NCBI RefSeq assembly: GCF_015840335.1
Contig: NZ_CP060395.1
Span: 3,013,277 to 3,077,276 of the forward strand
Source of the DNA: Synechococcus sp. CBW1108
GTDB lineage: Bacteria; Cyanobacteriota; Cyanobacteriia; PCC-6307; Cyanobiaceae
DNA length: 64,000 bases
Direction of reading: 5' to 3'
Program-made: the position numbers and the translations under genes
The notes under the pieces: model-generated
Databases searched by the model: none
What the model was told of the DNA's origin: nothing
Seen by the model: only the letters and a program-made list of their open reading frames with translations
Part shown: positions 1 through 64,000 of the stretch, in pieces
Layout of the letters: every line of letters starts with the position of its first letter
How positions within the stretch are numbered: the first letter of the stretch is position 1

Positions 1-237
1 CCCTTTGATCGGCAGCGGTTTGTCTTCCAGACCCTGGCGGTGGTGATCGGCACCCAGCTGCTGATCTATGCGCTCGCTGCTGGGGTCTGCGGCCAGCGGG
101 CACTGGCGGGCCGGCCAGTTGGTCAGATCTGCCCAGGCACGCTGGAGCAACTACAGGGCGGCTTTGATTCGACCCTCAACCTGCTGCTGGCGCTCCTGGG
201 GGGAGCAGCCATTTCAAGGGTGACTCCGGGCTCCTGA
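1..237 (+). CDS. Partial small membrane protein, C-terminal part
   Basis: The frame is open from the first base, so the gene begins upstream of the window; an internal ATG lies at 40. The visible part reads as a hydrophobic helix (VVIGTQLLIYALAAGVCG), a polar loop holding two cysteines, and a second hydrophobic stretch (LLLALLGGAA). This suggests a small two-helix inner-membrane protein. I do not recognise the family. It ends 43 bases before the next gene on the same strand, so the two may be co-transcribed. A phage-type or accessory membrane protein is possible, but nothing in the sequence proves it. Confidence 0.45.
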   Translation, partial: PFDRQRFVFQTLAVVIGTQLLIYALAAGVCGQRALAGRPVGQICPGTLEQLQGGFDSTLNLLLALLGGAAISRVTPGS

Positions 238-280
238 TCACTACGGTGAACAGCCAGAGTGGATGAGAGGGGAAGTAGCC

Positions 281-625
281 ATGGCCCGCTTTGAGGCACT
301 GATCACACCGGTCGCTGATGGCCAGGCGCTGTGCGCTGCGCTTGAGCAGATCGCCCAGAGCTGGGGTGCGGCCCTCACCTGGCTGGATCGCCGCAATGCC
401 TCGTTGGACCTTGTTTCAGGTGGTCTGCCAGTGAAGCTTCTGCTGGAGCTGCGGCGCGGCGATGTCCTGGGCGTTCTGGTCTCCAGCCGGGAAGGGATGG
501 GCGCCGGGGCACCCCAAAGCAAAAAGCTTCTCGATCAATTGCTACGGGAGCTCTTAGCGCACGTTCCCCGTGCCCAGGTGCAATTCCGCTCCGACCGCGA
601 CGGACCGATTTTTCAAGGAGTTTGA
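281..625 (+). CDS. Hypothetical protein, 114 aa
   Basis: Start chosen at ATG 281 (MARFEALIT) rather than the upstream ATG at 263, because a purine-rich GAGGGGAAG lies just ahead of 281 as a ribosome binding site. The protein is soluble, with alternating helices and strands and no signal peptide. It holds no motif I can assign. The final codons (FQGV) end at a TGA followed by non-coding DNA. It may form a pair with the truncated membrane protein upstream. Function unknown. Confidence 0.5.
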   Translation: MARFEALITPVADGQALCAALEQIAQSWGAALTWLDRRNASLDLVSGGLPVKLLLELRRGDVLGVLVSSREGMGAGAPQSKKLLDQLLRELLAHVPRAQVQFRSDRDGPIFQGV

Positions 626-963
626 GGGCTAAGCAAGTGACTGATCGCGATCGCTGGGGCTTCCGCGCCCATTGATCAGCAGCCGCAAAGAGCGCTCGGC
701 GCGAGCAAAGCCAAGGGTTATCTACAGGCTGTGGACCCTGCCACCATTGCGCAGGCTCTGAGCCGCTGCAGAGCACAAAGCAATTTCATCTTGGTCCGAT
801 CTGCAGCCAGAGGCAATGCGTGTAAAGGCCGATTGTGCTGAGCCGCTGGAGCAGCGATGTTGTGCTCATCAACCCAGGAGGCGCCCAACATGGACGACAC
901 GCCACCCCGCCAGGTTCAAGAAGCACGCTGACTGCCGGCCCCTGCTCCAACAGTCTTTATTTA
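626..963. other. Intergenic stretch, no supported gene
   Basis: No convincing coding sequence. One HIP1 palindrome (GCGATCGC) lies near 647, a motif over-represented in many cyanobacteria. The last six bases (958-963, TATTTA) are the left target duplication of the IS that follows. A short frame running into the IS end is chimeric and not a gene. Confidence 0.5.
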
Positions 964-2720
964 GGGCTTGCTGAGGAACCGATATCCATTGCGCCGCAGT
1001 TGATTCCAGGGATGGTCTCACGTTAAAATGAGCCTAATGGAGCCATTCCTGGCTTAGAACAATCTGCTGACACGCCAATGTACGTTTTTCAGCACGCAGG
1101 TCAGCTATCGATCGAGGAGTTTTACACGCCCTTCGGCGGCAAACTAGATCCTAATAATCGCTGGCTTCTGCTTCGTAACCTGATTCCATGGATGCCGCTG
1201 GAAAGCCAGTATGCACCCCAATTCAGTGCCAAGACAGGAGCACCGGCCAAGCCGTTTCAGATGGCGTTCGGTGCGCTGTACATCCAGCAACGCCTGGGAG
1301 TGACAGACCGCGAAACAGTTCAGCTGATCACGGAATCACCGTATCTACAATTTTTCATTGGCTTGAGTGCATACCAGGCAATGCCCCCGTTTGATCCATC
1401 GATGATGGTGCATTTTCGTAAGCGCATTGGCCCTGATCTGATCAAGATCTGCAATGACATGACCAAGGCCAATGGCATTGCGATGATTAAAGAGATGCTG
1501 GTTTCGGCGGAGGAGGATGATAGCGAACAAGAAGAGGAGCAACAGCTTGCTGCCATCGACGAAGCGCTAGGGGTGAAGCCTGCAACGTTGGATCCTGAAA
1601 GTAACTGGGGTACTCTGATTCTTGATGCAACCTGCGTGCCTGATGACATTCCCTACCCAGTAGATCTGAGGTTGCTCAACGAAGCGAGAGAGGCCACTGA
1701 GAAGATCATCGACGAACTGTTCAAGCAGTTGCAGGGAAAGATCAATCGTAAACCCCGCTGCAACCGGGATAAAGCTCGGAATCGGTTTCTGGCGATCATC
1801 AAGAAGAAAAAGCCCAAATGCGCCGAGATCCGTGAAGTCAAGCGCTTTCAGCTCAACGAGATCCGGAGAAACCTCAGAGCAATTGATCAGATGATCCATT
1901 GCGGTGCCATGCTTTTGGAGCTTGGAACCCAGCTCTACCGCAAGCTGCTGATCACCAGTGAACTGTACCGGCAGCAGCAGGAGATGTATGACGCTGATAG
2001 CCGGCGCATCGACGATCGGATTGTCAATTTGTCAAAACCACACGTGCGGCCGATCGTGAGGGGCAAGGAGGGAAGGCGAACAGAGTTCGGTGCGAAGATC
2101 TCAATATCAGATGATAATGGCTTTGTCGATGTGGATCGAATCAGCTGGGACAACTACAATGAAGCCAACGACCTGATCGCACGTACCAAGCAATACAAGG
2201 AAGAGCGAGGGTACTATCCAGCACGAATCTGTGCCGATTCAATCTATATGACATTAGGCAACAAGAAGTTCTGCGCAGAAAATAACATCAGACTCAGTGG
2301 CCGTCCACGCAAGAAGCAGGTAGAGGCCGAGGTGCAGACAGCAGAGCAACAAGAGCTTTTTAAATCAGACTTGAGAAAGCGTTCCGTGATCGAGGGAAGA
2401 ATCGGAACGAGCAAACGGAAATATGGACTGGATCGGATCATGACCAAGCTGATTGAAACATCAAGAACGGTGATCACGATGGCGTTCTTTGTGATGAATG
2501 CCGAGAAGGTTCTCAGGCTACTGCGCCTCTTATTATCTATTCTTGTCTCTGTGTACATCCTGATGCTCTATTTGCTCGCCTCCTGGCGCCGTCCAGCGCT
2601 TCTGTGGGCTGCTTAGTCAGCTTCTAGGAGTAAAATTGAGGTCACCAGCGCTTGGCGCTGCAGGCTGAGTCGCGGCCCTTGGCGCGGACGAAAAACCCGC
2701 GAATGAAATTCAGCAAGCCC
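964..2720 (+). mobile_element. IS5/IS1182-superfamily insertion sequence, copy 1
   Basis: 1757-bp element with terminal inverted repeats GGGCTTGCTGA (left) and TTCAGCAAGCCC (right). It is flanked by the perfect 6-bp direct repeat TATTTA (958-963 and 2721-2726). It encodes one transposase. A second, nearly identical copy lies at 4039-5796; comparing the two fixed the boundaries. The right non-coding tails differ by a 1-bp indel and a few substitutions. The perfect duplication indicates a simple insertion with no later rearrangement. Confidence 0.93.
1078..2616 (+). CDS. IS5/IS1182-type DDE transposase, copy 1
   Basis: 512 aa. The N-terminal part (about residues 1-130: FYTPFGG, LRNLIPW, FDPSMMVHFRKRIG) is typical of DUF772-containing transposases. 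It is followed by an acidic linker and the first catalytic aspartate in LILDATCVPDDI (about residues 181-192). A Lys/Arg-rich insertion follows, then the C-terminal catalytic part with ISDDNGFVDVD and VIEGRIGTSKRKYGLDR, which should carry the final glutamate. The last 35 residues are hydrophobic. It differs from the copy at 4153 at only two residues that I can see (KGKEGRR here versus KGKAGRR, and LLLSIL versus LLFSIL), so both are probably recently active. The exact ISfinder family is uncertain between IS5 and IS1182 groups. Confidence 0.92.
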   Translation: MYVFQHAGQLSIEEFYTPFGGKLDPNNRWLLLRNLIPWMPLESQYAPQFSAKTGAPAKPFQMAFGALYIQQRLGVTDRETVQLITESPYLQFFIGLSAYQAMPPFDPSMMVHFRKRIGPDLIKICNDMTKANGIAMIKEMLVSAEEDDSEQEEEQQLAAIDEALGVKPATLDPESNWGTLILDATCVPDDIPYPVDLRLLNEAREATEKIIDELFKQLQGKINRKPRCNRDKARNRFLAIIKKKKPKCAEIREVKRFQLNEIRRNLRAIDQMIHCGAMLLELGTQLYRKLLITSELYRQQQEMYDADSRRIDDRIVNLSKPHVRPIVRGKEGRRTEFGAKISISDDNGFVDVDRISWDNYNEANDLIARTKQYKEERGYYPARICADSIYMTLGNKKFCAENNIRLSGRPRKKQVEAEVQTAEQQELFKSDLRKRSVIEGRIGTSKRKYGLDRIMTKLIETSRTVITMAFFVMNAEKVLRLLRLLLSILVSVYILMLYLLASWRRPALLWAA

Positions 2721-2986
2721 TATTTATCTGTAGGCGGGTCGTTCAGCCGGGCAAGAGAGCAGCATTCCCCACTGCAGCTCACCTTGTGCGCCTGACTGAT
2801 CGACACTCCAGCCGCACCGCCACAGGTGCCCTCAGGAGGACCATCCGCCCCACACCTGGAATGCATGGCCCCAGGCGCCAACGCCAGCAGCTTCTATCGG
2901 CCGTCAATTGAATTTCTTAGCCAGCGCCCCTGGGGTCTTCCTCAGGGGTTTTATTTTGCAAGTGCTGATTGCGGTCAAAAGTGAAC
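2721..2986. other. Intergenic stretch with a hairpin
   Basis: Begins with the right target duplication TATTTA of the preceding IS. No gene supported. It contains the hairpin listed at 2937-2967. Confidence 0.45.
2937..2967 (+). terminator. Probable rho-independent terminator
   Basis: Six-bp GC stem CCCCTG/CAGGGG with a 10-base loop, followed on the + strand by TTTTATTTT. The U-tract points to termination of + strand transcription, for example readthrough from the IS. On the - strand there is no U-tract after the stem, so it does not obviously serve the Nif11-like gene. Confidence 0.5.
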
Positions 2987-3214
2987 TTAGTAGTAACGGC
3001 CGGGATATTCGCCAGGGTGGTCGATACGACTGATGCGGATCCCTGAGGCCGACTGGCCGTGGAAGCGCAGGATGTCGCTGCCAGAGACCAGAAATCCCCG
3101 CTCTTGGGCAAGCAGCGACACCTCATCAGCCGTAAGAGCATCGGCCATCATTTGCCGCAGGGCTGGATCAGCCCGCACATGGGCCAGAAACCGCAACAAC
3201 TCACTATGGGGCAC
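2987..3214 (-). CDS. Nif11-like leader/domain protein, 75 aa
   Basis: The pattern SELLRFLAHVRADPALRQ, a helical middle, and LLAQERGFLVSGSDIL matches the Nif11 domain (short helices with a conserved GF-x-[FV]-S segment). Nif11 domains serve as leader regions of some cyanobacterial RiPP precursors, and also occur as standalone small proteins. The 24-residue tail (about residues 52-75, ending GRYY) lacks the Gly-Gly cleavage site and the Cys/Ser/Thr-rich core of nitrile-hydratase-type or lanthipeptide precursors. No lanthipeptide synthetase or peptidase-transporter lies nearby. A standalone small protein is therefore the safer reading. The start is ATG at 3214. Confidence 0.65.
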   Translation of the reverse strand: MPHSELLRFLAHVRADPALRQMMADALTADEVSLLAQERGFLVSGSDILRFHGQSASGIRISRIDHPGEYPGRYY

Positions 3215-3261
3215 GGCAGTTCAGCAATACCTGCAACATAGGACTGCCCGCAGGACAGATT

Positions 3262-3594
3262 TCACCGGCTCTTGACGCAATAGCCACTTGATGAATACCA
3301 ACCCAGCGGGCATCCCTTGCCAGTTTTTTGAATTGCCTCACGGTCGTTACTCGGACTGCTGACGCAGTAGCTGCCGGAGGAGTAGAAGCCCAGCGGGCAG
3401 CCAGCTTCCCTTTTTTCAATGGCGCCGCGGCTGTTACCACCAGAACTCGGCACGCAGTAGCCGCCGGAGCTGTAGTAGCCCAGCGGGCAGCTACCCACTT
3501 TGGGCAGGGGTTGGACCGGCTGCTGGGCCAGGGCATTGCCTGCAGTCAAGGCAGCTGCGACTGCAAAGCCAAAGAGCGGAAGGTTTCGGGCCAT
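3262..3594 (-). CDS. Secreted Cys-repeat protein (three CPLGxYSSxxYCV repeats)
   Basis: Start chosen at MARNLPLFGFAVAAALTAG (ATG at 3594), which gives a normal signal peptide ending ALA-QQ; the upstream ATG at 3636 adds a charged, non-signal extension. The mature chain has three 30-odd-residue repeats, each with a core C-P-L-G-[YFW]-Y-S-S-x-x-Y-C-V. The two cysteines per core suit an intra-repeat disulfide in an exported protein. A paralogue with the same three repeats lies at 51484-51816. The gene diverges from the thermonuclease gene at 3646, so the 51-bp gap should hold both promoters. The family is unknown to me; an envelope or extracellular role is inferred from the signal peptide. Confidence 0.7.
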   Translation of the reverse strand: MARNLPLFGFAVAAALTAGNALAQQPVQPLPKVGSCPLGYYSSGGYCVPSSGGNSRGAIEKREAGCPLGFYSSGSYCVSSPSNDREAIQKTGKGCPLGWYSSSGYCVKSR

Positions 3595-4038
3595 CGTCTT
3601 TTGATGTGAATGCACAGATTGGCGCTGCCGATGCAAACTCCGTCGATGGCTAGACGGTTTCTATTGGCTGCGGCCGTATTGGTGGCGCTGTCGTGGCCCG
3701 ACCTAGCAGTCGCCCAGGTTGGCACCACCATCCTCTCGATCGGCGATGGCGACACCATCCGCGTCCGCCAGGGCGGCAAGATGCTCACCGTGCGGCTGGC
3801 CTGCATCGATGCTCCCGAGACAGCCCAAAGTCCCTATGGCCAGCATGCCCGCGCCTACCTGCAGCAGCGGCTGCCGATTGGCCGCGAGGTGTCGCTTGAG
3901 GTCAAGACCACCGATCGCTACGGGCGCAGCGTCGCAGAGGTGGTTAGTGGCGTGAATATCAACCTGGCGCTGGTGGAAGACGGGCAGGCCTTTGCTTACC
4001 GCCAATACCTGCGCGGATGTGATGCCAAGGCATATCTA

Positions 4039-5796
4039 GGGCTTGCTGAGGAACCGATATCCATTGCGCCGCAGTTGATTCCAGGGATGGTCTCACGTTA
4101 AAATGAGCCTAATGGAGCCATTCCTGGCTTAGAACAATCTGCTGACACGCCAATGTACGTTTTTCAGCACGCAGGTCAGCTATCGATCGAGGAGTTTTAC
4201 ACGCCCTTCGGCGGCAAACTAGATCCTAATAATCGCTGGCTTCTGCTTCGTAACCTGATTCCATGGATGCCGCTGGAAAGCCAGTATGCACCCCAATTCA
4301 GTGCCAAGACAGGAGCACCGGCCAAGCCGTTTCAGATGGCGTTCGGTGCGCTGTACATCCAGCAACGCCTGGGAGTGACAGACCGCGAAACAGTTCAGCT
4401 GATCACGGAATCACCGTATCTACAATTTTTCATTGGCTTGAGTGCATACCAGGCAATGCCCCCGTTTGATCCATCGATGATGGTGCATTTTCGTAAGCGC
4501 ATTGGCCCTGATCTGATCAAGATCTGCAATGACATGACCAAGGCCAATGGCATTGCGATGATTAAAGAGATGCTGGTTTCGGCGGAGGAGGATGATAGCG
4601 AACAAGAAGAGGAGCAACAGCTTGCTGCCATCGACGAAGCGCTAGGGGTGAAGCCTGCAACGTTGGATCCTGAAAGTAACTGGGGTACTCTGATTCTTGA
4701 TGCAACCTGCGTGCCTGATGACATTCCCTACCCAGTAGATCTGAGGTTGCTCAACGAAGCGAGAGAGGCCACTGAGAAGATCATCGACGAACTGTTCAAG
4801 CAGTTGCAGGGAAAGATCAATCGTAAACCCCGCTGCAACCGGGATAAAGCTCGGAATCGGTTTCTGGCGATCATCAAGAAGAAAAAGCCCAAATGCGCCG
4901 AGATCCGTGAAGTCAAGCGCTTTCAGCTCAACGAGATCCGGAGAAACCTCAGAGCAATTGATCAGATGATCCATTGCGGTGCCATGCTTTTGGAGCTTGG
5001 AACCCAGCTCTACCGCAAGCTGCTGATCACCAGTGAACTGTACCGGCAGCAGCAGGAGATGTATGACGCTGATAGCCGGCGCATCGACGATCGGATTGTC
5101 AATTTGTCAAAACCACACGTGCGGCCGATCGTGAGGGGCAAGGCGGGAAGGCGAACAGAGTTCGGTGCGAAGATCTCAATATCAGATGATAATGGCTTTG
5201 TCGATGTGGATCGAATCAGCTGGGACAACTACAATGAAGCCAACGACCTGATCGCACGTACCAAGCAATACAAGGAAGAGCGAGGGTACTATCCAGCACG
5301 AATCTGTGCCGATTCAATCTATATGACATTAGGCAACAAGAAGTTCTGCGCAGAAAATAACATCAGGCTCAGTGGCCGTCCACGCAAGAAGCAGGTAGAG
5401 GCCGAGGTGCAGACAGCAGAGCAACAAGAGCTTTTTAAATCAGACTTGAGAAAGCGTTCCGTGATCGAAGGAAGAATCGGAACGAGCAAACGGAAATATG
5501 GACTGGATCGGATCATGACCAAGCTGATTGAAACATCAAGAACGGTGATCACGATGGCGTTCTTTGTGATGAATGCCGAGAAGGTTCTCAGGCTACTGCG
5601 CCTCTTATTCTCTATTCTTGTCTCTGTGTACATCCTGATGCTCTATTTGCTCGCCTCCTGGCGCCGTCCAGCGCTTCTGTGGGCTGCTTAGTCAGCTTCT
5701 AGGAGTAAAATTGAGGTCACCAGCGCTTGGCGCTGCAGGCTGAGATCGCGGCCCTTGACGCGGACGAAAAACCCGCGAATGAAATTCAGCAAGCCC
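4039..5796 (+). mobile_element. IS5/IS1182-superfamily insertion sequence, copy 2
   Basis: 1758 bp, with the same ends and orientation as copy 1. It is flanked by the perfect 6-bp duplication TATCTA (4033-4038 and 5797-5802). It sits inside the thermonuclease gene. Both duplications in this window have the form TAT(T/C)TA, which suggests a TA-rich target preference. Confidence 0.94.
4153..5691 (+). CDS. IS5/IS1182-type DDE transposase, copy 2
   Basis: 512 aa and near-identical to the product of 1078-2616 (see there for domains). The two visible amino-acid differences are Ala for Glu in KGKAGRR and Phe for Leu in LLFSIL. The frame is uninterrupted, so the element is probably transposition-competent. 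Confidence 0.92.
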   Translation: MYVFQHAGQLSIEEFYTPFGGKLDPNNRWLLLRNLIPWMPLESQYAPQFSAKTGAPAKPFQMAFGALYIQQRLGVTDRETVQLITESPYLQFFIGLSAYQAMPPFDPSMMVHFRKRIGPDLIKICNDMTKANGIAMIKEMLVSAEEDDSEQEEEQQLAAIDEALGVKPATLDPESNWGTLILDATCVPDDIPYPVDLRLLNEAREATEKIIDELFKQLQGKINRKPRCNRDKARNRFLAIIKKKKPKCAEIREVKRFQLNEIRRNLRAIDQMIHCGAMLLELGTQLYRKLLITSELYRQQQEMYDADSRRIDDRIVNLSKPHVRPIVRGKAGRRTEFGAKISISDDNGFVDVDRISWDNYNEANDLIARTKQYKEERGYYPARICADSIYMTLGNKKFCAENNIRLSGRPRKKQVEAEVQTAEQQELFKSDLRKRSVIEGRIGTSKRKYGLDRIMTKLIETSRTVITMAFFVMNAEKVLRLLRLLFSILVSVYILMLYLLASWRRPALLWAA

Positions 5797-5941
5797 TATC
5801 TAGAAGCAGAAGAGCGGGCCTCTCGCGCTCGCCTAGGGGTGTGGCAGGTGCCGGGCGGCATCACCCGGCCGTGGGACTTCCGCCGCGCTCGCCGTTCTGC
5901 AGCGGTGACTTTCAGGAAAGTTGTCACTCCTTGGCTGCCAT

Positions 5942-7093
5942 TCAGGCGGCCTTGATTAAGGGTAGCGCCAGGACCGGATCGGGCTCTTCTGTTGGCTTGT
6001 TTATCCACACTTCTGCCGGTTGACTCCAGCAGCGGGTGGCACCGCTCCAGCGCGTTGGATTGGCACGGCGGGCGGCCTCGTAGACATCAGTGCGCTGCTG
6101 GCAAATGGCCTTGGCAGCTCCACTGTGGCGCTGGTGGGGCGTCACGAATTTGATCGCGCTGTGGTGGTGCCGGTGGTTGTACCAATCCACAAATGCTGCC
6201 ACCCATTCACAGGCCTCCTCTTTGTTGGCGAATGGCCGGCTGGGGTAGTCGGGGCGGTATTTGACCGTACGGAAAAGGGATTCCGAGTATGGGTTGTCGT
6301 TTGAGACCCTTGGCCTGGAGAAGGATCTGAGCACGCCCATCTCCTCGAGCCGTGATTCCAGCGTCGCCCCGCGCATTGCATTGCCGTTGTCGGCGTGGAG
6401 GATTAGTGGCTGCTGCTGGCACTGGCGGCGGCCAAAGCCGTTGGGGCGGTGGTAGCGCTCCTTGAGGCAGGCCCGCTGCACCAGATCCGCGGCGATCTGA
6501 GCCGACTCCACCTCGGCCACATCCCAGGCCACCACTTTGCGGCTCCAGACGTCGATCACCAGGTAGAGGTAGAGCCACACACCCCGCACCGTGGTCGGCA
6601 GGAAGCTGATGTCCCAGCTCCAAACCTGGTTCGGGCCATCCGCCCTGAGGCGCGGCACCGAGCGCGGTTCTTGAGGCAGCCTGGCCCTCCCCCGGCGGTG
6701 GCACTGACCCGCCTGGTGCAGCACCCGATAGAAGCTGCTCTCTGAACCAATAAAGAGCTTTTGATCGGACAGTGCCGGCACGATCTGCCCTGGCGGCAGC
6801 GCGGCGTACTCCGGCTGGTTGCACGTCAGCAGGATTCGCTGGCGCTCTTCCTCGCTCAGGCGGTGACCCACCAGCCGAGCACTGCCTTTACGGCGATCCA
6901 CGCCGTCCCCATCACCCAGGAAGGCCTTCCGCCAGCGTTTGAGGGTGCGCAGGCAGATGCCGATCACACCACAGGCCCTCACCAGGCCGGCGCCCGCAGC
7001 ATTGGCCTCCCCGATCAGCTCGATCACCTTCCGCCGGTGCACGGCGCTGGTCAGCCTTCCTCTTCCTCCGAACAGAAGGCATCCCACTTTTTT
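5942..7093 (-). CDS. IS3 transposase OrfB (rve-type catalytic part), copy A
   Basis: Reached from OrfA by -1 frameshifting on A_AAA_AAG (7087-7094 on this strand), so the functional transposase is the OrfAB fusion. It has an HTH-like segment (IGICLRTLKRWRKAF), then an integrase core with the DDE residues in VWSWDISFLP, ILHADNGNAM and SLFRTVKYRP. A WYNHRHHHSAI segment is typical of IS3 OrfB. The protein appears identical in all three copies in the window. Confidence 0.9.
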   Translation of the reverse strand, partial: KKVGCLLFGGRGRLTSAVHRRKVIELIGEANAAGAGLVRACGVIGICLRTLKRWRKAFLGDGDGVDRRKGSARLVGHRLSEEERQRILLTCNQPEYAALPPGQIVPALSDQKLFIGSESSFYRVLHQAGQCHRRGRARLPQEPRSVPRLRADGPNQVWSWDISFLPTTVRGVWLYLYLVIDVWSRKVVAWDVAEVESAQIAADLVQRACLKERYHRPNGFGRRQCQQQPLILHADNGNAMRGATLESRLEEMGVLRSFSRPRVSNDNPYSESLFRTVKYRPDYPSRPFANKEEACEWVAAFVDWYNHRHHHSAIKFVTPHQRHSGAAKAICQQRTDVYEAARRANPTRWSGATRCWSQPAEVWINKPTEEPDPVLALPLIKAA

Positions 7094-7557
7094 TGCAGCA
7101 CCAGCAAAGCCGCCATCTCCGCCATGGCCTTCTCCTTGCGCTGCAGCTCCTTTCTGAGGGCTTTGATCTCCCGCTGGTCCTGGGCGCGGAGCTTCTCGAG
7201 CTCCTTCTGTTCGGCCATCGTCAGCACCGGCTTGGCGTTGGCATCCTGGGCCGCCTGCCGCCAACGGCTCACCTGCTCAGGGAACAGGCCCCGCTCGCGG
7301 CAGTAGGCGCTGAGTTCGGTGGCATTGAGCCCGGCGCTTTCCAGCACCACCGTGAACTTGTCGGCGGCGTTCCAGCCCTCTGGTTCCTTCTCGGATGCCG
7401 GCACCACCTCTCCCTGCAACCGCCAGGCCTTCCTCCATTTGTAGAGGGTCATCACGTGAATGCCCAGCTCCTCTGAAATCCGGGCCACGCTCTGCCTGTG
7501 GGGCGGGTGCATCCGTCTCCTCACATCAGCCTTAACGGCCTCGCTGTATCGGCGCAT
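7051..7557 (-). CDS. IS3 transposase OrfA, copy A
   Basis: 168 aa. The N-terminal helix-turn-helix (ISEELGIHVMTLYKWRKAW) is followed by a second HTH-like segment (CRERGLFPEQVSRWRQA). A Lys/Glu-rich coiled coil (about residues 115-160) should mediate dimerisation. This is the usual OrfA layout for binding the IS ends. The frame ends just past the slippery run at 7087-7094, where a -1 frameshift leads into OrfB. Confidence 0.9.
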   Translation of the reverse strand: MRRYSEAVKADVRRRMHPPHRQSVARISEELGIHVMTLYKWRKAWRLQGEVVPASEKEPEGWNAADKFTVVLESAGLNATELSAYCRERGLFPEQVSRWRQAAQDANAKPVLTMAEQKELEKLRAQDQREIKALRKELQRKEKAMAEMAALLVLQKKWDAFCSEEEEG

Positions 7558-7643
7558 TGGTCATGTCCTCAAGCCCCCGGATGGATGGATCAAAGGGGTG
7601 ACATCTTTCCTGAAACCGGGGGGAGGAGGAGGACGCGGCCAGG

Positions 7644-8029
7644 TCATCGGCAGATTTGAGACTGAAGCAAAGGCCAACTGGGCGCTCCCCCGCCAGACAA
7701 GCCATGACGCCGGACAAGCACACTCCTGGCCGTGCTCGACGGTTTCGTGGCATGGATGCCGTAGTGCTCGAGGATGAACGGGGCAGCATCCTCAGGAATC
7801 CCACCCGTCTCACCCCACCTCGAGACGTCCTCGGGGCTAAACCCTTGTGCCAGAAGCGATCTGGCGCATGGAAGGGCATTCTCGTCCTCGGCTGAATTGA
7901 GACTGCGCGTCAAGCCGCTCTGATCTACCCCAGCCATTGCGGCCATGGCGCGGATGGTGATGCGGAAGGTGCCATCCGGCTGAATTCGGAACTGCGAGCG
8001 GTCGAACTCGAAGTTCTCCCCTAAGCATG
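7644..8029 (-). pseudogene. Remnant of an antirepressor-like phage/accessory protein
   Basis: On the - strand, an open stretch reads FEFDRSQFRIQPDGTF, then AMAAMAGVDQSGLTRSL, PCARSLLAQGFSPEDVS and AAPFILEHYGI. This DNA-binding or antirepressor-like pattern resembles proteins encoded on cyanobacterial mobile elements. No start codon with a binding site is present. The 3' part loses resemblance near the IS3-type copy. The middle of this frame is one unit of the 101-bp repeat array (7807-7907). Family assignment is by general resemblance only. Confidence 0.4.
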
Positions 8030-8631
8030 TTGCCAACTGCTTCAGAAAAAAAGGGGGGGGCTCGCAGAGGAGCCGCTGAGTCACCAGGCAGAGCAGCTGG
8101 CATTGCCGGAGGAGGTCGCGGCCGGGGAAGCCAAAAACTCCGGTGGCAGGTACCAAAGAGATTTCCCACCACCACATCCTGGGCCTCGTACCTGGAGAGG
8201 TCGGGGCACTCAGTCATCTCAACTCAGCCTTTCACGTCCGCGGGGTAAAACACTTGTGCCACAAAGGATCTGGGGCATGGAAGAGCATTCACGTCCGCAG
8301 CCGAATAGAGACTGCGCATGGGGCGCTAGCTGTCTCACCCCACGTCGACACGTCATCGGGTCTAAACCCCTGTGCCAGAGGCGATCTGGCGCATGGAAGG
8401 GCATTCTCGTCATCGGCTGATTTGAGACTGCGGCGGCATCGGGACAAAACCCATGTAGTGCAGCGGATCTTGCGCCTGTAAGGGCAATCTCGACCTCGGC
8501 TAATTTGAGACTGCGAGCAAAGCGCCACCAGTCTCACCCCAGCCGTTTACGTGAACGGGGTTAAACCCATGCGCCAGAGGGGATCTGGCGACTGGAAGGG
8601 CTTTTTCGTGAACACCCAATTTGAGGCTGAC
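7807..8631. repeat. Array of degenerate 101-bp repeats
   Basis: Four full-length 101-bp units (7807-7907, 8216-8316, 8332-8432, 8531-8631) and one 5'-truncated unit (8433-8516). A typical unit begins GTCTCACCCCA and ends TTTGAGACTGCG, so GTCTCA and TGAGAC form inverted ends. The core contains TAAACCC, GCCAGA, GATCTGGCG and TGGAAGGGC. Two 15/14-bp spacers separate units 2-3 and 4-5. Inside each full unit, a 7-9 bp word occurs twice and differs from unit to unit: CGTCCTCGG, CACGTCCGC, CGTCATCGG and CGTGAAC respectively. Because 101 is not a multiple of three, the array cannot code a tandem repeat protein in one frame. Confidence 0.8.
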
Positions 8632-8700
8632 CCGCAGCCCTCTGTCCGGCGTCAAGCCCCTTGGCCGATTGAGGCCCTAGCCAAAAAAAAGGCCGCCGAC

Positions 8701-9276
8701 TCAGCGCTTCAGGGCCAGGGCGTAGCGCGGTGCCACCGTGGTGACACCCAATCGACGGCGCTGCTGGCCGTCATCCAACTGCACTACCAGCCCATCGGTG
8801 GGCAATTCGCTCCACAATTGGCCCTGCAGCCATGAGCGGTGGTGGTGGGCCAGCTGTGGGGCGCCACAAAGCAGGTATGGGGGGATGGGCAGACCCCAGC
8901 GCTCCAGCGCCAACAGCTGGGTGGCGTGATCGGCCGCACTCTGCATCACCTCAAATGCAGCAAACACCAGGCCCTCACCGCTGGGCACCTTGCGGCGCAG
9001 GGAGGCAGCGGGTGTGCTCTGGCGTCCATCGAGGCCGTACAGCTCACCACGGATCTGCACACTTATCGGTGCGTTGAGCGTGGGCGGCACGGTGTCAACC
9101 AGGGGCAACAGGTGCATGGCATCCGCGCCGCTGCGTGTCCACGCGGCCGTGAGCAGGCCAAGGCGGTACTCCAGCGCAATGGCGCACCCGTCGAGCTTGG
9201 GGGTCACCGAGAAGCGGCCAGCAGCGGCCGTACCAAGACCCGCCAGCCACTCGCTCAATTCCTGTTTGTCCAGGCT
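8701..9276 (-). pseudogene. NAD-dependent DNA ligase fragment (adenylation domain)
   Basis: The - strand frame contains the ligase nucleotidyl-transfer motif KLDG (active-site lysine, near 9190), followed by VQIRGELYG, LVFAAFEV, LERWGLPIPP, the motif LPTDGLVVQL and a final PRYALAL. This order matches the adenylation domain of LigA/LigB-type enzymes, which seal nicks in DNA using NAD. The gene stops right after the adenylation domain, so the OB-fold, zinc, HhH and BRCT parts are absent. The 5' end is cut at 9276 by the IS21-type element. It may come from a phage or be an old relic. Confidence 0.7.
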
Positions 9277-9333
9277 TGTCCGCCGACAATGAAGTTGGCC
9301 GGTCGGCGACAAGCTCGTTGGCCGGTGGGGTGA

Positions 9334-10971
9334 GTGCTGGAGACCCTGGTGCCGATGCGCAGGGACCAGGTGATGCCGGCACCACTGACAAGCCACCAAC
9401 GCAATCTGTTCATGACGAAACGACGAGGCGGCAGCAGCCAGGAGGCTGCTGCCGCGGCGGCGGGCATCTCAGTGCGCAGTGCTCGCCGGATTGAATGCAA
9501 TCAGCTGCAGCCGCGGGCGAACCAGCCCCGTGGCCGCACCCGCCCCGATCCGCTGGTAGGGGTATGGGAGGAGGAGCTGGTGCCGTTGCTGCAGCGCTCA
9601 CCCGCGCTGACGCCGATCACGCTCCTGGAGCATCTGCAGCAGCAGAAACCTGATGTGGACTGGATTCCGCTACAGCGCACCCTGCAGCGCCGGGTGCGGG
9701 AGTGGAAGGCACTGCACGGCCCGGCGCCGGAGGTGATCTTCCCTTTGAGCTATGAGCCTGGCGAAATTGCCTTCTGTGACTTCACCCAGCTCAAGGGGGT
9801 GGAGGTGACGATCGCCGGCCAGGTGTTCCCCCATCTGCTGTTCCACTACCGCCTGGCCTGGAGCGGCTGGAGCTACGCGCAGGTGGTCCAGGGCGGCGAG
9901 AGTTTTGCCGCCCTCTCCGAGGGTCTGCAGAACGCTCTGGCTGCCTGCGGCGGGGTGCCAGGTGAACTGCGCACCGACCGGTTATCAGCAGCGTGCCGTA
10001 ACCGCAACGGCAGTTTCAGCTCCGACATCACCCGCCGTTATCACGCCCTCTGCAGCCACTACAGCCTGGCCTACAGCCGCAACAACCTGGGGGTGGCGCA
10101 TGAGAACGGCCGTGTGGAGAGTCCTCATGGCCATCTCAAACGGCGGATCGAGCAGGCGTTGCTGCTGCGCGGCAGCAGTGATTTCGAGACGCTGGCTGAA
10201 TACCAGGCTTTTCTGGCCGCGGTGATTGACCAGTACAACAGGCCGCGCCTGATCCGGCTGGAGCAGGAGCAGGCGGCGCTGCGGCCACTACCGCGGTTTC
10301 GTTTTGCCGACTACGACATTGAACAGCTCACGGTGCGGCGCACCAGCACGATCGAGGTACGCAGAGTCGTGTATTCGGTGCCGCCGCGGCTGATCGACCA
10401 GCGGCTGACGGTGCGGATCTTCCACGACCGGCTGCAGCTGCTTCTGGGCCGGCAGATCGCCTGCGAACTGGAGCGGCGCCACGGCGGTGTCGAGCGCCAT
10501 GGGCGGGCATGGAGCATCGATCTGGAACATCTGATCGATGCGCTCAGGCGCAAACCCCGGGCATTGCTGCACTGCAGTTACCAGCGGGAGCTGTTCCCCG
10601 ATGAGCGCTGGTGGCAGCTGTGGCAGCAGCTGCGCAATGGCGGTGACCGTGACGCCGCCGCCCGATTGATGGTCGAGGCGCTGTATGTGGGCTGCCGCCT
10701 GGCGGGCTACGAGCCAGTGCTGGTTTGGCTCGAGAAGGCCCATCAACGGCAAGGGCTGTCGCTGGCGGCGCTGCAGCAACGCTTCCGGCTGCCGCCCCAT
10801 CGCCCCCACCCACCGCAACGCATTCCCCAACACAGCCTGCAGAGCTATGACGACCTCCTCGTCCTCAGTGCCCAGACCCCAGGCGGTGGAGGCGGCCCTG
10901 CCGATGCTGCTGCGGCAGCTACGGCTGGCGCGATTCCGCTCCCACTGGCAGAGCCTCGCCTTACAGGCTGA
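9334..10971 (+). CDS. istA: IS21 transposase IstA, copy 1
   Basis: Up to 545 aa; the true start could be the internal ATG at 9412 (MTKRRGGSS), since no strong binding site marks 9334. An N-terminal helix-turn-helix (AAAAAGISVRSARRI) is followed by an rve-type catalytic core. DDE residues lie in FCDFTQLKG, ELRTDRLSAA and NGRVESPHGHLKRR. A C-terminal Mu-transposase-like region includes RRTSTIEVRRVVYSVP. IstA cuts and joins the IS ends with help from the ATPase IstB, whose gene overlaps this one by 125 bp. Confidence 0.9.
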   Translation: MLETLVPMRRDQVMPAPLTSHQRNLFMTKRRGGSSQEAAAAAAGISVRSARRIECNQLQPRANQPRGRTRPDPLVGVWEEELVPLLQRSPALTPITLLEHLQQQKPDVDWIPLQRTLQRRVREWKALHGPAPEVIFPLSYEPGEIAFCDFTQLKGVEVTIAGQVFPHLLFHYRLAWSGWSYAQVVQGGESFAALSEGLQNALAACGGVPGELRTDRLSAACRNRNGSFSSDITRRYHALCSHYSLAYSRNNLGVAHENGRVESPHGHLKRRIEQALLLRGSSDFETLAEYQAFLAAVIDQYNRPRLIRLEQEQAALRPLPRFRFADYDIEQLTVRRTSTIEVRRVVYSVPPRLIDQRLTVRIFHDRLQLLLGRQIACELERRHGGVERHGRAWSIDLEHLIDALRRKPRALLHCSYQRELFPDERWWQLWQQLRNGGDRDAAARLMVEALYVGCRLAGYEPVLVWLEKAHQRQGLSLAALQQRFRLPPHRPHPPQRIPQHSLQSYDDLLVLSAQTPGGGGGPADAAAAATAGAIPLPLAEPRLTG

Positions 10972-11638
10972 GGCCGAGGGCTGGAGCCACAGCCAGTTTC
11001 TCTATGCCCTCTGTGAGCAGGAGGTGGAGCAGCGCCAGCAGGCCCGCCAGCAACGGTTGCTGCGATCAGCCCAGCTGCCCTGGAGCAAGGCGCTGGCGGA
11101 TTACGACCACAGCGGCCGAATCGAGGCCGGCCGATGGCAGGAGCTGGAGGCTCTGAGCCGCCAGAGCGATTGGCTGCAGCGGGGCGAGAACGTGCTTCTG
11201 TTCGGCCCCAGCGGTGTGGGCAAAACCCATCTGGCCATCGGCATCGCCCTGGCGCAGATCGGCCTGGATCAGGCCTGCCGCTTCTATCCCGCCACGAGCC
11301 TGGTGCAGGAGCTGCAGAAGGCCCGCGCCGACTACAACTTGCCGGCAGCGCTGGAGCGGCTGGATCGCTACCCGCTGCTGCTGATCGATGACATTGGCTA
11401 TGTGCGGCGGGATGAACAGGAGAGCAGCGTGCTGTTTGAGCTGATCTGCCACCGCTACGAGCGCCGATCGCTGCTGATCACCGCCAATCAGCCGTTCACC
11501 GCCTGGGATGAGATCTTCCCCAGCAGCTCAATGACCGTGGCGGCGGTGGACCGGCTGGTGCACCACTGCCACATCGTCGAGATCAGCGGCGACAGCCACC
11601 GCCGCGCCCAAGCAAGCCGGCGCAGCGGCAGCAAATAG
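10847..11638 (+). CDS. istB: IS21 helper ATPase IstB, copy 1
   Basis: Start chosen at ATG 10847 (MTTSSSSVPRPQ), inside the istA tail; a longer frame from 10685 lacks family similarity. About 263 aa, the normal size for IstB, a DnaC-like AAA+ protein. Walker A is LFGPSGVGKTHLA, Walker B is LLLIDDIGYV, and the sensor region includes LITANQPFTAWDEIF. IstB assembles on target DNA and activates IstA. Confidence 0.9.
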   Translation: MTTSSSSVPRPQAVEAALPMLLRQLRLARFRSHWQSLALQAEAEGWSHSQFLYALCEQEVEQRQQARQQRLLRSAQLPWSKALADYDHSGRIEAGRWQELEALSRQSDWLQRGENVLLFGPSGVGKTHLAIGIALAQIGLDQACRFYPATSLVQELQKARADYNLPAALERLDRYPLLLIDDIGYVRRDEQESSVLFELICHRYERRSLLITANQPFTAWDEIFPSSSMTVAAVDRLVHHCHIVEISGDSHRRAQASRRSGSK

Positions 11639-11907
11639 CCACAGCAGCCGTAGAGAAGCGGAGAACAGCCCGGGAGATTGTCGTCCGGCGACAACCTGGT
11701 GCCGATGGTGCCAGACCCCGGCGGGGAGCTCCGCGCTGCCGGCGGACTGTGCGGTCCGCCGGCTCGTGCGCTCCAGGGCAAGGTTCAGCGGAGGTCTCGG
11801 CGCCTAACCGGCCAACGTGGTTGTCGCCTGGTGCCGATCAGAGGAAGTCAGTGCTGGCAATGGCTCTGAGCGATGGATGGCTCAGTATTCGTGTCGCCTC
11901 CAGCGCC

Positions 11908-11947
11908 ATTTCCCCCCGGTTGTCGCCGGCGACAACCGGGGGGAAAT
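11908..11947. repeat. Perfect 40-bp palindrome inside IS21 copy 1
   Basis: Two uninterrupted 20-bp arms (11908-11927 and 11928-11947) with no loop, centred on GCC/GGC. It lies between istB and the right end. The matching palindrome in copy 2 (63318-63357) is also perfect although its sequence differs at three pairs. Confidence 0.9.
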
Positions 11948-12008
11948 CAGTTCCCCTCACCGGCCAACTTGATTGACGCCAATCGGCCAAGGGGGTTGAC
12001 GCGGGACA

Positions 12009-15000
12009 GGCTGGCACCCGTTTGGCTGCAAGGTGTTGATGCCGGGGGCTGAGAGTGAAACCCAACCGGAACTGCTCAAGCTGATGCGGGCGGGGAGTAT
12101 GCCTGCGGCTCTGAAAGGCGACACCAATGAAAGTCGGCTGCATGGGCTGCTCGATGGTCAGATCCAAACAGCGATCCTTGGTGCTGATCCCCAGGGCGAG
12201 GTCTACCGCGAACTGGTGCTTGCGACGTGTCGCTTCTATCACGAGCTGCTGCCCAACCTGTTTGAGGGTCTCGATGATGCCAGCGAGTTGTTGTTGCCTG
12301 ACGACCTATTGAGTGAGGGCTCGATTGCAGGCGGTTTCCGCCGTGAGATCAGCGATGACGACTGCCAGGATGTGGAGATCCTTGGCTGGCTCTATCAGTT
12401 TTATATTGCCGAGAAGAAAGATGAGGTGATGGCCCGCAAGAAGGCGGTGCCCACCGAAGACATCCCGGCTGTCACGCAGCTGTTCACGCCCCACTGGATT
12501 GTGCGCTATCTGGTGGAGAACTCTCTGGGCCGTCTCTGGCTGCTGAATAGACCTGGATCAAGGCTGCGCGAGCACATGCCCTACTACATCGAGGGCGAAG
12601 CCGAGACAGACTTTCTGACGATCAACAAGCCAGAAGAGATCAAGATACTGGATCCGGCCTGCGGCAGCGGCCACATGCTCACCTACGCCTTCGACTTACT
12701 CACCCTCATCTACGAGGAGGAAGGCTATGCGCCCAGTGAAATCCCTGGACTGATCCTCCAGCAGAATCTGCATGGTCTGGAGATATGCCCTCGCGCCACT
12801 CAGCTCGCCGAACTGGCTCTCGTCTTTAAGGCCAGGGAAAAGTCCCGTCGATTCTTTCAGCCGGAGCAGCTGTTCCGACCCAGCATCGTCGAGCTGCGGA
12901 ATGTGCGGTTTGATGGGGACGAGCTCGATGAATACATCGAGGCCCTGGATCTCGGAGAGTTATTCGATCAAAACCTTTTCAAGTTGCTCCACCAGTTTGA
13001 GGAAGCGAAGAACTTCGGCTCGCTGATTAAGCCGTGCCTCGACGAACGGCGCATCGCCGCCGCCTGCCGAGCCATCGAGGCGAAGGACCTTGCCGGCCAG
13101 ATGCTTCTTCGCGAGACCCACCTTAAAGTCCTGCGCGTGCTCGAACAAGCCGAGGCGCTCACCAAGCGTTATCACATTGTCGTCGCCAATCCGCCGTATA
13201 TGGGCGCGAAGAGTTTTACCGGCACACTAAAGCTATATCTCGCAGAGAACTTCGCGGAATTCAAAGCCGACCTATTCTCGGCCTTTATTGCTCGCTCCCA
13301 ATCCTTGGCACTACGCCACGGCTACTTGGGCTTCATGTCTCCTTTTGTCTGGATGTTTATTGGAACTTACGAGGCATTGAGACAAGAGCTTCTTGGCAAA
13401 TGCACCATCACGTCGCTCGTTCAGCTTGAGTATTCCGGGTTTGACGGCGCGACGGTTCCCATCTGCACATTCACCCTGAAGAACGCGAAGGAAATAGGGT
13501 TTTCTGGAGCATACATAAGACTGTCCGACTTTAGAGGGGCTGATCAACAGGCACCCAGAACTCTTGAGGCGATTCATAACCCAAGCTGCGGGTGGTTCTA
13601 CAGAGCATCCTCCGAACGCTTCAAGGTTATCCCCGGGCAGCCAATTGCATACTGGCTTCCCCAAAAGGCGATTGACGCTTATGCCCGAGGAGAATCGTTG
13701 GGTGATAACTGCCATGGACAGCCCGGACTGCAGACAAATAACAATGCATTGTTTGTTCGGAATTGGTCCGAGGTAAGCCTTGGTCGGATTGGGTTCGGCT
13801 TCCCCAGTAGCGAATGCGCTCGTGAAGCACAGATGCGCTGGTATCCATATCTTAAGGGTGGCGACTTCAGAAAGTGGTATGGCAATCAGGCTCAAGTCGT
13901 TGACTGGGAGGACGACGGAAGACGAATCAAGAGGTATGTGACCGAGAAGTATCCCTATCTGAATGGAAATATCGATTACGTCGTAAAAGACCGCGGCCTC
14001 TACTTCAAGAAGTTAATTAGCTACACCAAGATTACATCGGCGGAATTTGGTGCTCGTGCTGCGAGCGAGGGATTCCTGTTCGATGTTGCAGGATCGTCTG
14101 TGTTTCCCGAGGTAGGAGATTATGAGTTGGTTTTGGGATTCTTGTGTTCGACTCTAACTCGGTTGTTTTCAAAGGCTCAGAATCCAACGTTAAACATCCA
14201 GTCCAGTGATATTGCCCGCTTGCCTCTTTGCAGATCGCTACTTCTTGAGTCCAAGCACCAGATTAAGGATCTAGTAGGCGAAGCCATTTCACTATCCCGC
14301 ACCGACTGGGACAATTTCGAGACCTCGTGGGACTTCCGAGACCAGCCGTTGTTGCGGCCGGGGCTGAAGGGCCTTGAGTTGAAGGTGAGCTGGCGGAATT
14401 GGGAGGCACAGAGCACCGCCGCCATCCACCGTATGCAGCAGCTAGAGACCGAGAATAATCAGCTCTTCATCTCAGCCTACGGCCTCGACGGCGAATTGCA
14501 GCCCGAAGTGCCAGAGGAGCAAATTACCCTCGCTCGTGCCGACGCCCACACGGATGTGGCCGCCTTCCTCTCCTATGCCGTCGGCTGCATGATGGGCCGG
14601 TACAGCCTCGATCAGCCTGGGCTGATTCTGGCTGACTCCCGCAACAGCCAGGCTGAACAACTTGCCGCCTATGATGACAAAGTCTGCAAGCCCCTAAGCG
14701 AAGTCCAGTTCAAGCCCGACAGCGACGGCATCATCCCCGTCCTCGACGGCGAGTGGTTCGAAGACGACATCGTCGCCCGCACCCGCGAGTTCCTAACCGT
14801 CACCTTTCCCGGGAGCAGCGTCGGCGAAAATCTGCGCTTCATCGAAGAATCTCTAGGCAAAGACATCCGCAAATACTTCTGTAGCGAGTTCTACAAGGAT
14901 CACCTGCAGACATATAAAAAACGTCCGATCTACTGGCTGGTGCAGAGCCCCAAGAAGGGCTTCTCCTGCCTGATCTACCTGCACCGCTACACCAAAGACA

Positions 15001-15317
15001 CCCTCAACCAGGTGCTCAACAACTACTTCCGGCCCTACCTGCAGAAGCTGGAAGCCCCCCTGGCCCAGCTCGGCCTCGATCAGCTCAACGATTCCCTCCC
15101 CACCCGCGAACGAACCGCCGCACGTAAGGAAGCTGAGAAAATCACCAAGGTCCTCAAGGAATGTCAGGCCTGGGAGCAGGACGCCCTGCTGCCCCTGGCC
15201 CAGCAGCGCATCGAGCTCGACCTTGATGACGGGGTGAAGGTGAACTACCTCAAGCTCCAGGACGTGCTGGCACCGATTCCTGGGCCCCCGGTTTCAGGAA
15301 AGATGTCACCCCTTTGA
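12009..15317 (+). pseudogene. pglX: BREX PglX adenine-specific DNA methyltransferase, 5'-truncated
   Basis: PglX methylates adenine at the BREX site and marks self DNA. An open frame is continuous from the IS21 boundary at 12009; the first usable start is GTG 12033, giving 1094 aa against about 1200 in E. coli-type PglX. The missing part is the first 100 or so residues. Motif I is DPACGSGHML (about residue 207) and the catalytic NPPYMG is near residue 386. A target-recognition region follows (about 500-740) with visibly lower GC. The native end is displaced by the IS3-type copy at 15285. Removing it and one GGG duplication restores the ending LAPIPGLAAKED with a stop at 17026-17028. Internal GTG/ATG starts could still give a shortened protein. 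Confidence 0.85.
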
Positions 15318-15349
15318 TCCATCCATCCGGGGGCTTGAGGACATGACCA

Positions 15350-15856
15350 ATGCGCCGATACAGCGAGGCCGTTAAGGCTGATGTGAGGAGACGGATGCAC
15401 CCGCCCCACAGGCAGAGCGTGGCCCGGATTTCAGAGGAGCTGGGCATTCACGTGATGACCCTCTACAAATGGAGGAAGGCCTGGCGGTTGCAGGGAGAGG
15501 TGGTGCCGGCATCCGAGAAGGAACCAGAGGGCTGGAACGCCGCCGACAAGTTCACGGTGGTGCTGGAAAGCGCCGGGCTCAATGCCACCGAACTCAGCGC
15601 CTACTGCCGCGAGCGGGGCCTGTTCCCTGAGCAGGTGAGCCGTTGGCGGCAGGCGGCCCAGGATGCCAACGCCAAGCCGGTGCTGACGATGGCCGAACAG
15701 AAGGAGCTCGAGAAGCTCCGCGCCCAGGACCAGCGGGAGATCAAAGCCCTCAGAAAGGAGCTGCAGCGCAAGGAGAAGGCCATGGCGGAGATGGCGGCTT
15801 TGCTGGTGCTGCAAAAAAAGTGGGATGCCTTCTGTTCGGAGGAAGAGGAAGGCTGA
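15350..15856 (+). CDS. IS3 transposase OrfA, copy B
   Basis: 168 aa, identical in sequence to OrfA of copies A and C. It has two helix-turn-helix-like segments and a C-terminal coiled coil. The A7G slippery run is at 15813-15820. Confidence 0.9.
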   Translation: MRRYSEAVKADVRRRMHPPHRQSVARISEELGIHVMTLYKWRKAWRLQGEVVPASEKEPEGWNAADKFTVVLESAGLNATELSAYCRERGLFPEQVSRWRQAAQDANAKPVLTMAEQKELEKLRAQDQREIKALRKELQRKEKAMAEMAALLVLQKKWDAFCSEEEEG

Positions 15857-16965
15857 CCAGCGCCGTGCACCGGCGGAAGGTGATCGAGCTGATCGGGGAG
15901 GCCAATGCTGCGGGCGCCGGCCTGGTGAGGGCCTGTGGTGTGATCGGCATCTGCCTGCGCACCCTCAAACGCTGGCGGAAGGCCTTCCTGGGTGATGGGG
16001 ACGGCGTGGATCGCCGTAAAGGCAGTGCTCGGCTGGTGGGTCACCGCCTGAGCGAGGAAGAGCGCCAGCGAATCCTGCTGACGTGCAACCAGCCGGAGTA
16101 CGCCGCGCTGCCGCCAGGGCAGATCGTGCCGGCACTGTCCGATCAAAAGCTCTTTATTGGTTCAGAGAGCAGCTTCTATCGGGTGCTGCACCAGGCGGGT
16201 CAGTGCCACCGCCGGGGGAGGGCCAGGCTGCCTCAAGAACCGCGCTCGGTGCCGCGCCTCAGGGCGGATGGCCCGAACCAGGTTTGGAGCTGGGACATCA
16301 GCTTCCTGCCGACCACGGTGCGGGGTGTGTGGCTCTACCTCTACCTGGTGATCGACGTCTGGAGCCGCAAAGTGGTGGCCTGGGATGTGGCCGAGGTGGA
16401 GTCGGCTCAGATCGCCGCGGATCTGGTGCAGCGGGCCTGCCTCAAGGAGCGCTACCACCGCCCCAACGGCTTTGGCCGCCGCCAGTGCCAGCAGCAGCCA
16501 CTAATCCTCCACGCCGACAACGGCAATGCAATGCGCGGGGCGACGCTGGAATCACGGCTCGAGGAGATGGGCGTGCTCAGATCCTTCTCCAGGCCAAGGG
16601 TCTCAAACGACAACCCGTACTCGGAATCCCTTTTCCGTACGGTCAAATACCGCCCCGACTACCCCAGCCGGCCATTCGCCAACAAAGAGGAGGCCTGTGA
16701 ATGGGTGGCAGCATTTGTGGATTGGTACAACCACCGGCACCACCACAGCGCGATCAAATTCGTGACGCCCCACCAGCGCCACAGTGGAGCTGCCAAGGCC
16801 ATTTGCCAGCAGCGCACTGATGTCTACGAGGCCGCCCGCCGTGCCAATCCAACGCGCTGGAGCGGTGCCACCCGCTGCTGGAGTCAACCGGCAGAAGTGT
16901 GGATAAACAAGCCAACAGAAGAGCCCGATCCGGTCCTGGCGCTACCCTTAATCAAGGCCGCCTGA
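15813..16965 (+). CDS. IS3 transposase OrfB, copy B
   Basis: Entered from OrfA by -1 frameshift at 15813-15820. It has an rve-type integrase core with DDE residues in VWSWDISFLP, ILHADNGNAM and SLFRTVKYRP. It differs from copy C by synonymous changes near 16600-16620. Confidence 0.9.
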
Positions 16966-17065
16966 ATGGCAGCCAAGGAGTGACAACTTTCCTGAAAGTC
17001 ACCGGGGCTGGCAGCGAAGGAGGACTGAGGCCATAACGGATCCCGTACAAGAAGCCATCGCCGAG

Positions 17066-19357
17066 ATGGTGTTTGCCGATCAATTGGTGGATGTCCATGA
17101 GCTTGAAGTCCTCACAGAGCACCCCTGGTTCCGCAGTTACCAGCTGCAGCGCGAACTCGCCCCCGAGGCTTTCAGCGCTCGGCTGATGACGGCCCACGAC
17201 GATCCCGCCGTGGAACTGGAGGCCCTGCGCCGCCTCACCAGCGATGAGCAGGAATCCCTGCTGTGTCTGTTGGCCGACCTTGCCGCCATCGATGACCACA
17301 CTGATCCCCGCGAAGAGCGGGTGCTTGCCCACCTGGCCCAGGGCTTGCAGCGCCTCCCCCCCTCGGTGGCAACCCGGCTGAGCGAAGCGCGCAACCGCAC
17401 CACAGCTTTACGGGAGAAGCTCAACCTTCCCAAACCTCTACCGAGGAAACGGGTGCGACTACTCCGTTTTGCGGATCGAGCTTTGGGCCTGTCCGCTGTG
17501 GATGCCCTCACGTCCAGGGCCGGCCAGGGGCAACGGGTGAAGCTCTGGCGCCGCCAGACCCTTTTCAATCATCACAGCTACACAGCCAGCCTGAAGCAGA
17601 TGCGCCAGCTCACCTCCGAGCTGATGCCCCAGACCCAAACAACTCTGGAGAGCGCCGCGCAATCCCTGCAGTCGCTGCAGGAGAGTTTCGCGGACATCAC
17701 CAGCGCTCTGTTCGCCTCTGAGCTGCCGAAAGACAGCCAGGAGCAACTGGAAGCCTTGCTCACCACGGTGCGGGAACGCCTGGAGCGCATCGTTCAGCAG
17801 GATCTCGACGTCCTCCGCAACGACCTTCTCGCCAAGCAGCGCAGCCTCAAACAGTTCTGCATGGCCACCATCGGTCGCACCATGGCAGGCAAGAGCACCC
17901 TGATCGCCTCCCTCACGGGACGGGATCAGGGAGCCATCGGCAACGGTCAGCAGGGCTTCACCCGCTACAACCGCGCCTACAACTTCCATGGCCTCCGTCT
18001 GATCGATACGCCAGGCATCGGTGCAGCCGGCGGCCAAGGTGCAAACTTCGAGCAAGCCGCCCTCCGCGATACGGAGGTGGCCAGGGCGATTTTTCCCGAA
18101 ACCGATCTCGTCTGCTTCGTGATCGACAGTGATTCCACCGTGCCCTGCACCAGGGAGCTGATGCAGCAGCTCCATCGACGCGGCAAGGCTTTTCTCGTGC
18201 TGCTCAATGTGAAGGTGAGCCTTCAGGGGGGAATCGATCGGTTGCGCAGCCGCCTGGAGGCCAAATTCGCCAAGGAAGGTCAGCAGTCGATCAGCGGAAA
18301 CATCGCCGCCATCCGGCGGGATCTCGCCCAGGCGATCGGGGAGGAAGAGGCCACCAGGGTTGCGATCCTTCCCATCCATGCCAAGGCGGCCTTAAAGGCC
18401 AGTCAGACCGCAGACCCCATCCAAGCGGAGACCTGGCGGGAGCTCAGCCGTGTCGATCAGGTGCTCGAACACCTCGATGGGTTAATCACCCAACAGGCAC
18501 CGGAGCTACGGCGCCGAACCCTTCGCGCCAACCCGCGCCACGAGCTGGAACGCATTGCCCAGGACCTTGGAGCATTGGAGGCGTCCCTCGCGAACCAGGC
18601 GCGAGTTTTCCAGGAGACCCAGAACAGCACGGCCAAGCAGGTTCAAGAAATCTTTGCTGACCTCCAGCGTGAGGTGCGCAACCGCATCGAAGCCATCTTC
18701 CAGGCGCTCGACGTGTGCGCCACGAGCTTCAGTGCCGACAACTACCGCCGTAACGGCAAGGAAATCGAGCGCCTCTGGAAAGCAGAACTGGAACACTTCG
18801 GCCTTGCCAGCCAGGTGGATGATCTGGCGGCCTGGCTCAAAGAGGAACTGGCCATTCGCCTCGATGCCCTTCAAGACGACATCCGTGACCGGTTGCAGTT
18901 TCAGGTGGGTGCGGCAACTCTCCACAGCCGCCTGGAGTTTGATCTGGATATTGGCTTCGAAGAAGCCCTGCGCAGCAACGTCAAACTGGGTTTCAAGATT
19001 CTGACCGGAATCTTTGCCGTCTTCATGTTTGTCCCAAGCCCGATTCAGCCATTTGCATGGCTGGGCAGTCTGCTGGCTGGCTTCGCGCCGATGCTGATTG
19101 ATTGGCTCATTCCTGGCGGCGATCAACGCCGGAGGGAGGCCCAGAAAGGTCTGAAAGAAAAACTCCTCGAAAGCCTCCAGAACACCAGGCTCAATATGGC
19201 CCAGCAGTTTGATGATGCCATCAGGAGCCAGCGCGATCAGGTGGCTGCAGCCATTGCTCAAGGGCTTGGTGGCAGCAGAACTGCCCTCCTGGCCTTTCGT
19301 GATCAGCTTCTGACCACACAAGCCGAGCTGTTGCAGAGCCTCACCTCTCTCGACTGA
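17066..19357 (+). CDS. Dynamin-like GTPase with TerB-like N-terminus
   Basis: 763 aa. The N-terminal 110 residues look TerB-like (LLADLAAIDDHTDPREERVL). A long helical segment leads to a GTPase domain with P-loop GRTMAGKST (about 268-276) and G3 DTPGIG (about 313). The G4 position reads LNVKVS, not a standard NKxD. Another long helical region follows, with two hydrophobic segments (about 640-690) and a basic helix, as in bacterial dynamin-like proteins that bend or repair membrane. The start is ATG 17066; in-frame codons upstream back to the pglX stop look domain-like but have no usual start codon. It sits 38 bp after the restored pglX stop and 25 bp before a second GTPase. Paired dynamins occur in the Eleos (LeoA/LeoBC) defence system. 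Confidence 0.75.
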   Translation: MVFADQLVDVHELEVLTEHPWFRSYQLQRELAPEAFSARLMTAHDDPAVELEALRRLTSDEQESLLCLLADLAAIDDHTDPREERVLAHLAQGLQRLPPSVATRLSEARNRTTALREKLNLPKPLPRKRVRLLRFADRALGLSAVDALTSRAGQGQRVKLWRRQTLFNHHSYTASLKQMRQLTSELMPQTQTTLESAAQSLQSLQESFADITSALFASELPKDSQEQLEALLTTVRERLERIVQQDLDVLRNDLLAKQRSLKQFCMATIGRTMAGKSTLIASLTGRDQGAIGNGQQGFTRYNRAYNFHGLRLIDTPGIGAAGGQGANFEQAALRDTEVARAIFPETDLVCFVIDSDSTVPCTRELMQQLHRRGKAFLVLLNVKVSLQGGIDRLRSRLEAKFAKEGQQSISGNIAAIRRDLAQAIGEEEATRVAILPIHAKAALKASQTADPIQAETWRELSRVDQVLEHLDGLITQQAPELRRRTLRANPRHELERIAQDLGALEASLANQARVFQETQNSTAKQVQEIFADLQREVRNRIEAIFQALDVCATSFSADNYRRNGKEIERLWKAELEHFGLASQVDDLAAWLKEELAIRLDALQDDIRDRLQFQVGAATLHSRLEFDLDIGFEEALRSNVKLGFKILTGIFAVFMFVPSPIQPFAWLGSLLAGFAPMLIDWLIPGGDQRRREAQKGLKEKLLESLQNTRLNMAQQFDDAIRSQRDQVAAAIAQGLGGSRTALLAFRDQLLTTQAELLQSLTSLD

Positions 19358-19382
19358 CCACTCTTCCTTCTCTTGTTCTCCC

Positions 19383-21104
19383 ATGGCCACCTTCCAACTG
19401 CCGGAACTGCAAGGCCGGATCCAATTCGGCCTCGATGGCCTTCAAGGCTTTTTGCTAGCCCGTGGCGAAGTTGCTCTTCTAGAGAAGGCCAACGCCCTGC
19501 AACACCAACGCCGCACCTTGGGCGAGAGGGCGCTGCTCAGCCTTGCCTTCGGCGGGCAGTACAGCTCCGGCAAATCCACCATCATCTCGGCCCTCACCGG
19601 CCGTAGCGACATCCACATTTCCGCCGATGTGGCCACCGATGAGGTGCAGGCCTATCGCTGGCGAGACATCGAGCTCTGGGACACTCCAGGCCTGTTTGCT
19701 GATCGTCCAGATCACACCGCCAAGGCTGAAAAAGCACTGCGTGATGCTGATCTGATCGTCTATTGCCTCACCACCAACCTGTTCGACACCGTGACCGCTG
19801 CCGACTTTCGGCGGCTTGCCTTTGAGAATGGCTTTGCGCCCAAGATCTTCCTGGTGGTCAACAAACTTTCGATGGTGGATGTGGAGGACATCGATGCCTA
19901 CATCACCAACCTCACGATCTCCATCGACCGTACCCTCGCCCCCCACAGCCTCAGTGGCTTTAACCATGCCTTCATTGATGCCCAGGACTTCCGTGAGGGG
20001 GATGCAGATGGAGACGAGAGTTTGCTGCGCTTCAGCCGTTTCGAGGGATTCATCCAGCAGCTCAATGGCTGGGTGAAACAGCAGGGCCTGCTGGCGCGAT
20101 TGGACCCACCCATCCGCCTTGGTCTATCCACCATTGACGAGGCTCTTGCCACTCTGCCGGATGGAACTTTTGAGCAGAACCCGGAACTCTTTCTACTCAA
20201 TCAGCAGCTGCGCATCGTGCAGAGTCAGCAACGACGCACCGCCGCCGAAGTGCGCAGAATCTCCACTGGTGTGGTGCAGCATGTGCAGTTGCTAGGCGAG
20301 CAGCTTCTCAGTGGTGAGCTGGGAGAAGAGGAGAAACAAGCAGAATCTAGCTTCCAGACCAGATGTGAAGAGATCAATAAGTCAGCGTTTGACGATCTTA
20401 ATGGCACTCTTCAAGAAGCCTATGAACAACTCCAGACCAAGCTCGATGACTTCGCCCGGGAATCTTTTGTGGCCGAGTATTTCGCCAGCGTTGAAGCCGG
20501 GATGGCAGGGTCTGCCCCTAAACCAGGCAAAGAGACTGGCGAGAAAGGTAATCCCATCAAAGATATTGCAAAGGACCTCCTTGGTAAGGGAGCCGAAAAA
20601 TTTTCTTTTCCTGGTGGAATCATGTCCACTTCAAGTCAGGTCGCAGGCAGTTCAGGACATCAGCTTGTTTACACCGTTGGCAAGTTTCTTGGTAAAGATT
20701 TCCGGCCGTGGGAAGCGGTGAACATCGCCAAGGGTCTTGGACAGGTGGTTGGGATTCTCAGCATCGCCATGGCTGCTTATTCGGTTTATGACCATGTCAA
20801 TGAGGAGTCCAAGGCCGAGGAGCGGCAGCGCCAGGCAGATCAGCAGCTCAGTGAGGCCCGGTTGCAGATCCGCAAGCTTGCCGAGGCCATGGCTGCCCAA
20901 GTCCAGGAGATCTATCAGCAGGAGTACGACCTCCCAGTGATCGGGGTCATCGTGGAGCGCCTCAACGCAGCCCGCGACGAGGTTCTCGCCCGTGAAGCCA
21001 GCAATAAGGAGCTAGTGGAAGGCCTCTCCGGTTACCGCTCCGAGCTCAAGAGTTGCCTGGGTGAGCTTTATGAGCAACCCAGCCCCGACTCTTCGGCACT
21101 CTGA
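19383..21104 (+). CDS. Dynamin-like GTPase, partner of the preceding gene
   Basis: 573 aa. P-loop GGQYSSGKST (about 56-65), G3 DTPGLF (about 99) and G4 VVNKLS (about 158-163) define a GTPase of the dynamin/Era-like class. The rest is mostly helical, with an acidic coiled segment around residue 315 and a weakly hydrophobic stretch near 445-465 (VVGILSIAMAAYSVY) that could touch membrane. It ends with an amphipathic helix. Adjacent, co-oriented and 25 bp after another dynamin-like gene, it probably forms a hetero-oligomer with that product. The role in the island is inferred: membrane surveillance or repair during phage attack. The stop at 21104 is followed by the hipBA control region. Confidence 0.72.
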   Translation: MATFQLPELQGRIQFGLDGLQGFLLARGEVALLEKANALQHQRRTLGERALLSLAFGGQYSSGKSTIISALTGRSDIHISADVATDEVQAYRWRDIELWDTPGLFADRPDHTAKAEKALRDADLIVYCLTTNLFDTVTAADFRRLAFENGFAPKIFLVVNKLSMVDVEDIDAYITNLTISIDRTLAPHSLSGFNHAFIDAQDFREGDADGDESLLRFSRFEGFIQQLNGWVKQQGLLARLDPPIRLGLSTIDEALATLPDGTFEQNPELFLLNQQLRIVQSQQRRTAAEVRRISTGVVQHVQLLGEQLLSGELGEEEKQAESSFQTRCEEINKSAFDDLNGTLQEAYEQLQTKLDDFARESFVAEYFASVEAGMAGSAPKPGKETGEKGNPIKDIAKDLLGKGAEKFSFPGGIMSTSSQVAGSSGHQLVYTVGKFLGKDFRPWEAVNIAKGLGQVVGILSIAMAAYSVYDHVNEESKAEERQRQADQQLSEARLQIRKLAEAMAAQVQEIYQQEYDLPVIGVIVERLNAARDEVLAREASNKELVEGLSGYRSELKSCLGELYEQPSPDSSAL

Positions 21105-21109
21105 AAGCA

Positions 21110-21164
21110 AGTATTCAGCCAATACTCGCAAACCGAGTAACGTGCGTTTATTCGCAATCCGAGT
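21110..21164. promoter_or_regulatory. Palindrome cluster ahead of hipBA, probable operators
   Basis: Three hyphenated palindromes lie in 55 bp: AGTATT-5-AATACT (21110-21126), ACTCG-5-CGAGT (21124-21138) and ATTCG-5-CGAGT (21150-21164). The last two are near-copies spaced 26 bp start to start. Paired palindromes immediately upstream of an antitoxin gene are typical of autoregulation by HipB-type repressors. This suggests hipBA, and the coupled pglZ, have their own promoter. Binding is inferred. Confidence 0.6.
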
Positions 21165-21168
21165 GGGC

Positions 21169-21423
21169 ATGGGCGGGGAAGAAGCGGTCATCCGTTCGCC
21201 GGCTCAGCTGGGTCAACTGGTGCAGGCCCTTAGGCGTCAGCGGTGCCTAAGTCAAAGGGAGTTGGCCCAGATCGCTGGCGGCATTAGCCAGGCGCGGATG
21301 TCAGCCCTTGAGCTTCACCCCGAGCGCCTCACCTTGGATCGACTGCTGCTGATCACCGCCGCCCTCGACCTCGAGCTGGTGGTCCGCCCCAGATGCGCAC
21401 CTGCGCCAGTGGCGGAATGGTGA
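21169..21423 (+). CDS. hipB: HipB-like XRE-family antitoxin
   Basis: Start chosen at ATG 21169 (MGGEEAVIRSP), just after the palindrome cluster; a longer frame from 21061 would run through the operators and into the preceding gene. About 84 aa. The XRE helix-turn-helix reads LVQALRRQRCLSQRELAQIA then ISQARMSALE. HipB neutralises the HipA kinase and represses its own operon. The stop TGA overlaps the hipA start by one base (TGATG at 21421-21425), giving translational coupling. Confidence 0.8.
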   Translation: MGGEEAVIRSPAQLGQLVQALRRQRCLSQRELAQIAGGISQARMSALELHPERLTLDRLLLITAALDLELVVRPRCAPAPVAEW

Positions 21424-22775
21424 TGGGACGGCCCAGGCAATCGCGGGAACTGACGGTCTGGATGAATGGCGAACAGGTCGGCAACTGGAGCTTGCCGGCT
21501 CGGGGGCCACAGACCTTCACTTACGCCGAAACCTGGCTGCACTCCAGCCAGTACCGGCCGCTATCGCTGTCGCTGCCCACCGGCCTCGGGAGCGCAGCGC
21601 TGCGAGGCAGCGCAGTGGAGAGTTGGTTCGACAACCTCCTGCCCGATAGCGACGCCATCCGGCGCCGAGCGCAGGCCCGTTTTCAGACCGCCAGCACCAG
21701 CGCCTTTGATCTGCTCGCCGCCATCGGCCGCGATTGCGCCGGTGCCGTGCAGCTGCTGCCGCCAGATCAGCTGCCCAGCGGCATCGATCGCATTGAAGCC
21801 AGGCCTCTCACAGACCAGGACATCGGCCAGCGCCTGCGCGCCGTCACCGCTGCGCCAGCTCCAGGCTCCCTGGACCCCGAATCCGATGCGCTGCGGCTCT
21901 CGGTGGCCGGTGCCCAGGAGAAAACCGCCTTCCTCTGGCACAAGAACCAATGGTGTCTGCCGCTGGGCAGTACCCCCACCACCCACCTCTTCAAGTTGCC
22001 GATGGGGGTAATCGGCGAGGGGCAGATTGATTTCAGCTCCTCGGTGGAAAACGAGTGGCTCTGCAGCCAGGTGCTCAAGGCCTATGGCCTGCCTGTGGCC
22101 TCCACGGAGATGGCAAGTTTCGACGGTGAGCGCTGCCTAATCGTGCAGCGTTTTGATCGCCGCCTGCATGCAAGTGGTGCCTACTGGCTGCGCCTGCCCA
22201 CAGAAGACTTTTGCCAGGCCACCTCCATACCAGCCGCAAGCAAATACGAAAACAACGGCGGCCCCGGCATGGGGGCCATTGCCGCACTGCTGGCCCAATC
22301 CTCAGAGCGCAGCGACCTTCCCAGCTTTTTCAAGGCGCAGGTGCTCTTTTGGATGCTGCGCGCCATTGATGGCCACGCCAAAAACTTCAGCCTTTTCCTC
22401 AATCCTGGCGGCCGCTTTCAGCTCACCCCGCTCTACGACGTGCTTTCGGCCTGGCCGGTGATCGGACGGGCCAGCGGCCAGTGGCCCCAGCAAAAGCTCA
22501 GGATGGCGATGGCCTGGCATGGTGAAAAAGGGCGCTATACCAAACCCCTGGAGATCACCAGCCGCCGCATGCTGCTCACCGCAAAACGGCTTGGCCTGGG
22601 CGAGGCTCAACCCATCCTCGATGATCTAATCGCCCAGACTCCAGCTGTAATTAGTTCAGTGCAGACCCAGCTGCCTGCTGGATTTCCGCAGACCGTCGCC
22701 GAACCGGTATTAACCGGACTGCAAGCTTCCGCCAGCCAGCTTCAGCTCCAACTGCTCCAGCGCCAACTCCAGTGA
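21423..22775 (+). CDS. hipA: HipA-like serine/threonine kinase toxin
   Basis: 450 aa from ATG 21423 (MGRPRQSRELTVWMNG). The N-subdomain is typical of HipA. The kinase part carries SVAGAQEKTAF (ATP/Mg loop region), FDGERCLIVQRFDR, and the catalytic/metal segment DGHAKNFSLFL. HipA kinases inactivate glutamyl-tRNA synthetase or related targets and arrest growth. Here the gene overlaps hipB at its start and pglZ at its end, each by TGATG, so toxin and BREX phosphatase are translated from one message. Function as a toxin is inferred from the family. All key motifs look intact. Confidence 0.85.
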   Translation: MGRPRQSRELTVWMNGEQVGNWSLPARGPQTFTYAETWLHSSQYRPLSLSLPTGLGSAALRGSAVESWFDNLLPDSDAIRRRAQARFQTASTSAFDLLAAIGRDCAGAVQLLPPDQLPSGIDRIEARPLTDQDIGQRLRAVTAAPAPGSLDPESDALRLSVAGAQEKTAFLWHKNQWCLPLGSTPTTHLFKLPMGVIGEGQIDFSSSVENEWLCSQVLKAYGLPVASTEMASFDGERCLIVQRFDRRLHASGAYWLRLPTEDFCQATSIPAASKYENNGGPGMGAIAALLAQSSERSDLPSFFKAQVLFWMLRAIDGHAKNFSLFLNPGGRFQLTPLYDVLSAWPVIGRASGQWPQQKLRMAMAWHGEKGRYTKPLEITSRRMLLTAKRLGLGEAQPILDDLIAQTPAVISSVQTQLPAGFPQTVAEPVLTGLQASASQLQLQLLQRQLQ

Positions 22776-25312
22776 TGCCAGCCACCCCCGTCACCACCAG
22801 CCGCATCCACGAGAGCCTCGATAGCGCTCTTGCTCGCAAGCGGGTGGTGCTCTGGTTCGACCCCAATGGCGAGTGGGCTTCTGAGTTCGACGACTACCAG
22901 CCCGCTGCGGCCGAGAAGCTGCGGGTGGAGCGCAACGAGTTCTCCGTGAAGGTGGCGATCAGCCGCGCCCCCCTGGATAAGCGCTTCCTGCTCTACCTAC
23001 CCACAGCCAAACCACCAGAGCCGGACAACTGGCTGCTGGACCTGCTGCTGGCGGGCCATGAGTTCACCGCCGATCGTGCCTCGCTCGACATCCAGGAAGC
23101 GGGGCTCACGCTGGAGTTCAAGGAGCTGGCCCAGCAGCACAAGGCCTTTTTCCGCTCACCGGTGCGCACCACCAAGCTCAAGGAGTTGCTGCGTCCCAAC
23201 GACAACGAAGCGGCAGTGCGGCTCAAGATGCTGGCGGTGCTGGCCAAGCAGCCGCCCGATATCGACAAGCTGCTGCTGCATGTCTTCAGTCAGCTGGAGC
23301 CGGCCAACCCCGATGGCGACGACCCGGTGGAGGCCCTTTATGGCAGCCAGCAGCTGAGCGGCCACTTCTGGAAAGCAGTGGGCGAGAAGTTTGGCTACGC
23401 CAGCCCGGAGCCCAACCTGCGCGACTTCGCTGTTGGTCTGTTTAACAGCGTCAGCAGCATTGGCCCCTCTGGCGAGCTGCTGCCCCACGCCCGGGTGTTC
23501 CTGAGCATCTGGAAAGACAGCCTCAGCTCCCGGCCAGCCTTTGAGCAGTGGAGTGATCATCTGGCCGGTGTACTGCGCGTAGAGGAGCAGCTCAACGACG
23601 CGCCAGAGAGCTACGAGCCAGATGACGACGACAGCTATGAACTGATCGAGCGCTTTGTGCTCAGCCGCCTGCTGCAGCGTTTTCAGGGTGACGCTTCAGA
23701 TACGGAGCTGCTGGAGACGATCCGCAACCGCAGCAGCTCCTGCTGGTTTGAGAAGCACCAGCACGGCTACCGCGCCTTGGAGCAGGCGATCACCTTCCGC
23801 GGCTTGCTGGCCAAGGCTGATCTGCAGGTGCCCAGCTTTGAGGAGGGTCTGCAGCGCTACTGCAACGGCTGGTGGCGCCTGGATCAGGCCTACCGCCGCT
23901 GCATTTTCCACGCCCGCACCTACCAGCAGCCCGGGCTGCTCAAACCGCTGCGCGACTGGCTCGAGGCCCAGTACGTCAACAACGTGCTGCTGCCGCTCAC
24001 CAACCGCTGGAGCGATCGGGTGGCTGGCCTCAGTAACTGGGGATCGAGCACCCTGCCGAGGCAGAAGGAGTTCCACATGCGCTACGTCCATGCGCCGCTC
24101 TCCTCCAAAGGACTCAAGCGCCTGTTTGTGGTGATCTCCGATGCCCTGCGCTACGAGGCAGCGCGCGACTTCGCTGATCGCCTCAATAGCCAGGCTGGCA
24201 AGGGCTGGCAGGCCGAGGTGGAGGCCCTTTTGGGCGTGCTGCCCAGCTTCACCCAGTTGGGCATGGCCGCGCTGCTGCCCGGTGTTCAGCTGGGCCTCAA
24301 CCCCAGCGATTCCAACGCCCTGGTGGATGGTCAAAGCGCCGCCGGCACTGAGAACCGCGACAAGCTGCTCAAGGCCTACGCCAAGGGCCGCGCCACGGCG
24401 ATCAAAGCGGAGGATTTCCTGAGCCTCGCCACCAGCAAGGAGGGTGCCGAACTCACCCGCGACTACGACTTGATCGTGATCTACCACAACTGCATCGACC
24501 GGATCGGCGACAAGCGCGAAAGCGAGGCCGACACCTGCCAGGCAGTGGAGCAGACCTTTGATGAGCTGGAGCTGATCCTGCGCAAGATCGCCAGCCTCAA
24601 GGGCAGCCAGGCGGTGATCACCGCCGACCACGGCTTCCTGTTTCAGCAGGAGCCAGTCGATGCAAACGACCGCGCCGAGTTCCCGCCTGCCAGCGAGCTC
24701 AGTTTCAAGAACCGGCGCTTTGCCCTGGGCAGCGGCATCAAGGCCAGTGCTGGCCAAAAGGTCTTCACAGCTGGCGAGTTGGGCTTGAGCGGCAGCTGGG
24801 AGGCAGTCTTCCCCCTGGGGCTCGATCGCTTCCCCCGCTCAGGCTCAGGTTCACGCTTTGTGCATGGCGGCACCTCCTTGCAGGAGGTGGTGGTGCCGGT
24901 GATCCGGCTAAAGCGCGAACGTAAGGACGAGAGCCGGGTTGTGGAGGCCGAGCTGCTGCGGGTGCCCGCCAAGATCACCACCGGCAAGCTCTCATTTGGT
25001 CTTTTCCAGCTGGAGGCGGTGGAGCCCAAAAAGCGCCTGCCCTTGCAGCTGCGCATTGGCCTTTACGCAAAGGCCGATGGCGCCCTGCTCTGCGCCCACC
25101 GCACCGTGTTGCTGGATTCCGCAGCCAGCGAGGCCCGCGAACGGGAGCAGCAGGTGGTGCTGGAGCTCTCCAACGCTGCTGGCGACTACAACAACAAGAC
25201 CCTGGAGCTGCGCTTGGAGCAACTCCTACCGGGTGTCGCCACGCCGGTTCCCTACAAGACTGTGGAGCTGAAGCTGCAGCGGCCCTTTGGCAGCGACTTC
25301 GACGACTTCTGA
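22775..25312 (+). CDS. pglZ: BREX phosphatase-domain protein PglZ (type 1)
   Basis: 845 aa from ATG 22775, chosen over GTG 22772 because it makes a TGATG overlap with the hipA stop. PglZ is a core BREX component of the alkaline phosphatase superfamily. The metal-site segments VVISDALRYEA (about residue 451), DLIVIYHNCID, AVITADHGFLF (about 614) and FVHGGTSLQEVVVPVI are all present. N- and C-terminal regions match the type 1 (type A) architecture and normal length. It appears intact. In a complete system it works with BrxB, BrxC and PglX to block phage replication. brxA, brxB and brxC are not in the window, so activity here is doubtful. Confidence 0.92.
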   Translation: MPATPVTTSRIHESLDSALARKRVVLWFDPNGEWASEFDDYQPAAAEKLRVERNEFSVKVAISRAPLDKRFLLYLPTAKPPEPDNWLLDLLLAGHEFTADRASLDIQEAGLTLEFKELAQQHKAFFRSPVRTTKLKELLRPNDNEAAVRLKMLAVLAKQPPDIDKLLLHVFSQLEPANPDGDDPVEALYGSQQLSGHFWKAVGEKFGYASPEPNLRDFAVGLFNSVSSIGPSGELLPHARVFLSIWKDSLSSRPAFEQWSDHLAGVLRVEEQLNDAPESYEPDDDDSYELIERFVLSRLLQRFQGDASDTELLETIRNRSSSCWFEKHQHGYRALEQAITFRGLLAKADLQVPSFEEGLQRYCNGWWRLDQAYRRCIFHARTYQQPGLLKPLRDWLEAQYVNNVLLPLTNRWSDRVAGLSNWGSSTLPRQKEFHMRYVHAPLSSKGLKRLFVVISDALRYEAARDFADRLNSQAGKGWQAEVEALLGVLPSFTQLGMAALLPGVQLGLNPSDSNALVDGQSAAGTENRDKLLKAYAKGRATAIKAEDFLSLATSKEGAELTRDYDLIVIYHNCIDRIGDKRESEADTCQAVEQTFDELELILRKIASLKGSQAVITADHGFLFQQEPVDANDRAEFPPASELSFKNRRFALGSGIKASAGQKVFTAGELGLSGSWEAVFPLGLDRFPRSGSGSRFVHGGTSLQEVVVPVIRLKRERKDESRVVEAELLRVPAKITTGKLSFGLFQLEAVEPKKRLPLQLRIGLYAKADGALLCAHRTVLLDSAASEAREREQQVVLELSNAAGDYNNKTLELRLEQLLPGVATPVPYKTVELKLQRPFGSDFDDF

Positions 25313-25396
25313 TGGCCTTAGTCCATGGCTAAACTAATCAGGTCACTGGCAGAGGCCGCGATGCGGGAATCGTCGTGCGGAGGTGATCCCACGCGA

Positions 25397-25660
25397 ATGG
25401 TGAACGTCCACCAGGCCAAAACCCACCTATCGCGCCTGATCGATGAGGCCCATGCGGGCGAAACCATCGTGCTGGCCAAGGCCGGCAAGCCCTGGGCGCG
25501 GCTGATGCCCCTGGCGCCGCCCGTTCCCCAGCGCATCCCAGGCCGGTTGCGCAGCCGGGGCCCCCTCAGCCAGCCCGACCTGCTGCTTGAACCCATGGAC
25601 CCCAGTGAACTGGAGAGATGGGAGTCCGGCGCCCTGCTGGCTGAGGCGCCGCAGCGATGA
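25397..25660 (+). CDS. Phd/YefM-type antitoxin
   Basis: Start chosen at ATG 25397 (MVNVHQAKTHLSRLI), the normal N-terminus of Phd-fold antitoxins; the frame is open from 25325. About 87 aa. The Phd DNA-binding fold covers roughly residues 1-45 (GETIVLAKAGKPWARLMPL). A Pro-rich C-terminal tail should wrap the toxin. The stop overlaps the toxin start by ATGA. It lies between pglZ and brxL in the same direction. Confidence 0.82.
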   Translation: MVNVHQAKTHLSRLIDEAHAGETIVLAKAGKPWARLMPLAPPVPQRIPGRLRSRGPLSQPDLLLEPMDPSELERWESGALLAEAPQR

Positions 25661-26055
25661 GCAGTGGGGAGGCCTACCTACTGGACAGCCACGCTTTGCT
25701 GTGGTGGTGGTTTGATCCCGATCGCCTTTCCGGCGCTGTGCGCGAGCTGCTCAGCGACCCAGCTACTCCCGTGCTGGTGAGTGCGGCTTCTGTGTGGGAG
25801 CTCAGCCTCAAACACCACCAGGGCAAGCTGCCCGAGCTCAACGGTGTGATCGCCGATCTACCTGGCTTGCTGCAAGCCGATGGCTTTGAAGCGCTGCCGA
25901 TCTCCCTGGCCCATGGGCTGCGGGCAGGCGGTTACAGCCAGCCCCACCGCGATCCCTTTGATCGCATGCTGGCGGCCCAGGCCGAACTAGATCGACTGGT
26001 GCTGCTCAGCGCCGATCCCCAGCTTTCCAAATTTCCCTGCCAAACCCTCTGGTGA
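25657..26055 (+). CDS. PIN-domain toxin (VapC-like)
   Basis: 132 aa. It has the PIN fold with acidic catalytic residues in LLDSHALLWW (Asp), ASVWELSLK (Glu), HRDPFDRMLAAQA (Asp pair) and LLSADPQL (Asp). VapC-like proteins are Mg-dependent ribonucleases that cut tRNA or rRNA. This subtype (LLDSHALLWW...) typically pairs with a Phd antitoxin, as here. brxL begins 7 bp after its stop, so transcription of the pair and brxL is likely linked. Confidence 0.87.
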   Translation: MSSGEAYLLDSHALLWWWFDPDRLSGAVRELLSDPATPVLVSAASVWELSLKHHQGKLPELNGVIADLPGLLQADGFEALPISLAHGLRAGGYSQPHRDPFDRMLAAQAELDRLVLLSADPQLSKFPCQTLW

Positions 26056-26061
26056 GATCCG

Positions 26062-28200
26062 ATGGCGCCTGAAGCACCCAGCCCCCTGGACCAGAAGATC
26101 CTTGAGCATTTCCCTGGCCTGGTGGTGCGCAAGGACCTCACCACCGAGCTCAAGCAGAACGCCGTGGTGCCCACCTACGTGCTCGAGTACTTGCTTGGGC
26201 AGCACTGCGCGACCGACGATCCGGCCCAGATCAGCGAAGGGCTGGAGTCGGTCCGACGCATCCTCGCTAAGCACTACGTGCACCGCAACCAGGCGGAACT
26301 GGTGAAATCCACGATCAAAGAGCGCGGTACCCACAAGGTGATCGACAAGCTCACCGTGGAGCTCAACGAGAAGGGCGGCTTCTACGAGGTGGAGTTCACA
26401 AACCTCGGGCTCAAGAAAGTCCCAATCGACGTTGACTTCATCAAGCGCTACCCCAAGTTGCTGGTGGGTGGTATCTGGGCCATCACCGATGTGGAGTACG
26501 AGCTTCCGGCCGACCCCAAGGCCAGCCCCTGGCAGATCTCATCGGTCAAGCCGATCCAGGTGGCCGGCGTAGATCAAGAGGAATTCTTAGCCGCCAGAGC
26601 GAAGTTCAGCACCGACGAGTGGATGGACGTGCTAATGCAAAGCGTGGGCTTCAACCCCGAGCCCTTCACGAGGCGGGGCAAGCTGCTCACCTTGATCCGG
26701 CTGATCCCCTTCTGCGAGCGCAACTACAACCTGCTGGAGCTGGGCCCGAAGGGCACGGGTAAGTCGCACGTTTACGCCGAGTTCTCGCCCCACGGCATGT
26801 TGATCTCTGGCTCAGAGGTCACCGCCCCCAAGCTGTTTGTGAGCAATGCCAACGGCAAGATTGGCCTGGTGGGCTATTGGGACTGCATCTGTTTCGACGA
26901 GTTTGCCGGCAAGGACAAGAAGGTCGACAAGACGCTGGTCGACATCATGAAGAACTACATGGCCAACCGCACCTTCTCGCGGGGCATCGAGCAGCTCACA
27001 GCGGAAGCCTCGATGGTGTTCATGGGCAACACCCAGAAGTCGGTTGCCTACATGCTCAAGCACTCCCACTTCTACGAGCCCCTGCCCGATAAGTACATCG
27101 ATTCGGCCTTCCTCGATCGCATCCACGCCTTCAATCCAGGCTGGGAGGTGCAGCCGGTGCGCCATGAGCTGTTCTGCACCGGCTATGGCTTTGTGGTGGA
27201 TTACATCGCCGAAGTGCTCAAGCACCTGCGCACCGAGGACTACACCGGCCTCTACAAAGCCCACTTCGAGATCAGCTCGGAGGTATCAACCCGCGATCTA
27301 ACGGGCTTTGAGAAGACGTTCTCCGGCCTGATGAAGATCATCCACCCCGATGGCAAGGCCGCACCCGAGGAGATCGCTGAGCTGCTGGAGTTCGCCATGG
27401 AGTGCCGCCGCCGGGTGCGGGAGCAGATCCTGCGCATCGACGACACCTTCAAGGCCAACGACTTTGCCTATCGTCCTGTTGCCGGCGGCGAAGCCGTCAC
27501 CGTGCTTACGCCCGAGGAGCGCCAATATCCCCAGTTCGCGGGGCATCGACCCCCAACAGCTGCGACTCAGCCGGCTGAGCCGGAGGCTTCAGATCCCGCA
27601 GTGGCGGCAGATTTCGCTCAGCAGGCTGCGCACCCCGCTGAAGCCGACGCCACACCGGTACCAGCCTTCAGTGAACCCCCATTGAAACCACTGCTGCAGG
27701 AGCGACATCTGGTGGTGCCCGAAAACGCCAAGGGCTGGAGCTACCGGCGTCTCTTTGGCGATTACCTGGTCGGTGCCACGCAGATCACCGTGGTGGATCC
27801 CTACATCCGCGCCTTCCACCAGATCCGCAACCTGGTGGAGTTTCTCCGGATGGTGAACGAGCTCACCCCAGAAGGTGACGAGGTGGCCGTTCACCTCATC
27901 ACGGCTGCCGAGTCTGAAAGCAAGGAGAAGCTGGAGAAGCAGATGGAGAATTTAGGCCAGGTGCAGGATTCCTTCGCGGAGACGGCCACGCCGTTCAGCT
28001 TTGAGTTTTCAGCCAGCCCAAACTTCCACGCCCGCAGCATTCGCACCGACACCGGCTGGAAGATCACACTCGACCGCGGGCTCGACATCTTCCAGTGGTT
28101 CGAAAGCTCAGCCTTCAATGCCGCCACCACACTTCAGGAGGCGCGAATGACGAAGGGGTGTGAGGTGAGTTTTATTCGGCAGTTGAGGACGGAGGTCTAA
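26062..28200 (+). CDS. brxL: BREX protein BrxL with MIT_C-like C-terminus
   Basis: 712 aa. The N-terminal two thirds follow BrxL closely: HFPGLVVRKDLT, AVVPTYVLEYLLGQ, HYVHRNQAELVKSTI, PKLLVGGIW, Walker A GPKGTGKSHVY (about 228-238), Walker B-like CFDEFAGKDKKVDK, and SAFLDRIHAFNPGWEV. BrxL is an AAA+ ring protein on DNA. A low-complexity Pro/Ala linker (about 495-545) leads to a C-terminal domain (about 555-712) with YRRLFGDYLVGATQITVVDP, EVAVHLITAAE and GWKITLDRGLDIFQWFE. That pattern is MIT_C, a phospholipase-D-like fold, in place of the Lon-like protease part of classical BrxL. The gene is intact and ends just before the helicase gene. Confidence 0.88.
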   Translation: MAPEAPSPLDQKILEHFPGLVVRKDLTTELKQNAVVPTYVLEYLLGQHCATDDPAQISEGLESVRRILAKHYVHRNQAELVKSTIKERGTHKVIDKLTVELNEKGGFYEVEFTNLGLKKVPIDVDFIKRYPKLLVGGIWAITDVEYELPADPKASPWQISSVKPIQVAGVDQEEFLAARAKFSTDEWMDVLMQSVGFNPEPFTRRGKLLTLIRLIPFCERNYNLLELGPKGTGKSHVYAEFSPHGMLISGSEVTAPKLFVSNANGKIGLVGYWDCICFDEFAGKDKKVDKTLVDIMKNYMANRTFSRGIEQLTAEASMVFMGNTQKSVAYMLKHSHFYEPLPDKYIDSAFLDRIHAFNPGWEVQPVRHELFCTGYGFVVDYIAEVLKHLRTEDYTGLYKAHFEISSEVSTRDLTGFEKTFSGLMKIIHPDGKAAPEEIAELLEFAMECRRRVREQILRIDDTFKANDFAYRPVAGGEAVTVLTPEERQYPQFAGHRPPTAATQPAEPEASDPAVAADFAQQAAHPAEADATPVPAFSEPPLKPLLQERHLVVPENAKGWSYRRLFGDYLVGATQITVVDPYIRAFHQIRNLVEFLRMVNELTPEGDEVAVHLITAAESESKEKLEKQMENLGQVQDSFAETATPFSFEFSASPNFHARSIRTDTGWKITLDRGLDIFQWFESSAFNAATTLQEARMTKGCEVSFIRQLRTEV

Positions 28201-28206
28201 TGAGCC

Positions 28207-30399
28207 ATGCCAACCGCTACACCAGAACAACAAAGGGTTATTGATTGGGTGGCTCAAGGCCAAGGCAACGCTTTGGTCTCATCCGTTGCGGGATCGGGCA
28301 AGTCGACCCTGATCACGCAGTGCGCCAACCAGATTCCACTGAGCCAGAAGGTGATAATTCTCTCCTTCAACAAGAAGATTGCTCAGGAGATGAAATCGAA
28401 GCTGAAGACCAGGATTCCCAACCGTTTTCCGGGAGATCAGAACGACTGGAAACATACGCAAGCCGCTACGCTAAACAGTGTCGGTGTGCGATTGATTGCC
28501 AACCACTACAAGTACCGCATTAACCCGCCTCGCGACATCAATGAAAACAAAGAGAAGATAGATGACGTCATTGCTGCCTTGACCGATGAGCTCTTTGATC
28601 GGAGGACTCAGCGGTATCTTGAGCAGCTCGATGCATATAAGAGATCGGCGCTTTATCCGCTTGGTACGCCGCCCGTCAAGCCCAAGCGCAGGCCCTGTTA
28701 CTCAGCGGTCACTGGTTTATTGCGCCTGAGCCGCGCCAGTCTCTATCGGCCAACGCAGCCACCCGGAAGTGACCTCAAACCCGGAAGTGACCTCAAAGAG
28801 ATCATTGCTTTCTACGGAATCGAGATCAACGTACAGCTGGATCTCGACTGGGCCGTACAGGCTTTGCAAAGGATCGAAACCAAAACAGTTGCACGCTTTA
28901 ACGAGAGCCATCAGATCACGCTCGATGAGCAGATCTACATGCCTTGGGCCTTGGATCTGCATGATCCCTTCCCGTGGGACTGGATCTTTGTTGATGAATG
29001 CCAAGACTTGAGCCCGCTAAGGATTGACCTGCTTAGGCGGCTCAGCATTCCAACGACTCGCTTTCTCTTTGTAGGAGATAACGATCAGAGCATCTATGGA
29101 TGGACAGGTGCGGATCCTCGCTGCTTTGACAGGATCAAGAGCGAGTTCTCGCCATCCACCTTTGAGCTCACATCAACTTTTCGTTGCTCCCTCGCCGTTA
29201 CTGAGTTGGCACAGAAATATGTTCCCAAGATCACTCCCTTTGAGGGCAACCTCAAGGGTGAGGTGCTCAAGTATCCCAATGGTGGTCCCCTTCCTGAACT
29301 GAAGGCAGGCGATGCCGTCTTGAGCCGGCTCAAGTCTGGGCTCATCAATATTGCGATTCGACTGATCCGAGGTGGCTGCAAGTTCCAGGGATTTGACAAT
29401 CTTCTTGATGAAAATATCCTAGACTTGCTGCAGCGTATCTATGAAGAGCAAAACGATGCGCTGAATGTTCCCGAACGATTAAGCAGGGTTGCGATTGTCA
29501 TCGAAACCGACATTGATCTCAATGGCTGCTCAGCAGAGAAGGTAGAACTCTATGACCTCTCGGTTGCCTTAAAAGGTCTATCAGAGGCCTTTCCGGGTAT
29601 TCGCGACTTCTCTGGCCTGCGTCAGCAGTTGCATCAGGTTTGCAAGGGAACCAGTGAGGGGCCGCTACTCAGCACAATTCACAAGCAGAAGGGTGCCGAA
29701 TTCAATAACGTCCTGATAGTTGACTTTAGCCTTCTCCCTTTGGTTTGGCCGGGTCAACAAGACTGGGAGTTTGAACAAGAGCTGAATCTTGTCTATGTTG
29801 CTATTACTAGGGCAAAGGACAAGCTCTACCTTTACGATCTAGTCCTAAGCCCGGCAACGTCAGCCGGTGTTCCGCTGGCGACCAGGCAGCGGGTTGTCAA
29901 TTCTGAGCAGGTCCAAGAAGCGTCCGAGCGCCTCTTGGCTGCTTGTGCTGATGTCAACTTTGTCAGCGGAGCTGCACGTGATGCCGTTCCACTATTCATG
30001 TGGGAATCGAGCTTTGTTCGCTTTGTGCCAGGGCATCAATTCCAACATGGCGTCCGGCTCTATCAGGTGGTTTCGCGTGACGGGAATATCGTGATCGCCA
30101 TCAATCTCAATACACTACACGCCAAGGTCTTCGCGATGTTCCCGCGCGATCGAATGGACAATGTTCCAGAAGAAAAGCTGATCTCATGTCTGGATGACTT
30201 TTTGGCTACATGTCCTGACCCAACGAATCCTCCTCGAGGGGTCTTCGTTTCTGCAGGCGTCAGTAATCCAGATGAGATTCGCGCCGAATGGCGAAGCCTA
30301 TGCAAGCGTTGGCACCCCGACATCAACTCTTCGCCAGTGGCATCTGAAGTCATGATGTTCATCAACCAGATGTACGCCAAGGCGAAAGCCATAGAATAG
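28207..30399 (+). CDS. SF1 (UvrD-like) helicase with C-terminal J-domain
   Basis: 730 aa. Q-motif-like start TPEQQRVIDW, Walker A SVAGSGKSTL (about 25-34), Walker B WIFVDECQDLSP (about 259), motif III GDNDQSIYGWTGA, motif IV region TFELTSTFRCS, and motif VI VYVAITRAKDKLYLYD (about 530) define a UvrD/PcrA-type ATP-driven DNA helicase. After about residue 670 the chain reads NPDEIRAEWRSLCKRWHPDI with HPD near 703, the signature of a DnaJ domain that would recruit DnaK. It begins 6 bp after brxL, likely in the same transcript, and has lower GC than brxL and pglZ, suggesting separate acquisition. A defence role is inferred from position. Confidence 0.8.
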   Translation: MPTATPEQQRVIDWVAQGQGNALVSSVAGSGKSTLITQCANQIPLSQKVIILSFNKKIAQEMKSKLKTRIPNRFPGDQNDWKHTQAATLNSVGVRLIANHYKYRINPPRDINENKEKIDDVIAALTDELFDRRTQRYLEQLDAYKRSALYPLGTPPVKPKRRPCYSAVTGLLRLSRASLYRPTQPPGSDLKPGSDLKEIIAFYGIEINVQLDLDWAVQALQRIETKTVARFNESHQITLDEQIYMPWALDLHDPFPWDWIFVDECQDLSPLRIDLLRRLSIPTTRFLFVGDNDQSIYGWTGADPRCFDRIKSEFSPSTFELTSTFRCSLAVTELAQKYVPKITPFEGNLKGEVLKYPNGGPLPELKAGDAVLSRLKSGLINIAIRLIRGGCKFQGFDNLLDENILDLLQRIYEEQNDALNVPERLSRVAIVIETDIDLNGCSAEKVELYDLSVALKGLSEAFPGIRDFSGLRQQLHQVCKGTSEGPLLSTIHKQKGAEFNNVLIVDFSLLPLVWPGQQDWEFEQELNLVYVAITRAKDKLYLYDLVLSPATSAGVPLATRQRVVNSEQVQEASERLLAACADVNFVSGAARDAVPLFMWESSFVRFVPGHQFQHGVRLYQVVSRDGNIVIAINLNTLHAKVFAMFPRDRMDNVPEEKLISCLDDFLATCPDPTNPPRGVFVSAGVSNPDEIRAEWRSLCKRWHPDINSSPVASEVMMFINQMYAKAKAIE

Positions 30400-30717
30400 C
30401 TAGCTATGCCTGAAATTCCCAAATTTCACGAGTTCATGCGACCTTTGCTTGAGGTGCTTCAAGAGCAAGGAGAGTTGTCCCGCATTGATGCAATTGAAGC
30501 TGTCATTGAAAAAATGGGCATCACAGATGAACAGATGTCTATTACACAAGAGAGCAATGGCAAGCCTCTCGTGCGAGGCCGAATCGGCTGGGCATCATCC
30601 TACCTACGGGTTGCCGGGGCCCTTGTGGGTCCCAAGCGAGGATTCTTTGCCTCCCCCGGTTTCAGGAAAGATGTCACCCCTTTGATCCATCCATCCGGGG
30701 GCTTGAGGACATGACCA

Positions 30718-31224
30718 ATGCGCCGATACAGCGAGGCCGTTAAGGCTGATGTGAGGAGACGGATGCACCCGCCCCACAGGCAGAGCGTGGCCCGGATTTC
30801 AGAGGAGCTGGGCATTCACGTGATGACCCTCTACAAATGGAGGAAGGCCTGGCGGTTGCAGGGAGAGGTGGTGCCGGCATCCGAGAAGGAACCAGAGGGC
30901 TGGAACGCCGCCGACAAGTTCACGGTGGTGCTGGAAAGCGCCGGGCTCAATGCCACCGAACTCAGCGCCTACTGCCGCGAGCGGGGCCTGTTCCCTGAGC
31001 AGGTGAGCCGTTGGCGGCAGGCGGCCCAGGATGCCAACGCCAAGCCGGTGCTGACGATGGCCGAACAGAAGGAGCTCGAGAAGCTCCGCGCCCAGGACCA
31101 GCGGGAGATCAAAGCCCTCAGAAAGGAGCTGCAGCGCAAGGAGAAGGCCATGGCGGAGATGGCGGCTTTGCTGGTGCTGCAAAAAAAGTGGGATGCCTTC
31201 TGTTCGGAGGAAGAGGAAGGCTGA
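30718..31224 (+). CDS. IS3 transposase OrfA, copy C
   Basis: 168 aa, identical to copies A and B. HTH segments and a coiled coil are present. The slippery A7G run is at 31181-31188. Confidence 0.9.
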   Translation: MRRYSEAVKADVRRRMHPPHRQSVARISEELGIHVMTLYKWRKAWRLQGEVVPASEKEPEGWNAADKFTVVLESAGLNATELSAYCRERGLFPEQVSRWRQAAQDANAKPVLTMAEQKELEKLRAQDQREIKALRKELQRKEKAMAEMAALLVLQKKWDAFCSEEEEG

Positions 31225-32333
31225 CCAGCGCCGTGCACCGGCGGAAGGTGATCGAGCTGATCGGGGAGGCCAATGCTGCGGGCGCCGGCCTGGTGAGGGC
31301 CTGTGGTGTGATCGGCATCTGCCTGCGCACCCTCAAACGCTGGCGGAAGGCCTTCCTGGGTGATGGGGACGGCGTGGATCGCCGTAAAGGCAGTGCTCGG
31401 CTGGTGGGTCACCGCCTGAGCGAGGAAGAGCGCCAGCGAATCCTGCTGACGTGCAACCAGCCGGAGTACGCCGCGCTGCCGCCAGGGCAGATCGTGCCGG
31501 CACTGTCCGATCAAAAGCTCTTTATTGGTTCAGAGAGCAGCTTCTATCGGGTGCTGCACCAGGCGGGTCAGTGCCACCGCCGGGGGAGGGCCAGGCTGCC
31601 TCAAGAACCGCGCTCGGTGCCGCGCCTCAGGGCGGATGGCCCGAACCAGGTTTGGAGCTGGGACATCAGCTTCCTGCCGACCACGGTGCGGGGTGTGTGG
31701 CTCTACCTCTACCTGGTGATCGACGTCTGGAGCCGCAAAGTGGTGGCCTGGGATGTGGCCGAGGTGGAGTCGGCTCAGATCGCCGCGGATCTGGTGCAGC
31801 GGGCCTGCCTCAAGGAGCGCTACCACCGCCCCAACGGCTTTGGCCGCCGCCAGTGCCAGCAGCAGCCACTAATCCTCCACGCCGACAACGGCAATGCAAT
31901 GCGCGGGGCGACGCTGGAATCACGGCTCGAGGAGATGGGCGTGCTCAGATCCTTCTCCCGGCCAAGGGTCTCAAACGACAACCCATACTCGGAATCCCTT
32001 TTCCGTACGGTCAAATACCGCCCCGACTACCCCAGCCGGCCATTCGCCAACAAAGAGGAGGCCTGTGAATGGGTGGCAGCATTTGTGGATTGGTACAACC
32101 ACCGGCACCACCACAGCGCGATCAAATTCGTGACGCCCCACCAGCGCCACAGTGGAGCTGCCAAGGCCATTTGCCAGCAGCGCACTGATGTCTACGAGGC
32201 CGCCCGCCGTGCCAATCCAACGCGCTGGAGCGGTGCCACCCGCTGCTGGAGTCAACCGGCAGAAGTGTGGATAAACAAGCCAACAGAAGAGCCCGATCCG
32301 GTCCTGGCGCTACCCTTAATCAAGGCCGCCTGA
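31181..32333 (+). CDS. IS3 transposase OrfB, copy C
   Basis: Made as the OrfAB fusion by -1 frameshift at 31181-31188. It has an rve-type integrase core with all three DDE segments intact, and a protein sequence apparently identical to copies A and B. Confidence 0.9.
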
Positions 32334-33042
32334 ATGGCAGCCAAGGAGTGACAACTTTCCTGAAAGTCACCGCCTTAGGACCCAATGCCAAGCAATTGCT
32401 GGATCTTGCAAGACCACTCAAGCAATCTGACTTAACCGGCTTTGAGCAATGGAAGGAACACCATGTTGAAAAGCTAACCAAATCCCAAGCGCAGCAAGAA
32501 GTCAGCAGTGAAATCAATACTGAAGACAGCACTCCAGAAGACTTAATCGAGGCCGGAGTCCGGATGATCAAGGAGCAGCTGGTGTCTGACCTTCTTGAAC
32601 AGATGCGCAAGATGGACCCACATGACTTTGAGAGCCTTGTCCTCGATGTCCTGGCTGCCATGGGCTATGGAGGTGGCTCTCGGATCGCCATGCAAGGTGT
32701 TCCAAGAGGCCCAGATGGCGGGATCGACGGCAAAATCAATGAGGACAAGCTTGGCCTTGATCAGATTTACATGCAGGCCAAGCGCTACGCGGAGAACTCT
32801 GTCTCAAGTGAAAAGGTTCAGGCCTTTGTTGGGGCGATGACCTCTGGCGGCTGCAGAAAAGGAGTGTTTGTCACAACCAGCCGCTTTACAGCTGATGCGA
32901 TCAAGATTGCGGAGGGCATCAGGGATCCACGTCTTGTCTTGGTGGATGGCGAGCGACTCGCAGAGCTCATGATTGAGCACGGAGTTGGCGTGCAGACCAA
33001 AGAAATCATCCGCATTTCCAATGCTTGACGCTGACTTCTTCT

Positions 33043-33323
33043 CGGGAGGGGAATAGCGACGCCTCGTTGCTCTTCAAGTGTGCGACGAGCCTCTTGCTGC
33101 CCCCGGCTGAGTAATTGGTGGAACCGTCACACTTCACGCCGAGGAGCTTGGCATCTGGCTTGTCGTGATGGCGGATCGCGAGATCAATGAAGCAGTTCGC
33201 CGCACCCACCTGGCGTTCCACCGCGTGGCCATGGCGCTGGATCGCTTCGGCAACCACATCCTCGAAGAGACCATCTGGCTCACGGCCTGATGGCCGGTTA
33301 ATCTCCCTCGACGGAGGTTCCAC
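33043..33323 (-). pseudogene. Remnant of a Vsr/MTES_1575-like endonuclease domain
   Basis: The - strand frame reads LFEDVVAEAIQRHGHAVERQ, then VGAANCFIDLAIRHHDKP and LLGVKCDGSTNYSAGGSK. This matches the C-terminal Vsr-like nuclease domain found at the end of large DUF4011/DUF3320-type helicases, where the usual line is GIECDGATYHS. Here Glu is replaced by Lys (VKCDG) and His by Asn, and no helicase part precedes it. It is therefore a decayed fragment. It lies tail to tail with mrr, at the edge of the defence island. Confidence 0.5.
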
Positions 33324-33336
33324 GAACTTGAGATTG

Positions 33337-34158
33337 TCACGCCTGCAGCGTTTGTGCCATGGCGATCTGACTCCGCAGCCGCCTGAGACATTTTCGCGGG
33401 GCTGAGCCGTTCACCGCCCCTTGGGGCAGCAACAACCAGAGCTGCTCAATCAAGGCTGGCTGGTCGGCCAGGGGCGTCAGGCCATGGGCGTCAATCCACC
33501 CAGCACCCAACAGCTCCGGGCATACCGGTAGCGCCAACTTCCGGTCCCGGGCTCGCTTCAGCCAGGCGGCAGGTTCAGGGCAGGCCGCCGGCTGCTGGTC
33601 TACCCCGTAGCCATGCCATTCGATTGCCTCGTGCAGCAGGGGCATGCTCATGCGGCGTGGCAGCAACACCCGCTGGGTGTCTGGGCTGGCGGTGAGCAAC
33701 TGCAGCGCTAGCTGCCCCAGCGGCAGCGCTGCGACCCCGTCCCATTGGGGTATCGCCCCCGTGGGCAGCCGCCGCTCCAGGCAGAAGGAGCTCACGATCG
33801 CCCCATCCAGCAGCCCATGGCGCAGCAGCTCGGCCCAGTGCCCGCCGCTGCGAAATCGCGCCGGCACCTGCTGCACCCCATCGATGCCCACCAACAGGGC
33901 CTGGTGGAGCAGGTCGGTGCCGATGCGCAGCAAACCTCCCATCAGCCGGTGGGCCCGATAGGCCAACCGCAGGTAGTCGAGGCACTCGCTGTGCCCGTGC
34001 CGGCATACCTTTCTGCCCGGATCAGGCAACAGCTGGAACTGCTGCTGCATCAACTGCACGCTGCGGCACACGGTGCTCTGATGCACGGCAAGAGCGGCAC
34101 CGGCCTTGGCCTGGGAACCGCAGAGCTCAAGAAAATCGAGGTTGTGCAGATCTTGCAA
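33337..34158 (-). CDS. LysR-type regulator-like protein
   Basis: The longest frame begins at 34515, but family similarity begins only near LQDLHNLDFLELC, so TTG 34158 is taken as the start (about 273 aa); this is uncertain. The N-terminus resembles a LysR winged helix (AKAGAALAVHQSTVCRSVQLM). The rest resembles a substrate-binding domain (GLLRIGTDLLHQALLVGI, HGLLDGAIVSSF). It diverges from the P-loop/WYL gene that starts at 34337, so it may regulate it. No co-inducer can be suggested. Confidence 0.55.
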   Translation of the reverse strand: MQDLHNLDFLELCGSQAKAGAALAVHQSTVCRSVQLMQQQFQLLPDPGRKVCRHGHSECLDYLRLAYRAHRLMGGLLRIGTDLLHQALLVGIDGVQQVPARFRSGGHWAELLRHGLLDGAIVSSFCLERRLPTGAIPQWDGVAALPLGQLALQLLTASPDTQRVLLPRRMSMPLLHEAIEWHGYGVDQQPAACPEPAAWLKRARDRKLALPVCPELLGAGWIDAHGLTPLADQPALIEQLWLLLPQGAVNGSAPRKCLRRLRSQIAMAQTLQA

Positions 34159-34336
34159 GGGAGTGGGCGGGGCATAGGTGCCCGTTGCCCTCCGGGGGGA
34201 AGAGCGGGCTGCGCTGCTGCAGGAGTGGGCCACGGGCTGTATGGATGTTGCTGAATGCAGCGTCAGCGCACAGGACCCTGGTAAGAGTGTTTTTCGTGCG
34301 AAAGAGTGGAGGATCTCGCCCTGCTGCTGGTTGCCC

Positions 34337-36532
34337 ATGGCGCTGCGCTGCCACCTGCTGATCGGCCAGCCCGCCAGCGGCAAAACCACCCTCGCCAAGG
34401 CCCTGGCGCCCTTGCTCACTGGCCCCGGTGAGGCCCCTGCGCTGGTGCTCTCCACCGACGTGATCCGCGCCGAAGTCTTTGGTGATGCGGCGGTGCAGGG
34501 TCCCTGGCTTGACATCCAGCAGAGGCTGCATCAGCGCATTCAAGAGGCTGTGGCTGCGCGCACTCCGGTGATCGTCGATGCCACCCATGCCCGCCGCCCC
34601 TGGCGGCTGGCGATCACCCAAGCATTGCCGCTGCCTGCGCCAGTGGAATGGATTGGCTGGTGGCTCTACACCGACCTGCCCACCTCCTTGGAGTGGAACA
34701 GCCAGCGCCAGAGGGCCGTGCCGGTGCCAGTGATCCAGGAGATGGCCGCTGCCCTTGCCGATCCCCATTTCGGGCCGTGCCGGGCGGAGGGGTTTGCGGC
34801 GATCTGCGCTGTGGTGCCAACCCATCACGGCGAGCTGATGCCGGTGCTGCAGGCCGAACTGGCCGGGCTGGATAGGCGCATCCGCTCCGCCACCAACCGC
34901 GAACGCAAGCTGCAGCGCCATGGCTACTCGCGCCTGCTCGATCTCGAGCGGCTGCTGTTCCTGATCAAGCTGCTGAGCACCTGGCCCGATCTGGCCGCCA
35001 CTGATCCGGCCAGCGCCGAGGAGCTGGAGGCGATCCTCTCGCCCCTGCCAGAAGGAGACCTGGCGGATCGCGCTGCTGCCTTTCTGGGCCGCATCCATGG
35101 CGCCTGCTACGCCGATGCCACCGCCATCCGTGGCGATCTGGCCTGGCTGGAGGCCAATGGCTTCTGCAGTGCGGTGCCCAGTGCGGCGCCGATTCAGCTG
35201 GCGCCGATCCCCACAGCTCAGCGCGCAGGGGGCGCCATCCATGGCGGCCTGCCGCCGATGGGTGATGGGCCGGTGTTCCTGCGGGTGATGACCCTGCTGC
35301 GCCACCTGCTGCAGGTGCCCTTTGATCGACCCGCAGGGCGTGGCGCCAACCTGCACCAGCACCTGATCGCCGCCACCGAATCCATCCCCGGCGCCTACCT
35401 ACCTGGCGAAACGGCGACGTTGCGTAAGGACCTCGAAAAGATCCTCACCCCATACGGCTTCCGCAACCGCAATGACAACGTGCGCCACGGCTACTGCCTC
35501 GGCACGGCCGTGCTCTCACCAACCCGTCTACGGGAGCTATACAACGTGGTGCGCCAGAGCGCCGGCCGGCTGGCGGATCCCTCGGCCCAGAACCTGCTGG
35601 CCGAACTCGACGAACGGTTGGGCTGGTCGGGGATCAGCGCCGACGGGCTGCCGCCGGTGCGCAGCTACGCCCGCCATGCGGTGGTCGACACCAAACTGGT
35701 GCGGCGCGATTCGCTGGCGGCACCTAGGCGGGCAGAAGCCATTGAGGCGGCGATTGTGGAACACCGGCGGGTGCTGCTGCAGCGCTACCCCGGCGTGGGC
35801 AGCTTTGAAGGCAGCCCCGATGGCGAGCTGCGGGTGTGGCCGCTGCAGCTGATCTTCCACAACGTGGGCTGGTATCTCCTCTACGAGGAAGACCAGGTGG
35901 GCTATGGGCAGGGGCTGCTCCGCAGCGAACGGCTGGATCGCCTGGCCCTGCGCAACAGCCATAGCGACCTGCGCCGCAGCAGTGACGAGCATGTTGCTGC
36001 GGTGAACCGGCTGGAGCGCTTGCTGCACCACTGCGGCGGCATCTTCTTCGGGGGCGATTTGGACCAACAGCTGGCGGTGGCCAGCAGCTCAGCCCAGCGC
36101 CGCACCCAGGCATTGGTGACCCTGCGCTTTAGCTGCGCTCCCTGGGCGTTTTCCTTCATCCGTGAGGGCCTGCAGCGCTACCCGATCGAGCACACCCGCT
36201 TCTCCAAACCGCTGGCCGGCGATAGCTGGTGGCACCACCCCAAGGCACCGCATGTGCTCGAACCTGGCAGCCCCAGCGACACCCATCCCTACCCGGTGGA
36301 GCTGGATCTACCCAGCTGGACCGTGGCTGCCGACATCGATCTACGCAGCTGGCTGTTTGCCTTTGGCGGCGGCATCCGCATTGAAAGCCCTGATGCGCTC
36401 AGGCAGGAGCTGCTGCAGCGTTGCCGGGAGGCGATTGGGGCCAATGGCGACGGGCCTGCCGATCAATCCCCAGAAGCACAGCAGATCAGCGGCAACCGCC
36501 GCTTCTTCCCGAGCCGACTGCGCCGCGACTGA
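34337..36532 (+). CDS. P-loop kinase-like/WYL-domain fusion protein
   Basis: Start chosen at ATG 34337 (MALRCHLLIGQPASGKTTL), because codons upstream from 34178 are not conserved-looking and overlap the divergent gene. About 731 aa. The N-terminal 170 residues form a zeta-toxin/polynucleotide-kinase-like P-loop domain: Walker A GQPASGKTT (about 9-17), LVLSTDVIRAEVFG and PVIVDATHARRPWR. A helical middle follows. A winged-helix-like segment precedes a WYL module with VWPLQLIFHNVGWYLLYEE (about 505-520) and a WCX-like end. WYL domains sense ligands, often nucleic acid fragments or nucleotides, and control many defence loci. The product is probably a cytosolic regulator with its own nucleotide-dependent input. 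Confidence 0.7.
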   Translation: MALRCHLLIGQPASGKTTLAKALAPLLTGPGEAPALVLSTDVIRAEVFGDAAVQGPWLDIQQRLHQRIQEAVAARTPVIVDATHARRPWRLAITQALPLPAPVEWIGWWLYTDLPTSLEWNSQRQRAVPVPVIQEMAAALADPHFGPCRAEGFAAICAVVPTHHGELMPVLQAELAGLDRRIRSATNRERKLQRHGYSRLLDLERLLFLIKLLSTWPDLAATDPASAEELEAILSPLPEGDLADRAAAFLGRIHGACYADATAIRGDLAWLEANGFCSAVPSAAPIQLAPIPTAQRAGGAIHGGLPPMGDGPVFLRVMTLLRHLLQVPFDRPAGRGANLHQHLIAATESIPGAYLPGETATLRKDLEKILTPYGFRNRNDNVRHGYCLGTAVLSPTRLRELYNVVRQSAGRLADPSAQNLLAELDERLGWSGISADGLPPVRSYARHAVVDTKLVRRDSLAAPRRAEAIEAAIVEHRRVLLQRYPGVGSFEGSPDGELRVWPLQLIFHNVGWYLLYEEDQVGYGQGLLRSERLDRLALRNSHSDLRRSSDEHVAAVNRLERLLHHCGGIFFGGDLDQQLAVASSSAQRRTQALVTLRFSCAPWAFSFIREGLQRYPIEHTRFSKPLAGDSWWHHPKAPHVLEPGSPSDTHPYPVELDLPSWTVAADIDLRSWLFAFGGGIRIESPDALRQELLQRCREAIGANGDGPADQSPEAQQISGNRRFFPSRLRRD

Positions 36533-36623
36533 AGAGTCGCTGTAACGACAGATCAATAGGTTCCGCCCGATACAGCCAGCCGTCCCTGGTTCTGGCCATG
36601 GTGCTGGGGACAGCAAGGGAAAT

Positions 36624-36899
36624 ATGCAGGCAACCGGATCCCCTACTCGGCGTAGCAACGCAAACCAGCCCATCGAGCGCAGTTACCGCCTCATCGATGG
36701 CAGTTGCGAGCCCCACCGGCAGCTTGACGGCCAATACAGCTCCCTGGATGAAGCCATTGCCGATGCCATTGCCTGGATCGGCGATCTCAGTGAGCCCGAC
36801 CATCCCGCCAGCCTGATCGGCGTGGAGGTAACCAGCGGCAATGGCGACTGGCGCACCTGCCGCGTGCCGGCGCCATTGCTCTGTCCGCTGCACCGCTGA
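36624..36899 (+). CDS. Small conserved-looking hypothetical protein, 91 aa
   Basis: MQATGSPTRRSNANQ then IERSYRLIDGSCEPHRQLDG, with a helix (SLDEAIADAIAWIGDL) and a strand-rich end (LIGVEVTSGNGDWRTCRVPA). The composition is that of a folded soluble protein of picocyanobacterial type. A strong hairpin follows 44 bp after the stop. Function unknown. Confidence 0.55.
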   Translation: MQATGSPTRRSNANQPIERSYRLIDGSCEPHRQLDGQYSSLDEAIADAIAWIGDLSEPDHPASLIGVEVTSGNGDWRTCRVPAPLLCPLHR

Positions 36900-36943
36900 G
36901 CCACCGAGCCCCTGCTCAAGTCCCTAACGGCTCCCAACAGAAA

Positions 36944-36966
36944 ACCCCCCGGCATGTGCGGGGGGT
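36944..36966 (+). terminator. GC-rich hairpin, likely terminator
   Basis: Stem ACCCCCC/GGGGGGT with a 9-base loop, preceded by AAA and followed by CTCC rather than a U-run. It is placed just downstream of the gene ending at 36899. Confidence 0.5.
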
Positions 36967-37109
36967 CTCCGGAGCGGCCGGGCATGGGGAGGCTGGCGCT
37001 CATGCCGGCACCTGCATCGCTTGTGCCTTGATTTCACTTTGAAAGCAACACTGGGGCAAGGCTGCTGCTGCGCAACAAATGCACACAACCCTTAGCTGTG
37101 CTTTTCAGC

Positions 37110-37496
37110 TCACTCCTCTTCGTCGTGGCCACCAACCGGCACCAGGCGGATCTGCTTTTTGCCCAGCTGGATCTCAAACTCATCGCCGGGCTTGAGATCC
37201 AGCATGGCCGTGTAGGCCTTGCCCACCAGCAGGTTGCCGTTGAACTGGATCTTGGTGGTGTAACTCAGCTTGCGGCCGCCTTTGCCCGTGCCTCGCCCCG
37301 AGCCATCGGTGCCCAGGCTGACGCCCTTGGCGCCGAGCAGGGCTTCATAGAACGCCGTGAAGTTAAGGCGTTCAGAGCCATCCTTCTTGGTGCTCACATA
37401 GCCGCACTCACGCACGAGCTCTGATTTGGAGACATCACCAAGCTCTTTGACTTTGGCGAGCAACTCTGTACCGGTGAGCATGGGAAGTTGGTTCAA
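37110..37496 (-). CDS. cyAbrB-family transcription regulator
   Basis: 128 aa. The N-terminal half (LTGTELLAKVKELGDVSKSE, LVRECGYVS, LNFTAFYEALLGAKGV) and the C-terminal AbrB-like part (YTTKIQFNGNLLVGKAYT, LKPGDEFEIQLGKKQIRLV) match the cyanobacterial AbrB family. These are abundant DNA-binding regulators of carbon/nitrogen balance and other processes. The acidic tail GGHDEEE is typical. This is a core-type cyanobacterial gene and marks a less mobile part of the window. Confidence 0.88.
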   Translation of the reverse strand: MNQLPMLTGTELLAKVKELGDVSKSELVRECGYVSTKKDGSERLNFTAFYEALLGAKGVSLGTDGSGRGTGKGGRKLSYTTKIQFNGNLLVGKAYTAMLDLKPGDEFEIQLGKKQIRLVPVGGHDEEE

Positions 37497-37665
37497 ATCC
37501 TTTACGAGTTCAATGTAGCGACACTCAGAGTGTCTGACATTTGAGGTCCCATAGTCATTGCGGGCTGCTCATACTCCTTGCTCGCTTGACCAGCAGGTCT
37601 TCCCGTTTGGTGCCATCAGGGCTACCCCTTCGGCTTTGGTGTGCAGGGTCTGCTGGTACGGCAGC

Positions 37666-38271
37666 TCAGCATCGCCAGAGCCCCAGCCATTCGTTGTCGC
37701 GCTCGGGGGCCGAGCCCAGGGCCGGCTCCCAGAGCTCCTGGCAAAATCCGGCCGCCGTTAGCTGCTGCTCCAGCAGCGCTGGGTCGCTGCCCCACGGGGG
37801 GCCATCCGGCCGCCCGTGGCACCAGAACAGGCCCAGCAACCAGCCACCGGGGGCGAGCAACCGCCGCGCGGTGTCGAGATAGGCGCCGCGCTGGGCTGGA
37901 TCAATCGCGCAGAAGCAGGTGTGCTCCAGCAAGCCCTGCAGGCTGCCGGTGGTGATGCCGGCTGCCGCCAGCGCTCCCCCATCGAAGAGATCGGCCTGTA
38001 GCCAGCGCAACTGGGCGCGATCGGAACCGTGCAGCGCCTGGGCGCGCTGGATGGCCTCACTGCTGAAGTCCAGCCCGATCACCTCGTAGCCCAGTTCAGC
38101 GAGCATGGCCGCCTCATGGCCCCGGCCGCAGCCGGGCACCATCACCCGGCCCGGTGGTTGGGGCGCTTGGCGGCCGGTGCGTAGAAAGGCTTCCAGCGGC
38201 GGTGCCGGCCTGCCCAGCTCCCAGCGATCACTGCCCTCGAGGTAGCGCTGGTCCCAGTTCGATGAGGCCAT
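37666..38271 (-). CDS. TPMT-like SAM-dependent methyltransferase
   Basis: 201 aa. WDQRYLEGSDRWELGRPAPP at the N-terminus and the SAM motif RVMVPGCGRGHEAAMLAELG are typical of the thiopurine S-methyltransferase-like family. VIGLDFSSEAIQRAQ (motif II), FCAIDPAQR and LAPGGWLLGLFWCHG follow. In bacteria these enzymes methylate small molecules such as halides, thiols or tellurite. The substrate is unknown here. Length is normal, and the start at ATG 38271 is clean. Confidence 0.82.
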   Translation of the reverse strand: MASSNWDQRYLEGSDRWELGRPAPPLEAFLRTGRQAPQPPGRVMVPGCGRGHEAAMLAELGYEVIGLDFSSEAIQRAQALHGSDRAQLRWLQADLFDGGALAAAGITTGSLQGLLEHTCFCAIDPAQRGAYLDTARRLLAPGGWLLGLFWCHGRPDGPPWGSDPALLEQQLTAAGFCQELWEPALGSAPERDNEWLGLWRC

Positions 38272-38762
38272 AGTGCAGATCTCAGCAGCAGAGCATTTAG
38301 AAGGCGCCCCGTGGGGGTCGCATTAGCACCGGTTGCGGCGGTCACCTCCTCACACAAGGTCTGCCGGTCAGGTGTCTGTGGGTTCACGCATGACCTGTCT
38401 TGGGCCTGGCAGGGAAGGAAAGGAGATCACGTCTGGGAGAAGAGATGCTCGGGGCTTGACCTTCTCGGATGTGATCCCGGCCCGGTTTATGTAGCCCGGG
38501 GAGGCAACACGCGGAAATCAGAAGTGGCATATGGCTGTCTGCGGCTACGGGCTGACGTTCACGCAGCGCCAGCGAGTTCACTGGAGTGGGTTCATCCAAT
38601 CGCACCTCCGTTGTGTGCACCGGCTCCGATCGACCGGGCCGGACTCTTCTGGAGGGTGAGGGACGGGTTGGCTACCGCGCCTCCCCTCAAGTTCAAAGTA
38701 CGCCTTCTGGCCCGTGGTGGAGGCTGACTGAGGTTCCTGTTCCCGTACCCCCTGAACTTCAG
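38272..38762. other. Intergenic stretch, no supported gene
   Basis: Short open frames on both strands here lack binding sites, domain motifs and plausible composition. No RNA gene was recognised. Confidence 0.4.
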
Positions 38763-39350
38763 TCAGCGCAGGGATTCGCAGGCTTCCCTATCACTGTTGC
38801 TGTCCAGGTAGCTATGCCCCTGGCGCAGCAGCTCCTGGGCTCGGGCATAGGAGCCGATTTCGTTGCAGAGGTAGCGGCGCCCATCGGGTGTGGTGCCATC
38901 GGGAATAGACGCAGAGCCGCGTCCGCGGCGGAAGTCTCAGGGCCGAGTGATGCCTCCCGGCACCTGCCAGACGCCATAGCGGCGCCTGCTGGCGCGGTGT
39001 TCGGCATCCAGGTACTCCTTGGCATCGCAGCCGCCCAAGTACTGGCGGTAGGAAAAGGCCTGGCCGTCTTCCACCATCGCCAGGTTGATGTTGATCTCTG
39101 AGGTCACCTCGGCCACCGAGCGGCCGTAGCGATCGGTGGTCTTGACCTCGAGCCTCACCTCGCGCCCGACAGGCAGCCGCTGCTGCAAGTAGCCCCTGGC
39201 CTGCTGGCCATAGGGGCCCTGGGCTGTTTCTGGGGCATCGACACAGGCCAGTCGCACGGTGATGGCCTTGCCCGCCTGGCGGACGCGAATGGTGTCGCCG
39301 TCGCCGATCGAAAGGATGGTGGTACCACCGACCTGGGTGCACGGCGACAA
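38763..39350 (-). pseudogene. Thermonuclease-Excalibur protein with a nonsense codon
   Basis: The frame from 39350 encodes the SNase core: TTILSIGDGDTIRV, RLACVDAPETAQ, TTDRYGRSVAEV and FSYRQYLGGCDA. It closely matches the broken copy at 3646. After GGITRP a TGA (38937-38939) replaces the Trp codon TGG seen at the same place in that copy. In-frame codons continue for 57 residues to a stop at 38763, ending GHSYLDSNSDREACESLR, an Excalibur-like calcium motif. The signal peptide also seems lost: a hydrophobic stretch (LLSFAYLIVAV) lies just upstream in another frame. At least one lesion is certain by comparison. A truncated SNase could still be made. Confidence 0.7.
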
Positions 39351-39593
39351 TTAGGTAGGCGAAGGAGAGCAGCCCATCCAGGTGGCAGACGGCCGCTGCC
39401 ACTAGCTGCTCATCAGTACTGGTGACTGGAATGGCTTGAGATCCTGGGCGGTGGCCTCCAGGAATGCAACCAGGATCGTGACCAGCAGGATGTAGTCGCG
39501 CAGGGCTTGGTCCCAGGGGCCACGGTCTGTTGGCGGCTGGGCTGCCAAAAAGTGTTCCAGTGGTGCGCAGGGGCGTGTTGCTGTTCATGAGAA

Positions 39594-39866
39594 TCAGCAG
39601 TTGAGGTACGTGGCGCAGCTGCCCTGGCGGTAGCGAGTGTTGTGCTGGAGACCGGGGGTGTAGCCACCATATGGATTTTGCTGGATCCGTGGCTGCTGGG
39701 GAGCACCGAAGTAGTCGCCGCTGCTCCAGCCGTTGTTGCGCTGTTGGCGCAGCTGCTGCTGGCTAGGACCGTAGTAGTTCCACTGGGCAGCCGCGGGCTC
39801 AACGAGAGTGGCAGTGCTGGTGGCGATGGTGGCGGTAGCAGCGAGGAGGGTGAGGAGGGTTTTCAT
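39594..39866 (-). CDS. Small secreted Gln/Tyr-rich protein
   Basis: Start chosen at ATG 39866 (MKTLLTLLAATATIA), giving a signal peptide ending AAAQ; an upstream in-frame ATG (39935) gives no signal. The mature part is about 63 residues, rich in Gln, Asn, Tyr and Gly, with two cysteines near the end (GSCATYLNC). Function unknown. It belongs to a group of small secreted proteins in 39.6-41.7 kb, all on this strand. Confidence 0.6.
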   Translation of the reverse strand: MKTLLTLLAATATIATSTATLVEPAAAQWNYYGPSQQQLRQQRNNGWSSGDYFGAPQQPRIQQNPYGGYTPGLQHNTRYRQGSCATYLNC

Positions 39867-39948
39867 GGATCTGGCGGCTCTGGACCGCGTGGTGTTCGAT
39901 CCCTTCTCGTTCCGGTTGGTGAGAAGTGATTCCAAAAGGCCTCAGGCC

Positions 39949-40701
39949 TCATGGATTCGGATAGAGACGTTGCTTGAGCTGCTGGGCAAGCTGGGGGTTG
40001 TTCCTGGCCCATTGCTCCAGGCCCCTTTGCTTGAGGTAGGCCTGCCATTGATCTTCGCGGGTCGATCCGACAAGCACGAGTTCGGGCCCCTCAGGTTTCA
40101 GCGACTCCGGCAGAGGGATGCCTGCCTTGGTTTGCTGTGGCGCGGAGCTCGGGCCAAGAGTTTCGGGCAAGGGTGCCGTCGAGCCGGCCTGGGAGCCAAC
40201 CGCCACGGCGGTTCGCAGCTCCTCGATGGAGCGGCTCTGCCCCATCGCCAGCCCGGTGAACATGGGCAACTCCATCTTCAATCGGTTGGCAGGCTTCGGA
40301 TTCACGAAGCGAAAGCTGAGGGTTGTCTTCTTACCGCTCTGGTCGTAGCCCACCACGTTGAAAAAGAGATCGGCCGTGCGACCTGCTTTGGAGCTGGCGA
40401 TGCCGCCGCCGATCAACCCACCGATCAACCCGATGGGGCCCAGCAGCAATCCTCCGCCGATGGCTCCCAGGGTGGCCGCCCCAAGTGCGCCGGCGGTGCC
40501 TTTGCCAACGTTGAAGCTCTCATCGCCGCCGGTGAACCATTGCGCGATTCGGGGTGTGGGGATGAAGCCAGCTGGGGAGGAAATGCCACTGGCATCGAGG
40601 CTTATCGTGCAGGAAACATTCCCACAGAGTGCGTCATAGGATGAGGCTGATGCTGGACTGGTGATTAGAAGGGAAAGGAGCAATAGGGGCGAAACACGCA
40701 T
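39949..40701 (-). CDS. Secreted or membrane protein with glycine-zipper segment
   Basis: Start chosen at ATG 40701 (MRVSPLLLLSLLITS), a good signal peptide ending ASA; the frame is open further upstream. About 250 aa. Residues around 70-110 form a Gly/Ala-rich hydrophobic stretch (GAATLGAIGGGLLLGPIGLI) like a glycine-zipper membrane segment. A beta-rich domain follows (ADLFFNVVGYDQSGKKTTLS), then a Pro-rich linker and a charged helix at the C-terminus. Family not recognised. Confidence 0.6.
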   Translation of the reverse strand: MRVSPLLLLSLLITSPASASSYDALCGNVSCTISLDASGISSPAGFIPTPRIAQWFTGGDESFNVGKGTAGALGAATLGAIGGGLLLGPIGLIGGLIGGGIASSKAGRTADLFFNVVGYDQSGKKTTLSFRFVNPKPANRLKMELPMFTGLAMGQSRSIEELRTAVAVGSQAGSTAPLPETLGPSSAPQQTKAGIPLPESLKPEGPELVLVGSTREDQWQAYLKQRGLEQWARNNPQLAQQLKQRLYPNP

Positions 40702-40815
40702 GGCGCCGGGAAGCAGAAGTCCCCTGCTCCTCGTTCTGGAACCACTCGGCTGATTCCAGGCGGTTCTCAAGGATCTCCCAAACCCTGTGGCATACAAATC
40801 GCCAAGGATCAGGAC

Positions 40816-41382
40816 TCAAATAGAATCGATGACCCTGCAACGCGGTTTTCGATACTCCTCATTCGTGATGAGATTTTCAGCTTTTAATCTCTGCAGATCA
40901 ACCAGGCGCTGCTCAAGGCTCCCCGCAGATTCAGCCGCTTTGCGCGTGGCATTGTGCCCCCAGGGAGCAGCTGTTTTCCAGAGTCCAGGATCCGTTGGCG
41001 TCTCCAACATCGCCCAAAGCGTCAAGCGTGCTCCCGTCAGGCCACCAGTGGCCACGCTCCAGAAGTAAAGCGCTTCGATGTCGCAGCGTCCGGATGCAGC
41101 AGAGCCTTGCTGCTTGACGAGCACATCAAGGCCGCCCTCGGCACTGCTCAGTGCTGCGTATGCCACACAGGTCAGATCGTAGATCGAGAGCTCAAGCTCT
41201 TCGGCGTAGAAAACCGCAGCACGAGCTTTCGTCGACAGATCAAGCCCATAGCAAAGACGTGCTTCATCATTACGCTGGATACTGGCAAGTTCAGCAGCTG
41301 TCGCTGGCGTTCTGCACTGCGGATTGCTTGAACCATGAACTTGATCACCGTGACTGGACTGGGTCCCCATCGAACTGCCCAT
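40816..41382 (-). CDS. SHOCT-domain-containing protein
   Basis: Up to 188 aa; the start may be Met1 or Met5. The C-terminal 30 residues (SLEQRLVDLQRLKAENLITN then EEYRKPR) match the SHOCT domain, a short helical oligomerisation motif. The rest is helical, with many Ala residues and a possible amphipathic region (TKARAAVFYAEELELSIYDL). No signal peptide. The role is unknown. Confidence 0.6.
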   Translation of the reverse strand: MGSSMGTQSSHGDQVHGSSNPQCRTPATAAELASIQRNDEARLCYGLDLSTKARAAVFYAEELELSIYDLTCVAYAALSSAEGGLDVLVKQQGSAASGRCDIEALYFWSVATGGLTGARLTLWAMLETPTDPGLWKTAAPWGHNATRKAAESAGSLEQRLVDLQRLKAENLITNEEYRKPRCRVIDSI

Positions 41383-41389
41383 CGGTGAC

Positions 41390-41635
41390 TCAGAAGCACA
41401 TGATGCTGGAGCCCATCGCCATGCAGGTGGTGGAGCCGTAGTTGTCTGAGTAGGTGCTCATGTTGCGGGTGCCCCAGCCGTAGCCCGAATAGCCACTGGG
41501 ACCGTTGAGCATGTAGTAGCTGCTGGAGGGGGAGCTGTAGCCGTAGTAGCTCCAGGGATAGGCCTGGGCTGCAGGGGCACTGCCGAGGGCGGCGAGCGGG
41601 GCTGCAGCAAGCAGAGCGAGTAGGAGGCGACGCAT
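41390..41635 (-). CDS. Small secreted Tyr/Ser/Gly-rich protein
   Basis: 81 aa. A clear signal peptide (MRRLLLALLAAAPLAALGSA) ends near AAQA. The mature part is Tyr, Ser and Gly rich (SYYGYSSPSSSYYMLNG) with two cysteines (TTCMAMGSSIMCF). This resembles small cyanobacterial exported proteins of unknown role. Confidence 0.6.
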   Translation of the reverse strand: MRRLLLALLAAAPLAALGSAPAAQAYPWSYYGYSSPSSSYYMLNGPSGYSGYGWGTRNMSTYSDNYGSTTCMAMGSSIMCF

Positions 41636-41741
41636 GACGCTTGGTGGATTGGAGAGGCTTCTGGGCCTCGGAACACCCCCTGCTCGTTTTGGGCGGGAGA
41701 GGCTGATTCCGAGTCATGCCAAGCCAGCACCTCTGGGCAGC

Positions 41742-44700
41742 TCAAAGCCCCTGAATTGGCCTCCAGTCGCCCACCAGCTGCCAGGCGGCCCAGTAGTAGG
41801 GGGGGCTCCAGTCTTCTCCGCCGGGGCCGCGGACGGCGCCACTGCGAAACTCAGATTGCACGGCCGCCAGGGCATCAGCACGGCCTTCCCCTGCTTTGAG
41901 CCGTTTGTAGAAGCGGCTCATGAATTCGGCAGTGGCGGCGTCGTCCACCTTCCAGAGCGACAGCAGGGTGCTGCGAGCACCAGCCACGGTGAGGGAACGC
42001 TGCAGCCCGTAGACCCCTTCTCCGGTGCGCACATCGCCCTGGCCGGTGGAGCAGGCGGAGAGCACCACCAGCTGGGTGCCTTTGAGGTTGAGATTCACGG
42101 CTTCTGCAGCAGTCAGATAGCCGTCGTCGTTGGGATCGGCATCCGGCTGGTTGGCACCCGCAAACACGAGACCGCTGCGCAGCTGGGGATCCTCACCGCG
42201 TAAAGGCCACAACAGGGTGGATTGATCCTGCAAGGCCAGCAATGGTCTGGCGGGTTCCTTCTCGCTATCGGCCACAAAGAAGCCATGGCTGGCGATATGG
42301 AGCAGCGCGGGCCCCTTCTGCCGCTGCAGGCTTGTGGTGGTGGCAGCTGCTCCGCTGATCAATCCGCTGCCCAGCAGGCTGGCCACTTGCTGGCCCTCCC
42401 GTTGGGTGGCAGGAAGGGGGTTCCACCGGCTGCTGCCTAGTTCAGCCGAACGCCGCTGGGCCCCATTGGTGTCCGTATCAGGCCTTGTTGCTGGAGTTGG
42501 TTTGGCGTTGGCGCGGTCGTAGCTGGGGTTGGCCATCACCAGCGCCGCAGTGCTCGGCGGCGCTGGTTGCTGTAGACGCACCAATTCCCGGCCCGTCGTG
42601 AGCAGCCGCAACTGCACGACCTTGGCCAAGGGGGTGCTGGGCTGCTGCGGAGCTGGCAGCGCCGCAAATGGCACCCGGTTCAGTTCACCGTCTGGAGAGA
42701 GAAACCACTGCCGGCTGCCGCTGAGCTGGGGCAGCAGCGGCTTGAGCACCTGGTTGCTTAGCTGCGCCCAGACCGCTTCCGCGTCGGTGAGATCCTCTGC
42801 TGAAGCACTGAGCCCCTTGTGAACCGTGGCTTCAATGGCCGCCGCTGGCCCCAGAGGCATTGAGCTGATGCTGCCGCTGGGCTTAAGCACCAAGGCGATG
42901 TACTGGGCTTCACCCCAGCGTTGATTTTTCGGCTTGCGGCCGTCCCAAGACCGGTAGCGCTGAAACTCCACCAGCACACCATCGGCAGGCAATGCCTTGG
43001 CCACCTCAAGCGGAGTGACAAGCTGGATCTGGAGCTCTGGGATCTGGCGGTACAGCTCGCTCTGCAGGCGATCCCGTTGGTCGCGTGCCGCAGCGCGGTG
43101 TTCAGGGGGTAATGAAACAGAGGCCAGTTGCTGCGTCAGTGCCTGCAGCTGCTCCACTTTGGCTTGATCGACGCCGGGTGAATTGAGAAGCAAGCCCTGA
43201 CGCTGCTCGATCTCCAGAAGCAGCCCCTGGCGGTTGAGGCGGGTATTTAGCGCAAGCTCGGCAGCGGGTGGATGGCTTTCAATCCATCCAAAAGGAATTT
43301 GCCAGTTTTGAGAGAGCTGATCAAGAAATTTCGAACGTAGCTCTGATGGTAATGGTGGCGCTTCACGCGTGAGCCACGTGAACTCCATAGCTAGAGACTT
43401 GGTTATCAGCATCAGAGCTTCTGAATATTGCCCTGCTATGGCGTGCTCGCGCGACATATTGGCGTAAAGCGAGCCCATTCTTAAATAATCATTATTCGAG
43501 CTCTTGCTTTCTATCGCTAGAGACCTGCGGTAGAGCAAGTTAGCAGCCGCATGCCGACCTTGGTCGCTCAAAAGAACGCCCAAGTTATTAAGGCTATTAG
43601 CGGTTTCTGGATGATTAGGTCCTCGATTTTTTTCATTAATAATAAGGGAGCGCTTCAGGAGAGATTCTGCCTCAGGGTATCGCCCAAGCTCCTGCATCAA
43701 TAATCCCAAATTATTGATAGTTGCGGCGAGGCCAGCGTTCTCGGGGCCTAAGTTTTTTTCATTTATTAAAAGAGATTGACGCAGCATCTTTTCGGCCTCA
43801 GCATATTTCCCTAGGTAATTACTAACAACTGCCAGGTTGCTAAGAGCATTTGCAAACTGCTGGCTTTCCGCACCTATCTCTTTGCGGAATATTTCAAGAG
43901 ATTGAAGAAGTAGCTCTTCCGCCAATAGATGCCGCCCCCTGCCAATCTTGACTAACGTTAGATCATTAAGCGTAGTTGCGGTATCAGGATGACTTGGGCC
44001 AAGAAGCTTTTCCCTGGTCGAGAGGGAGCGACTGTAATAATAATCTGCCTCGTCTAGCCTTCCCTGTCTCTTAAGCAGACCAGCTAAATAATTGAGGCTT
44101 GTGGCGTACTTTTGACTGTCTTGCCCGAGTGCTAGATCTTCTATGGCCAAGGCCCTTCGAAAGACTTGCTCTGCATCGTTATATCTTCCCTGATTATTTA
44201 GGTTGTATGCCAAAAGTGTTAAGGTTGTTGCCACGCCTAGGTCATTGCTGCCCAGCAGGCTCTCGTCAATAAAAAGAGCTTCGCGGCGAGCATTTTCTGC
44301 GGCCGTATATTTTAACTGATCTTCCAAATTAAAAGACAAAATCAACAGCGCCTTAGAGACCTCGGGGTGTATAGATCCTAAAAGTTTTTTTTGAAGCTTT
44401 AGATGGCGCCGATAGTAGGTTTCGGCGTCTGTTGTTCTCCCGGACTTGTCAAGCAGACTGGCAATCATGTAAAGGGCCTCCGATGCCGTTGGTGACTCGA
44501 TGCCAAAGTTTTTCTCTATTATCGGCATCAGCTGCCGCCAGATATTAACTGCGGCTCCATATTTGCCTTCTGTTCTTAGTTTTTCAGCCTGTTCAAATAT
44601 CGCTTTGATGTCTGGTTGATTGCTGTTAAGATTAGAGGTAGCCTCAGAAGCCAGCACTGGTCCTGCAAAGCCAACTTGCGTTGACCCCAAGCCTGCGGCC

Positions 44701-44756
44701 ATCAAGAACATGATGACCAGCCACCTGCTCATAGGGCTCAACGGATTGACTCTCAT
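41742..44756 (-). CDS. Secreted TPR-CHAT caspase-like protease
   Basis: Start taken at ATG 44756 (MRVNPLSPMSRWLVIMFLMA); the frame opens at 44807. About 1004 aa. A signal peptide ends near VLAS. Residues about 50-460 hold roughly nine 42-residue kinesin-light-chain-type TPRs (for example LNNLGVLLSDQGRHAAANLL). A linker follows, then a C-terminal CHAT domain (about 700-1000) with the catalytic dyad in LLHIASHGFFVAD (His) and LVVLSACSTGQGD (Cys). CHAT proteases cleave partner proteins after TPR-sensed activation. The TPR half has clearly lower GC than the CHAT half, with the change near 43.3 kb, which suggests a domain join. It diverges from the sigma-like operon at 44890. Confidence 0.85.
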   Translation of the reverse strand: MRVNPLSPMSRWLVIMFLMAAGLGSTQVGFAGPVLASEATSNLNSNQPDIKAIFEQAEKLRTEGKYGAAVNIWRQLMPIIEKNFGIESPTASEALYMIASLLDKSGRTTDAETYYRRHLKLQKKLLGSIHPEVSKALLILSFNLEDQLKYTAAENARREALFIDESLLGSNDLGVATTLTLLAYNLNNQGRYNDAEQVFRRALAIEDLALGQDSQKYATSLNYLAGLLKRQGRLDEADYYYSRSLSTREKLLGPSHPDTATTLNDLTLVKIGRGRHLLAEELLLQSLEIFRKEIGAESQQFANALSNLAVVSNYLGKYAEAEKMLRQSLLINEKNLGPENAGLAATINNLGLLMQELGRYPEAESLLKRSLIINEKNRGPNHPETANSLNNLGVLLSDQGRHAAANLLYRRSLAIESKSSNNDYLRMGSLYANMSREHAIAGQYSEALMLITKSLAMEFTWLTREAPPLPSELRSKFLDQLSQNWQIPFGWIESHPPAAELALNTRLNRQGLLLEIEQRQGLLLNSPGVDQAKVEQLQALTQQLASVSLPPEHRAAARDQRDRLQSELYRQIPELQIQLVTPLEVAKALPADGVLVEFQRYRSWDGRKPKNQRWGEAQYIALVLKPSGSISSMPLGPAAAIEATVHKGLSASAEDLTDAEAVWAQLSNQVLKPLLPQLSGSRQWFLSPDGELNRVPFAALPAPQQPSTPLAKVVQLRLLTTGRELVRLQQPAPPSTAALVMANPSYDRANAKPTPATRPDTDTNGAQRRSAELGSSRWNPLPATQREGQQVASLLGSGLISGAAATTTSLQRQKGPALLHIASHGFFVADSEKEPARPLLALQDQSTLLWPLRGEDPQLRSGLVFAGANQPDADPNDDGYLTAAEAVNLNLKGTQLVVLSACSTGQGDVRTGEGVYGLQRSLTVAGARSTLLSLWKVDDAATAEFMSRFYKRLKAGEGRADALAAVQSEFRSGAVRGPGGEDWSPPYYWAAWQLVGDWRPIQGL

Positions 44757-44889
44757 CGTCCGAACCCCAGGCTGGTGTGCATGCTCCACTCCTTTCTCGG
44801 TTCTCAACTTGTTCTAGCCGAGGTGGCTTGATTCATGCCTGAGCAGTACAGACTGGCCGCACCGCGCACCCCAGCTGGCCGGCACTGCC

Positions 44890-46182
44890 ATGGGCGAGTA
44901 CCAGGAACTCATACAGCTGACCCCGGAGGGCATCCGCTCCCGTGAGCAGCCCCTGGTGATGTCCACCCTGGCGGCGCTGGGATGTGAGACGGCTGAACCC
45001 TGCCGCAGCCTGGATCTGGACCTACTTGAGGCCAGCCAGGTCAAAGCCGATCCACTGCCGCTTCTCTGCCTCCGTTGCCGTATCAGCCATGCCTTGCATG
45101 GCTGGTTGCTGGCCACCTACAAGGTCCACAAGGCTTTGCATGGCATCGAGGTGGAGGTGATGGCCAGCTATGCCCTCGACGACGACGGCGAGCTGACCAT
45201 CCGTACCGGCCCGTCAGAGACGGCGCCGTTTACCTATGCCCAGATCGCCTCAATGCCGGCGGGGCTGATCAGCCCGTTTTCGGCCGAGGTGCTGCGCAGC
45301 TACGACTCTGCTCTATGCGGGCTGCCCCACTGGTCACGGCTCAAGATCCAGGCCCACAACGAGCTCAAGGCGTACTTCAGGCAGCACGGCCTACTGCTGA
45401 TTTCCGATTGGGCCCTGCTGAGCAACAGCAGCCCCACCCGGGTGCGGCAGGCCTGCGCGCAGCACGTCAGAAGCCGCGCAACGATTGAAGCCCTGTGCGC
45501 CCTGCACGGCCGCTACGGCCTGCCCTATGAAGCAGCCAAGCTCAGCTACAAGCAGGCAACGGGCAAGGCATCGGGCTGGCAGCCAGATCTGGCCTTTCTG
45601 CGGGCGCTTGCACCGGATCAAGATCCCTTCACCACCAGCGATCAGCTCAAGGCGATCGCCCTGGCCATTCGGCAGCTGTTGACGATCAGGGCCAGCAAAA
45701 GCCTCGATGAAGCCGCCGCTGCGGGTTTTGAAGCGATCGATCCCAGTTATCTGGCTGCTTCTGAACAGGAGCAAGGGCCCTCAGGGGGCGAGCTCAAAGC
45801 CCTGATCGATGCCGCCCTGCAGCGAGCCATGGATCAGCACATGCCCCAGGTGCTTGCCACCGCGGGCAAGAACGCAAAACTGCTGCGCTGCCTGTGGGCT
45901 GGCTGGGCAGAGGGCCTGACCAACCGCCCCCTTGCCGATCGCTGCAATACAAGTTGCGGAACTGTGAGCAAGAAGCTCCGCCCGTCGGAGCACGCATCAG
46001 CCATCGCCACCGCAGCCGCCATGGAGCTCAAGCGTCACCCGGCCTTTGCCAGCTGCGGCCAGAGCGTGGAGGCCGCCGAGCGGCTGGCGGGTGCCTTGCG
46101 GAATCACCTGCTTGAGCCAGAACGAGAAGGAGACATCGCTCCTCTGCGCCGTTGGGTGCAACACCACCTGAGCCAGTCATGA
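44890..46182 (+). CDS. Divergent sigma-70-like protein of the CHAT/DUF1822 cluster
   Basis: 430 aa. Residues 55-90 (PLPLLCLRCRISHALHGWLL) and the following YALDDDGEL resemble the large sigma-like proteins encoded upstream of DUF1822 and CHASE2 genes in many cyanobacteria. LKAYFRQHGLLLISDWALLS then SPTRVRQA matches their middle region. The C-terminus (WAGWAEGLTNRPLADRCNTS then CGTVSKKL) looks like the helix-turn-helix that would bind a -35 element. The match is by remembered family pattern and is divergent. It overlaps DUF1822 by ATGA, so all four genes are coupled. It may direct transcription of this module. Confidence 0.6.
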   Translation: MGEYQELIQLTPEGIRSREQPLVMSTLAALGCETAEPCRSLDLDLLEASQVKADPLPLLCLRCRISHALHGWLLATYKVHKALHGIEVEVMASYALDDDGELTIRTGPSETAPFTYAQIASMPAGLISPFSAEVLRSYDSALCGLPHWSRLKIQAHNELKAYFRQHGLLLISDWALLSNSSPTRVRQACAQHVRSRATIEALCALHGRYGLPYEAAKLSYKQATGKASGWQPDLAFLRALAPDQDPFTTSDQLKAIALAIRQLLTIRASKSLDEAAAAGFEAIDPSYLAASEQEQGPSGGELKALIDAALQRAMDQHMPQVLATAGKNAKLLRCLWAGWAEGLTNRPLADRCNTSCGTVSKKLRPSEHASAIATAAAMELKRHPAFASCGQSVEAAERLAGALRNHLLEPEREGDIAPLRRWVQHHLSQS

Positions 46183-47177
46183 CCGAACCGACCCCTCCGA
46201 TGGACGTGCTGCCGATGCCCGCAGGGGCGATCGAGCTGCCCGTGGATGAGCCCTGGCCCAGCGAGCGGGCCCTGGCGGTGGAGGCGCTCCGGCAGGTGCT
46301 GGCAAGCCAGGCCAAGGCATTGCCGTTGGGGCCGGAAACCGCTGCAGAAGACGACGGCCGGCTGCTGAGTCTGAACCGCTTTGCGCTGCAGCTGGCCACC
46401 AGCGGCATCGCGGCTGATCAGATTGCAGTGGATGCCAAGCCCTGGGGGGAGGAGGGCACAGCACCACAGCTGTTGCTGGCGGCCCAGGTTGATGAGGAAA
46501 ACGCCGTGGTGGCCTTTGCTGGGGTGCTCACCGGCTGCGAGTTTGTGGCGTTGGCCCGCCAGGCCGAGCGCAGCGGTGATCAGCTGTGGCTCGATGCTGA
46601 TGCCTTCAAGGGAGGGGTGGAGCGACTGCTGACGCTGGTGCAGCTGCTCGAACCAGCGGCCCTACCCCGGGTGGCCTTGCCGAGTCTGCAGCGTCAGGTG
46701 GTGGCCGTGGCCGACTGGCTCGGCGGGCAGCTCGATGGAGCCCTGCAGCAGGTGTTCGGCGCCCAGTGGCAACCCCTCACCCAGGGTGCTTTTTTCAGTG
46801 GTGGTGCCGCAGCGGCCGAAACAGATGCCCTGGCGCTGGTTGCGATTCCGTTGGGGCTCGATGGCGGCCAGCTGGTGTGCGGGCAGGCGGCCGAAGGTTG
46901 CGTGGAGCGTTTTGTGCTGCAGATGGTGGCCACCGGTGCTGATCCAGCCCGCCCCGATGGCTTGGTGCTGCGGCTCACCGCCGCGATGGCTGGCGACCTG
47001 CTGCCCGATGGCCTGGTGATCACGGCGCACCAAGGCAGCCACGAGCAACGCCAGTGCGCCGACAGCAGCACCCAGATCGAGCTGGTGTTCGGCGGGGGAG
47101 CGGAGCTGATCACGGTGCGCCTGAGCTACCCCGGCAGCAGCGATCTGGCGCTGCCCCCCCTGCAGCTTCCGGGCTGA
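46179..47177 (+). CDS. DUF1822-family protein
   Basis: Start at ATG 46179 (MTEPTPPMDVLPMP), overlapping the previous stop by ATGA; an in-frame upstream ATG at 46152 lies inside the previous gene. 332 aa. The N-terminal part has the DUF1822 pattern: RLLSLNRFALQLATSGIA, LLLAAQVDEENAVVAFAGVL and DQLWLDADAFKGGVERLLTL. The remainder is beta-rich. The family is almost confined to cyanobacteria and sits next to CHAT-CHASE2 genes. Its biochemical role is unknown; an adaptor between the sigma-like and CHAT proteins is possible. Confidence 0.72.
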   Translation: MTEPTPPMDVLPMPAGAIELPVDEPWPSERALAVEALRQVLASQAKALPLGPETAAEDDGRLLSLNRFALQLATSGIAADQIAVDAKPWGEEGTAPQLLLAAQVDEENAVVAFAGVLTGCEFVALARQAERSGDQLWLDADAFKGGVERLLTLVQLLEPAALPRVALPSLQRQVVAVADWLGGQLDGALQQVFGAQWQPLTQGAFFSGGAAAAETDALALVAIPLGLDGGQLVCGQAAEGCVERFVLQMVATGADPARPDGLVLRLTAAMAGDLLPDGLVITAHQGSHEQRQCADSSTQIELVFGGGAELITVRLSYPGSSDLALPPLQLPG

Positions 47178-49339
47178 TGGGCGCCCGCATCGATCTGCTG
47201 ATTCGCCAGGCGGTGGATGGCAGCGGCCAATTGCAGGTGTTTCTGGCGGCTCCCGGCCGGCAGGATGCTTTTGTCGTGCCCATCCCCAGGGAGTTGCTCA
47301 CCCTGCAGCGGGTGTGGCGGCAGCGCTTCTTGAAGCACCATGACCCGGCCTTTGCCTGGCCGGAAGGCGCGGCGGTGGTTCGCAGCTACAGCGAACAGTT
47401 GCGCCAGGGTCTGCAGCAGTGGATCGACAGCTCCGCCTGGCTGCCCTTGCAACGGCTGTTGAAGGATCTGCCGGATCTGCCGTTGTCCCTGCGGCTGGAG
47501 GGCGTCGATGAGACGTTCGGCAGCCTGCCCTGGGAGAGCTTGGCGCTGGGGCGACCTATTTGGCGGCTCGATGGCGACGCTCCTGTCGCGGGCAGTTCGG
47601 CTCCGGTACGGGCCCGCAAGCCGCGCATCCTGTTGTTGGTGGGGTCAGAGGCCGGACTCCACCTCGATGGCGAAGTGGGGCGGCTGCAGGCGCAGCAACG
47701 CAGCGGCCGGATTCATCTCAGCGTGCTGCGGGGTCAGGGCTTTAACCCAGCAGCCCTGCGGACGGCATTGGCCCAGGGTGCCGGCTGGGATGCGCTGCTC
47801 TACCTGGGCCACAGCAGCGGCGGGCCCAATGGAGGGGTATTGCACCTGGGTGATGGCAGCCAGCTCGATGGCCAAGCCCTGGAAGCTGATCTGGCGGTAG
47901 CGGCCAGCCATGGGCTGCGCGTGTTGCTGTTCAACAGCTGCAGCGGTCTGCAGCTCGCTCAGCACGCGGCCCGGGCAGGCATCGACTGGGCGGTGTGTTT
48001 CCTGGAGCCCGTGCCATCAGCAGCAGCAGCGTTGGCCTTTGCCCAGCTCCTGAAGCGGCTGGAGGCGGGCAGCGATCTGCAGGCCGCCGTGATTCACACC
48101 CGGCAGATGCTGGCTGAACGCAAGGGTTGTGAGGGCTGCGAGCTGCTGCTGGCGGCAGTCGCCACGCCCATCGCCAAGCCCTTCCAGCTGCCCCTGCAGC
48201 GGCGACGGCAGCTGCTGCTGCGATTGGCCAGCACCAAGCGGAAGCAGGCGATTGCCGCAGGAGCATTTGTGGCGGCAGCCCTGGTGATGGAGTTCACCCC
48301 CGCCAACCCGCTCAATAGCTACCTGCTGGATCGGCGGCTGGAGGTGCAGCGGCTCTGGCGCCAGCTCACCCGGCAGCCTGGGCCAGGGGCCGCCAGCCCC
48401 ATCACGGTGCTGCTGCTGGATCCCGCCACCACTCTCCCGGAACTGGGAGGTGGAGCTGTGGTGGATCACACCTCAAGGGTTGCTCTGGCTGAGGTGCTCC
48501 ATAAAACCCCGCCAGCGCAAGTGCCTGTGGTGGGTCTGGATGTGGTGTTCGATCAGCCCCGCCCCGGCACTGATCTGCTGGCTGCTGTTTTGCGCCGTCA
48601 ACCTGGCCGCAAGGTGGTGGGAGGTTTTGTGCCCCAGCTGGGTGCGCCCTGCCAGGGCCAGAGCGGCAACTTCTGGTTGGAGAGCTCACCGCTGGCGGCG
48701 GCAGGGTTGATCGGAAAGAGCCTGGCGGTCGGTACGGCTGGCTCTTGCGGGGTGCTCAAATCGCTGCCCCTGCATCTGCTGTATGCGATCACCAGCGACA
48801 ACTTCGCCGGTGCCTTGAGCAAGCAGAGCGTCCCTGTGTTGCCGGCTGATCGGGTGATCGACTGGTCGCTCAACTGGGCCGAGCAGATCCGCCTGGTGCA
48901 ACCGGCCGAGCTGCCACAGCTCAAGGCACCTGTGCTGTTGGTGGGCACCAGCGGCCGGCTCGGCAACCAGTCAGAAGACCTCTTTGAAGCGCCCGCCACA
49001 GTGCAGGACGCTCTGTTGCGCGGCGACCAACCGCTATGGAACGGAAATGCCCGCGAAGTGCCAGGGGTGCTGGTGCAAGCGGTGCTGATCCAATCGCTCA
49101 ACTTGCAGCACTGGCTGACCCCGCTCTCGCAGACCCTGTGCACCGCAGCTGCCGCTGCCCTGGGGGTGGTGTTGGCAGCGCTGCTGGAGAAGCGTCAGCA
49201 TCGCTGGACTGCGGTCGCTCTGCTCGTGCTGGTGTGCTCCCCGCTGGCCTGGAGCCTGGCGATCTGGCAGCTCTGGTTGGTGCCGTTGCTGCTGCCCCTG
49301 CTGGCCCTCAGTGCCACCGCCTCCTGCCGTGATGACTGA
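47177..49339 (+). CDS. CHAT-CHASE2 membrane protein
   Basis: Start at ATG 47177 (MGARIDLLIRQAVDG), in a TGATG overlap with DUF1822. 720 aa. The N-terminal CHAT protease domain (about 130-340) has the dyad in LLYLGHSSGGPNGG (His) and VLLFNSCSGLQLA (Cys). One hydrophobic segment (AAGAFVAAALVMEF, about 355-370) leads into a CHASE2 sensory domain (about 400-630: VLLLDPATTLPELGGGAVVD, VVGLDVVFDQPRP). It ends with two or three membrane helices (about 650-710). The layout suggests an extracytoplasmic sensor that activates a cytoplasmic caspase-like protease. The substrate may be a neighbour. Confidence 0.85.
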   Translation: MGARIDLLIRQAVDGSGQLQVFLAAPGRQDAFVVPIPRELLTLQRVWRQRFLKHHDPAFAWPEGAAVVRSYSEQLRQGLQQWIDSSAWLPLQRLLKDLPDLPLSLRLEGVDETFGSLPWESLALGRPIWRLDGDAPVAGSSAPVRARKPRILLLVGSEAGLHLDGEVGRLQAQQRSGRIHLSVLRGQGFNPAALRTALAQGAGWDALLYLGHSSGGPNGGVLHLGDGSQLDGQALEADLAVAASHGLRVLLFNSCSGLQLAQHAARAGIDWAVCFLEPVPSAAAALAFAQLLKRLEAGSDLQAAVIHTRQMLAERKGCEGCELLLAAVATPIAKPFQLPLQRRRQLLLRLASTKRKQAIAAGAFVAAALVMEFTPANPLNSYLLDRRLEVQRLWRQLTRQPGPGAASPITVLLLDPATTLPELGGGAVVDHTSRVALAEVLHKTPPAQVPVVGLDVVFDQPRPGTDLLAAVLRRQPGRKVVGGFVPQLGAPCQGQSGNFWLESSPLAAAGLIGKSLAVGTAGSCGVLKSLPLHLLYAITSDNFAGALSKQSVPVLPADRVIDWSLNWAEQIRLVQPAELPQLKAPVLLVGTSGRLGNQSEDLFEAPATVQDALLRGDQPLWNGNAREVPGVLVQAVLIQSLNLQHWLTPLSQTLCTAAAAALGVVLAALLEKRQHRWTAVALLVLVCSPLAWSLAIWQLWLVPLLLPLLALSATASCRDD

Positions 49340-50021
49340 ACGTCGCCCTCTCACCATGAACCGCTCGATCGTTCTCTCCATCGCCGCCACCGTTGCCATG
49401 GCCCTGGCATCGCCCTGGCAGGGTTCCGTGCAGGCGCAGGCCAACCCGCCTGCCAGCAAGCGCCAGCCTCCGTCGCTGAGCTTGATCCAGAAGTTGCGTG
49501 CCTTTCTCGGCCTCAACCCGCCGGTGGCCGTCGGCGGCAGCCGCAGTTGTGATGGGGCGCCGATCTGTCTGGTGAGCCCCTGGCCCGGTGCAACGGTCGG
49601 GCTGAGCAGGCCGGTGCTTCAGGCCGTTGGCCCGCTCAATGAACTGCGGATCGAGCGCGCTGGTGTGATCGTCTGGCGGCAACGGGCCAGCTCTACCCAG
49701 CCGATCGAAGGGCCTGTGGCCTGGCCCATCGAACCGCTGAACCCTGGAGAGGCATTCACCATCAGGGTCCGCCCCCGGGGTGCCGCGGGTGGCGATTTTG
49801 CGGCATTCCCGTTCAAGGTCGCCAGTGCCGAGGTGCTGGCCGCCAACCAGCGGCAGATCGCCGCCCTTGGTTCGGATCCGGCCGCCTGGGACCGGGCTCT
49901 GGCTCAGCTTTCACCCCGCCAAGGTGCTTTGGCTGCCGCCCTGCTCAGCAGCCCGGATGCACCAGCGGATCTGCGTGGGGGCCTTGGCTGCGGTGATCAA
50001 ACAACTTCTCCTCCTCCTTGA
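49332..50021 (+). CDS. Secreted DUF928-like protein
   Basis: Start at ATG 49332 (MTERRPLTMNRSIVL), overlapping the CHAT-CHASE2 stop; ATG 49356 is an alternative that gives a tighter signal peptide ending VQAQA. About 229 aa. Two cysteines (SRSCDGAPICLVSPWPG) sit at the start of the mature domain, then beta strands and a helical end (LAANQRQIAALGSDPAAW). Position and layout match the DUF928-type proteins at the end of cyanobacterial DUF1822/CHASE2 operons. Sequence similarity is weak. Periplasmic location is inferred. Its 3' end overlaps the convergent RHH gene by 25 bp. Confidence 0.55.
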   Translation: MTERRPLTMNRSIVLSIAATVAMALASPWQGSVQAQANPPASKRQPPSLSLIQKLRAFLGLNPPVAVGGSRSCDGAPICLVSPWPGATVGLSRPVLQAVGPLNELRIERAGVIVWRQRASSTQPIEGPVAWPIEPLNPGEAFTIRVRPRGAAGGDFAAFPFKVASAEVLAANQRQIAALGSDPAAWDRALAQLSPRQGALAAALLSSPDAPADLRGGLGCGDQTTSPPP

Positions 50022-50365
50022 TCCGTAGGTAATGGCATCGAGGCTTCAGGGGCATCATCCATGCCCGTTAGCAGGATTTCGCTGAGGATGTAATCAACCA
50101 CCGCTGCGCGGCTGTCGAACCCCATCTCCTCTCGGGCACCCTCGATTGCCGAGAGCAAAGGAATGCTCAGCTCAATACTCAGCCTTCTTTTTTTATCGTC
50201 TGTAATGCCCCTTAGCAGGATTTCGCTGAGGATGAGATCAACCACCGCTGCGCTGCTGTCGAACCCCCACTTCTCTCGGGCAGCCTCGATTGCCGAGAGC
50301 AAAGGAATGCTCAGCTCAAAACTCACCCTTCTTGTTTGATCGTCTGTTGAATTCATTGTCGTCAT
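49997..50365 (-). CDS. Tandem ribbon-helix-helix-like protein (internal duplication)
   Basis: 122 aa made of two near-identical 48-residue units: RRVSFELSIPLLSAIEAARE... and RRLSIELSIPLLSAIEGARE..., each ending in a SEILLxG helix. The DNA shows the same as a 144-bp direct repeat (about 50068-50211 and 50212-50355). A short basic strand followed by two helices suits a ribbon-helix-helix fold, which normally works as a dimer. Here one chain could supply both halves. No toxin gene lies directly beside it, so an antitoxin role is not supported. The gene overlaps the end of the DUF928-like gene tail to tail. Confidence 0.6.
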   Translation of the reverse strand: MTTMNSTDDQTRRVSFELSIPLLSAIEAAREKWGFDSSAAVVDLILSEILLRGITDDKKRRLSIELSIPLLSAIEGAREEMGFDSRAAVVDYILSEILLTGMDDAPEASMPLPTDQGGGEVV

Positions 50366-50410
50366 CGGGAAGAATCACTCTGTAGCGCTGTAAGCAGAGA
50401 CGGTTGAGGC

Positions 50411-50980
50411 TCAGAATGCGAGCTGGGCCAGCATCCTGTTCAGCCCCTGGGGCTGATGCACCAATTGATGCCAGAGGGGCATGGTCTGGGCCAGGGCTGC
50501 AGCCGCTGCCTGAGCAGCAGCCAGGGAGCGAGCACCGAGAAACTCCATCCCATCGGATTGCCGGTGAAACCGGATCAGGGTTACGCCAGCTGACTGGTCG
50601 GCACCATCCACCACCAGCTGGGATGTTGAACCCATCCAGCTCTCCTGAAAGCTGATGGCGGCGGCGGTGCTGCTGGGCCTGATGCCCACGACTGCCATCG
50701 GGTCGGCCACAAAACGGCTGGGAACCACCAGCACGGGCAGCGACGGAGCCAGGCTGCAATCAGCACCGCCAAAGGGGTTCCCGCTTTCTGTCACTGGCGT
50801 AACGCAGCAGAAGCTTTCAGTGGGATTCGCCCGGCATAGCCCGTAGAGGTGGACGGTCCAGCGTTGGTTGGCCATTGCCCGACCGACGACCGCGGGGACC
50901 TGCTGGAGGGCGGGGATCACCACGCTCTCAACGGCGAGGCGCATCGCAGCGGAGACGAGGTAACTGGTTTTGTAGCCCAT
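50411..50980 (-). CDS. Hypothetical protein, 189 aa
   Basis: Start taken at ATG 50980 (MGYKTSYLVSAAMRLAVESV). It has no classical signal peptide, but an amphipathic or hydrophobic N-terminal helix. The central part has three cysteines (YGLCRANPTESFCCVTP and GADCSLAP) and a Val-rich strand (LPVLVVPSRFVADPMAVVGI). The C-terminus is Ala/Gln-rich and helical. Not recognised. Confidence 0.45.
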   Translation of the reverse strand: MGYKTSYLVSAAMRLAVESVVIPALQQVPAVVGRAMANQRWTVHLYGLCRANPTESFCCVTPVTESGNPFGGADCSLAPSLPVLVVPSRFVADPMAVVGIRPSSTAAAISFQESWMGSTSQLVVDGADQSAGVTLIRFHRQSDGMEFLGARSLAAAQAAAAALAQTMPLWHQLVHQPQGLNRMLAQLAF

Positions 50981-51079
50981 GGGAATCAGACGTGAGGTGG
51001 GGCTGCACCGCGGCACTGGTGCACAGGCACTTCTCGTTTCAGGTTCTGGTGGCTGATTCCGTTCGCCGCGAAACTGCCT

Positions 51080-51385
51080 TTAATACGTCCAGGCCACCTG
51101 CCAGCACTGGCCGATGCCATTGCAGACCACTACCGGATAGGGAGCCTGCCGCACGTTCACCCCGCTGGAACTGGCGCACGCCCACTGCTCCAGGCCCGTG
51201 ATCGTGCGGCCCATGTAGATCGGATCCACCACTAGGTGACGGATCCGGCCGCAAAACATTGCTGCTGCAACCTCGTTGGCATGAGCCCTGCCGCCGCCGA
51301 AAAGCATCTCGGCACCGTGCAAGAGGCTGATGGTGGCTGACACCGTTGCCCTTGCCGTTAATTCCAGCGCGTCTCGGGAAGCCAT
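51080..51385 (-). CDS. Hypothetical protein, about 101 aa
   Basis: Start taken at ATG 51385 (MASRDALELTARATVSATIS); the frame also has ATG 51409. It has an Ala-rich helical first half and a strand-rich second half with cysteines (PYPVVVCNGIGQCWQVAWTY). It is on the same strand as the previous hypothetical and may be co-transcribed. Not recognised. Confidence 0.4.
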   Translation of the reverse strand: MASRDALELTARATVSATISLLHGAEMLFGGGRAHANEVAAAMFCGRIRHLVVDPIYMGRTITGLEQWACASSSGVNVRQAPYPVVVCNGIGQCWQVAWTY

Positions 51386-51483
51386 CAGCCCATCATCAGC
51401 GCATTGCATTGAGCGTCTCGTTTCAACCCCGGCCGAGTGATTCCTTCCCTAAAAAGGCTTCAGAAAATGACAGTCGTATCGGA

Positions 51484-51816
51484 GTGTCGATACAGCCACC
51501 TCAGCTATGGCTGATGCTGGTATTCACCGTGGCCAGCGCATCGGCCCTGGCCCAGCAGTCTGTGGAACCGCTGCCAAAGGTAGGTGGCTGCCCCCTCGGC
51601 TACTACAGCTCCGGCGGCTACTGCGTTCCGAGCTCTGGTGGTAACACCCGCGGCGCCATTGAAAAGGTGGGCGGGGGCTGCCCGCTGGGCTTTTATTCGT
51701 CTGGCAACTACTGCGTCAGCAGCCCCAGCAACGACCAGGAGGCGATCCCGAAGACCGGCAACTCCTGCCCGCTGGGCTGGTACAGCTCGAGCGGCTACTG
51801 CGTCAAAAGTCGCTGA
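51484..51816 (+). CDS. Secreted Cys-repeat protein, paralogue of 3262-3594
   Basis: The start is uncertain: GTG 51484 gives a signal-like N-terminus (SIQPPQLWLMLVFTVASASA) ending ALA-QQ. The longer frame from 51346 is not signal-like, and an ATG at 51467 is out of frame. Three repeats with C-P-L-G-[YFW]-Y-S-S-x-x-Y-C-V cores follow, almost identical to the paralogue. The DUF4236 gene starts 3 bp after the stop, so the two are co-transcribed. Confidence 0.7.
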   Translation: MSIQPPQLWLMLVFTVASASALAQQSVEPLPKVGGCPLGYYSSGGYCVPSSGGNTRGAIEKVGGGCPLGFYSSGNYCVSSPSNDQEAIPKTGNSCPLGWYSSSGYCVKSR

Positions 51817-51819
51817 ACC

Positions 51820-52398
51820 ATGGGTTTCCGATTCCGCCGCTCCGCCCGCCTCGGGCCCCTGCGCTTCAATTTCGCCAAGGGGGGCTTGAGCTCGATCTCG
51901 GTGGGCGGGCGGGGCGCCTCGTTCAATATCCCCGTCGCCCGCAGTGGCAGCCCGCGCACCACGGTGGGAATACCCGGAACTGGGCTGAGCTGGAGTGTGG
52001 AGCACTCGCCTGATCGGCCAGCTGTGATCCCTGCAGGGAGTGCAGCAGGGCTGCCCAACAGCCGGCGCTTACGGCCTGGCCAGCTCGATGCGTTTAAGCA
52101 GTCCCTGCTTGGGGTGCTGCAACAGGAGTTGTTCGCTGCGGGATCAGAAGGTGCCCAGCTCTGGGAGAACGGCAGCGTGAGTCGTTTGCTGGGCGATGGC
52201 TCCTTGAGCCCACGAACCGCTGGGCTGCTGGCGCTGATCGAAACACCGGAGGCGATGGAGGGCTATCTCATGCGGGCCCAAAGCCAGGACGACGCCAAAC
52301 GCCGCACCCAGCGCTGCATCGAGGCCATGCAGGAGGCCTCGCGGTTGGCCGCCTCTAAAGGGTGGCTTGCGACAGGCAGAAGCTCGGGATCAATCTGA
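51820..52398 (+). CDS. DUF4236-domain protein
   Basis: 192 aa. The first 60 residues match DUF4236: MGFRFRRSARLGPLRFNFAK, GGLSSISVGGRGASFN and TVGIPGTGLSWS. This short beta domain is found at the N-terminus of diverse bacterial proteins. The rest is helical, without an assignable domain. It lies 3 bp after a secreted Cys-repeat gene. Function unknown. Confidence 0.75.
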   Translation: MGFRFRRSARLGPLRFNFAKGGLSSISVGGRGASFNIPVARSGSPRTTVGIPGTGLSWSVEHSPDRPAVIPAGSAAGLPNSRRLRPGQLDAFKQSLLGVLQQELFAAGSEGAQLWENGSVSRLLGDGSLSPRTAGLLALIETPEAMEGYLMRAQSQDDAKRRTQRCIEAMQEASRLAASKGWLATGRSSGSI

Positions 52399-52539
52399 TC
52401 CTCCCCCCTGGCGTGAACGTCCCTCAGCCACTTCAGTGCCGCGACGCCGCTGGGGATCGACATCAGCCCAGGCGGATCCCACAGGGCGTGGCGAGATGCG
52501 GTGCAGACTGCGCCCAGAGCTGCGGTGAGCCCAAGGTCG

Positions 52540-53472
52540 ATGCCTGCGATCACCCTGCCGGATTACCCCTACACGCCGCAGCTGGGCTGGTCGTCGACGC
52601 GCTCGGAAACCTTCCGCAGCTGCCGCCGGCGCTACTTCTTCCAGTACTACGGCCGCTACGACCACGAACTGCCGCCAGCGTTGATCCAGCGGCTGAAGGG
52701 GCTCAGCAGCATCCCGATGACGACCGGGGATGCCGTGCACCAGGTGCTGGCAGCCCTGCTCACACGGCTGCTGCGCACCACGGCAGCGATCGATCGCGAG
52801 CGGTTCACCCGCCATGTGCAGCAGACCATCACCGGCCTGCTCGCCGGCACCGAGCTGATGGAGGTGCACTACCGCCAGCGCCCAGCGCCTGAGCCAGCTG
52901 AATTGCTTGAACCGGTGATGGTCTGCCTGGAGCAGCTGCTGGCCAGTGAGCGCTACGCCTGGCTGCAGGAGGTGCTCCAGGGTGATCCGCGCTATCTGAT
53001 CGAGCCACCGGGCTACGGGGAAGCCCGGCTGCAGGGAATGAAGATCTACGCCAAGGTCGACTGCCTCTTTGAGGTGGACGGGGAGGTGGTGATCCTCGAT
53101 TGGAAGAGTGGCCGCCAGGATCCGGCCAAGCATCTGCGCCAGCTGCTGGGATACGCGGCCTGGGCGGAAGACCACCTCAAGCTGCCGGCTACGCAGATCC
53201 GCTGCGTGGCGGCCTACCTCCAGAACAGCTACGCGGAGATTGAGAAACGTCCCACGGCCACTGATCTGCAGGGTCTGGCAGCGGAAGTGGCCGCCGAGAT
53301 CAAGGAGATGGAAAGCCTCTGCCGCGACCGTGAACGGAATATCCCTCTGGCCAAGGAGTCGTTCCCGCTGACGGAGAACCTCGGCTACTGCCGCAACTGC
53401 CAGTTCCGCGAACTCTGCGATCGGGTGGAAGGGGAGAACAGCGCGGGGATCTCAATCCAACCTGCTGCCTGA
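52540..53472 (+). CDS. PD-(D/E)XK nuclease of the RecB/Cas4 type
   Basis: Start chosen at ATG 52540 (MPAITLPDYPYTPQLGWSST). About 310 aa. An early Cys in ETFRSCRRRYFFQYYG and the C-terminal YCRNCQFRELCDR give four cysteines placed as in RecB/AddB/Cas4 nucleases with a 4Fe-4S cluster. The catalytic part is AKVDCLFEVDGEVVILDWKS with Asp, Asp and Lys of the PD-(D/E)XK core, followed by the helix LRQLLGYAAWAE. This predicts a DNA exonuclease for recombination or repair. No cas genes or CRISPR repeats are seen in the window. Confidence 0.82.
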   Translation: MPAITLPDYPYTPQLGWSSTRSETFRSCRRRYFFQYYGRYDHELPPALIQRLKGLSSIPMTTGDAVHQVLAALLTRLLRTTAAIDRERFTRHVQQTITGLLAGTELMEVHYRQRPAPEPAELLEPVMVCLEQLLASERYAWLQEVLQGDPRYLIEPPGYGEARLQGMKIYAKVDCLFEVDGEVVILDWKSGRQDPAKHLRQLLGYAAWAEDHLKLPATQIRCVAAYLQNSYAEIEKRPTATDLQGLAAEVAAEIKEMESLCRDRERNIPLAKESFPLTENLGYCRNCQFRELCDRVEGENSAGISIQPAA

Positions 53473-53591
53473 GCTGCTGCTGCTTAGGGCGCCGAGACGT
53501 GGGTATGACGTCAATCCGGTGCTGTACGGAGAACTGAACCTTCCATTGCGCTGATCCCGCTGCCAGGCTGATGGAAGGCTGCTGTATAGCG

Positions 53592-54104
53592 ATGACCCGC
53601 GAGCGCGACCCCTTCCGTATTCCCCAGGCCGGCATCGAGGCGGCACCACTGGCGGGTCTGGCCTCGATCGATGTGAACCTCAATGGCGGCAGCCTCACCG
53701 GCGGGGAGTTCATCACCGAATCCACCCTTGGTGGCGTTGTGGTGTTTGCCATCTACCAGTCCCTACTCACCGGCCTGCGCACCGAGGCGCTGCGCAAGCG
53801 GGGCGAGATCAACCGTGCGGTGCAGATCCAGATGATCGGCAGCACCGTGTGGGCCTCCGTGAAGCAGGGGGCGGCCGTGAGCCTGGTGCTGGCGGTGGTG
53901 CTGCTGGTGTTCCCATGGCTGGCAATGCCGCTGTCACTGCTGGGGCTGGTGGGAATGGGCAAGGCGTCGCTGGATCTGTTCCATGCCTTCTGGGATGGCC
54001 TCGATGAACTGCAACGCGCTGAGCTGCTGGCTGCCGCCATGGAGGCCGGCGTCAACCTGCGCCGCTTCCTCGATGGCGGCGAGCCAGGCCTCCAGGGAGC
54101 CTGA
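53592..54104 (+). CDS. Membrane protein of unknown function, about 170 aa
   Basis: Start chosen at ATG 53592 (MTRERDPFRIPQAGIEAAPL). Two hydrophobic stretches (GGVVVFAIYQSLLTGL and SLVLAVVLLVFPWLAMPLSL) flank a polar helix. The C-terminus is an amphipathic Ala/Leu helix. It resembles small picocyanobacterial membrane proteins. No function can be given. Confidence 0.5.
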   Translation: MTRERDPFRIPQAGIEAAPLAGLASIDVNLNGGSLTGGEFITESTLGGVVVFAIYQSLLTGLRTEALRKRGEINRAVQIQMIGSTVWASVKQGAAVSLVLAVVLLVFPWLAMPLSLLGLVGMGKASLDLFHAFWDGLDELQRAELLAAAMEAGVNLRRFLDGGEPGLQGA

Positions 54105-54407
54105 TCGGGGGGAAGGTGTCACCCCCCAGGAGACCAACCTGATTGGCGGGATTCCATGCCAGGAGGTGCTGTCGCTGTGTCAGCGAAGCGAGGACGTCCA
54201 CTATCAGGTGACCGAGCAGATTCAGTTGACTGAGCAGATCGCGGAGCGGTCGTACGAGCCGCTGATCCTCAAGAGAAGCTGACCTCGCTCACGGTGATCT
54301 CCATGGGGTGACGGTGCTACGGCGAGGCGATCGAGCTGTTCACCAGCAGCAGAAGCGAACCCTCCAGGACCATCAAGGTGTCTGCAGCACTCTGATCAGG
54401 GCTCCCC
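54105..54407. other. Intergenic stretch
   Basis: An open frame runs to 54282, but it overlaps the preceding gene in another frame and has no binding site. No gene is supported. Confidence 0.35.
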
Positions 54408-55178
54408 ATGGCTCCAGACAAGGCCTGGCCCTCGGCCCTGCTCCTGGATCTGCAGGGGGTTCTGATCGAGGATCAGCGCGCCCTGCCGGGGGCGGTTGAC
54501 ACGGTGAACCTGGCCCGCCGCAGGGGGGTCGCCATCCGCTTTGTGACCAACACCGCCACCCGCCATCACGACGACCTGTTGCAGGATCTGCAGCAGCTGG
54601 GCTTGGCGGCGGAGCCCTCCGAACTGGCCACCGCTCCCCTGGCGGCCAGAAGCTGGCTGGAGCGAGAACACCGTCACCCCCTGGCCCTGGTGCATCCGGC
54701 GATTGCGCCGCTGTTCGCCGGCAGCAGTGGCGAGCCGCCGGATTGCGTTCTGCTGGGGGATGGCCGTGATCTGCTCAGCTACGCCAACCTCAACAGAGCT
54801 CTGGAGCTGCTGATGCAGGGGGCGCCGCTGATCGGCATCGGCCGCAACCGCCGCTTCCGGGAGGCGGGGCGCTGGATGTTGGATGCCGGGGCCTTCCTAC
54901 AGGCCCTGGAGTACGGCGCCGATTGCACCGCTCTGGTGATGGGCAAGCCCTCGGCGGAGTTCTTCTCCGAGGTGGTGCGCTCACTGGGGCTGCCGGCCGA
55001 TGCCTGCCTGATGGTGGGCGACGACGTGGAGGCCGATGTGTGCGGCGCCGCGGCCGCAGGTCTCAGGGCCTGGCTCGTTCAGACCGGCAAGTACCGCCCA
55101 GGCGACGAAGCTCAGTTGCCCAGGGGCTGCGCCGTCATCAGCGGCATCGGGGCCCTGCCGAAACAGCTCGGCTGGTGA
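54408..55178 (+). CDS. LHPP-like HAD-superfamily phosphatase (subfamily IIA)
   Basis: 256 aa. Motif I LLLDLQGVLIED has the nucleophile Asp; the second Asp of the usual DxD is Gln, and human LHPP also deviates there (DISGVL). Motif II FVTNTATR, the cap region NLNRALELLM and LDAGAFLQALEY, motif III Lys in VMGKPSAEFF and motif IV MVGDDVEADVCGAAAAGLRA follow LHPP closely. LHPP acts on pyrophosphate, phospholysine or phosphohistidine. The alternative is another type IIA HAD phosphatase. The gene is intact. Confidence 0.83.
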   Translation: MAPDKAWPSALLLDLQGVLIEDQRALPGAVDTVNLARRRGVAIRFVTNTATRHHDDLLQDLQQLGLAAEPSELATAPLAARSWLEREHRHPLALVHPAIAPLFAGSSGEPPDCVLLGDGRDLLSYANLNRALELLMQGAPLIGIGRNRRFREAGRWMLDAGAFLQALEYGADCTALVMGKPSAEFFSEVVRSLGLPADACLMVGDDVEADVCGAAAAGLRAWLVQTGKYRPGDEAQLPRGCAVISGIGALPKQLGW

Positions 55179-55218
55179 AGGCACGACATCAGGAAGTGCT
55201 GCAAGAGAGCAGCACCGC

Positions 55219-55506
55219 TCAGGCCACCTCAGGCGCCCAGCCCCGCTGGCGATGAACGTCCTCGGTCCAGCCGCTGCAGCGGCTTGTCAGGTGCTCGCCA
55301 TGAGCGATGAGGCCCTGATGCAGGTGGCAGGTGAGCAGCGGTATGCACTCGGGCCCCGGGTGGTGGCGGAAGAAGTGGCAGGTCATGCAGACACGGCGGC
55401 TGCGGCTGGAGCAGAGCACCGCCTGATCCAGCCAGGGCCAGTCTTCTATCTCCTCCTTGCGGGAGGGCTCCAGGCGGGAGAGAGGGACCGGCACCATGGC
55501 AAACAC
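55219..55506 (-). CDS. Small Cys/His-rich protein
   Basis: Start at GTG 55506 or ATG 55497. About 95 aa. The region CMTCHFFRHHPGPECIPLLT, then CHLHQGLIAHGEHLTSRC, contains spaced Cys and His residues that could bind zinc; the layout looks like small conserved picocyanobacterial proteins. A LexA-like palindrome lies 9 bp upstream. It is on the same strand as the Rad52-like gene, about 50 bp downstream of it. Confidence 0.55.
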   Translation of the reverse strand: MFAMVPVPLSRLEPSRKEEIEDWPWLDQAVLCSSRSRRVCMTCHFFRHHPGPECIPLLTCHLHQGLIAHGEHLTSRCSGWTEDVHRQRGWAPEVA

Positions 55507-55514
55507 AACATGCG

Positions 55515-55527
55515 TACACCTGTACTA
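55515..55527. promoter_or_regulatory. LexA-like (SOS) box
   Basis: GTACACCTGTACT fits the cyanobacterial LexA consensus GTAC-N3-DGTWC. Only the preceding purine position differs. It lies just upstream of the small Cys/His protein gene. Confidence 0.4.
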
Positions 55528-55555
55528 GCACGGTATGGATCTTGGCGCCAGGGCC

Positions 55556-56548
55556 TCAGTCGGCGCCCGGCTGGTGCTGCACCAGAAACGCTTCAATCCA
55601 GTCGTGGTGGCACTTCTGGTTGATCCGATCGGCGATCGTCACCGCCTCATCTGGCACCTGAAATCGTTTGCGGAAGGCACTGGTGAGGCTCTCCAGCAGG
55701 GGCCGGGGCAGGGTCCGCAGGCTGCTGTGGAGGTGCTGGATGGTCTGGGCATCGAGGGGCACCTGGCCGGGATCGACCGGAGCTGATGGCGCTGGCGTCG
55801 AGGCCGTGACCTGGGGGTGGGCTTGGGCCGGGGGTGCTGCGGCGGAAGAGGGTGCGCCAGCCGCCGGCCGAATCACGGGAGGCCGCTGGGCTCCATCACC
55901 CTGGCCCGCTGCGCTGCTGACCTGCCGCTGCGCCTTGTCGTACAGGGCGAGGCCAAATGGGTTCCCAAAGGTCATCAGCGCTCGCTTCATCGCATCGGTT
56001 TCGGCCTCCTTGATGGCGGACTCATGGGCCTGCCCCAGGTCCACGTCGATGCCATGGCCGGCGCCAGTGCCTTCCCGAAGCAGAGGCGTAAGACCTCCGG
56101 CTGTGACGGTGATGCGGACGCGGGCGGTGTAGGTGACGCCCCAGCCGGGCTTCTGATCTCTGCCGATGGTTCGTTCTGCCTGGGCAACGCAGCGGACGGC
56201 GATGGTTTGGCGCTGCCAGCCATCAAAGCCAAAGATGCGGTTTGCTTCTGCGATCACCTGCCAACCCTCCAAATAGCTCACGCGGCTGCGGCCCTGCTCC
56301 CGCTGGCGGACGTTGGCCCGATCCAGCGGGGCGGAGAGAGCGGCGAGCTGCTCGGGGGAGAAGCCAAGGTGCTGAGTCTGGAGAACTTGCGGCACTGCGG
56401 CTGATGGTGGGCTTGCTGAGGTCTCCGTATCGGACCGCTCAGCGGAGCGGATCACCTCCAGAGCGGAGGGCGGCCGCTGGGCCGGACGAGGAGCTGCGGG
56501 ACGATTGCTGGTGCTGGACCCATTGGCGGAAGGAGCGGCGGGACACAT
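55556..56548 (-). CDS. Rad52/Rad22-family annealing protein
   Basis: Start taken at ATG 56548 (MCPAAPSANGSSTSN); the frame opens at 56617 with hydrophobic codons that would be odd for this family. About 330 aa. After a Pro/Ser-rich N-terminus, LGFSPEQLAALSAPLDRANV, SYLEGWQVIAEANRIFGFDG, TYTARVRITVTAGG, HESAIKEAETDAMKRALMTF and GNPFGLALYD reproduce the Rad52 N-terminal annealing domain. A Pro/Ala linker and a helical tail follow. Such proteins anneal single strands, and in bacteria they are mostly phage-borne recombinases. Co-directional Gp157-like and SLOG genes lie upstream. Confidence 0.85.
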   Translation of the reverse strand: MCPAAPSANGSSTSNRPAAPRPAQRPPSALEVIRSAERSDTETSASPPSAAVPQVLQTQHLGFSPEQLAALSAPLDRANVRQREQGRSRVSYLEGWQVIAEANRIFGFDGWQRQTIAVRCVAQAERTIGRDQKPGWGVTYTARVRITVTAGGLTPLLREGTGAGHGIDVDLGQAHESAIKEAETDAMKRALMTFGNPFGLALYDKAQRQVSSAAGQGDGAQRPPVIRPAAGAPSSAAAPPAQAHPQVTASTPAPSAPVDPGQVPLDAQTIQHLHSSLRTLPRPLLESLTSAFRKRFQVPDEAVTIADRINQKCHHDWIEAFLVQHQPGAD

Positions 56549-56656
56549 GGCGATGGGAAGCAATGGAGCGAGAAGAAAAAAGGAGCGAAATCGGGTCAGT
56601 AAGAAGCGGCCCGCCACTGCAGCGGGCCATGCCGAGGGGGCCTCTGCCCCCCCCTT

Positions 56657-57238
56657 TCAGTGGATGCGCCAGGAGCGGCGGTTGAGCAGCTGAGCGCCGG
56701 GGATCTCCCTCCCTGCTTTGAGTGCCTCTTTGATGGCGTTCTTGTCCGGCTTGCTGGTGGTGGAGAAGGTGAGCCACTCGGAATCGAGGGCCTCTTCGTC
56801 GTCGATCACCACGGCCTGGGACTTGCGGCTTGACAGCTCGTGATTGGGGAAGGAGAAGCGCGTAGCAGCTGGCTGCAGCTGGGTGAGGACAAAGACCAGC
56901 GACTCCTCAAGGGCATCGGCCCGGCCGGCATCAGAGCGGGCCAGATCGGCGAGCCGCTTGGCCTGCTGGCTCCGGTAGGTGGCCTGACCGCGCAGGTGCT
57001 CGATCACCCAGCAGGTGGCATCGGCCTTGGCAAAGAGGGCAGCTTTATTGCCTTCTTCTGCGAGCAAGGCGGCCTCGAGCTCGGCGAGGGCCAAAGCGCG
57101 CTGCTCGGGGTCGTCGGCTTCCAGCTGCTCGGCCAGCTGGGAGATAGCGGTGGTGAGCTCCTGGGCCTCGATGCCCAGCTGCCAGAGGGAACCAGAGCGC
57201 TGCAGGGAGCAGGTGGGGATGGGAGTGAGAACAGCCAT
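56657..57238 (-). CDS. Siphovirus Gp157-like protein
   Basis: Start chosen at ATG 57238 (MAVLTPIPTCSLQRS). About 193 aa. The helical core (LGIEAQELTTAISQLAEQLE, KADATCWVIEHLRGQATY, RSQQAKRLADLARSDAGRAD) has the Gp157 layout of long charged helices with an early E-rich segment and later QAKRL. The C-terminal part (SEWLTFSTTSKPDKNAIKEA then LKAGREIPGA) matches the Gp157 end. These proteins occur next to single-strand annealing genes in siphophages. It strengthens the phage origin of the cassette. Confidence 0.72.
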   Translation of the reverse strand: MAVLTPIPTCSLQRSGSLWQLGIEAQELTTAISQLAEQLEADDPEQRALALAELEAALLAEEGNKAALFAKADATCWVIEHLRGQATYRSQQAKRLADLARSDAGRADALEESLVFVLTQLQPAATRFSFPNHELSSRKSQAVVIDDEEALDSEWLTFSTTSKPDKNAIKEALKAGREIPGAQLLNRRSWRIH

Positions 57239-57291
57239 GGCACCAATGAGGAGAAAGGGGGAATAGGAAAAGAGGGGGCAATGCCCAGGAA

Positions 57292-57762
57292 TCAATTGAG
57301 GCTGGGGGCGTGGCTGATCTGCGCCACAGAGAGCGGCACTGGCGCATGGGCTGCCAAGCGGCGGGCTTCTCTCACCAGCGAGGCGGTGCCAGCGCCACCG
57401 GGGAACGCCACCACCAGCACCGAGACCGGGGCAGCAGCGGAGCTGAGCGCATCGGCCCGGCTGATCGCCAGCTCGAGTAGCTCCCGATTACGGATTGGCC
57501 CGGCAGCGCGGCCATGGCGGCGCCAATCGGCGGGGAGCACCTCAACCGGCCAGCCCAGCTGAAAAGCGGCGCGACCGATGGTGCGATCAGCGCCGCGGGC
57601 TCCGCCATGGAGCAGCCCATGCACGAGCTGACCGCTGCTGCGGGCCAGAAGAACAGCGGCGATCTGCGCGGGCAACCAAAGCAGATCGCGGCCACCGCCT
57701 GCCACGATCACAAGCGAGTGGGATGGGGCCACTGCGGGCCCACAAGGAATACAAAGATCCAT
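57292..57762 (-). CDS. SLOG/DUF2493-type protein
   Basis: 156 aa. VIVAGGGRDL, VHGLLHGGARGADRTIGRAA, GPIRNRELLE and VVAFPGGAGTASLVREARRL fit the Rossmann-like SLOG fold of DUF2493/YspA proteins, thought to bind nucleotide-derived ligands. The SLOG class also includes DprA. It is the first gene of the - strand cassette SLOG, Gp157-like, Rad52-like. A LexA-like palindrome lies about 135 bp upstream. Confidence 0.75.
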   Translation of the reverse strand: MDLCIPCGPAVAPSHSLVIVAGGGRDLLWLPAQIAAVLLARSSGQLVHGLLHGGARGADRTIGRAAFQLGWPVEVLPADWRRHGRAAGPIRNRELLELAISRADALSSAAAPVSVLVVAFPGGAGTASLVREARRLAAHAPVPLSVAQISHAPSLN

Positions 57763-57896
57763 GAATCAGCTGCCAGAAGTGACAACTGATCGGGGCAACA
57801 CACCGCAAATAGAAGAGCGGCAGTGCTGGCGAGATCAGGGAATCGGATTACCGCAGGCGATGGGCTTAGGGCCTTTGGCGCAGCCCTTATTCTAGC

Positions 57897-57910
57897 AGTA
57901 CAAGTGCACT
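57897..57910. promoter_or_regulatory. Imperfect LexA-like palindrome
   Basis: AGTACA-AG-TGCACT has arms with one mismatch and resembles the LexA pattern RGTAC-N3-DGTWC with one deviation. It lies upstream of the - strand recombination cassette. Confidence 0.3.
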
Positions 57911-58629
57911 TATGGACTGCTTGAGTCACTGCAGTGCAATGGCTCTACGCAAAACCTGGCCATGCTCGGAGGGATCTGCAATTGATAAGCAGGCCCACCA
58001 GATTCAGCTCTGAATAGCTAACAGGCCGCGCAGCCGCGCGAGGAAATTTGGAACCTTCTCCTTCCCCATCAATGCGGGCGAGTGCCCGGCCACCGCAGCC
58101 GCGGGGAAGTGGCCCTGCCTTCCACCCCCAAATCACCGGCCCCAGAGCGGAGGGCGGCGGCGGCTGGCCGATGCAGGCCACGGCGCAGCCGTGGCACGCT
58201 CAAGGACGGCCGTCGTCGACCGGAGCAACTGTCAGCGAAGTGCTGAGTAGCTTGGCAACAACCTCGACCAGCCTTGTCGTTGCTGCCAACCAGTCTTTAC
58301 CGCCTCGTCAGACCTCTCCCGCTGGGGAGAGATCTCCCGGGTATTGGGCGCCTTCCATGGCCTGCTCTTGGCTGCTTGCAGATCCGGCATCGATCAATGG
58401 AAATTTGTCGCTCAAGCCCAGATCCGTCGCAATGGGCGACTGCTCTTTTTACGGAATCTCCTTGGATCAAGAGCCGGGACACCAGTACTGAACTGAAAAC
58501 GCAAAGCCGAATAAGAGGCTTGACTCCAGCAATGGCTCATTAAGCAGGCCAGGCCATGGAGAGCGGAGTGACTGGGAATCTCTCCCCAAATCTCTCCCCT
58601 CTCCCTTAGCTAATCGGTGAAAAGTCAGT
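57911..58629. other. Long intergenic stretch before the att site
   Basis: A 147-codon frame on the + strand (58048-58491) has Pro/Ser-rich sequence, no binding site and no domain, so it was not called. No RNA gene or clear terminator was seen. Confidence 0.4.
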
Positions 58630-58672
58630 CGGGGCGACAGGATTCGAACCTGCGACCTAGTGCTCCCAAAGC
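58630..58672 (-). tRNA. 3' part of tRNA-Pro(GGG), probable att site
   Basis: 43 nt on the - strand, from the anticodon region CTTTGGGAGC through the T-arm (GTCGCAGGTTCGAATCCTG) to the acceptor 3' half CGCCCCG. The 5' half of a tRNA is missing, since the opposite acceptor strand and D-arm do not appear upstream. Together with the integrase gene that follows, this is best read as the att copy left by a tRNA-integrating element, not a working tRNA. Confidence 0.8.
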
Positions 58673-58788
58673 CTTCTTCAGCGCCACTGCCTGAGCGGGG
58701 TTTCAGCTGTAATCCCAGTTTTGGCGACATTTGTCTGACCTTGTCCTGTCAGCTTACGCTAGTTTTGGGTGCCTTTTGGGTGCCTTTG

Positions 58789-60000
58789 ATGCCCCGCGTC
58801 AGGAATCAGGAGCCCTGGGCCATTGCCTTCCGCGAGCACGTCCGCGAGCTCTGCGAGGGGTGGACGGTGCGCGAGTCACCCAAATCCGGGCGAGTCATGC
58901 TCAAGGTCAGGGGTGAGGCAGAGCAGGCGATCACTTTGCCCTTCGCTTGGGCCAAATCTGAATCAGGCGACGCCTACATCCGCATCCGAAACGTCTACGC
59001 ACTAACGCAGGAGGGGAATACCCTCCGCCAGGCCGCCGAGATCGCGGCAGGCAAGGCGCCCAAGCTGACCGAGCAGCGCGACTGGCCGGGGGCCCTTGAG
59101 CGGTTCAAGGCGCAAAAACTGGAGCACGGCACTGCGATCAAGCCCGGCACCTGGGCCACCAAATACCAGCCAGTGCTCACTGAGGCGGTGGAGCTGCTCA
59201 CCAGCCGCAAGCCACCCACCACGCCAGCAGACCTGCTCGACCGTTGCATCCGCAGCTGGCCGCCAGGGAGCCGCACTCGGCAGGAGCGGGCCCGCAACCT
59301 GGCCCAGTTCATGCGCTACTGCGTTGCCCGTGAGCAGGTGCCGGTGGTCTGGGCACCACCAACCGATCTCAAGGAACACATCGGCCGGCGCCCGCCCACC
59401 GCCACCAGCAAGGCCAGCGACCCGATCACCGATCAGCAGATCATCGACCTGATCGCATCACTGCCTGATGACGCAGCAGGGCAGCGCTGGGCTGATGTTC
59501 TGCGGCTGTTGAGTGAACTCGGCTTGCGCCCAATCGAGCTACTACACCTCAGCGTCAAGGCAGATCCGAAAACGGGTGAGCGCTACTGGTGGTGCAGCTA
59601 CGAAAAGAGAGCAGGTGGCGGCATTACCAAACCGCGGCGGCTGTTTCCGCTACCACTGGTTGACGCCGAAGGCGCCGCCCAGCAATGGCACCTGCTGGAG
59701 CGGTGGCCCATTGAGCTGCCCTCGCTGCGATCGGGCAACGGTGCAGCGGATGCCATCGCCACCTATCTGAACCGCCGCACTGGGTGGAAGTCGCTGCGGG
59801 CCCAGCTTGAGGCCCAGAGCCAGCGGCTGAGCTGCTACAGCTTCCGGCACAGCTACAGCGTGCGCGGTCACCAGCGCGGCATCGACAACGGCTCTATGGC
59901 GCTGGCGATGGGGCACAGCATCGAGGTGCATTGCCGTAGCTACCCATGGGCAACTGAGGCGGGTGCGGCGGCTGCGTTTGAACGGGCGGCGGTTCCTTAA
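58789..60000 (+). CDS. int: Tyrosine recombinase (integrase)
   Basis: Start chosen at ATG 58789 (MPRVRNQEPWAIAFREHVRE); the frame is open upstream through the att site. About 403 aa. The N-terminal part includes an Arm/core-binding region with helical segments (LAQFMRYCVAREQVPVVW). The C-terminal catalytic part has the first Arg in LSELGLRPIELLHL, the box CYSFRHSYSVRG (HxxR region) and a Tyr nucleophile in MGHSIEVHCRSYPW. It lies directly beside a tRNA-Pro fragment, as expected for an element that integrates into that gene. Confidence 0.88.
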   Translation: MPRVRNQEPWAIAFREHVRELCEGWTVRESPKSGRVMLKVRGEAEQAITLPFAWAKSESGDAYIRIRNVYALTQEGNTLRQAAEIAAGKAPKLTEQRDWPGALERFKAQKLEHGTAIKPGTWATKYQPVLTEAVELLTSRKPPTTPADLLDRCIRSWPPGSRTRQERARNLAQFMRYCVAREQVPVVWAPPTDLKEHIGRRPPTATSKASDPITDQQIIDLIASLPDDAAGQRWADVLRLLSELGLRPIELLHLSVKADPKTGERYWWCSYEKRAGGGITKPRRLFPLPLVDAEGAAQQWHLLERWPIELPSLRSGNGAADAIATYLNRRTGWKSLRAQLEAQSQRLSCYSFRHSYSVRGHQRGIDNGSMALAMGHSIEVHCRSYPWATEAGAAAAFERAAVP

Positions 60001-60227
60001 GTGACAGCCAAGCAGCTCTGAGCACTAACTTTGTGCTACAACAAGGCCCCAATCAGTTGGCAATGACTGTCGCGTTAAGTCTGCTAGTATCTGACAACTG
60101 ATTCAACGGGCGCCCGAAAGGTAGGCCGTTGACTGCCTCTCAAGGTTGCTGGGCCGCAGTGTCACCAACTGCTGGAACAAGGGTTAGGGCTCTAAGGAGC
60201 GGTGATTCACAAACCCCTCATCGTTTG
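60001..60227. other. Control region between integrase and regulators
   Basis: 227 bp without a supported gene. It probably holds the promoter for the following small genes; no -35/-10 pair stands out. Confidence 0.35.
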
Positions 60228-60488
60228 ATGGCGAGACAACCCCGATCCCGCTACCTCTCAGGCCAAAAACTGCGAGGCACAAACGCACCCAAAGCCATCG
60301 CATTCGCGCGGGCAATCTCCCCAGAGATCCTGCGCGAATCCCTGGATGGTCAAGCAGTCCTGGCTCAGGATTGCAAGGTGCTAGCAGGCAAAGCGGTTGC
60401 CACTGCCCTCAGCGCGATGGGGATTCATGAGAATCCCTACCTTGACCCCTCTCAATCCCAAATGGGTGGCGCAACGTGCCGCCGCTGA
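60228..60488 (+). CDS. Small hypothetical protein of the integrated element
   Basis: Start taken at ATG 60228 (MARQPRSRYLSGQKLRGTNA). About 86 aa, with a basic N-terminus and a helical region (FARAISPEILRESLDGQAVL, LAGKAVATALSAMGI). Its 3' end overlaps the next gene's start in another frame by about 60 bp. Possible DNA-binding or regulatory role; no family assigned. Confidence 0.5.
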   Translation: MARQPRSRYLSGQKLRGTNAPKAIAFARAISPEILRESLDGQAVLAQDCKVLAGKAVATALSAMGIHENPYLDPSQSQMGGATCRR

Positions 60489-60678
60489 TCAACTTGGTAT
60501 CAGTGAGCGCACCCTCCTGCGCTGGCGTACTGCTGGTTTCCTAAAGCTCGGCGTTCACTATCGCCGCAAGTTCCCCGCTCCGAACAGCCCGCTGCTCTAT
60601 CAGCTGGAGCTATGTGAGCGGGCAATGATTCAAGCCTGTGCACGCGATGCCCGGACCCTTGAACTGGTGGGGGCTTGA
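60427..60678 (+). CDS. Helix-turn-helix protein, excisionase-like
   Basis: Start taken at ATG 60427 (MRIPTLTPLNPKWVAQRAAA). 83 aa. The winged helix-turn-helix WVAQRAAADQLGISERTLLR then WRTAGFLKLGVHYRRK is of the MerR/excisionase type. In integrated elements such a gene near int commonly controls excision or replication. Before the IS21 insertion, the primase ATG lay 4 bp after this gene's stop, so the two formed an operon. Confidence 0.65.
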   Translation: MRIPTLTPLNPKWVAQRAAADQLGISERTLLRWRTAGFLKLGVHYRRKFPAPNSPLLYQLELCERAMIQACARDARTLELVGA

Positions 60679-60743
60679 GCGATGAATGTCCGCCGACAAT
60701 GAAGTTGGCCGGTCGGCGACAAGCTCGTTGGCCGGTGGGGTGA

Positions 60744-62381
60744 GTGCTGGAGACCCTGGTGCCGATGCGCAGGGACCAGGTGATGCCGGCACCACTGACA
60801 AGCCACCAACGCAATCTGTTCATGACGAAACGACGAGGCGGCAGCAGCCAGGAGGCTGCTGCCGCGGCGGCGGGCATCTCAGTGCGCAGTGCTCGCCGGA
60901 TTGAATGCAATCAGCTGCAGCCGCGGGCGAACCAGCCCCGTGGCCGCACCCGCCCCGATCCGCTGGTAGGGGTATGGGAGGAGGAGCTGGTGCCGTTGCT
61001 GCAGCGCTCACCCGCGCTGACGCCGATCACGCTCCTGGAGCATCTGCAGCAGCAGAAACCTGATGTGGACTGGATTCCGCTACAGCGCACCCTGCAGCGC
61101 CGGGTGCGGGAGTGGAAGGCACTGCACGGCCCGGCGCCGGAGGTGATCTTCCCTTTGAGCTATGAGCCTGGCGAAATTGCCTTCTGTGACTTCACCCAGC
61201 TCAAGGGGGTGGAGGTGACGATCGCCGGCCAGGTGTTCCCCCATCTGCTGTTCCACTACCGCCTGGCCTGGAGCGGCTGGAGCTATGCGCAGGTGGTCCA
61301 GGGCGGCGAGAGTTTTGCAGCCCTCTCCGAGGGTCTGCAGAACGCTCTGGCTGCCTGCGGCGGGGTGCCAGGTGAACTGCGCACCGACCGGTTATCAGCA
61401 GCGTGCCGTAACCGCAACGGCAGTTTCAGCTCCGACATCACCCGCCGTTATCACGCCCTCTGCAGCCACTACAGCCTGGCCTACAGCCGCAACAACCTGG
61501 GGGTGGCGCATGAGAACGGCCGTGTGGAGAGTCCCCATGGCCATCTCAAGCGGCGGATCGAGCAGGCGTTGCTGCTGCGCGGCAGCAGTGATTTCGAGTC
61601 GCTGGCTGAATACCAGGCTTTTCTGGCCGCGGTGATTGACCAGTACAACAGGCCGCGCCTGATCCGGCTGGAGCAGGAGCAGGCGGCGCTGCGGCCACTA
61701 CCGCGGTTTCGTTTTGCCGACTACGACATTGAACAGCTCACGGTGCGGCGCACCAGCACGATCGAGGTACGCAGAGTCGTGTATTCGGTGCCGCCGCGGC
61801 TGATCGACCAGCGGCTGACGGTGCGGATCTTCCACGACCGGCTGCAGCTGCTTCTGGGCCGGCAGATCGCCTGCGAACTGGAGCGGCGCCACGGCGGTGT
61901 CGAGCGTCATGGGCGGGCGTGGAGCATCGATCTGGAGCACCTGATCGATGCGCTCAGGCGAAAACCCCGGGCATTGCTGCACTGCAGTTACCAGCGGGAG
62001 CTGTTCCCCGATGAGCGCTGGTGGCAGCTGTGGCAGCAGCTGCGCAATGGCGGTGACCGTGACGCCGCCGCCCGATTGATGGTCGAGGCGCTGTATGTGG
62101 GCTGCCGCCTGGCGGGCTACGAGCCAGTGCTGGTTTGGCTCGAGAAGGCCCATCAACGGCAGGGGCTGTCGCTGGCGGCGCTGCAGCAACGCTTCCGGCT
62201 GCCGCCCCATCGCCCCCACCCGCCGCAACGCATTTCCCAACACACGCTGCAGAGCTATGACGACCTCCTTGCCCTCCATCCCGCGGCCCCAGGCGGCGGA
62301 AGCCGCCCTGCCGATCCTGCTGCGACAGCTGCGGTTGGCATGGATCCGCTGCCACTGGCAGAGCATCGCCTCGCAGGCTGA
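60744..62381 (+). CDS. istA: IS21 transposase IstA, copy 2
   Basis: 545 aa, near-identical to the copy at 9334 until the last 30 or so residues, where the sequence diverges (LALHPAAPGGGSRPADPAAT here). The DDE segments FCDFTQLKG, ELRTDRLSAA and NGRVESPHGHLKRR are intact. The start may be the internal ATG (MTKRRGGSS), as in copy 1. Confidence 0.9.
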   Translation: MLETLVPMRRDQVMPAPLTSHQRNLFMTKRRGGSSQEAAAAAAGISVRSARRIECNQLQPRANQPRGRTRPDPLVGVWEEELVPLLQRSPALTPITLLEHLQQQKPDVDWIPLQRTLQRRVREWKALHGPAPEVIFPLSYEPGEIAFCDFTQLKGVEVTIAGQVFPHLLFHYRLAWSGWSYAQVVQGGESFAALSEGLQNALAACGGVPGELRTDRLSAACRNRNGSFSSDITRRYHALCSHYSLAYSRNNLGVAHENGRVESPHGHLKRRIEQALLLRGSSDFESLAEYQAFLAAVIDQYNRPRLIRLEQEQAALRPLPRFRFADYDIEQLTVRRTSTIEVRRVVYSVPPRLIDQRLTVRIFHDRLQLLLGRQIACELERRHGGVERHGRAWSIDLEHLIDALRRKPRALLHCSYQRELFPDERWWQLWQQLRNGGDRDAAARLMVEALYVGCRLAGYEPVLVWLEKAHQRQGLSLAALQQRFRLPPHRPHPPQRISQHTLQSYDDLLALHPAAPGGGSRPADPAATAAVGMDPLPLAEHRLAG

Positions 62382-63048
62382 GGGCGAGGGCTGGAGCCCC
62401 AGTCAGTTTCTCTATGCCCTGTGCGAGCAGGAAATGGAGCAACGCCAGCAGGCCCGCCAGCACCGGCTGCTGCGCGCGGCCCAGCTGCCCTGGAGCAAAG
62501 CGCTGGCGGACTACGACCATGGCGGCCGGATCGAGGCGCACCGATGGCAGGAACTGGAGGCCTTGAGCCGCCAGAGCGAGTGGCTGCAGCGGGGCGAGAA
62601 CGTGCTGCTGTTCGGCCCCAGCGGTGTGGGCAAGACGCACCTGGCGGTCGGCATCGCCTTGGCGCAGATCGGCCTGGATCAGGCCTGCCGCTTCTATCCC
62701 GCCACGAGCCTGGTGCAGGAGCTGCAGAAGGCCCGCGCCGAATACAACCTGCCGGCAGCGCTGGAGCGGCTGGATCGCTACCCGCTGCTGCTGATCGATG
62801 ACATTGGCTATGTGCGGCGGGATGAACAGGAGAGCAGCGTGCTGTTTGAGCTGATCTGCCACCGCTACGAGCGCCGATCGCTGCTGATCACCGCCAATCA
62901 GCCGTTCACCGCCTGGGATGAGATCTTCCCCAGCAGCTCAATGACCGTGGCGGCGGTGGACCGGCTGGTGCACCACTGCCACATCGTCGAGATCAGCGGC
63001 GACAGCCACCGCCGCGCCCAAGCAAGCCGGCGCAGCGGCAGCAAATAG
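62257..63048 (+). CDS. istB: IS21 helper ATPase IstB, copy 2
   Basis: About 263 aa from ATG 62257. Walker A LFGPSGVGKTHLA and Walker B LLLIDDIGYV are intact. The first 150 or so codons differ from copy 1 at many positions, while the rest is nearly identical. Confidence 0.9.
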   Translation: MTTSLPSIPRPQAAEAALPILLRQLRLAWIRCHWQSIASQAEGEGWSPSQFLYALCEQEMEQRQQARQHRLLRAAQLPWSKALADYDHGGRIEAHRWQELEALSRQSEWLQRGENVLLFGPSGVGKTHLAVGIALAQIGLDQACRFYPATSLVQELQKARAEYNLPAALERLDRYPLLLIDDIGYVRRDEQESSVLFELICHRYERRSLLITANQPFTAWDEIFPSSSMTVAAVDRLVHHCHIVEISGDSHRRAQASRRSGSK

Positions 63049-63317
63049 CCACAGCAGCCGTAGAGAAGCGGAGAACAGCCCGGGAGATTGTCGTCCGGCG
63101 ACAACCTGGTGCCGATGGTGCCAGACCCCGGCGGGGAGCTCCGCGCTGCCGGCGGACTGTGCGGTCCGCCGGCTCGTGCGCTCCAGGGCAAGGCTCAGCA
63201 GAGGTCTCGGCGCCTAACCGGCCAACGTGGTTGTCGCCTGGTGCCGATCAGAGGAAGTCAGTGCTGGCAATGGCTCGGACTGATGTGTGGCTCAGTTTTC
63301 GTGTCGCCTCCAGCGTC

Positions 63318-63357
63318 ATCGCCCCCCAGTTGTCGCCGGCGACAACTGGGGGGCGAT
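63318..63357. repeat. Perfect 40-bp palindrome inside IS21 copy 2
   Basis: Two 20-bp arms (63318-63337 and 63338-63357) with no loop. Relative to copy 1, three positions changed on each arm with the pairing kept. Confidence 0.9.
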
Positions 63358-63419
63358 CAGTTCCCCTCACCGGCCAACTTGATTGACGCCAATCGGCCAA
63401 GGGGGTTGACGCGGGACAG

Positions 63420-64000
63420 ATGAAAGAAAAAGCCACCGTTGGAGCGGTGGCTGGTGGATTAAATCCTGAAACCAGCCTACCTACCGAGGCAGAGCGCTTC
63501 CTACAGCGACTCGGCAAAGACCCCGCCAAAACTTGGTACCGCTGCCTCCTGCCTGACCAGGGGCCAATAAGGCACCTCAACGGTACAGACCTGCAGGGAT
63601 TCGACCTGGCCACGCTTGAGACGGACAACAAAGCGGGAGCGTCGATTTACTTCATCACTGGTGATGCAGATCAAGCAACCGGCAAGTACAAGAACGGCAA
63701 ACCAACAGGCGCAGTCGAAGACCACGACGTACATGCCTGCCGGGCTCTGTTTGTCGAGTGGGATTGCAAGCCCATCGAGTGGCAGTCGCGGGCATGGCGC
63801 GAGCTAGGCCTACCTGAGCCCTCAGCCATGGTCAAGACCGGCGGCAAGTCGGTGCATTGCTACTGGGCCCTAACCGAGCCCCTGTCGCCTGATGAATGGC
63901 GAGTTGTGACCCAACGCCTGATCAAGCATTGCGACAGCGACAAGCATTGCAGCAACCCATCAAGGCTGATGCGTCTGCCTGGCTTTGACTATATCGACAA
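63420..64000 (+). CDS. RepB-like DNA primase, partial
   Basis: Open frame from ATG 63420 to the window end (193 codons visible). After an N-terminal segment (AERFLQRLGKDPAKTWYRCL), the chain shows ALFVEWDCKPIEWQSRAWRE, PSAMVKTGGKSVHCYWALTE and CSNPSRLMRLPGFDYID. This matches the RepB-type primase domain of mobile-element replication proteins, with the acidic VEWD site and the His in SVHCYW. The enzyme makes primers for replication of the element. The start ATG lies inside the IS21 target duplication, so the coding frame survived the insertion but lost its upstream binding site. Confidence 0.8.
   Translation, partial: MKEKATVGAVAGGLNPETSLPTEAERFLQRLGKDPAKTWYRCLLPDQGPIRHLNGTDLQGFDLATLETDNKAGASIYFITGDADQATGKYKNGKPTGAVEDHDVHACRALFVEWDCKPIEWQSRAWRELGLPEPSAMVKTGGKSVHCYWALTEPLSPDEWRVVTQRLIKHCDSDKHCSNPSRLMRLPGFDYID

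Follow-up and report, generated by a model that had tools for sequence, protein, structure and literature searches.

A conserved five-gene module of small-celled cyanobacteria appears to relay a signal through the cell envelope to a specialized transcription factor, and a natural fusion in relatives hints at the roles of DUF1822 and DUF928

The window analyzed here, a stretch of 64,000 nucleotides with a GC content of 62%, comes from a cyanobacterial genome of 3.2 Mb in one contig. Positions 41742 to 50021 hold a minus-strand gene for a secreted TPR-CHAT protein (41742..44756) opposite four plus-strand genes, and all five were confirmed by a sequence check. The plus-strand genes encode, in order, a sigma-like protein (44890..46182; 430 aa), a DUF1822-like protein (46179..47177; 332 aa), a CHAT-CHASE2 protein (47177..49339; 720 aa), and a secreted DUF928-like protein (49332..50021; 229 aa). 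The original prediction described a secreted TPR-CHAT gene diverging from an operon in which every junction overlaps, and this was confirmed on the DNA, with overlaps of 4, 1, and 8 bp in order. The first two genes are joined by an ATGA at 46179-46182 and the second and third by a TGATG at 47175-47179, where CHAT-CHASE2 starts with the ATG at 47177; the ATG of the DUF928-like gene, at 49332, lies 8 bases ahead of 49339, where the CHAT-CHASE2 gene ends.

The TPR-CHAT protein matched Pfam CHAT at 2.7e-69, together with TPR, and has its catalytic His in LLHIASHGFF and its Cys in VVLSACSTG. It probably starts at the ATG at 44756, which gives a signal peptide, rather than at the TTG at 44807; hydropathy marked a hydrophobic segment at the N terminus. 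In the CHAT-CHASE2 protein, Pfam recognized CHASE2 (PF05226) at 6.1e-8, above the cut-off, and a weak CHAT at 2e-5, just above the cut-off. The protein runs from an N-terminal domain through CHAT (His212/Cys255) and a membrane helix at about 358-376 to CHASE2 and C-terminal membrane helices, the helices being placed by hydropathy. In known families, CHASE2 serves as a sensor on the outside of the cell. In an alignment of 14 homologs, neither His212 nor Cys255 varies, and all 14 also share a conserved stretch with an LPWE-like motif ahead of CHAT, in the N-terminal place where the EACC2 alpha+beta domain of related caspase systems would lie. Across about 97 CHAT-CHASE2 homologs, a number reached by setting aside by eye the TPR-CHAT rows of the same alignment, the catalytic His-Cys pair was retained in 94, so that the loss of catalytic residues that would have refuted the original prediction was not seen. 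A sequence search of the PDB with CHAT-CHASE2 gave no match.

The sigma-like, DUF1822-like, and DUF928-like proteins of the window did not themselves match any Pfam family significantly, and their names come solely through relatives. The profile of the window's sigma group aligned with ECF-sigma relatives over 324 columns in hhalign (99.5%, E = 2.3e-22), and those ECF-sigma relatives that adjoin canonical DUF1822 genes match TIGR02937 (sigma70-ECF) at 2.3e-32 and 7.6e-31 and Sigma70_r4 at up to 1e-10. The families found for the window's group itself were limited to weak helix-turn-helix and region 4 matches, with Sigma70_r2 absent; in the window protein, region 2 went unrecognized by Pfam, a C-terminal helix-turn-helix was matched weakly, and there is no membrane segment. 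Foldseek found nothing significant in the PDB for the model of this protein (best E = 2.3). On the profile evidence, the first operon gene is a predicted derived ECF sigma factor. Upstream of the picocyanobacterial sigma genes, no shared promoter motif, which would be a sign of self-regulation, stood clearly above block shuffles, and GGAAC was not enriched. Some dyads of a broader set did occur more often than in the shuffles (12 of 48 versus 4 to 5), an excess that kinship can explain.

The DUF1822-like protein itself falls below the PF08852 cut-off, but 47 of the 56 members of the alignment that contains it match this family, and profile-profile comparison in hhalign linked it to annotated DUF1822 at 97% (E = 1e-11). 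It is predicted to be cytosolic, without a signal peptide. Its model (pLDDT 87.7) consists mainly of beta strands, and Foldseek returned only weak Fn3/Ig-like matches (best E = 2.7e-3), with resemblance neither to Csx30 nor to any known anti-sigma factor. The link of the last operon gene to DUF928 is weaker than that for DUF1822 (78%, E = 1.9e-5), with PF06051 being matched by 19 of 41 relatives in the same position; its signal peptide ends near VQAQA. Pfam matches of the DUF1822 and DUF928 relatives include no known anti-sigma family. The folds of the module proteins were built solely from the window and the fetched genome loci.

Full-length CHAT-CHASE2 was present in 6 of 150 genomes of the window's order, namely, the window's genome and five relatives. 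All six have the five genes in the same order with the TPR-CHAT gene divergent, although the module proteins are only about 30 to 68% identical between them (39 to 48% for CHAT-CHASE2), and because the order is kept despite this low identity, the arrangement is more than chance. A collection of 84,980 species genomes yielded at least 560 CHAT-CHASE2 relatives; the best 80 went into the neighborhood counts. Among these best 80, a sigma gene and a DUF1822 gene lay upstream in 51 of the 70 loci with enough upstream sequence, a DUF928 gene followed directly downstream in 60 of 78, and all four operon genes were present in 43 of 69, so that the partners recur as the original prediction anticipated. 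The neighbor profiles were refined iteratively on the same loci, and marginal calls may thus be generous, but the hits keep the same place from locus to locus, which supports these calls. A CHAT-TPR gene was also found near CHAT-CHASE2 in 24 of the 43 loci with long flanks. The same gene order is present on plasmids of Leptolyngbya, Acaryochloris, Tolypothrix, Anabaena, and others. Hitchhiking of unrelated neighbors was rejected, since the genes stay in order even where identity drops to about 40% and whether they lie on plasmids or chromosomes. The plasmid copies are annotated as hypothetical, DUF1822, CHASE2, and then hypothetical or DUF928.

The sigma and DUF1822 genes form the core of the module. 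The sigma profile matched 17 of the 150 genomes of the order, and the DUF1822 profile matched 16 of those 17 (Fisher p of about 1e-20, with kinship ignored); the odd genome with sigma only has a fragment on a short contig. The two genes adjoin each other in 30 of 30 fetched loci of the family, and of 19 DUF1822 loci from the wider class, nearly all show a sigma-family or short ECF-like gene immediately upstream. In 14 of the 16 sigma-bearing genomes of the order, a TPR-CHAT-type gene is found no more than about 7 kb from the sigma gene.

Ten of the 16 genomes with both sigma and DUF1822 are small, at 1.5 to 2.0 Mb and with a locus GC content of 25 to 42%, and CHAT-CHASE2 was not found in any of these ten. 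In them, the gene after sigma encodes the N-terminal half of DUF1822, a membrane helix, and a DUF928 domain as one protein. With profiles made from unfused relatives only, the DUF1822 part was matched at residues 1-178 (E = 1e-35 to 1e-59) and the DUF928 domain at about 225-400 in nine of the ten (E = 1e-28 to 1e-46); between them lies one hydrophobic helix near 186-207, above the hydropathy threshold in eight of the ten. When the fused profile was run against 400 genomes of the family, it picked up 14 full-length fusions along with about 20 unfused proteins. In the 30 loci fetched, CHAT-CHASE2 followed DUF1822 in 14 of 14 unfused loci versus 0 of 16 fused loci, the latter including two diverged ones. 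These counts are not independent, because the sigmas of the fused loci form one group in the tree (modest support, 80/85); the fusion and the loss of CHAT-CHASE2 were probably one event each, kept since, rather than 16 independent ones. In two of the 16 sigma-bearing genomes of the order, both with the fused DUF1822-DUF928, there was no CHAT match anywhere in the genome, and CHAT is therefore unnecessary for the sigma-DUF1822 pair. As far as we checked, three features are new: the fusion, the near-universal pairing of sigma with DUF1822, and the lack of CHAT-CHASE2 where the fusion occurs. Together they lead from a set of unknown domains to a specific, testable anti-sigma hypothesis.

In ECF sigma/anti-sigma pairs, the sigma gene is usually followed by a gene for a single-pass membrane protein with a cytosolic and an outside domain. 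The fused DUF1822-helix-DUF928 protein has the predicted layout of such a transmembrane anti-sigma factor, joining DUF1822 and DUF928 through the membrane beside a sigma gene. We consider it somewhat probable that the five genes form one trans-envelope signaling unit controlling the derived ECF sigma factor, and we infer its topology, the inhibition of sigma, the cleavage, and the signal as follows. The secreted DUF928 protein would take up a signal in the periplasm, and CHAT-CHASE2, crossing the membrane with its CHASE2 domain outside and its protease domain inside, would link this signal to DUF1822 in the cytosol. The placing of DUF928 outside and DUF1822 inside is probable, because the stand-alone DUF928 has a signal peptide, unlike DUF1822 and sigma, and CHASE2 is outside elsewhere; in the window, the CHAT-CHASE2 gene sits between those of DUF1822 and DUF928, and its product would supply the membrane link. 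DUF1822 would be a dedicated partner of sigma, most likely its inhibitor (an anti-sigma factor), which the activated CHAT protease probably cleaves or reshapes so that sigma is released. The secreted TPR-CHAT protein, the second conserved protease, might act outside the cell or be encoded by a target gene of sigma. The broader generalization is more tentative: possibly, DUF1822 is a new anti-sigma family with DUF928 as its outside sensor, coupled to it through the membrane-anchored CHAT protease in many cyanobacteria, whereas in small-genome relatives the two are fused into a classical membrane anti-sigma factor that can do without CHAT-CHASE2. The original prediction held that the module looks like a complete sensor-protease-transcription circuit. 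A circuit is still the best reading, to which the fusion adds evidence, but "complete" is too strong, because sigma and the fusion persist without CHAT-CHASE2 and two sigma-bearing genomes have no CHAT at all.

Several known systems resemble this one in part. Kaur et al. 2021 (eLife, PMC8195603) described EACC2-caspase proteins, some with CHASE2, encoded beside ECF sigma and DUF1822 genes, and predicted them to be conflict systems with a sensing and autopeptidase role. Like the window, these systems combine an N-terminal domain, a caspase-like domain, and CHASE2 in one protein with ECF sigma and DUF1822 neighbors. The window operon is a member of this kind, already described there in outline, which the original prediction overlooked in stating that the module was known mainly by annotation. 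The main text of that paper does not name DUF928, and its passages on these systems name neither the flanking TPR-CHAT gene nor the DUF1822-DUF928 fusion; they label DUF1822 a TPR protein, whereas the window member was modeled as beta-rich, which does not fit the label. The closest characterized precedent is Craspase/CASP of type III-E CRISPR (PMC10028731), where an ECF-like sigma (CASP-sigma) is inhibited by Csx30, which the TPR-CHAT protease Csx29 cleaves. Both systems encode a CHAT protease with an ECF-like sigma and a third protein, which in Craspase inhibits sigma and is cleaved, and the cleavage of DUF1822 by CHAT is suggested by this analogy. However, the window has no CRISPR effector, its protease is membrane anchored through CHASE2, and PDB searches detected no similarity of DUF1822 to Csx30. 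With the RseA/FecR-type membrane anti-sigma factors, which work with site-specific proteases, the fused relatives share a cytosolic domain beside a sigma gene, one helix, and an outside domain, a membrane-spanning layout predicted by hydropathy in most of them, whereas the window encodes the two halves separately, on either side of the protease gene. The CHASE2 orthocaspases of cyanobacteria (review, PMC7475262) likewise have a caspase-like catalytic domain inside and CHASE2 outside, but the window protein has CHAT instead of a p20-type domain and has conserved sigma and DUF partners.

The published context also suggests that the module could be a conflict or cell-death system, in which a stimulus sensed by CHASE2 would make the caspase-like CHAT activate itself and cut proteins of the cell, with sigma and DUF1822 as accessory regulators of the response. 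The same gene set was published in the passages cited above as EACC2-caspase systems with ECF sigma and DUF1822 (PMC8195603), and CHAT-TPR genes are often nearby, as the long-flank loci show. We nevertheless regard this as unlikely, since sigma and the DUF1822-DUF928 fusion persist without CHAT-CHASE2, which is easier to square with a regulatory core than with a death-effector one. PADLOC matched the module to no known defense family beyond generic TPR (1.3e-7) and a weak BovA match (E = 0.026), and no viral relatives of CHAT-CHASE2 were found. A viral origin of the module was likewise rejected: a single IMG/VR contig has the sigma gene, and this contig, which bears the whole module plus a similar secreted flanking gene, looks like a misassigned chromosome. 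The killing or phage response that was originally suggested thus found no backing in these searches.

The pairing itself leaves room for another role of DUF1822, namely, that of a positive cofactor, chaperone, or membrane tether of sigma, with the substrate of CHAT elsewhere. Adjacency and fusion indicate a partnership that could be of either sign, and the reduced sigma of the window may need help in binding polymerase; yet a sigma gene followed by a single-pass protein with cytosolic and outside domains is the usual sigma/anti-sigma layout, and we find a positive role rather improbable. It is very doubtful that the sigma-like protein is an ex-sigma, now a DNA-binding protein or scaffold, so that the unit would signal without altering promoter choice. 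The absence of Sigma70_r2 from a group with only weak helix-turn-helix and region 4 matches, as well as the lack of a significant Foldseek match, would agree with such a decay, but the 324-column profile match (E = 2e-22) is to relatives with both sigma regions, and the C-terminal helix-turn-helix has been retained.

Should this anti-sigma role of DUF1822 hold, the module would be a second case of a sigma factor controlled by a CHAT protease, a caspase-like protease gating sigma independently of CRISPR and spread over cyanobacteria, and would suggest that Craspase adopted a regulatory logic that was already in place. The fused pair of the very small genomes would offer a simple two-gene version of the system. 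If DUF1822 is an anti-sigma factor, many uncharacterized sigma circuits become testable at once: the family is scarcely mentioned in the literature searched, though widespread in cyanobacteria, being present in 127 of 194 sampled genomes.

Several loci of the small-genome relatives in which the DUF1822 N-terminal half, a membrane helix and DUF928 form one protein, and which lack CHAT-CHASE2 (the fused loci), carry additional genes upstream of the sigma-like gene. In two of them, Pfam searches identified a metallopeptidase gene at this position, of the M48 type at locus L155 (1599-2495, genome G099; PF01435, 1.6e-6) and of the neutral zinc peptidase type at locus L153 (9900-10637, genome G008; PF04228, 1.3e-12). 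G099 has no CHAT gene. These metallopeptidases may be substitute or additional proteases. In three other fused loci, a gene for a stand-alone DnaB-helicase C-terminal domain lies immediately upstream of the sigma-like gene (L151, 2107-3012, PF03796, 2e-91; L154, 8506-9399, PF03796, 7e-84; and L157, 8547-9452, assigned by sequence similarity only).

Beta strands predominate in the AlphaFold model of the window's DUF1822 protein (46179-47177), with weak Fn3-like matches. Kaur et al. (2021, PMC8195603) describe DUF1822 as a TPR protein, with which this predicted beta-rich fold disagrees.

The end of the DUF928-like gene (49332-50021, + strand) overlaps by 25 bases an opposite-strand gene (49997-50365, - strand) encoding a 122-aa protein with two near-identical repeats of approximately 50 aa each (RRVSFELSIPLLSAIEAAREK...), for which a Pfam search found no match. 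A second DUF928-like domain is encoded apart from the operon in the window's genome (G000:C1:89059-89538), and such stand-alone copies away from the operon are common to many relatives.

The whole five-gene module was also present on a "viral" contig of IMG/VR, IMGVR_UViG_3300007216_000158 (L211), which is probably a misassigned Cyanobium-type chromosome. This contig also encodes a YEALCG secreted protein resembling that at 39949-40797 of the window.
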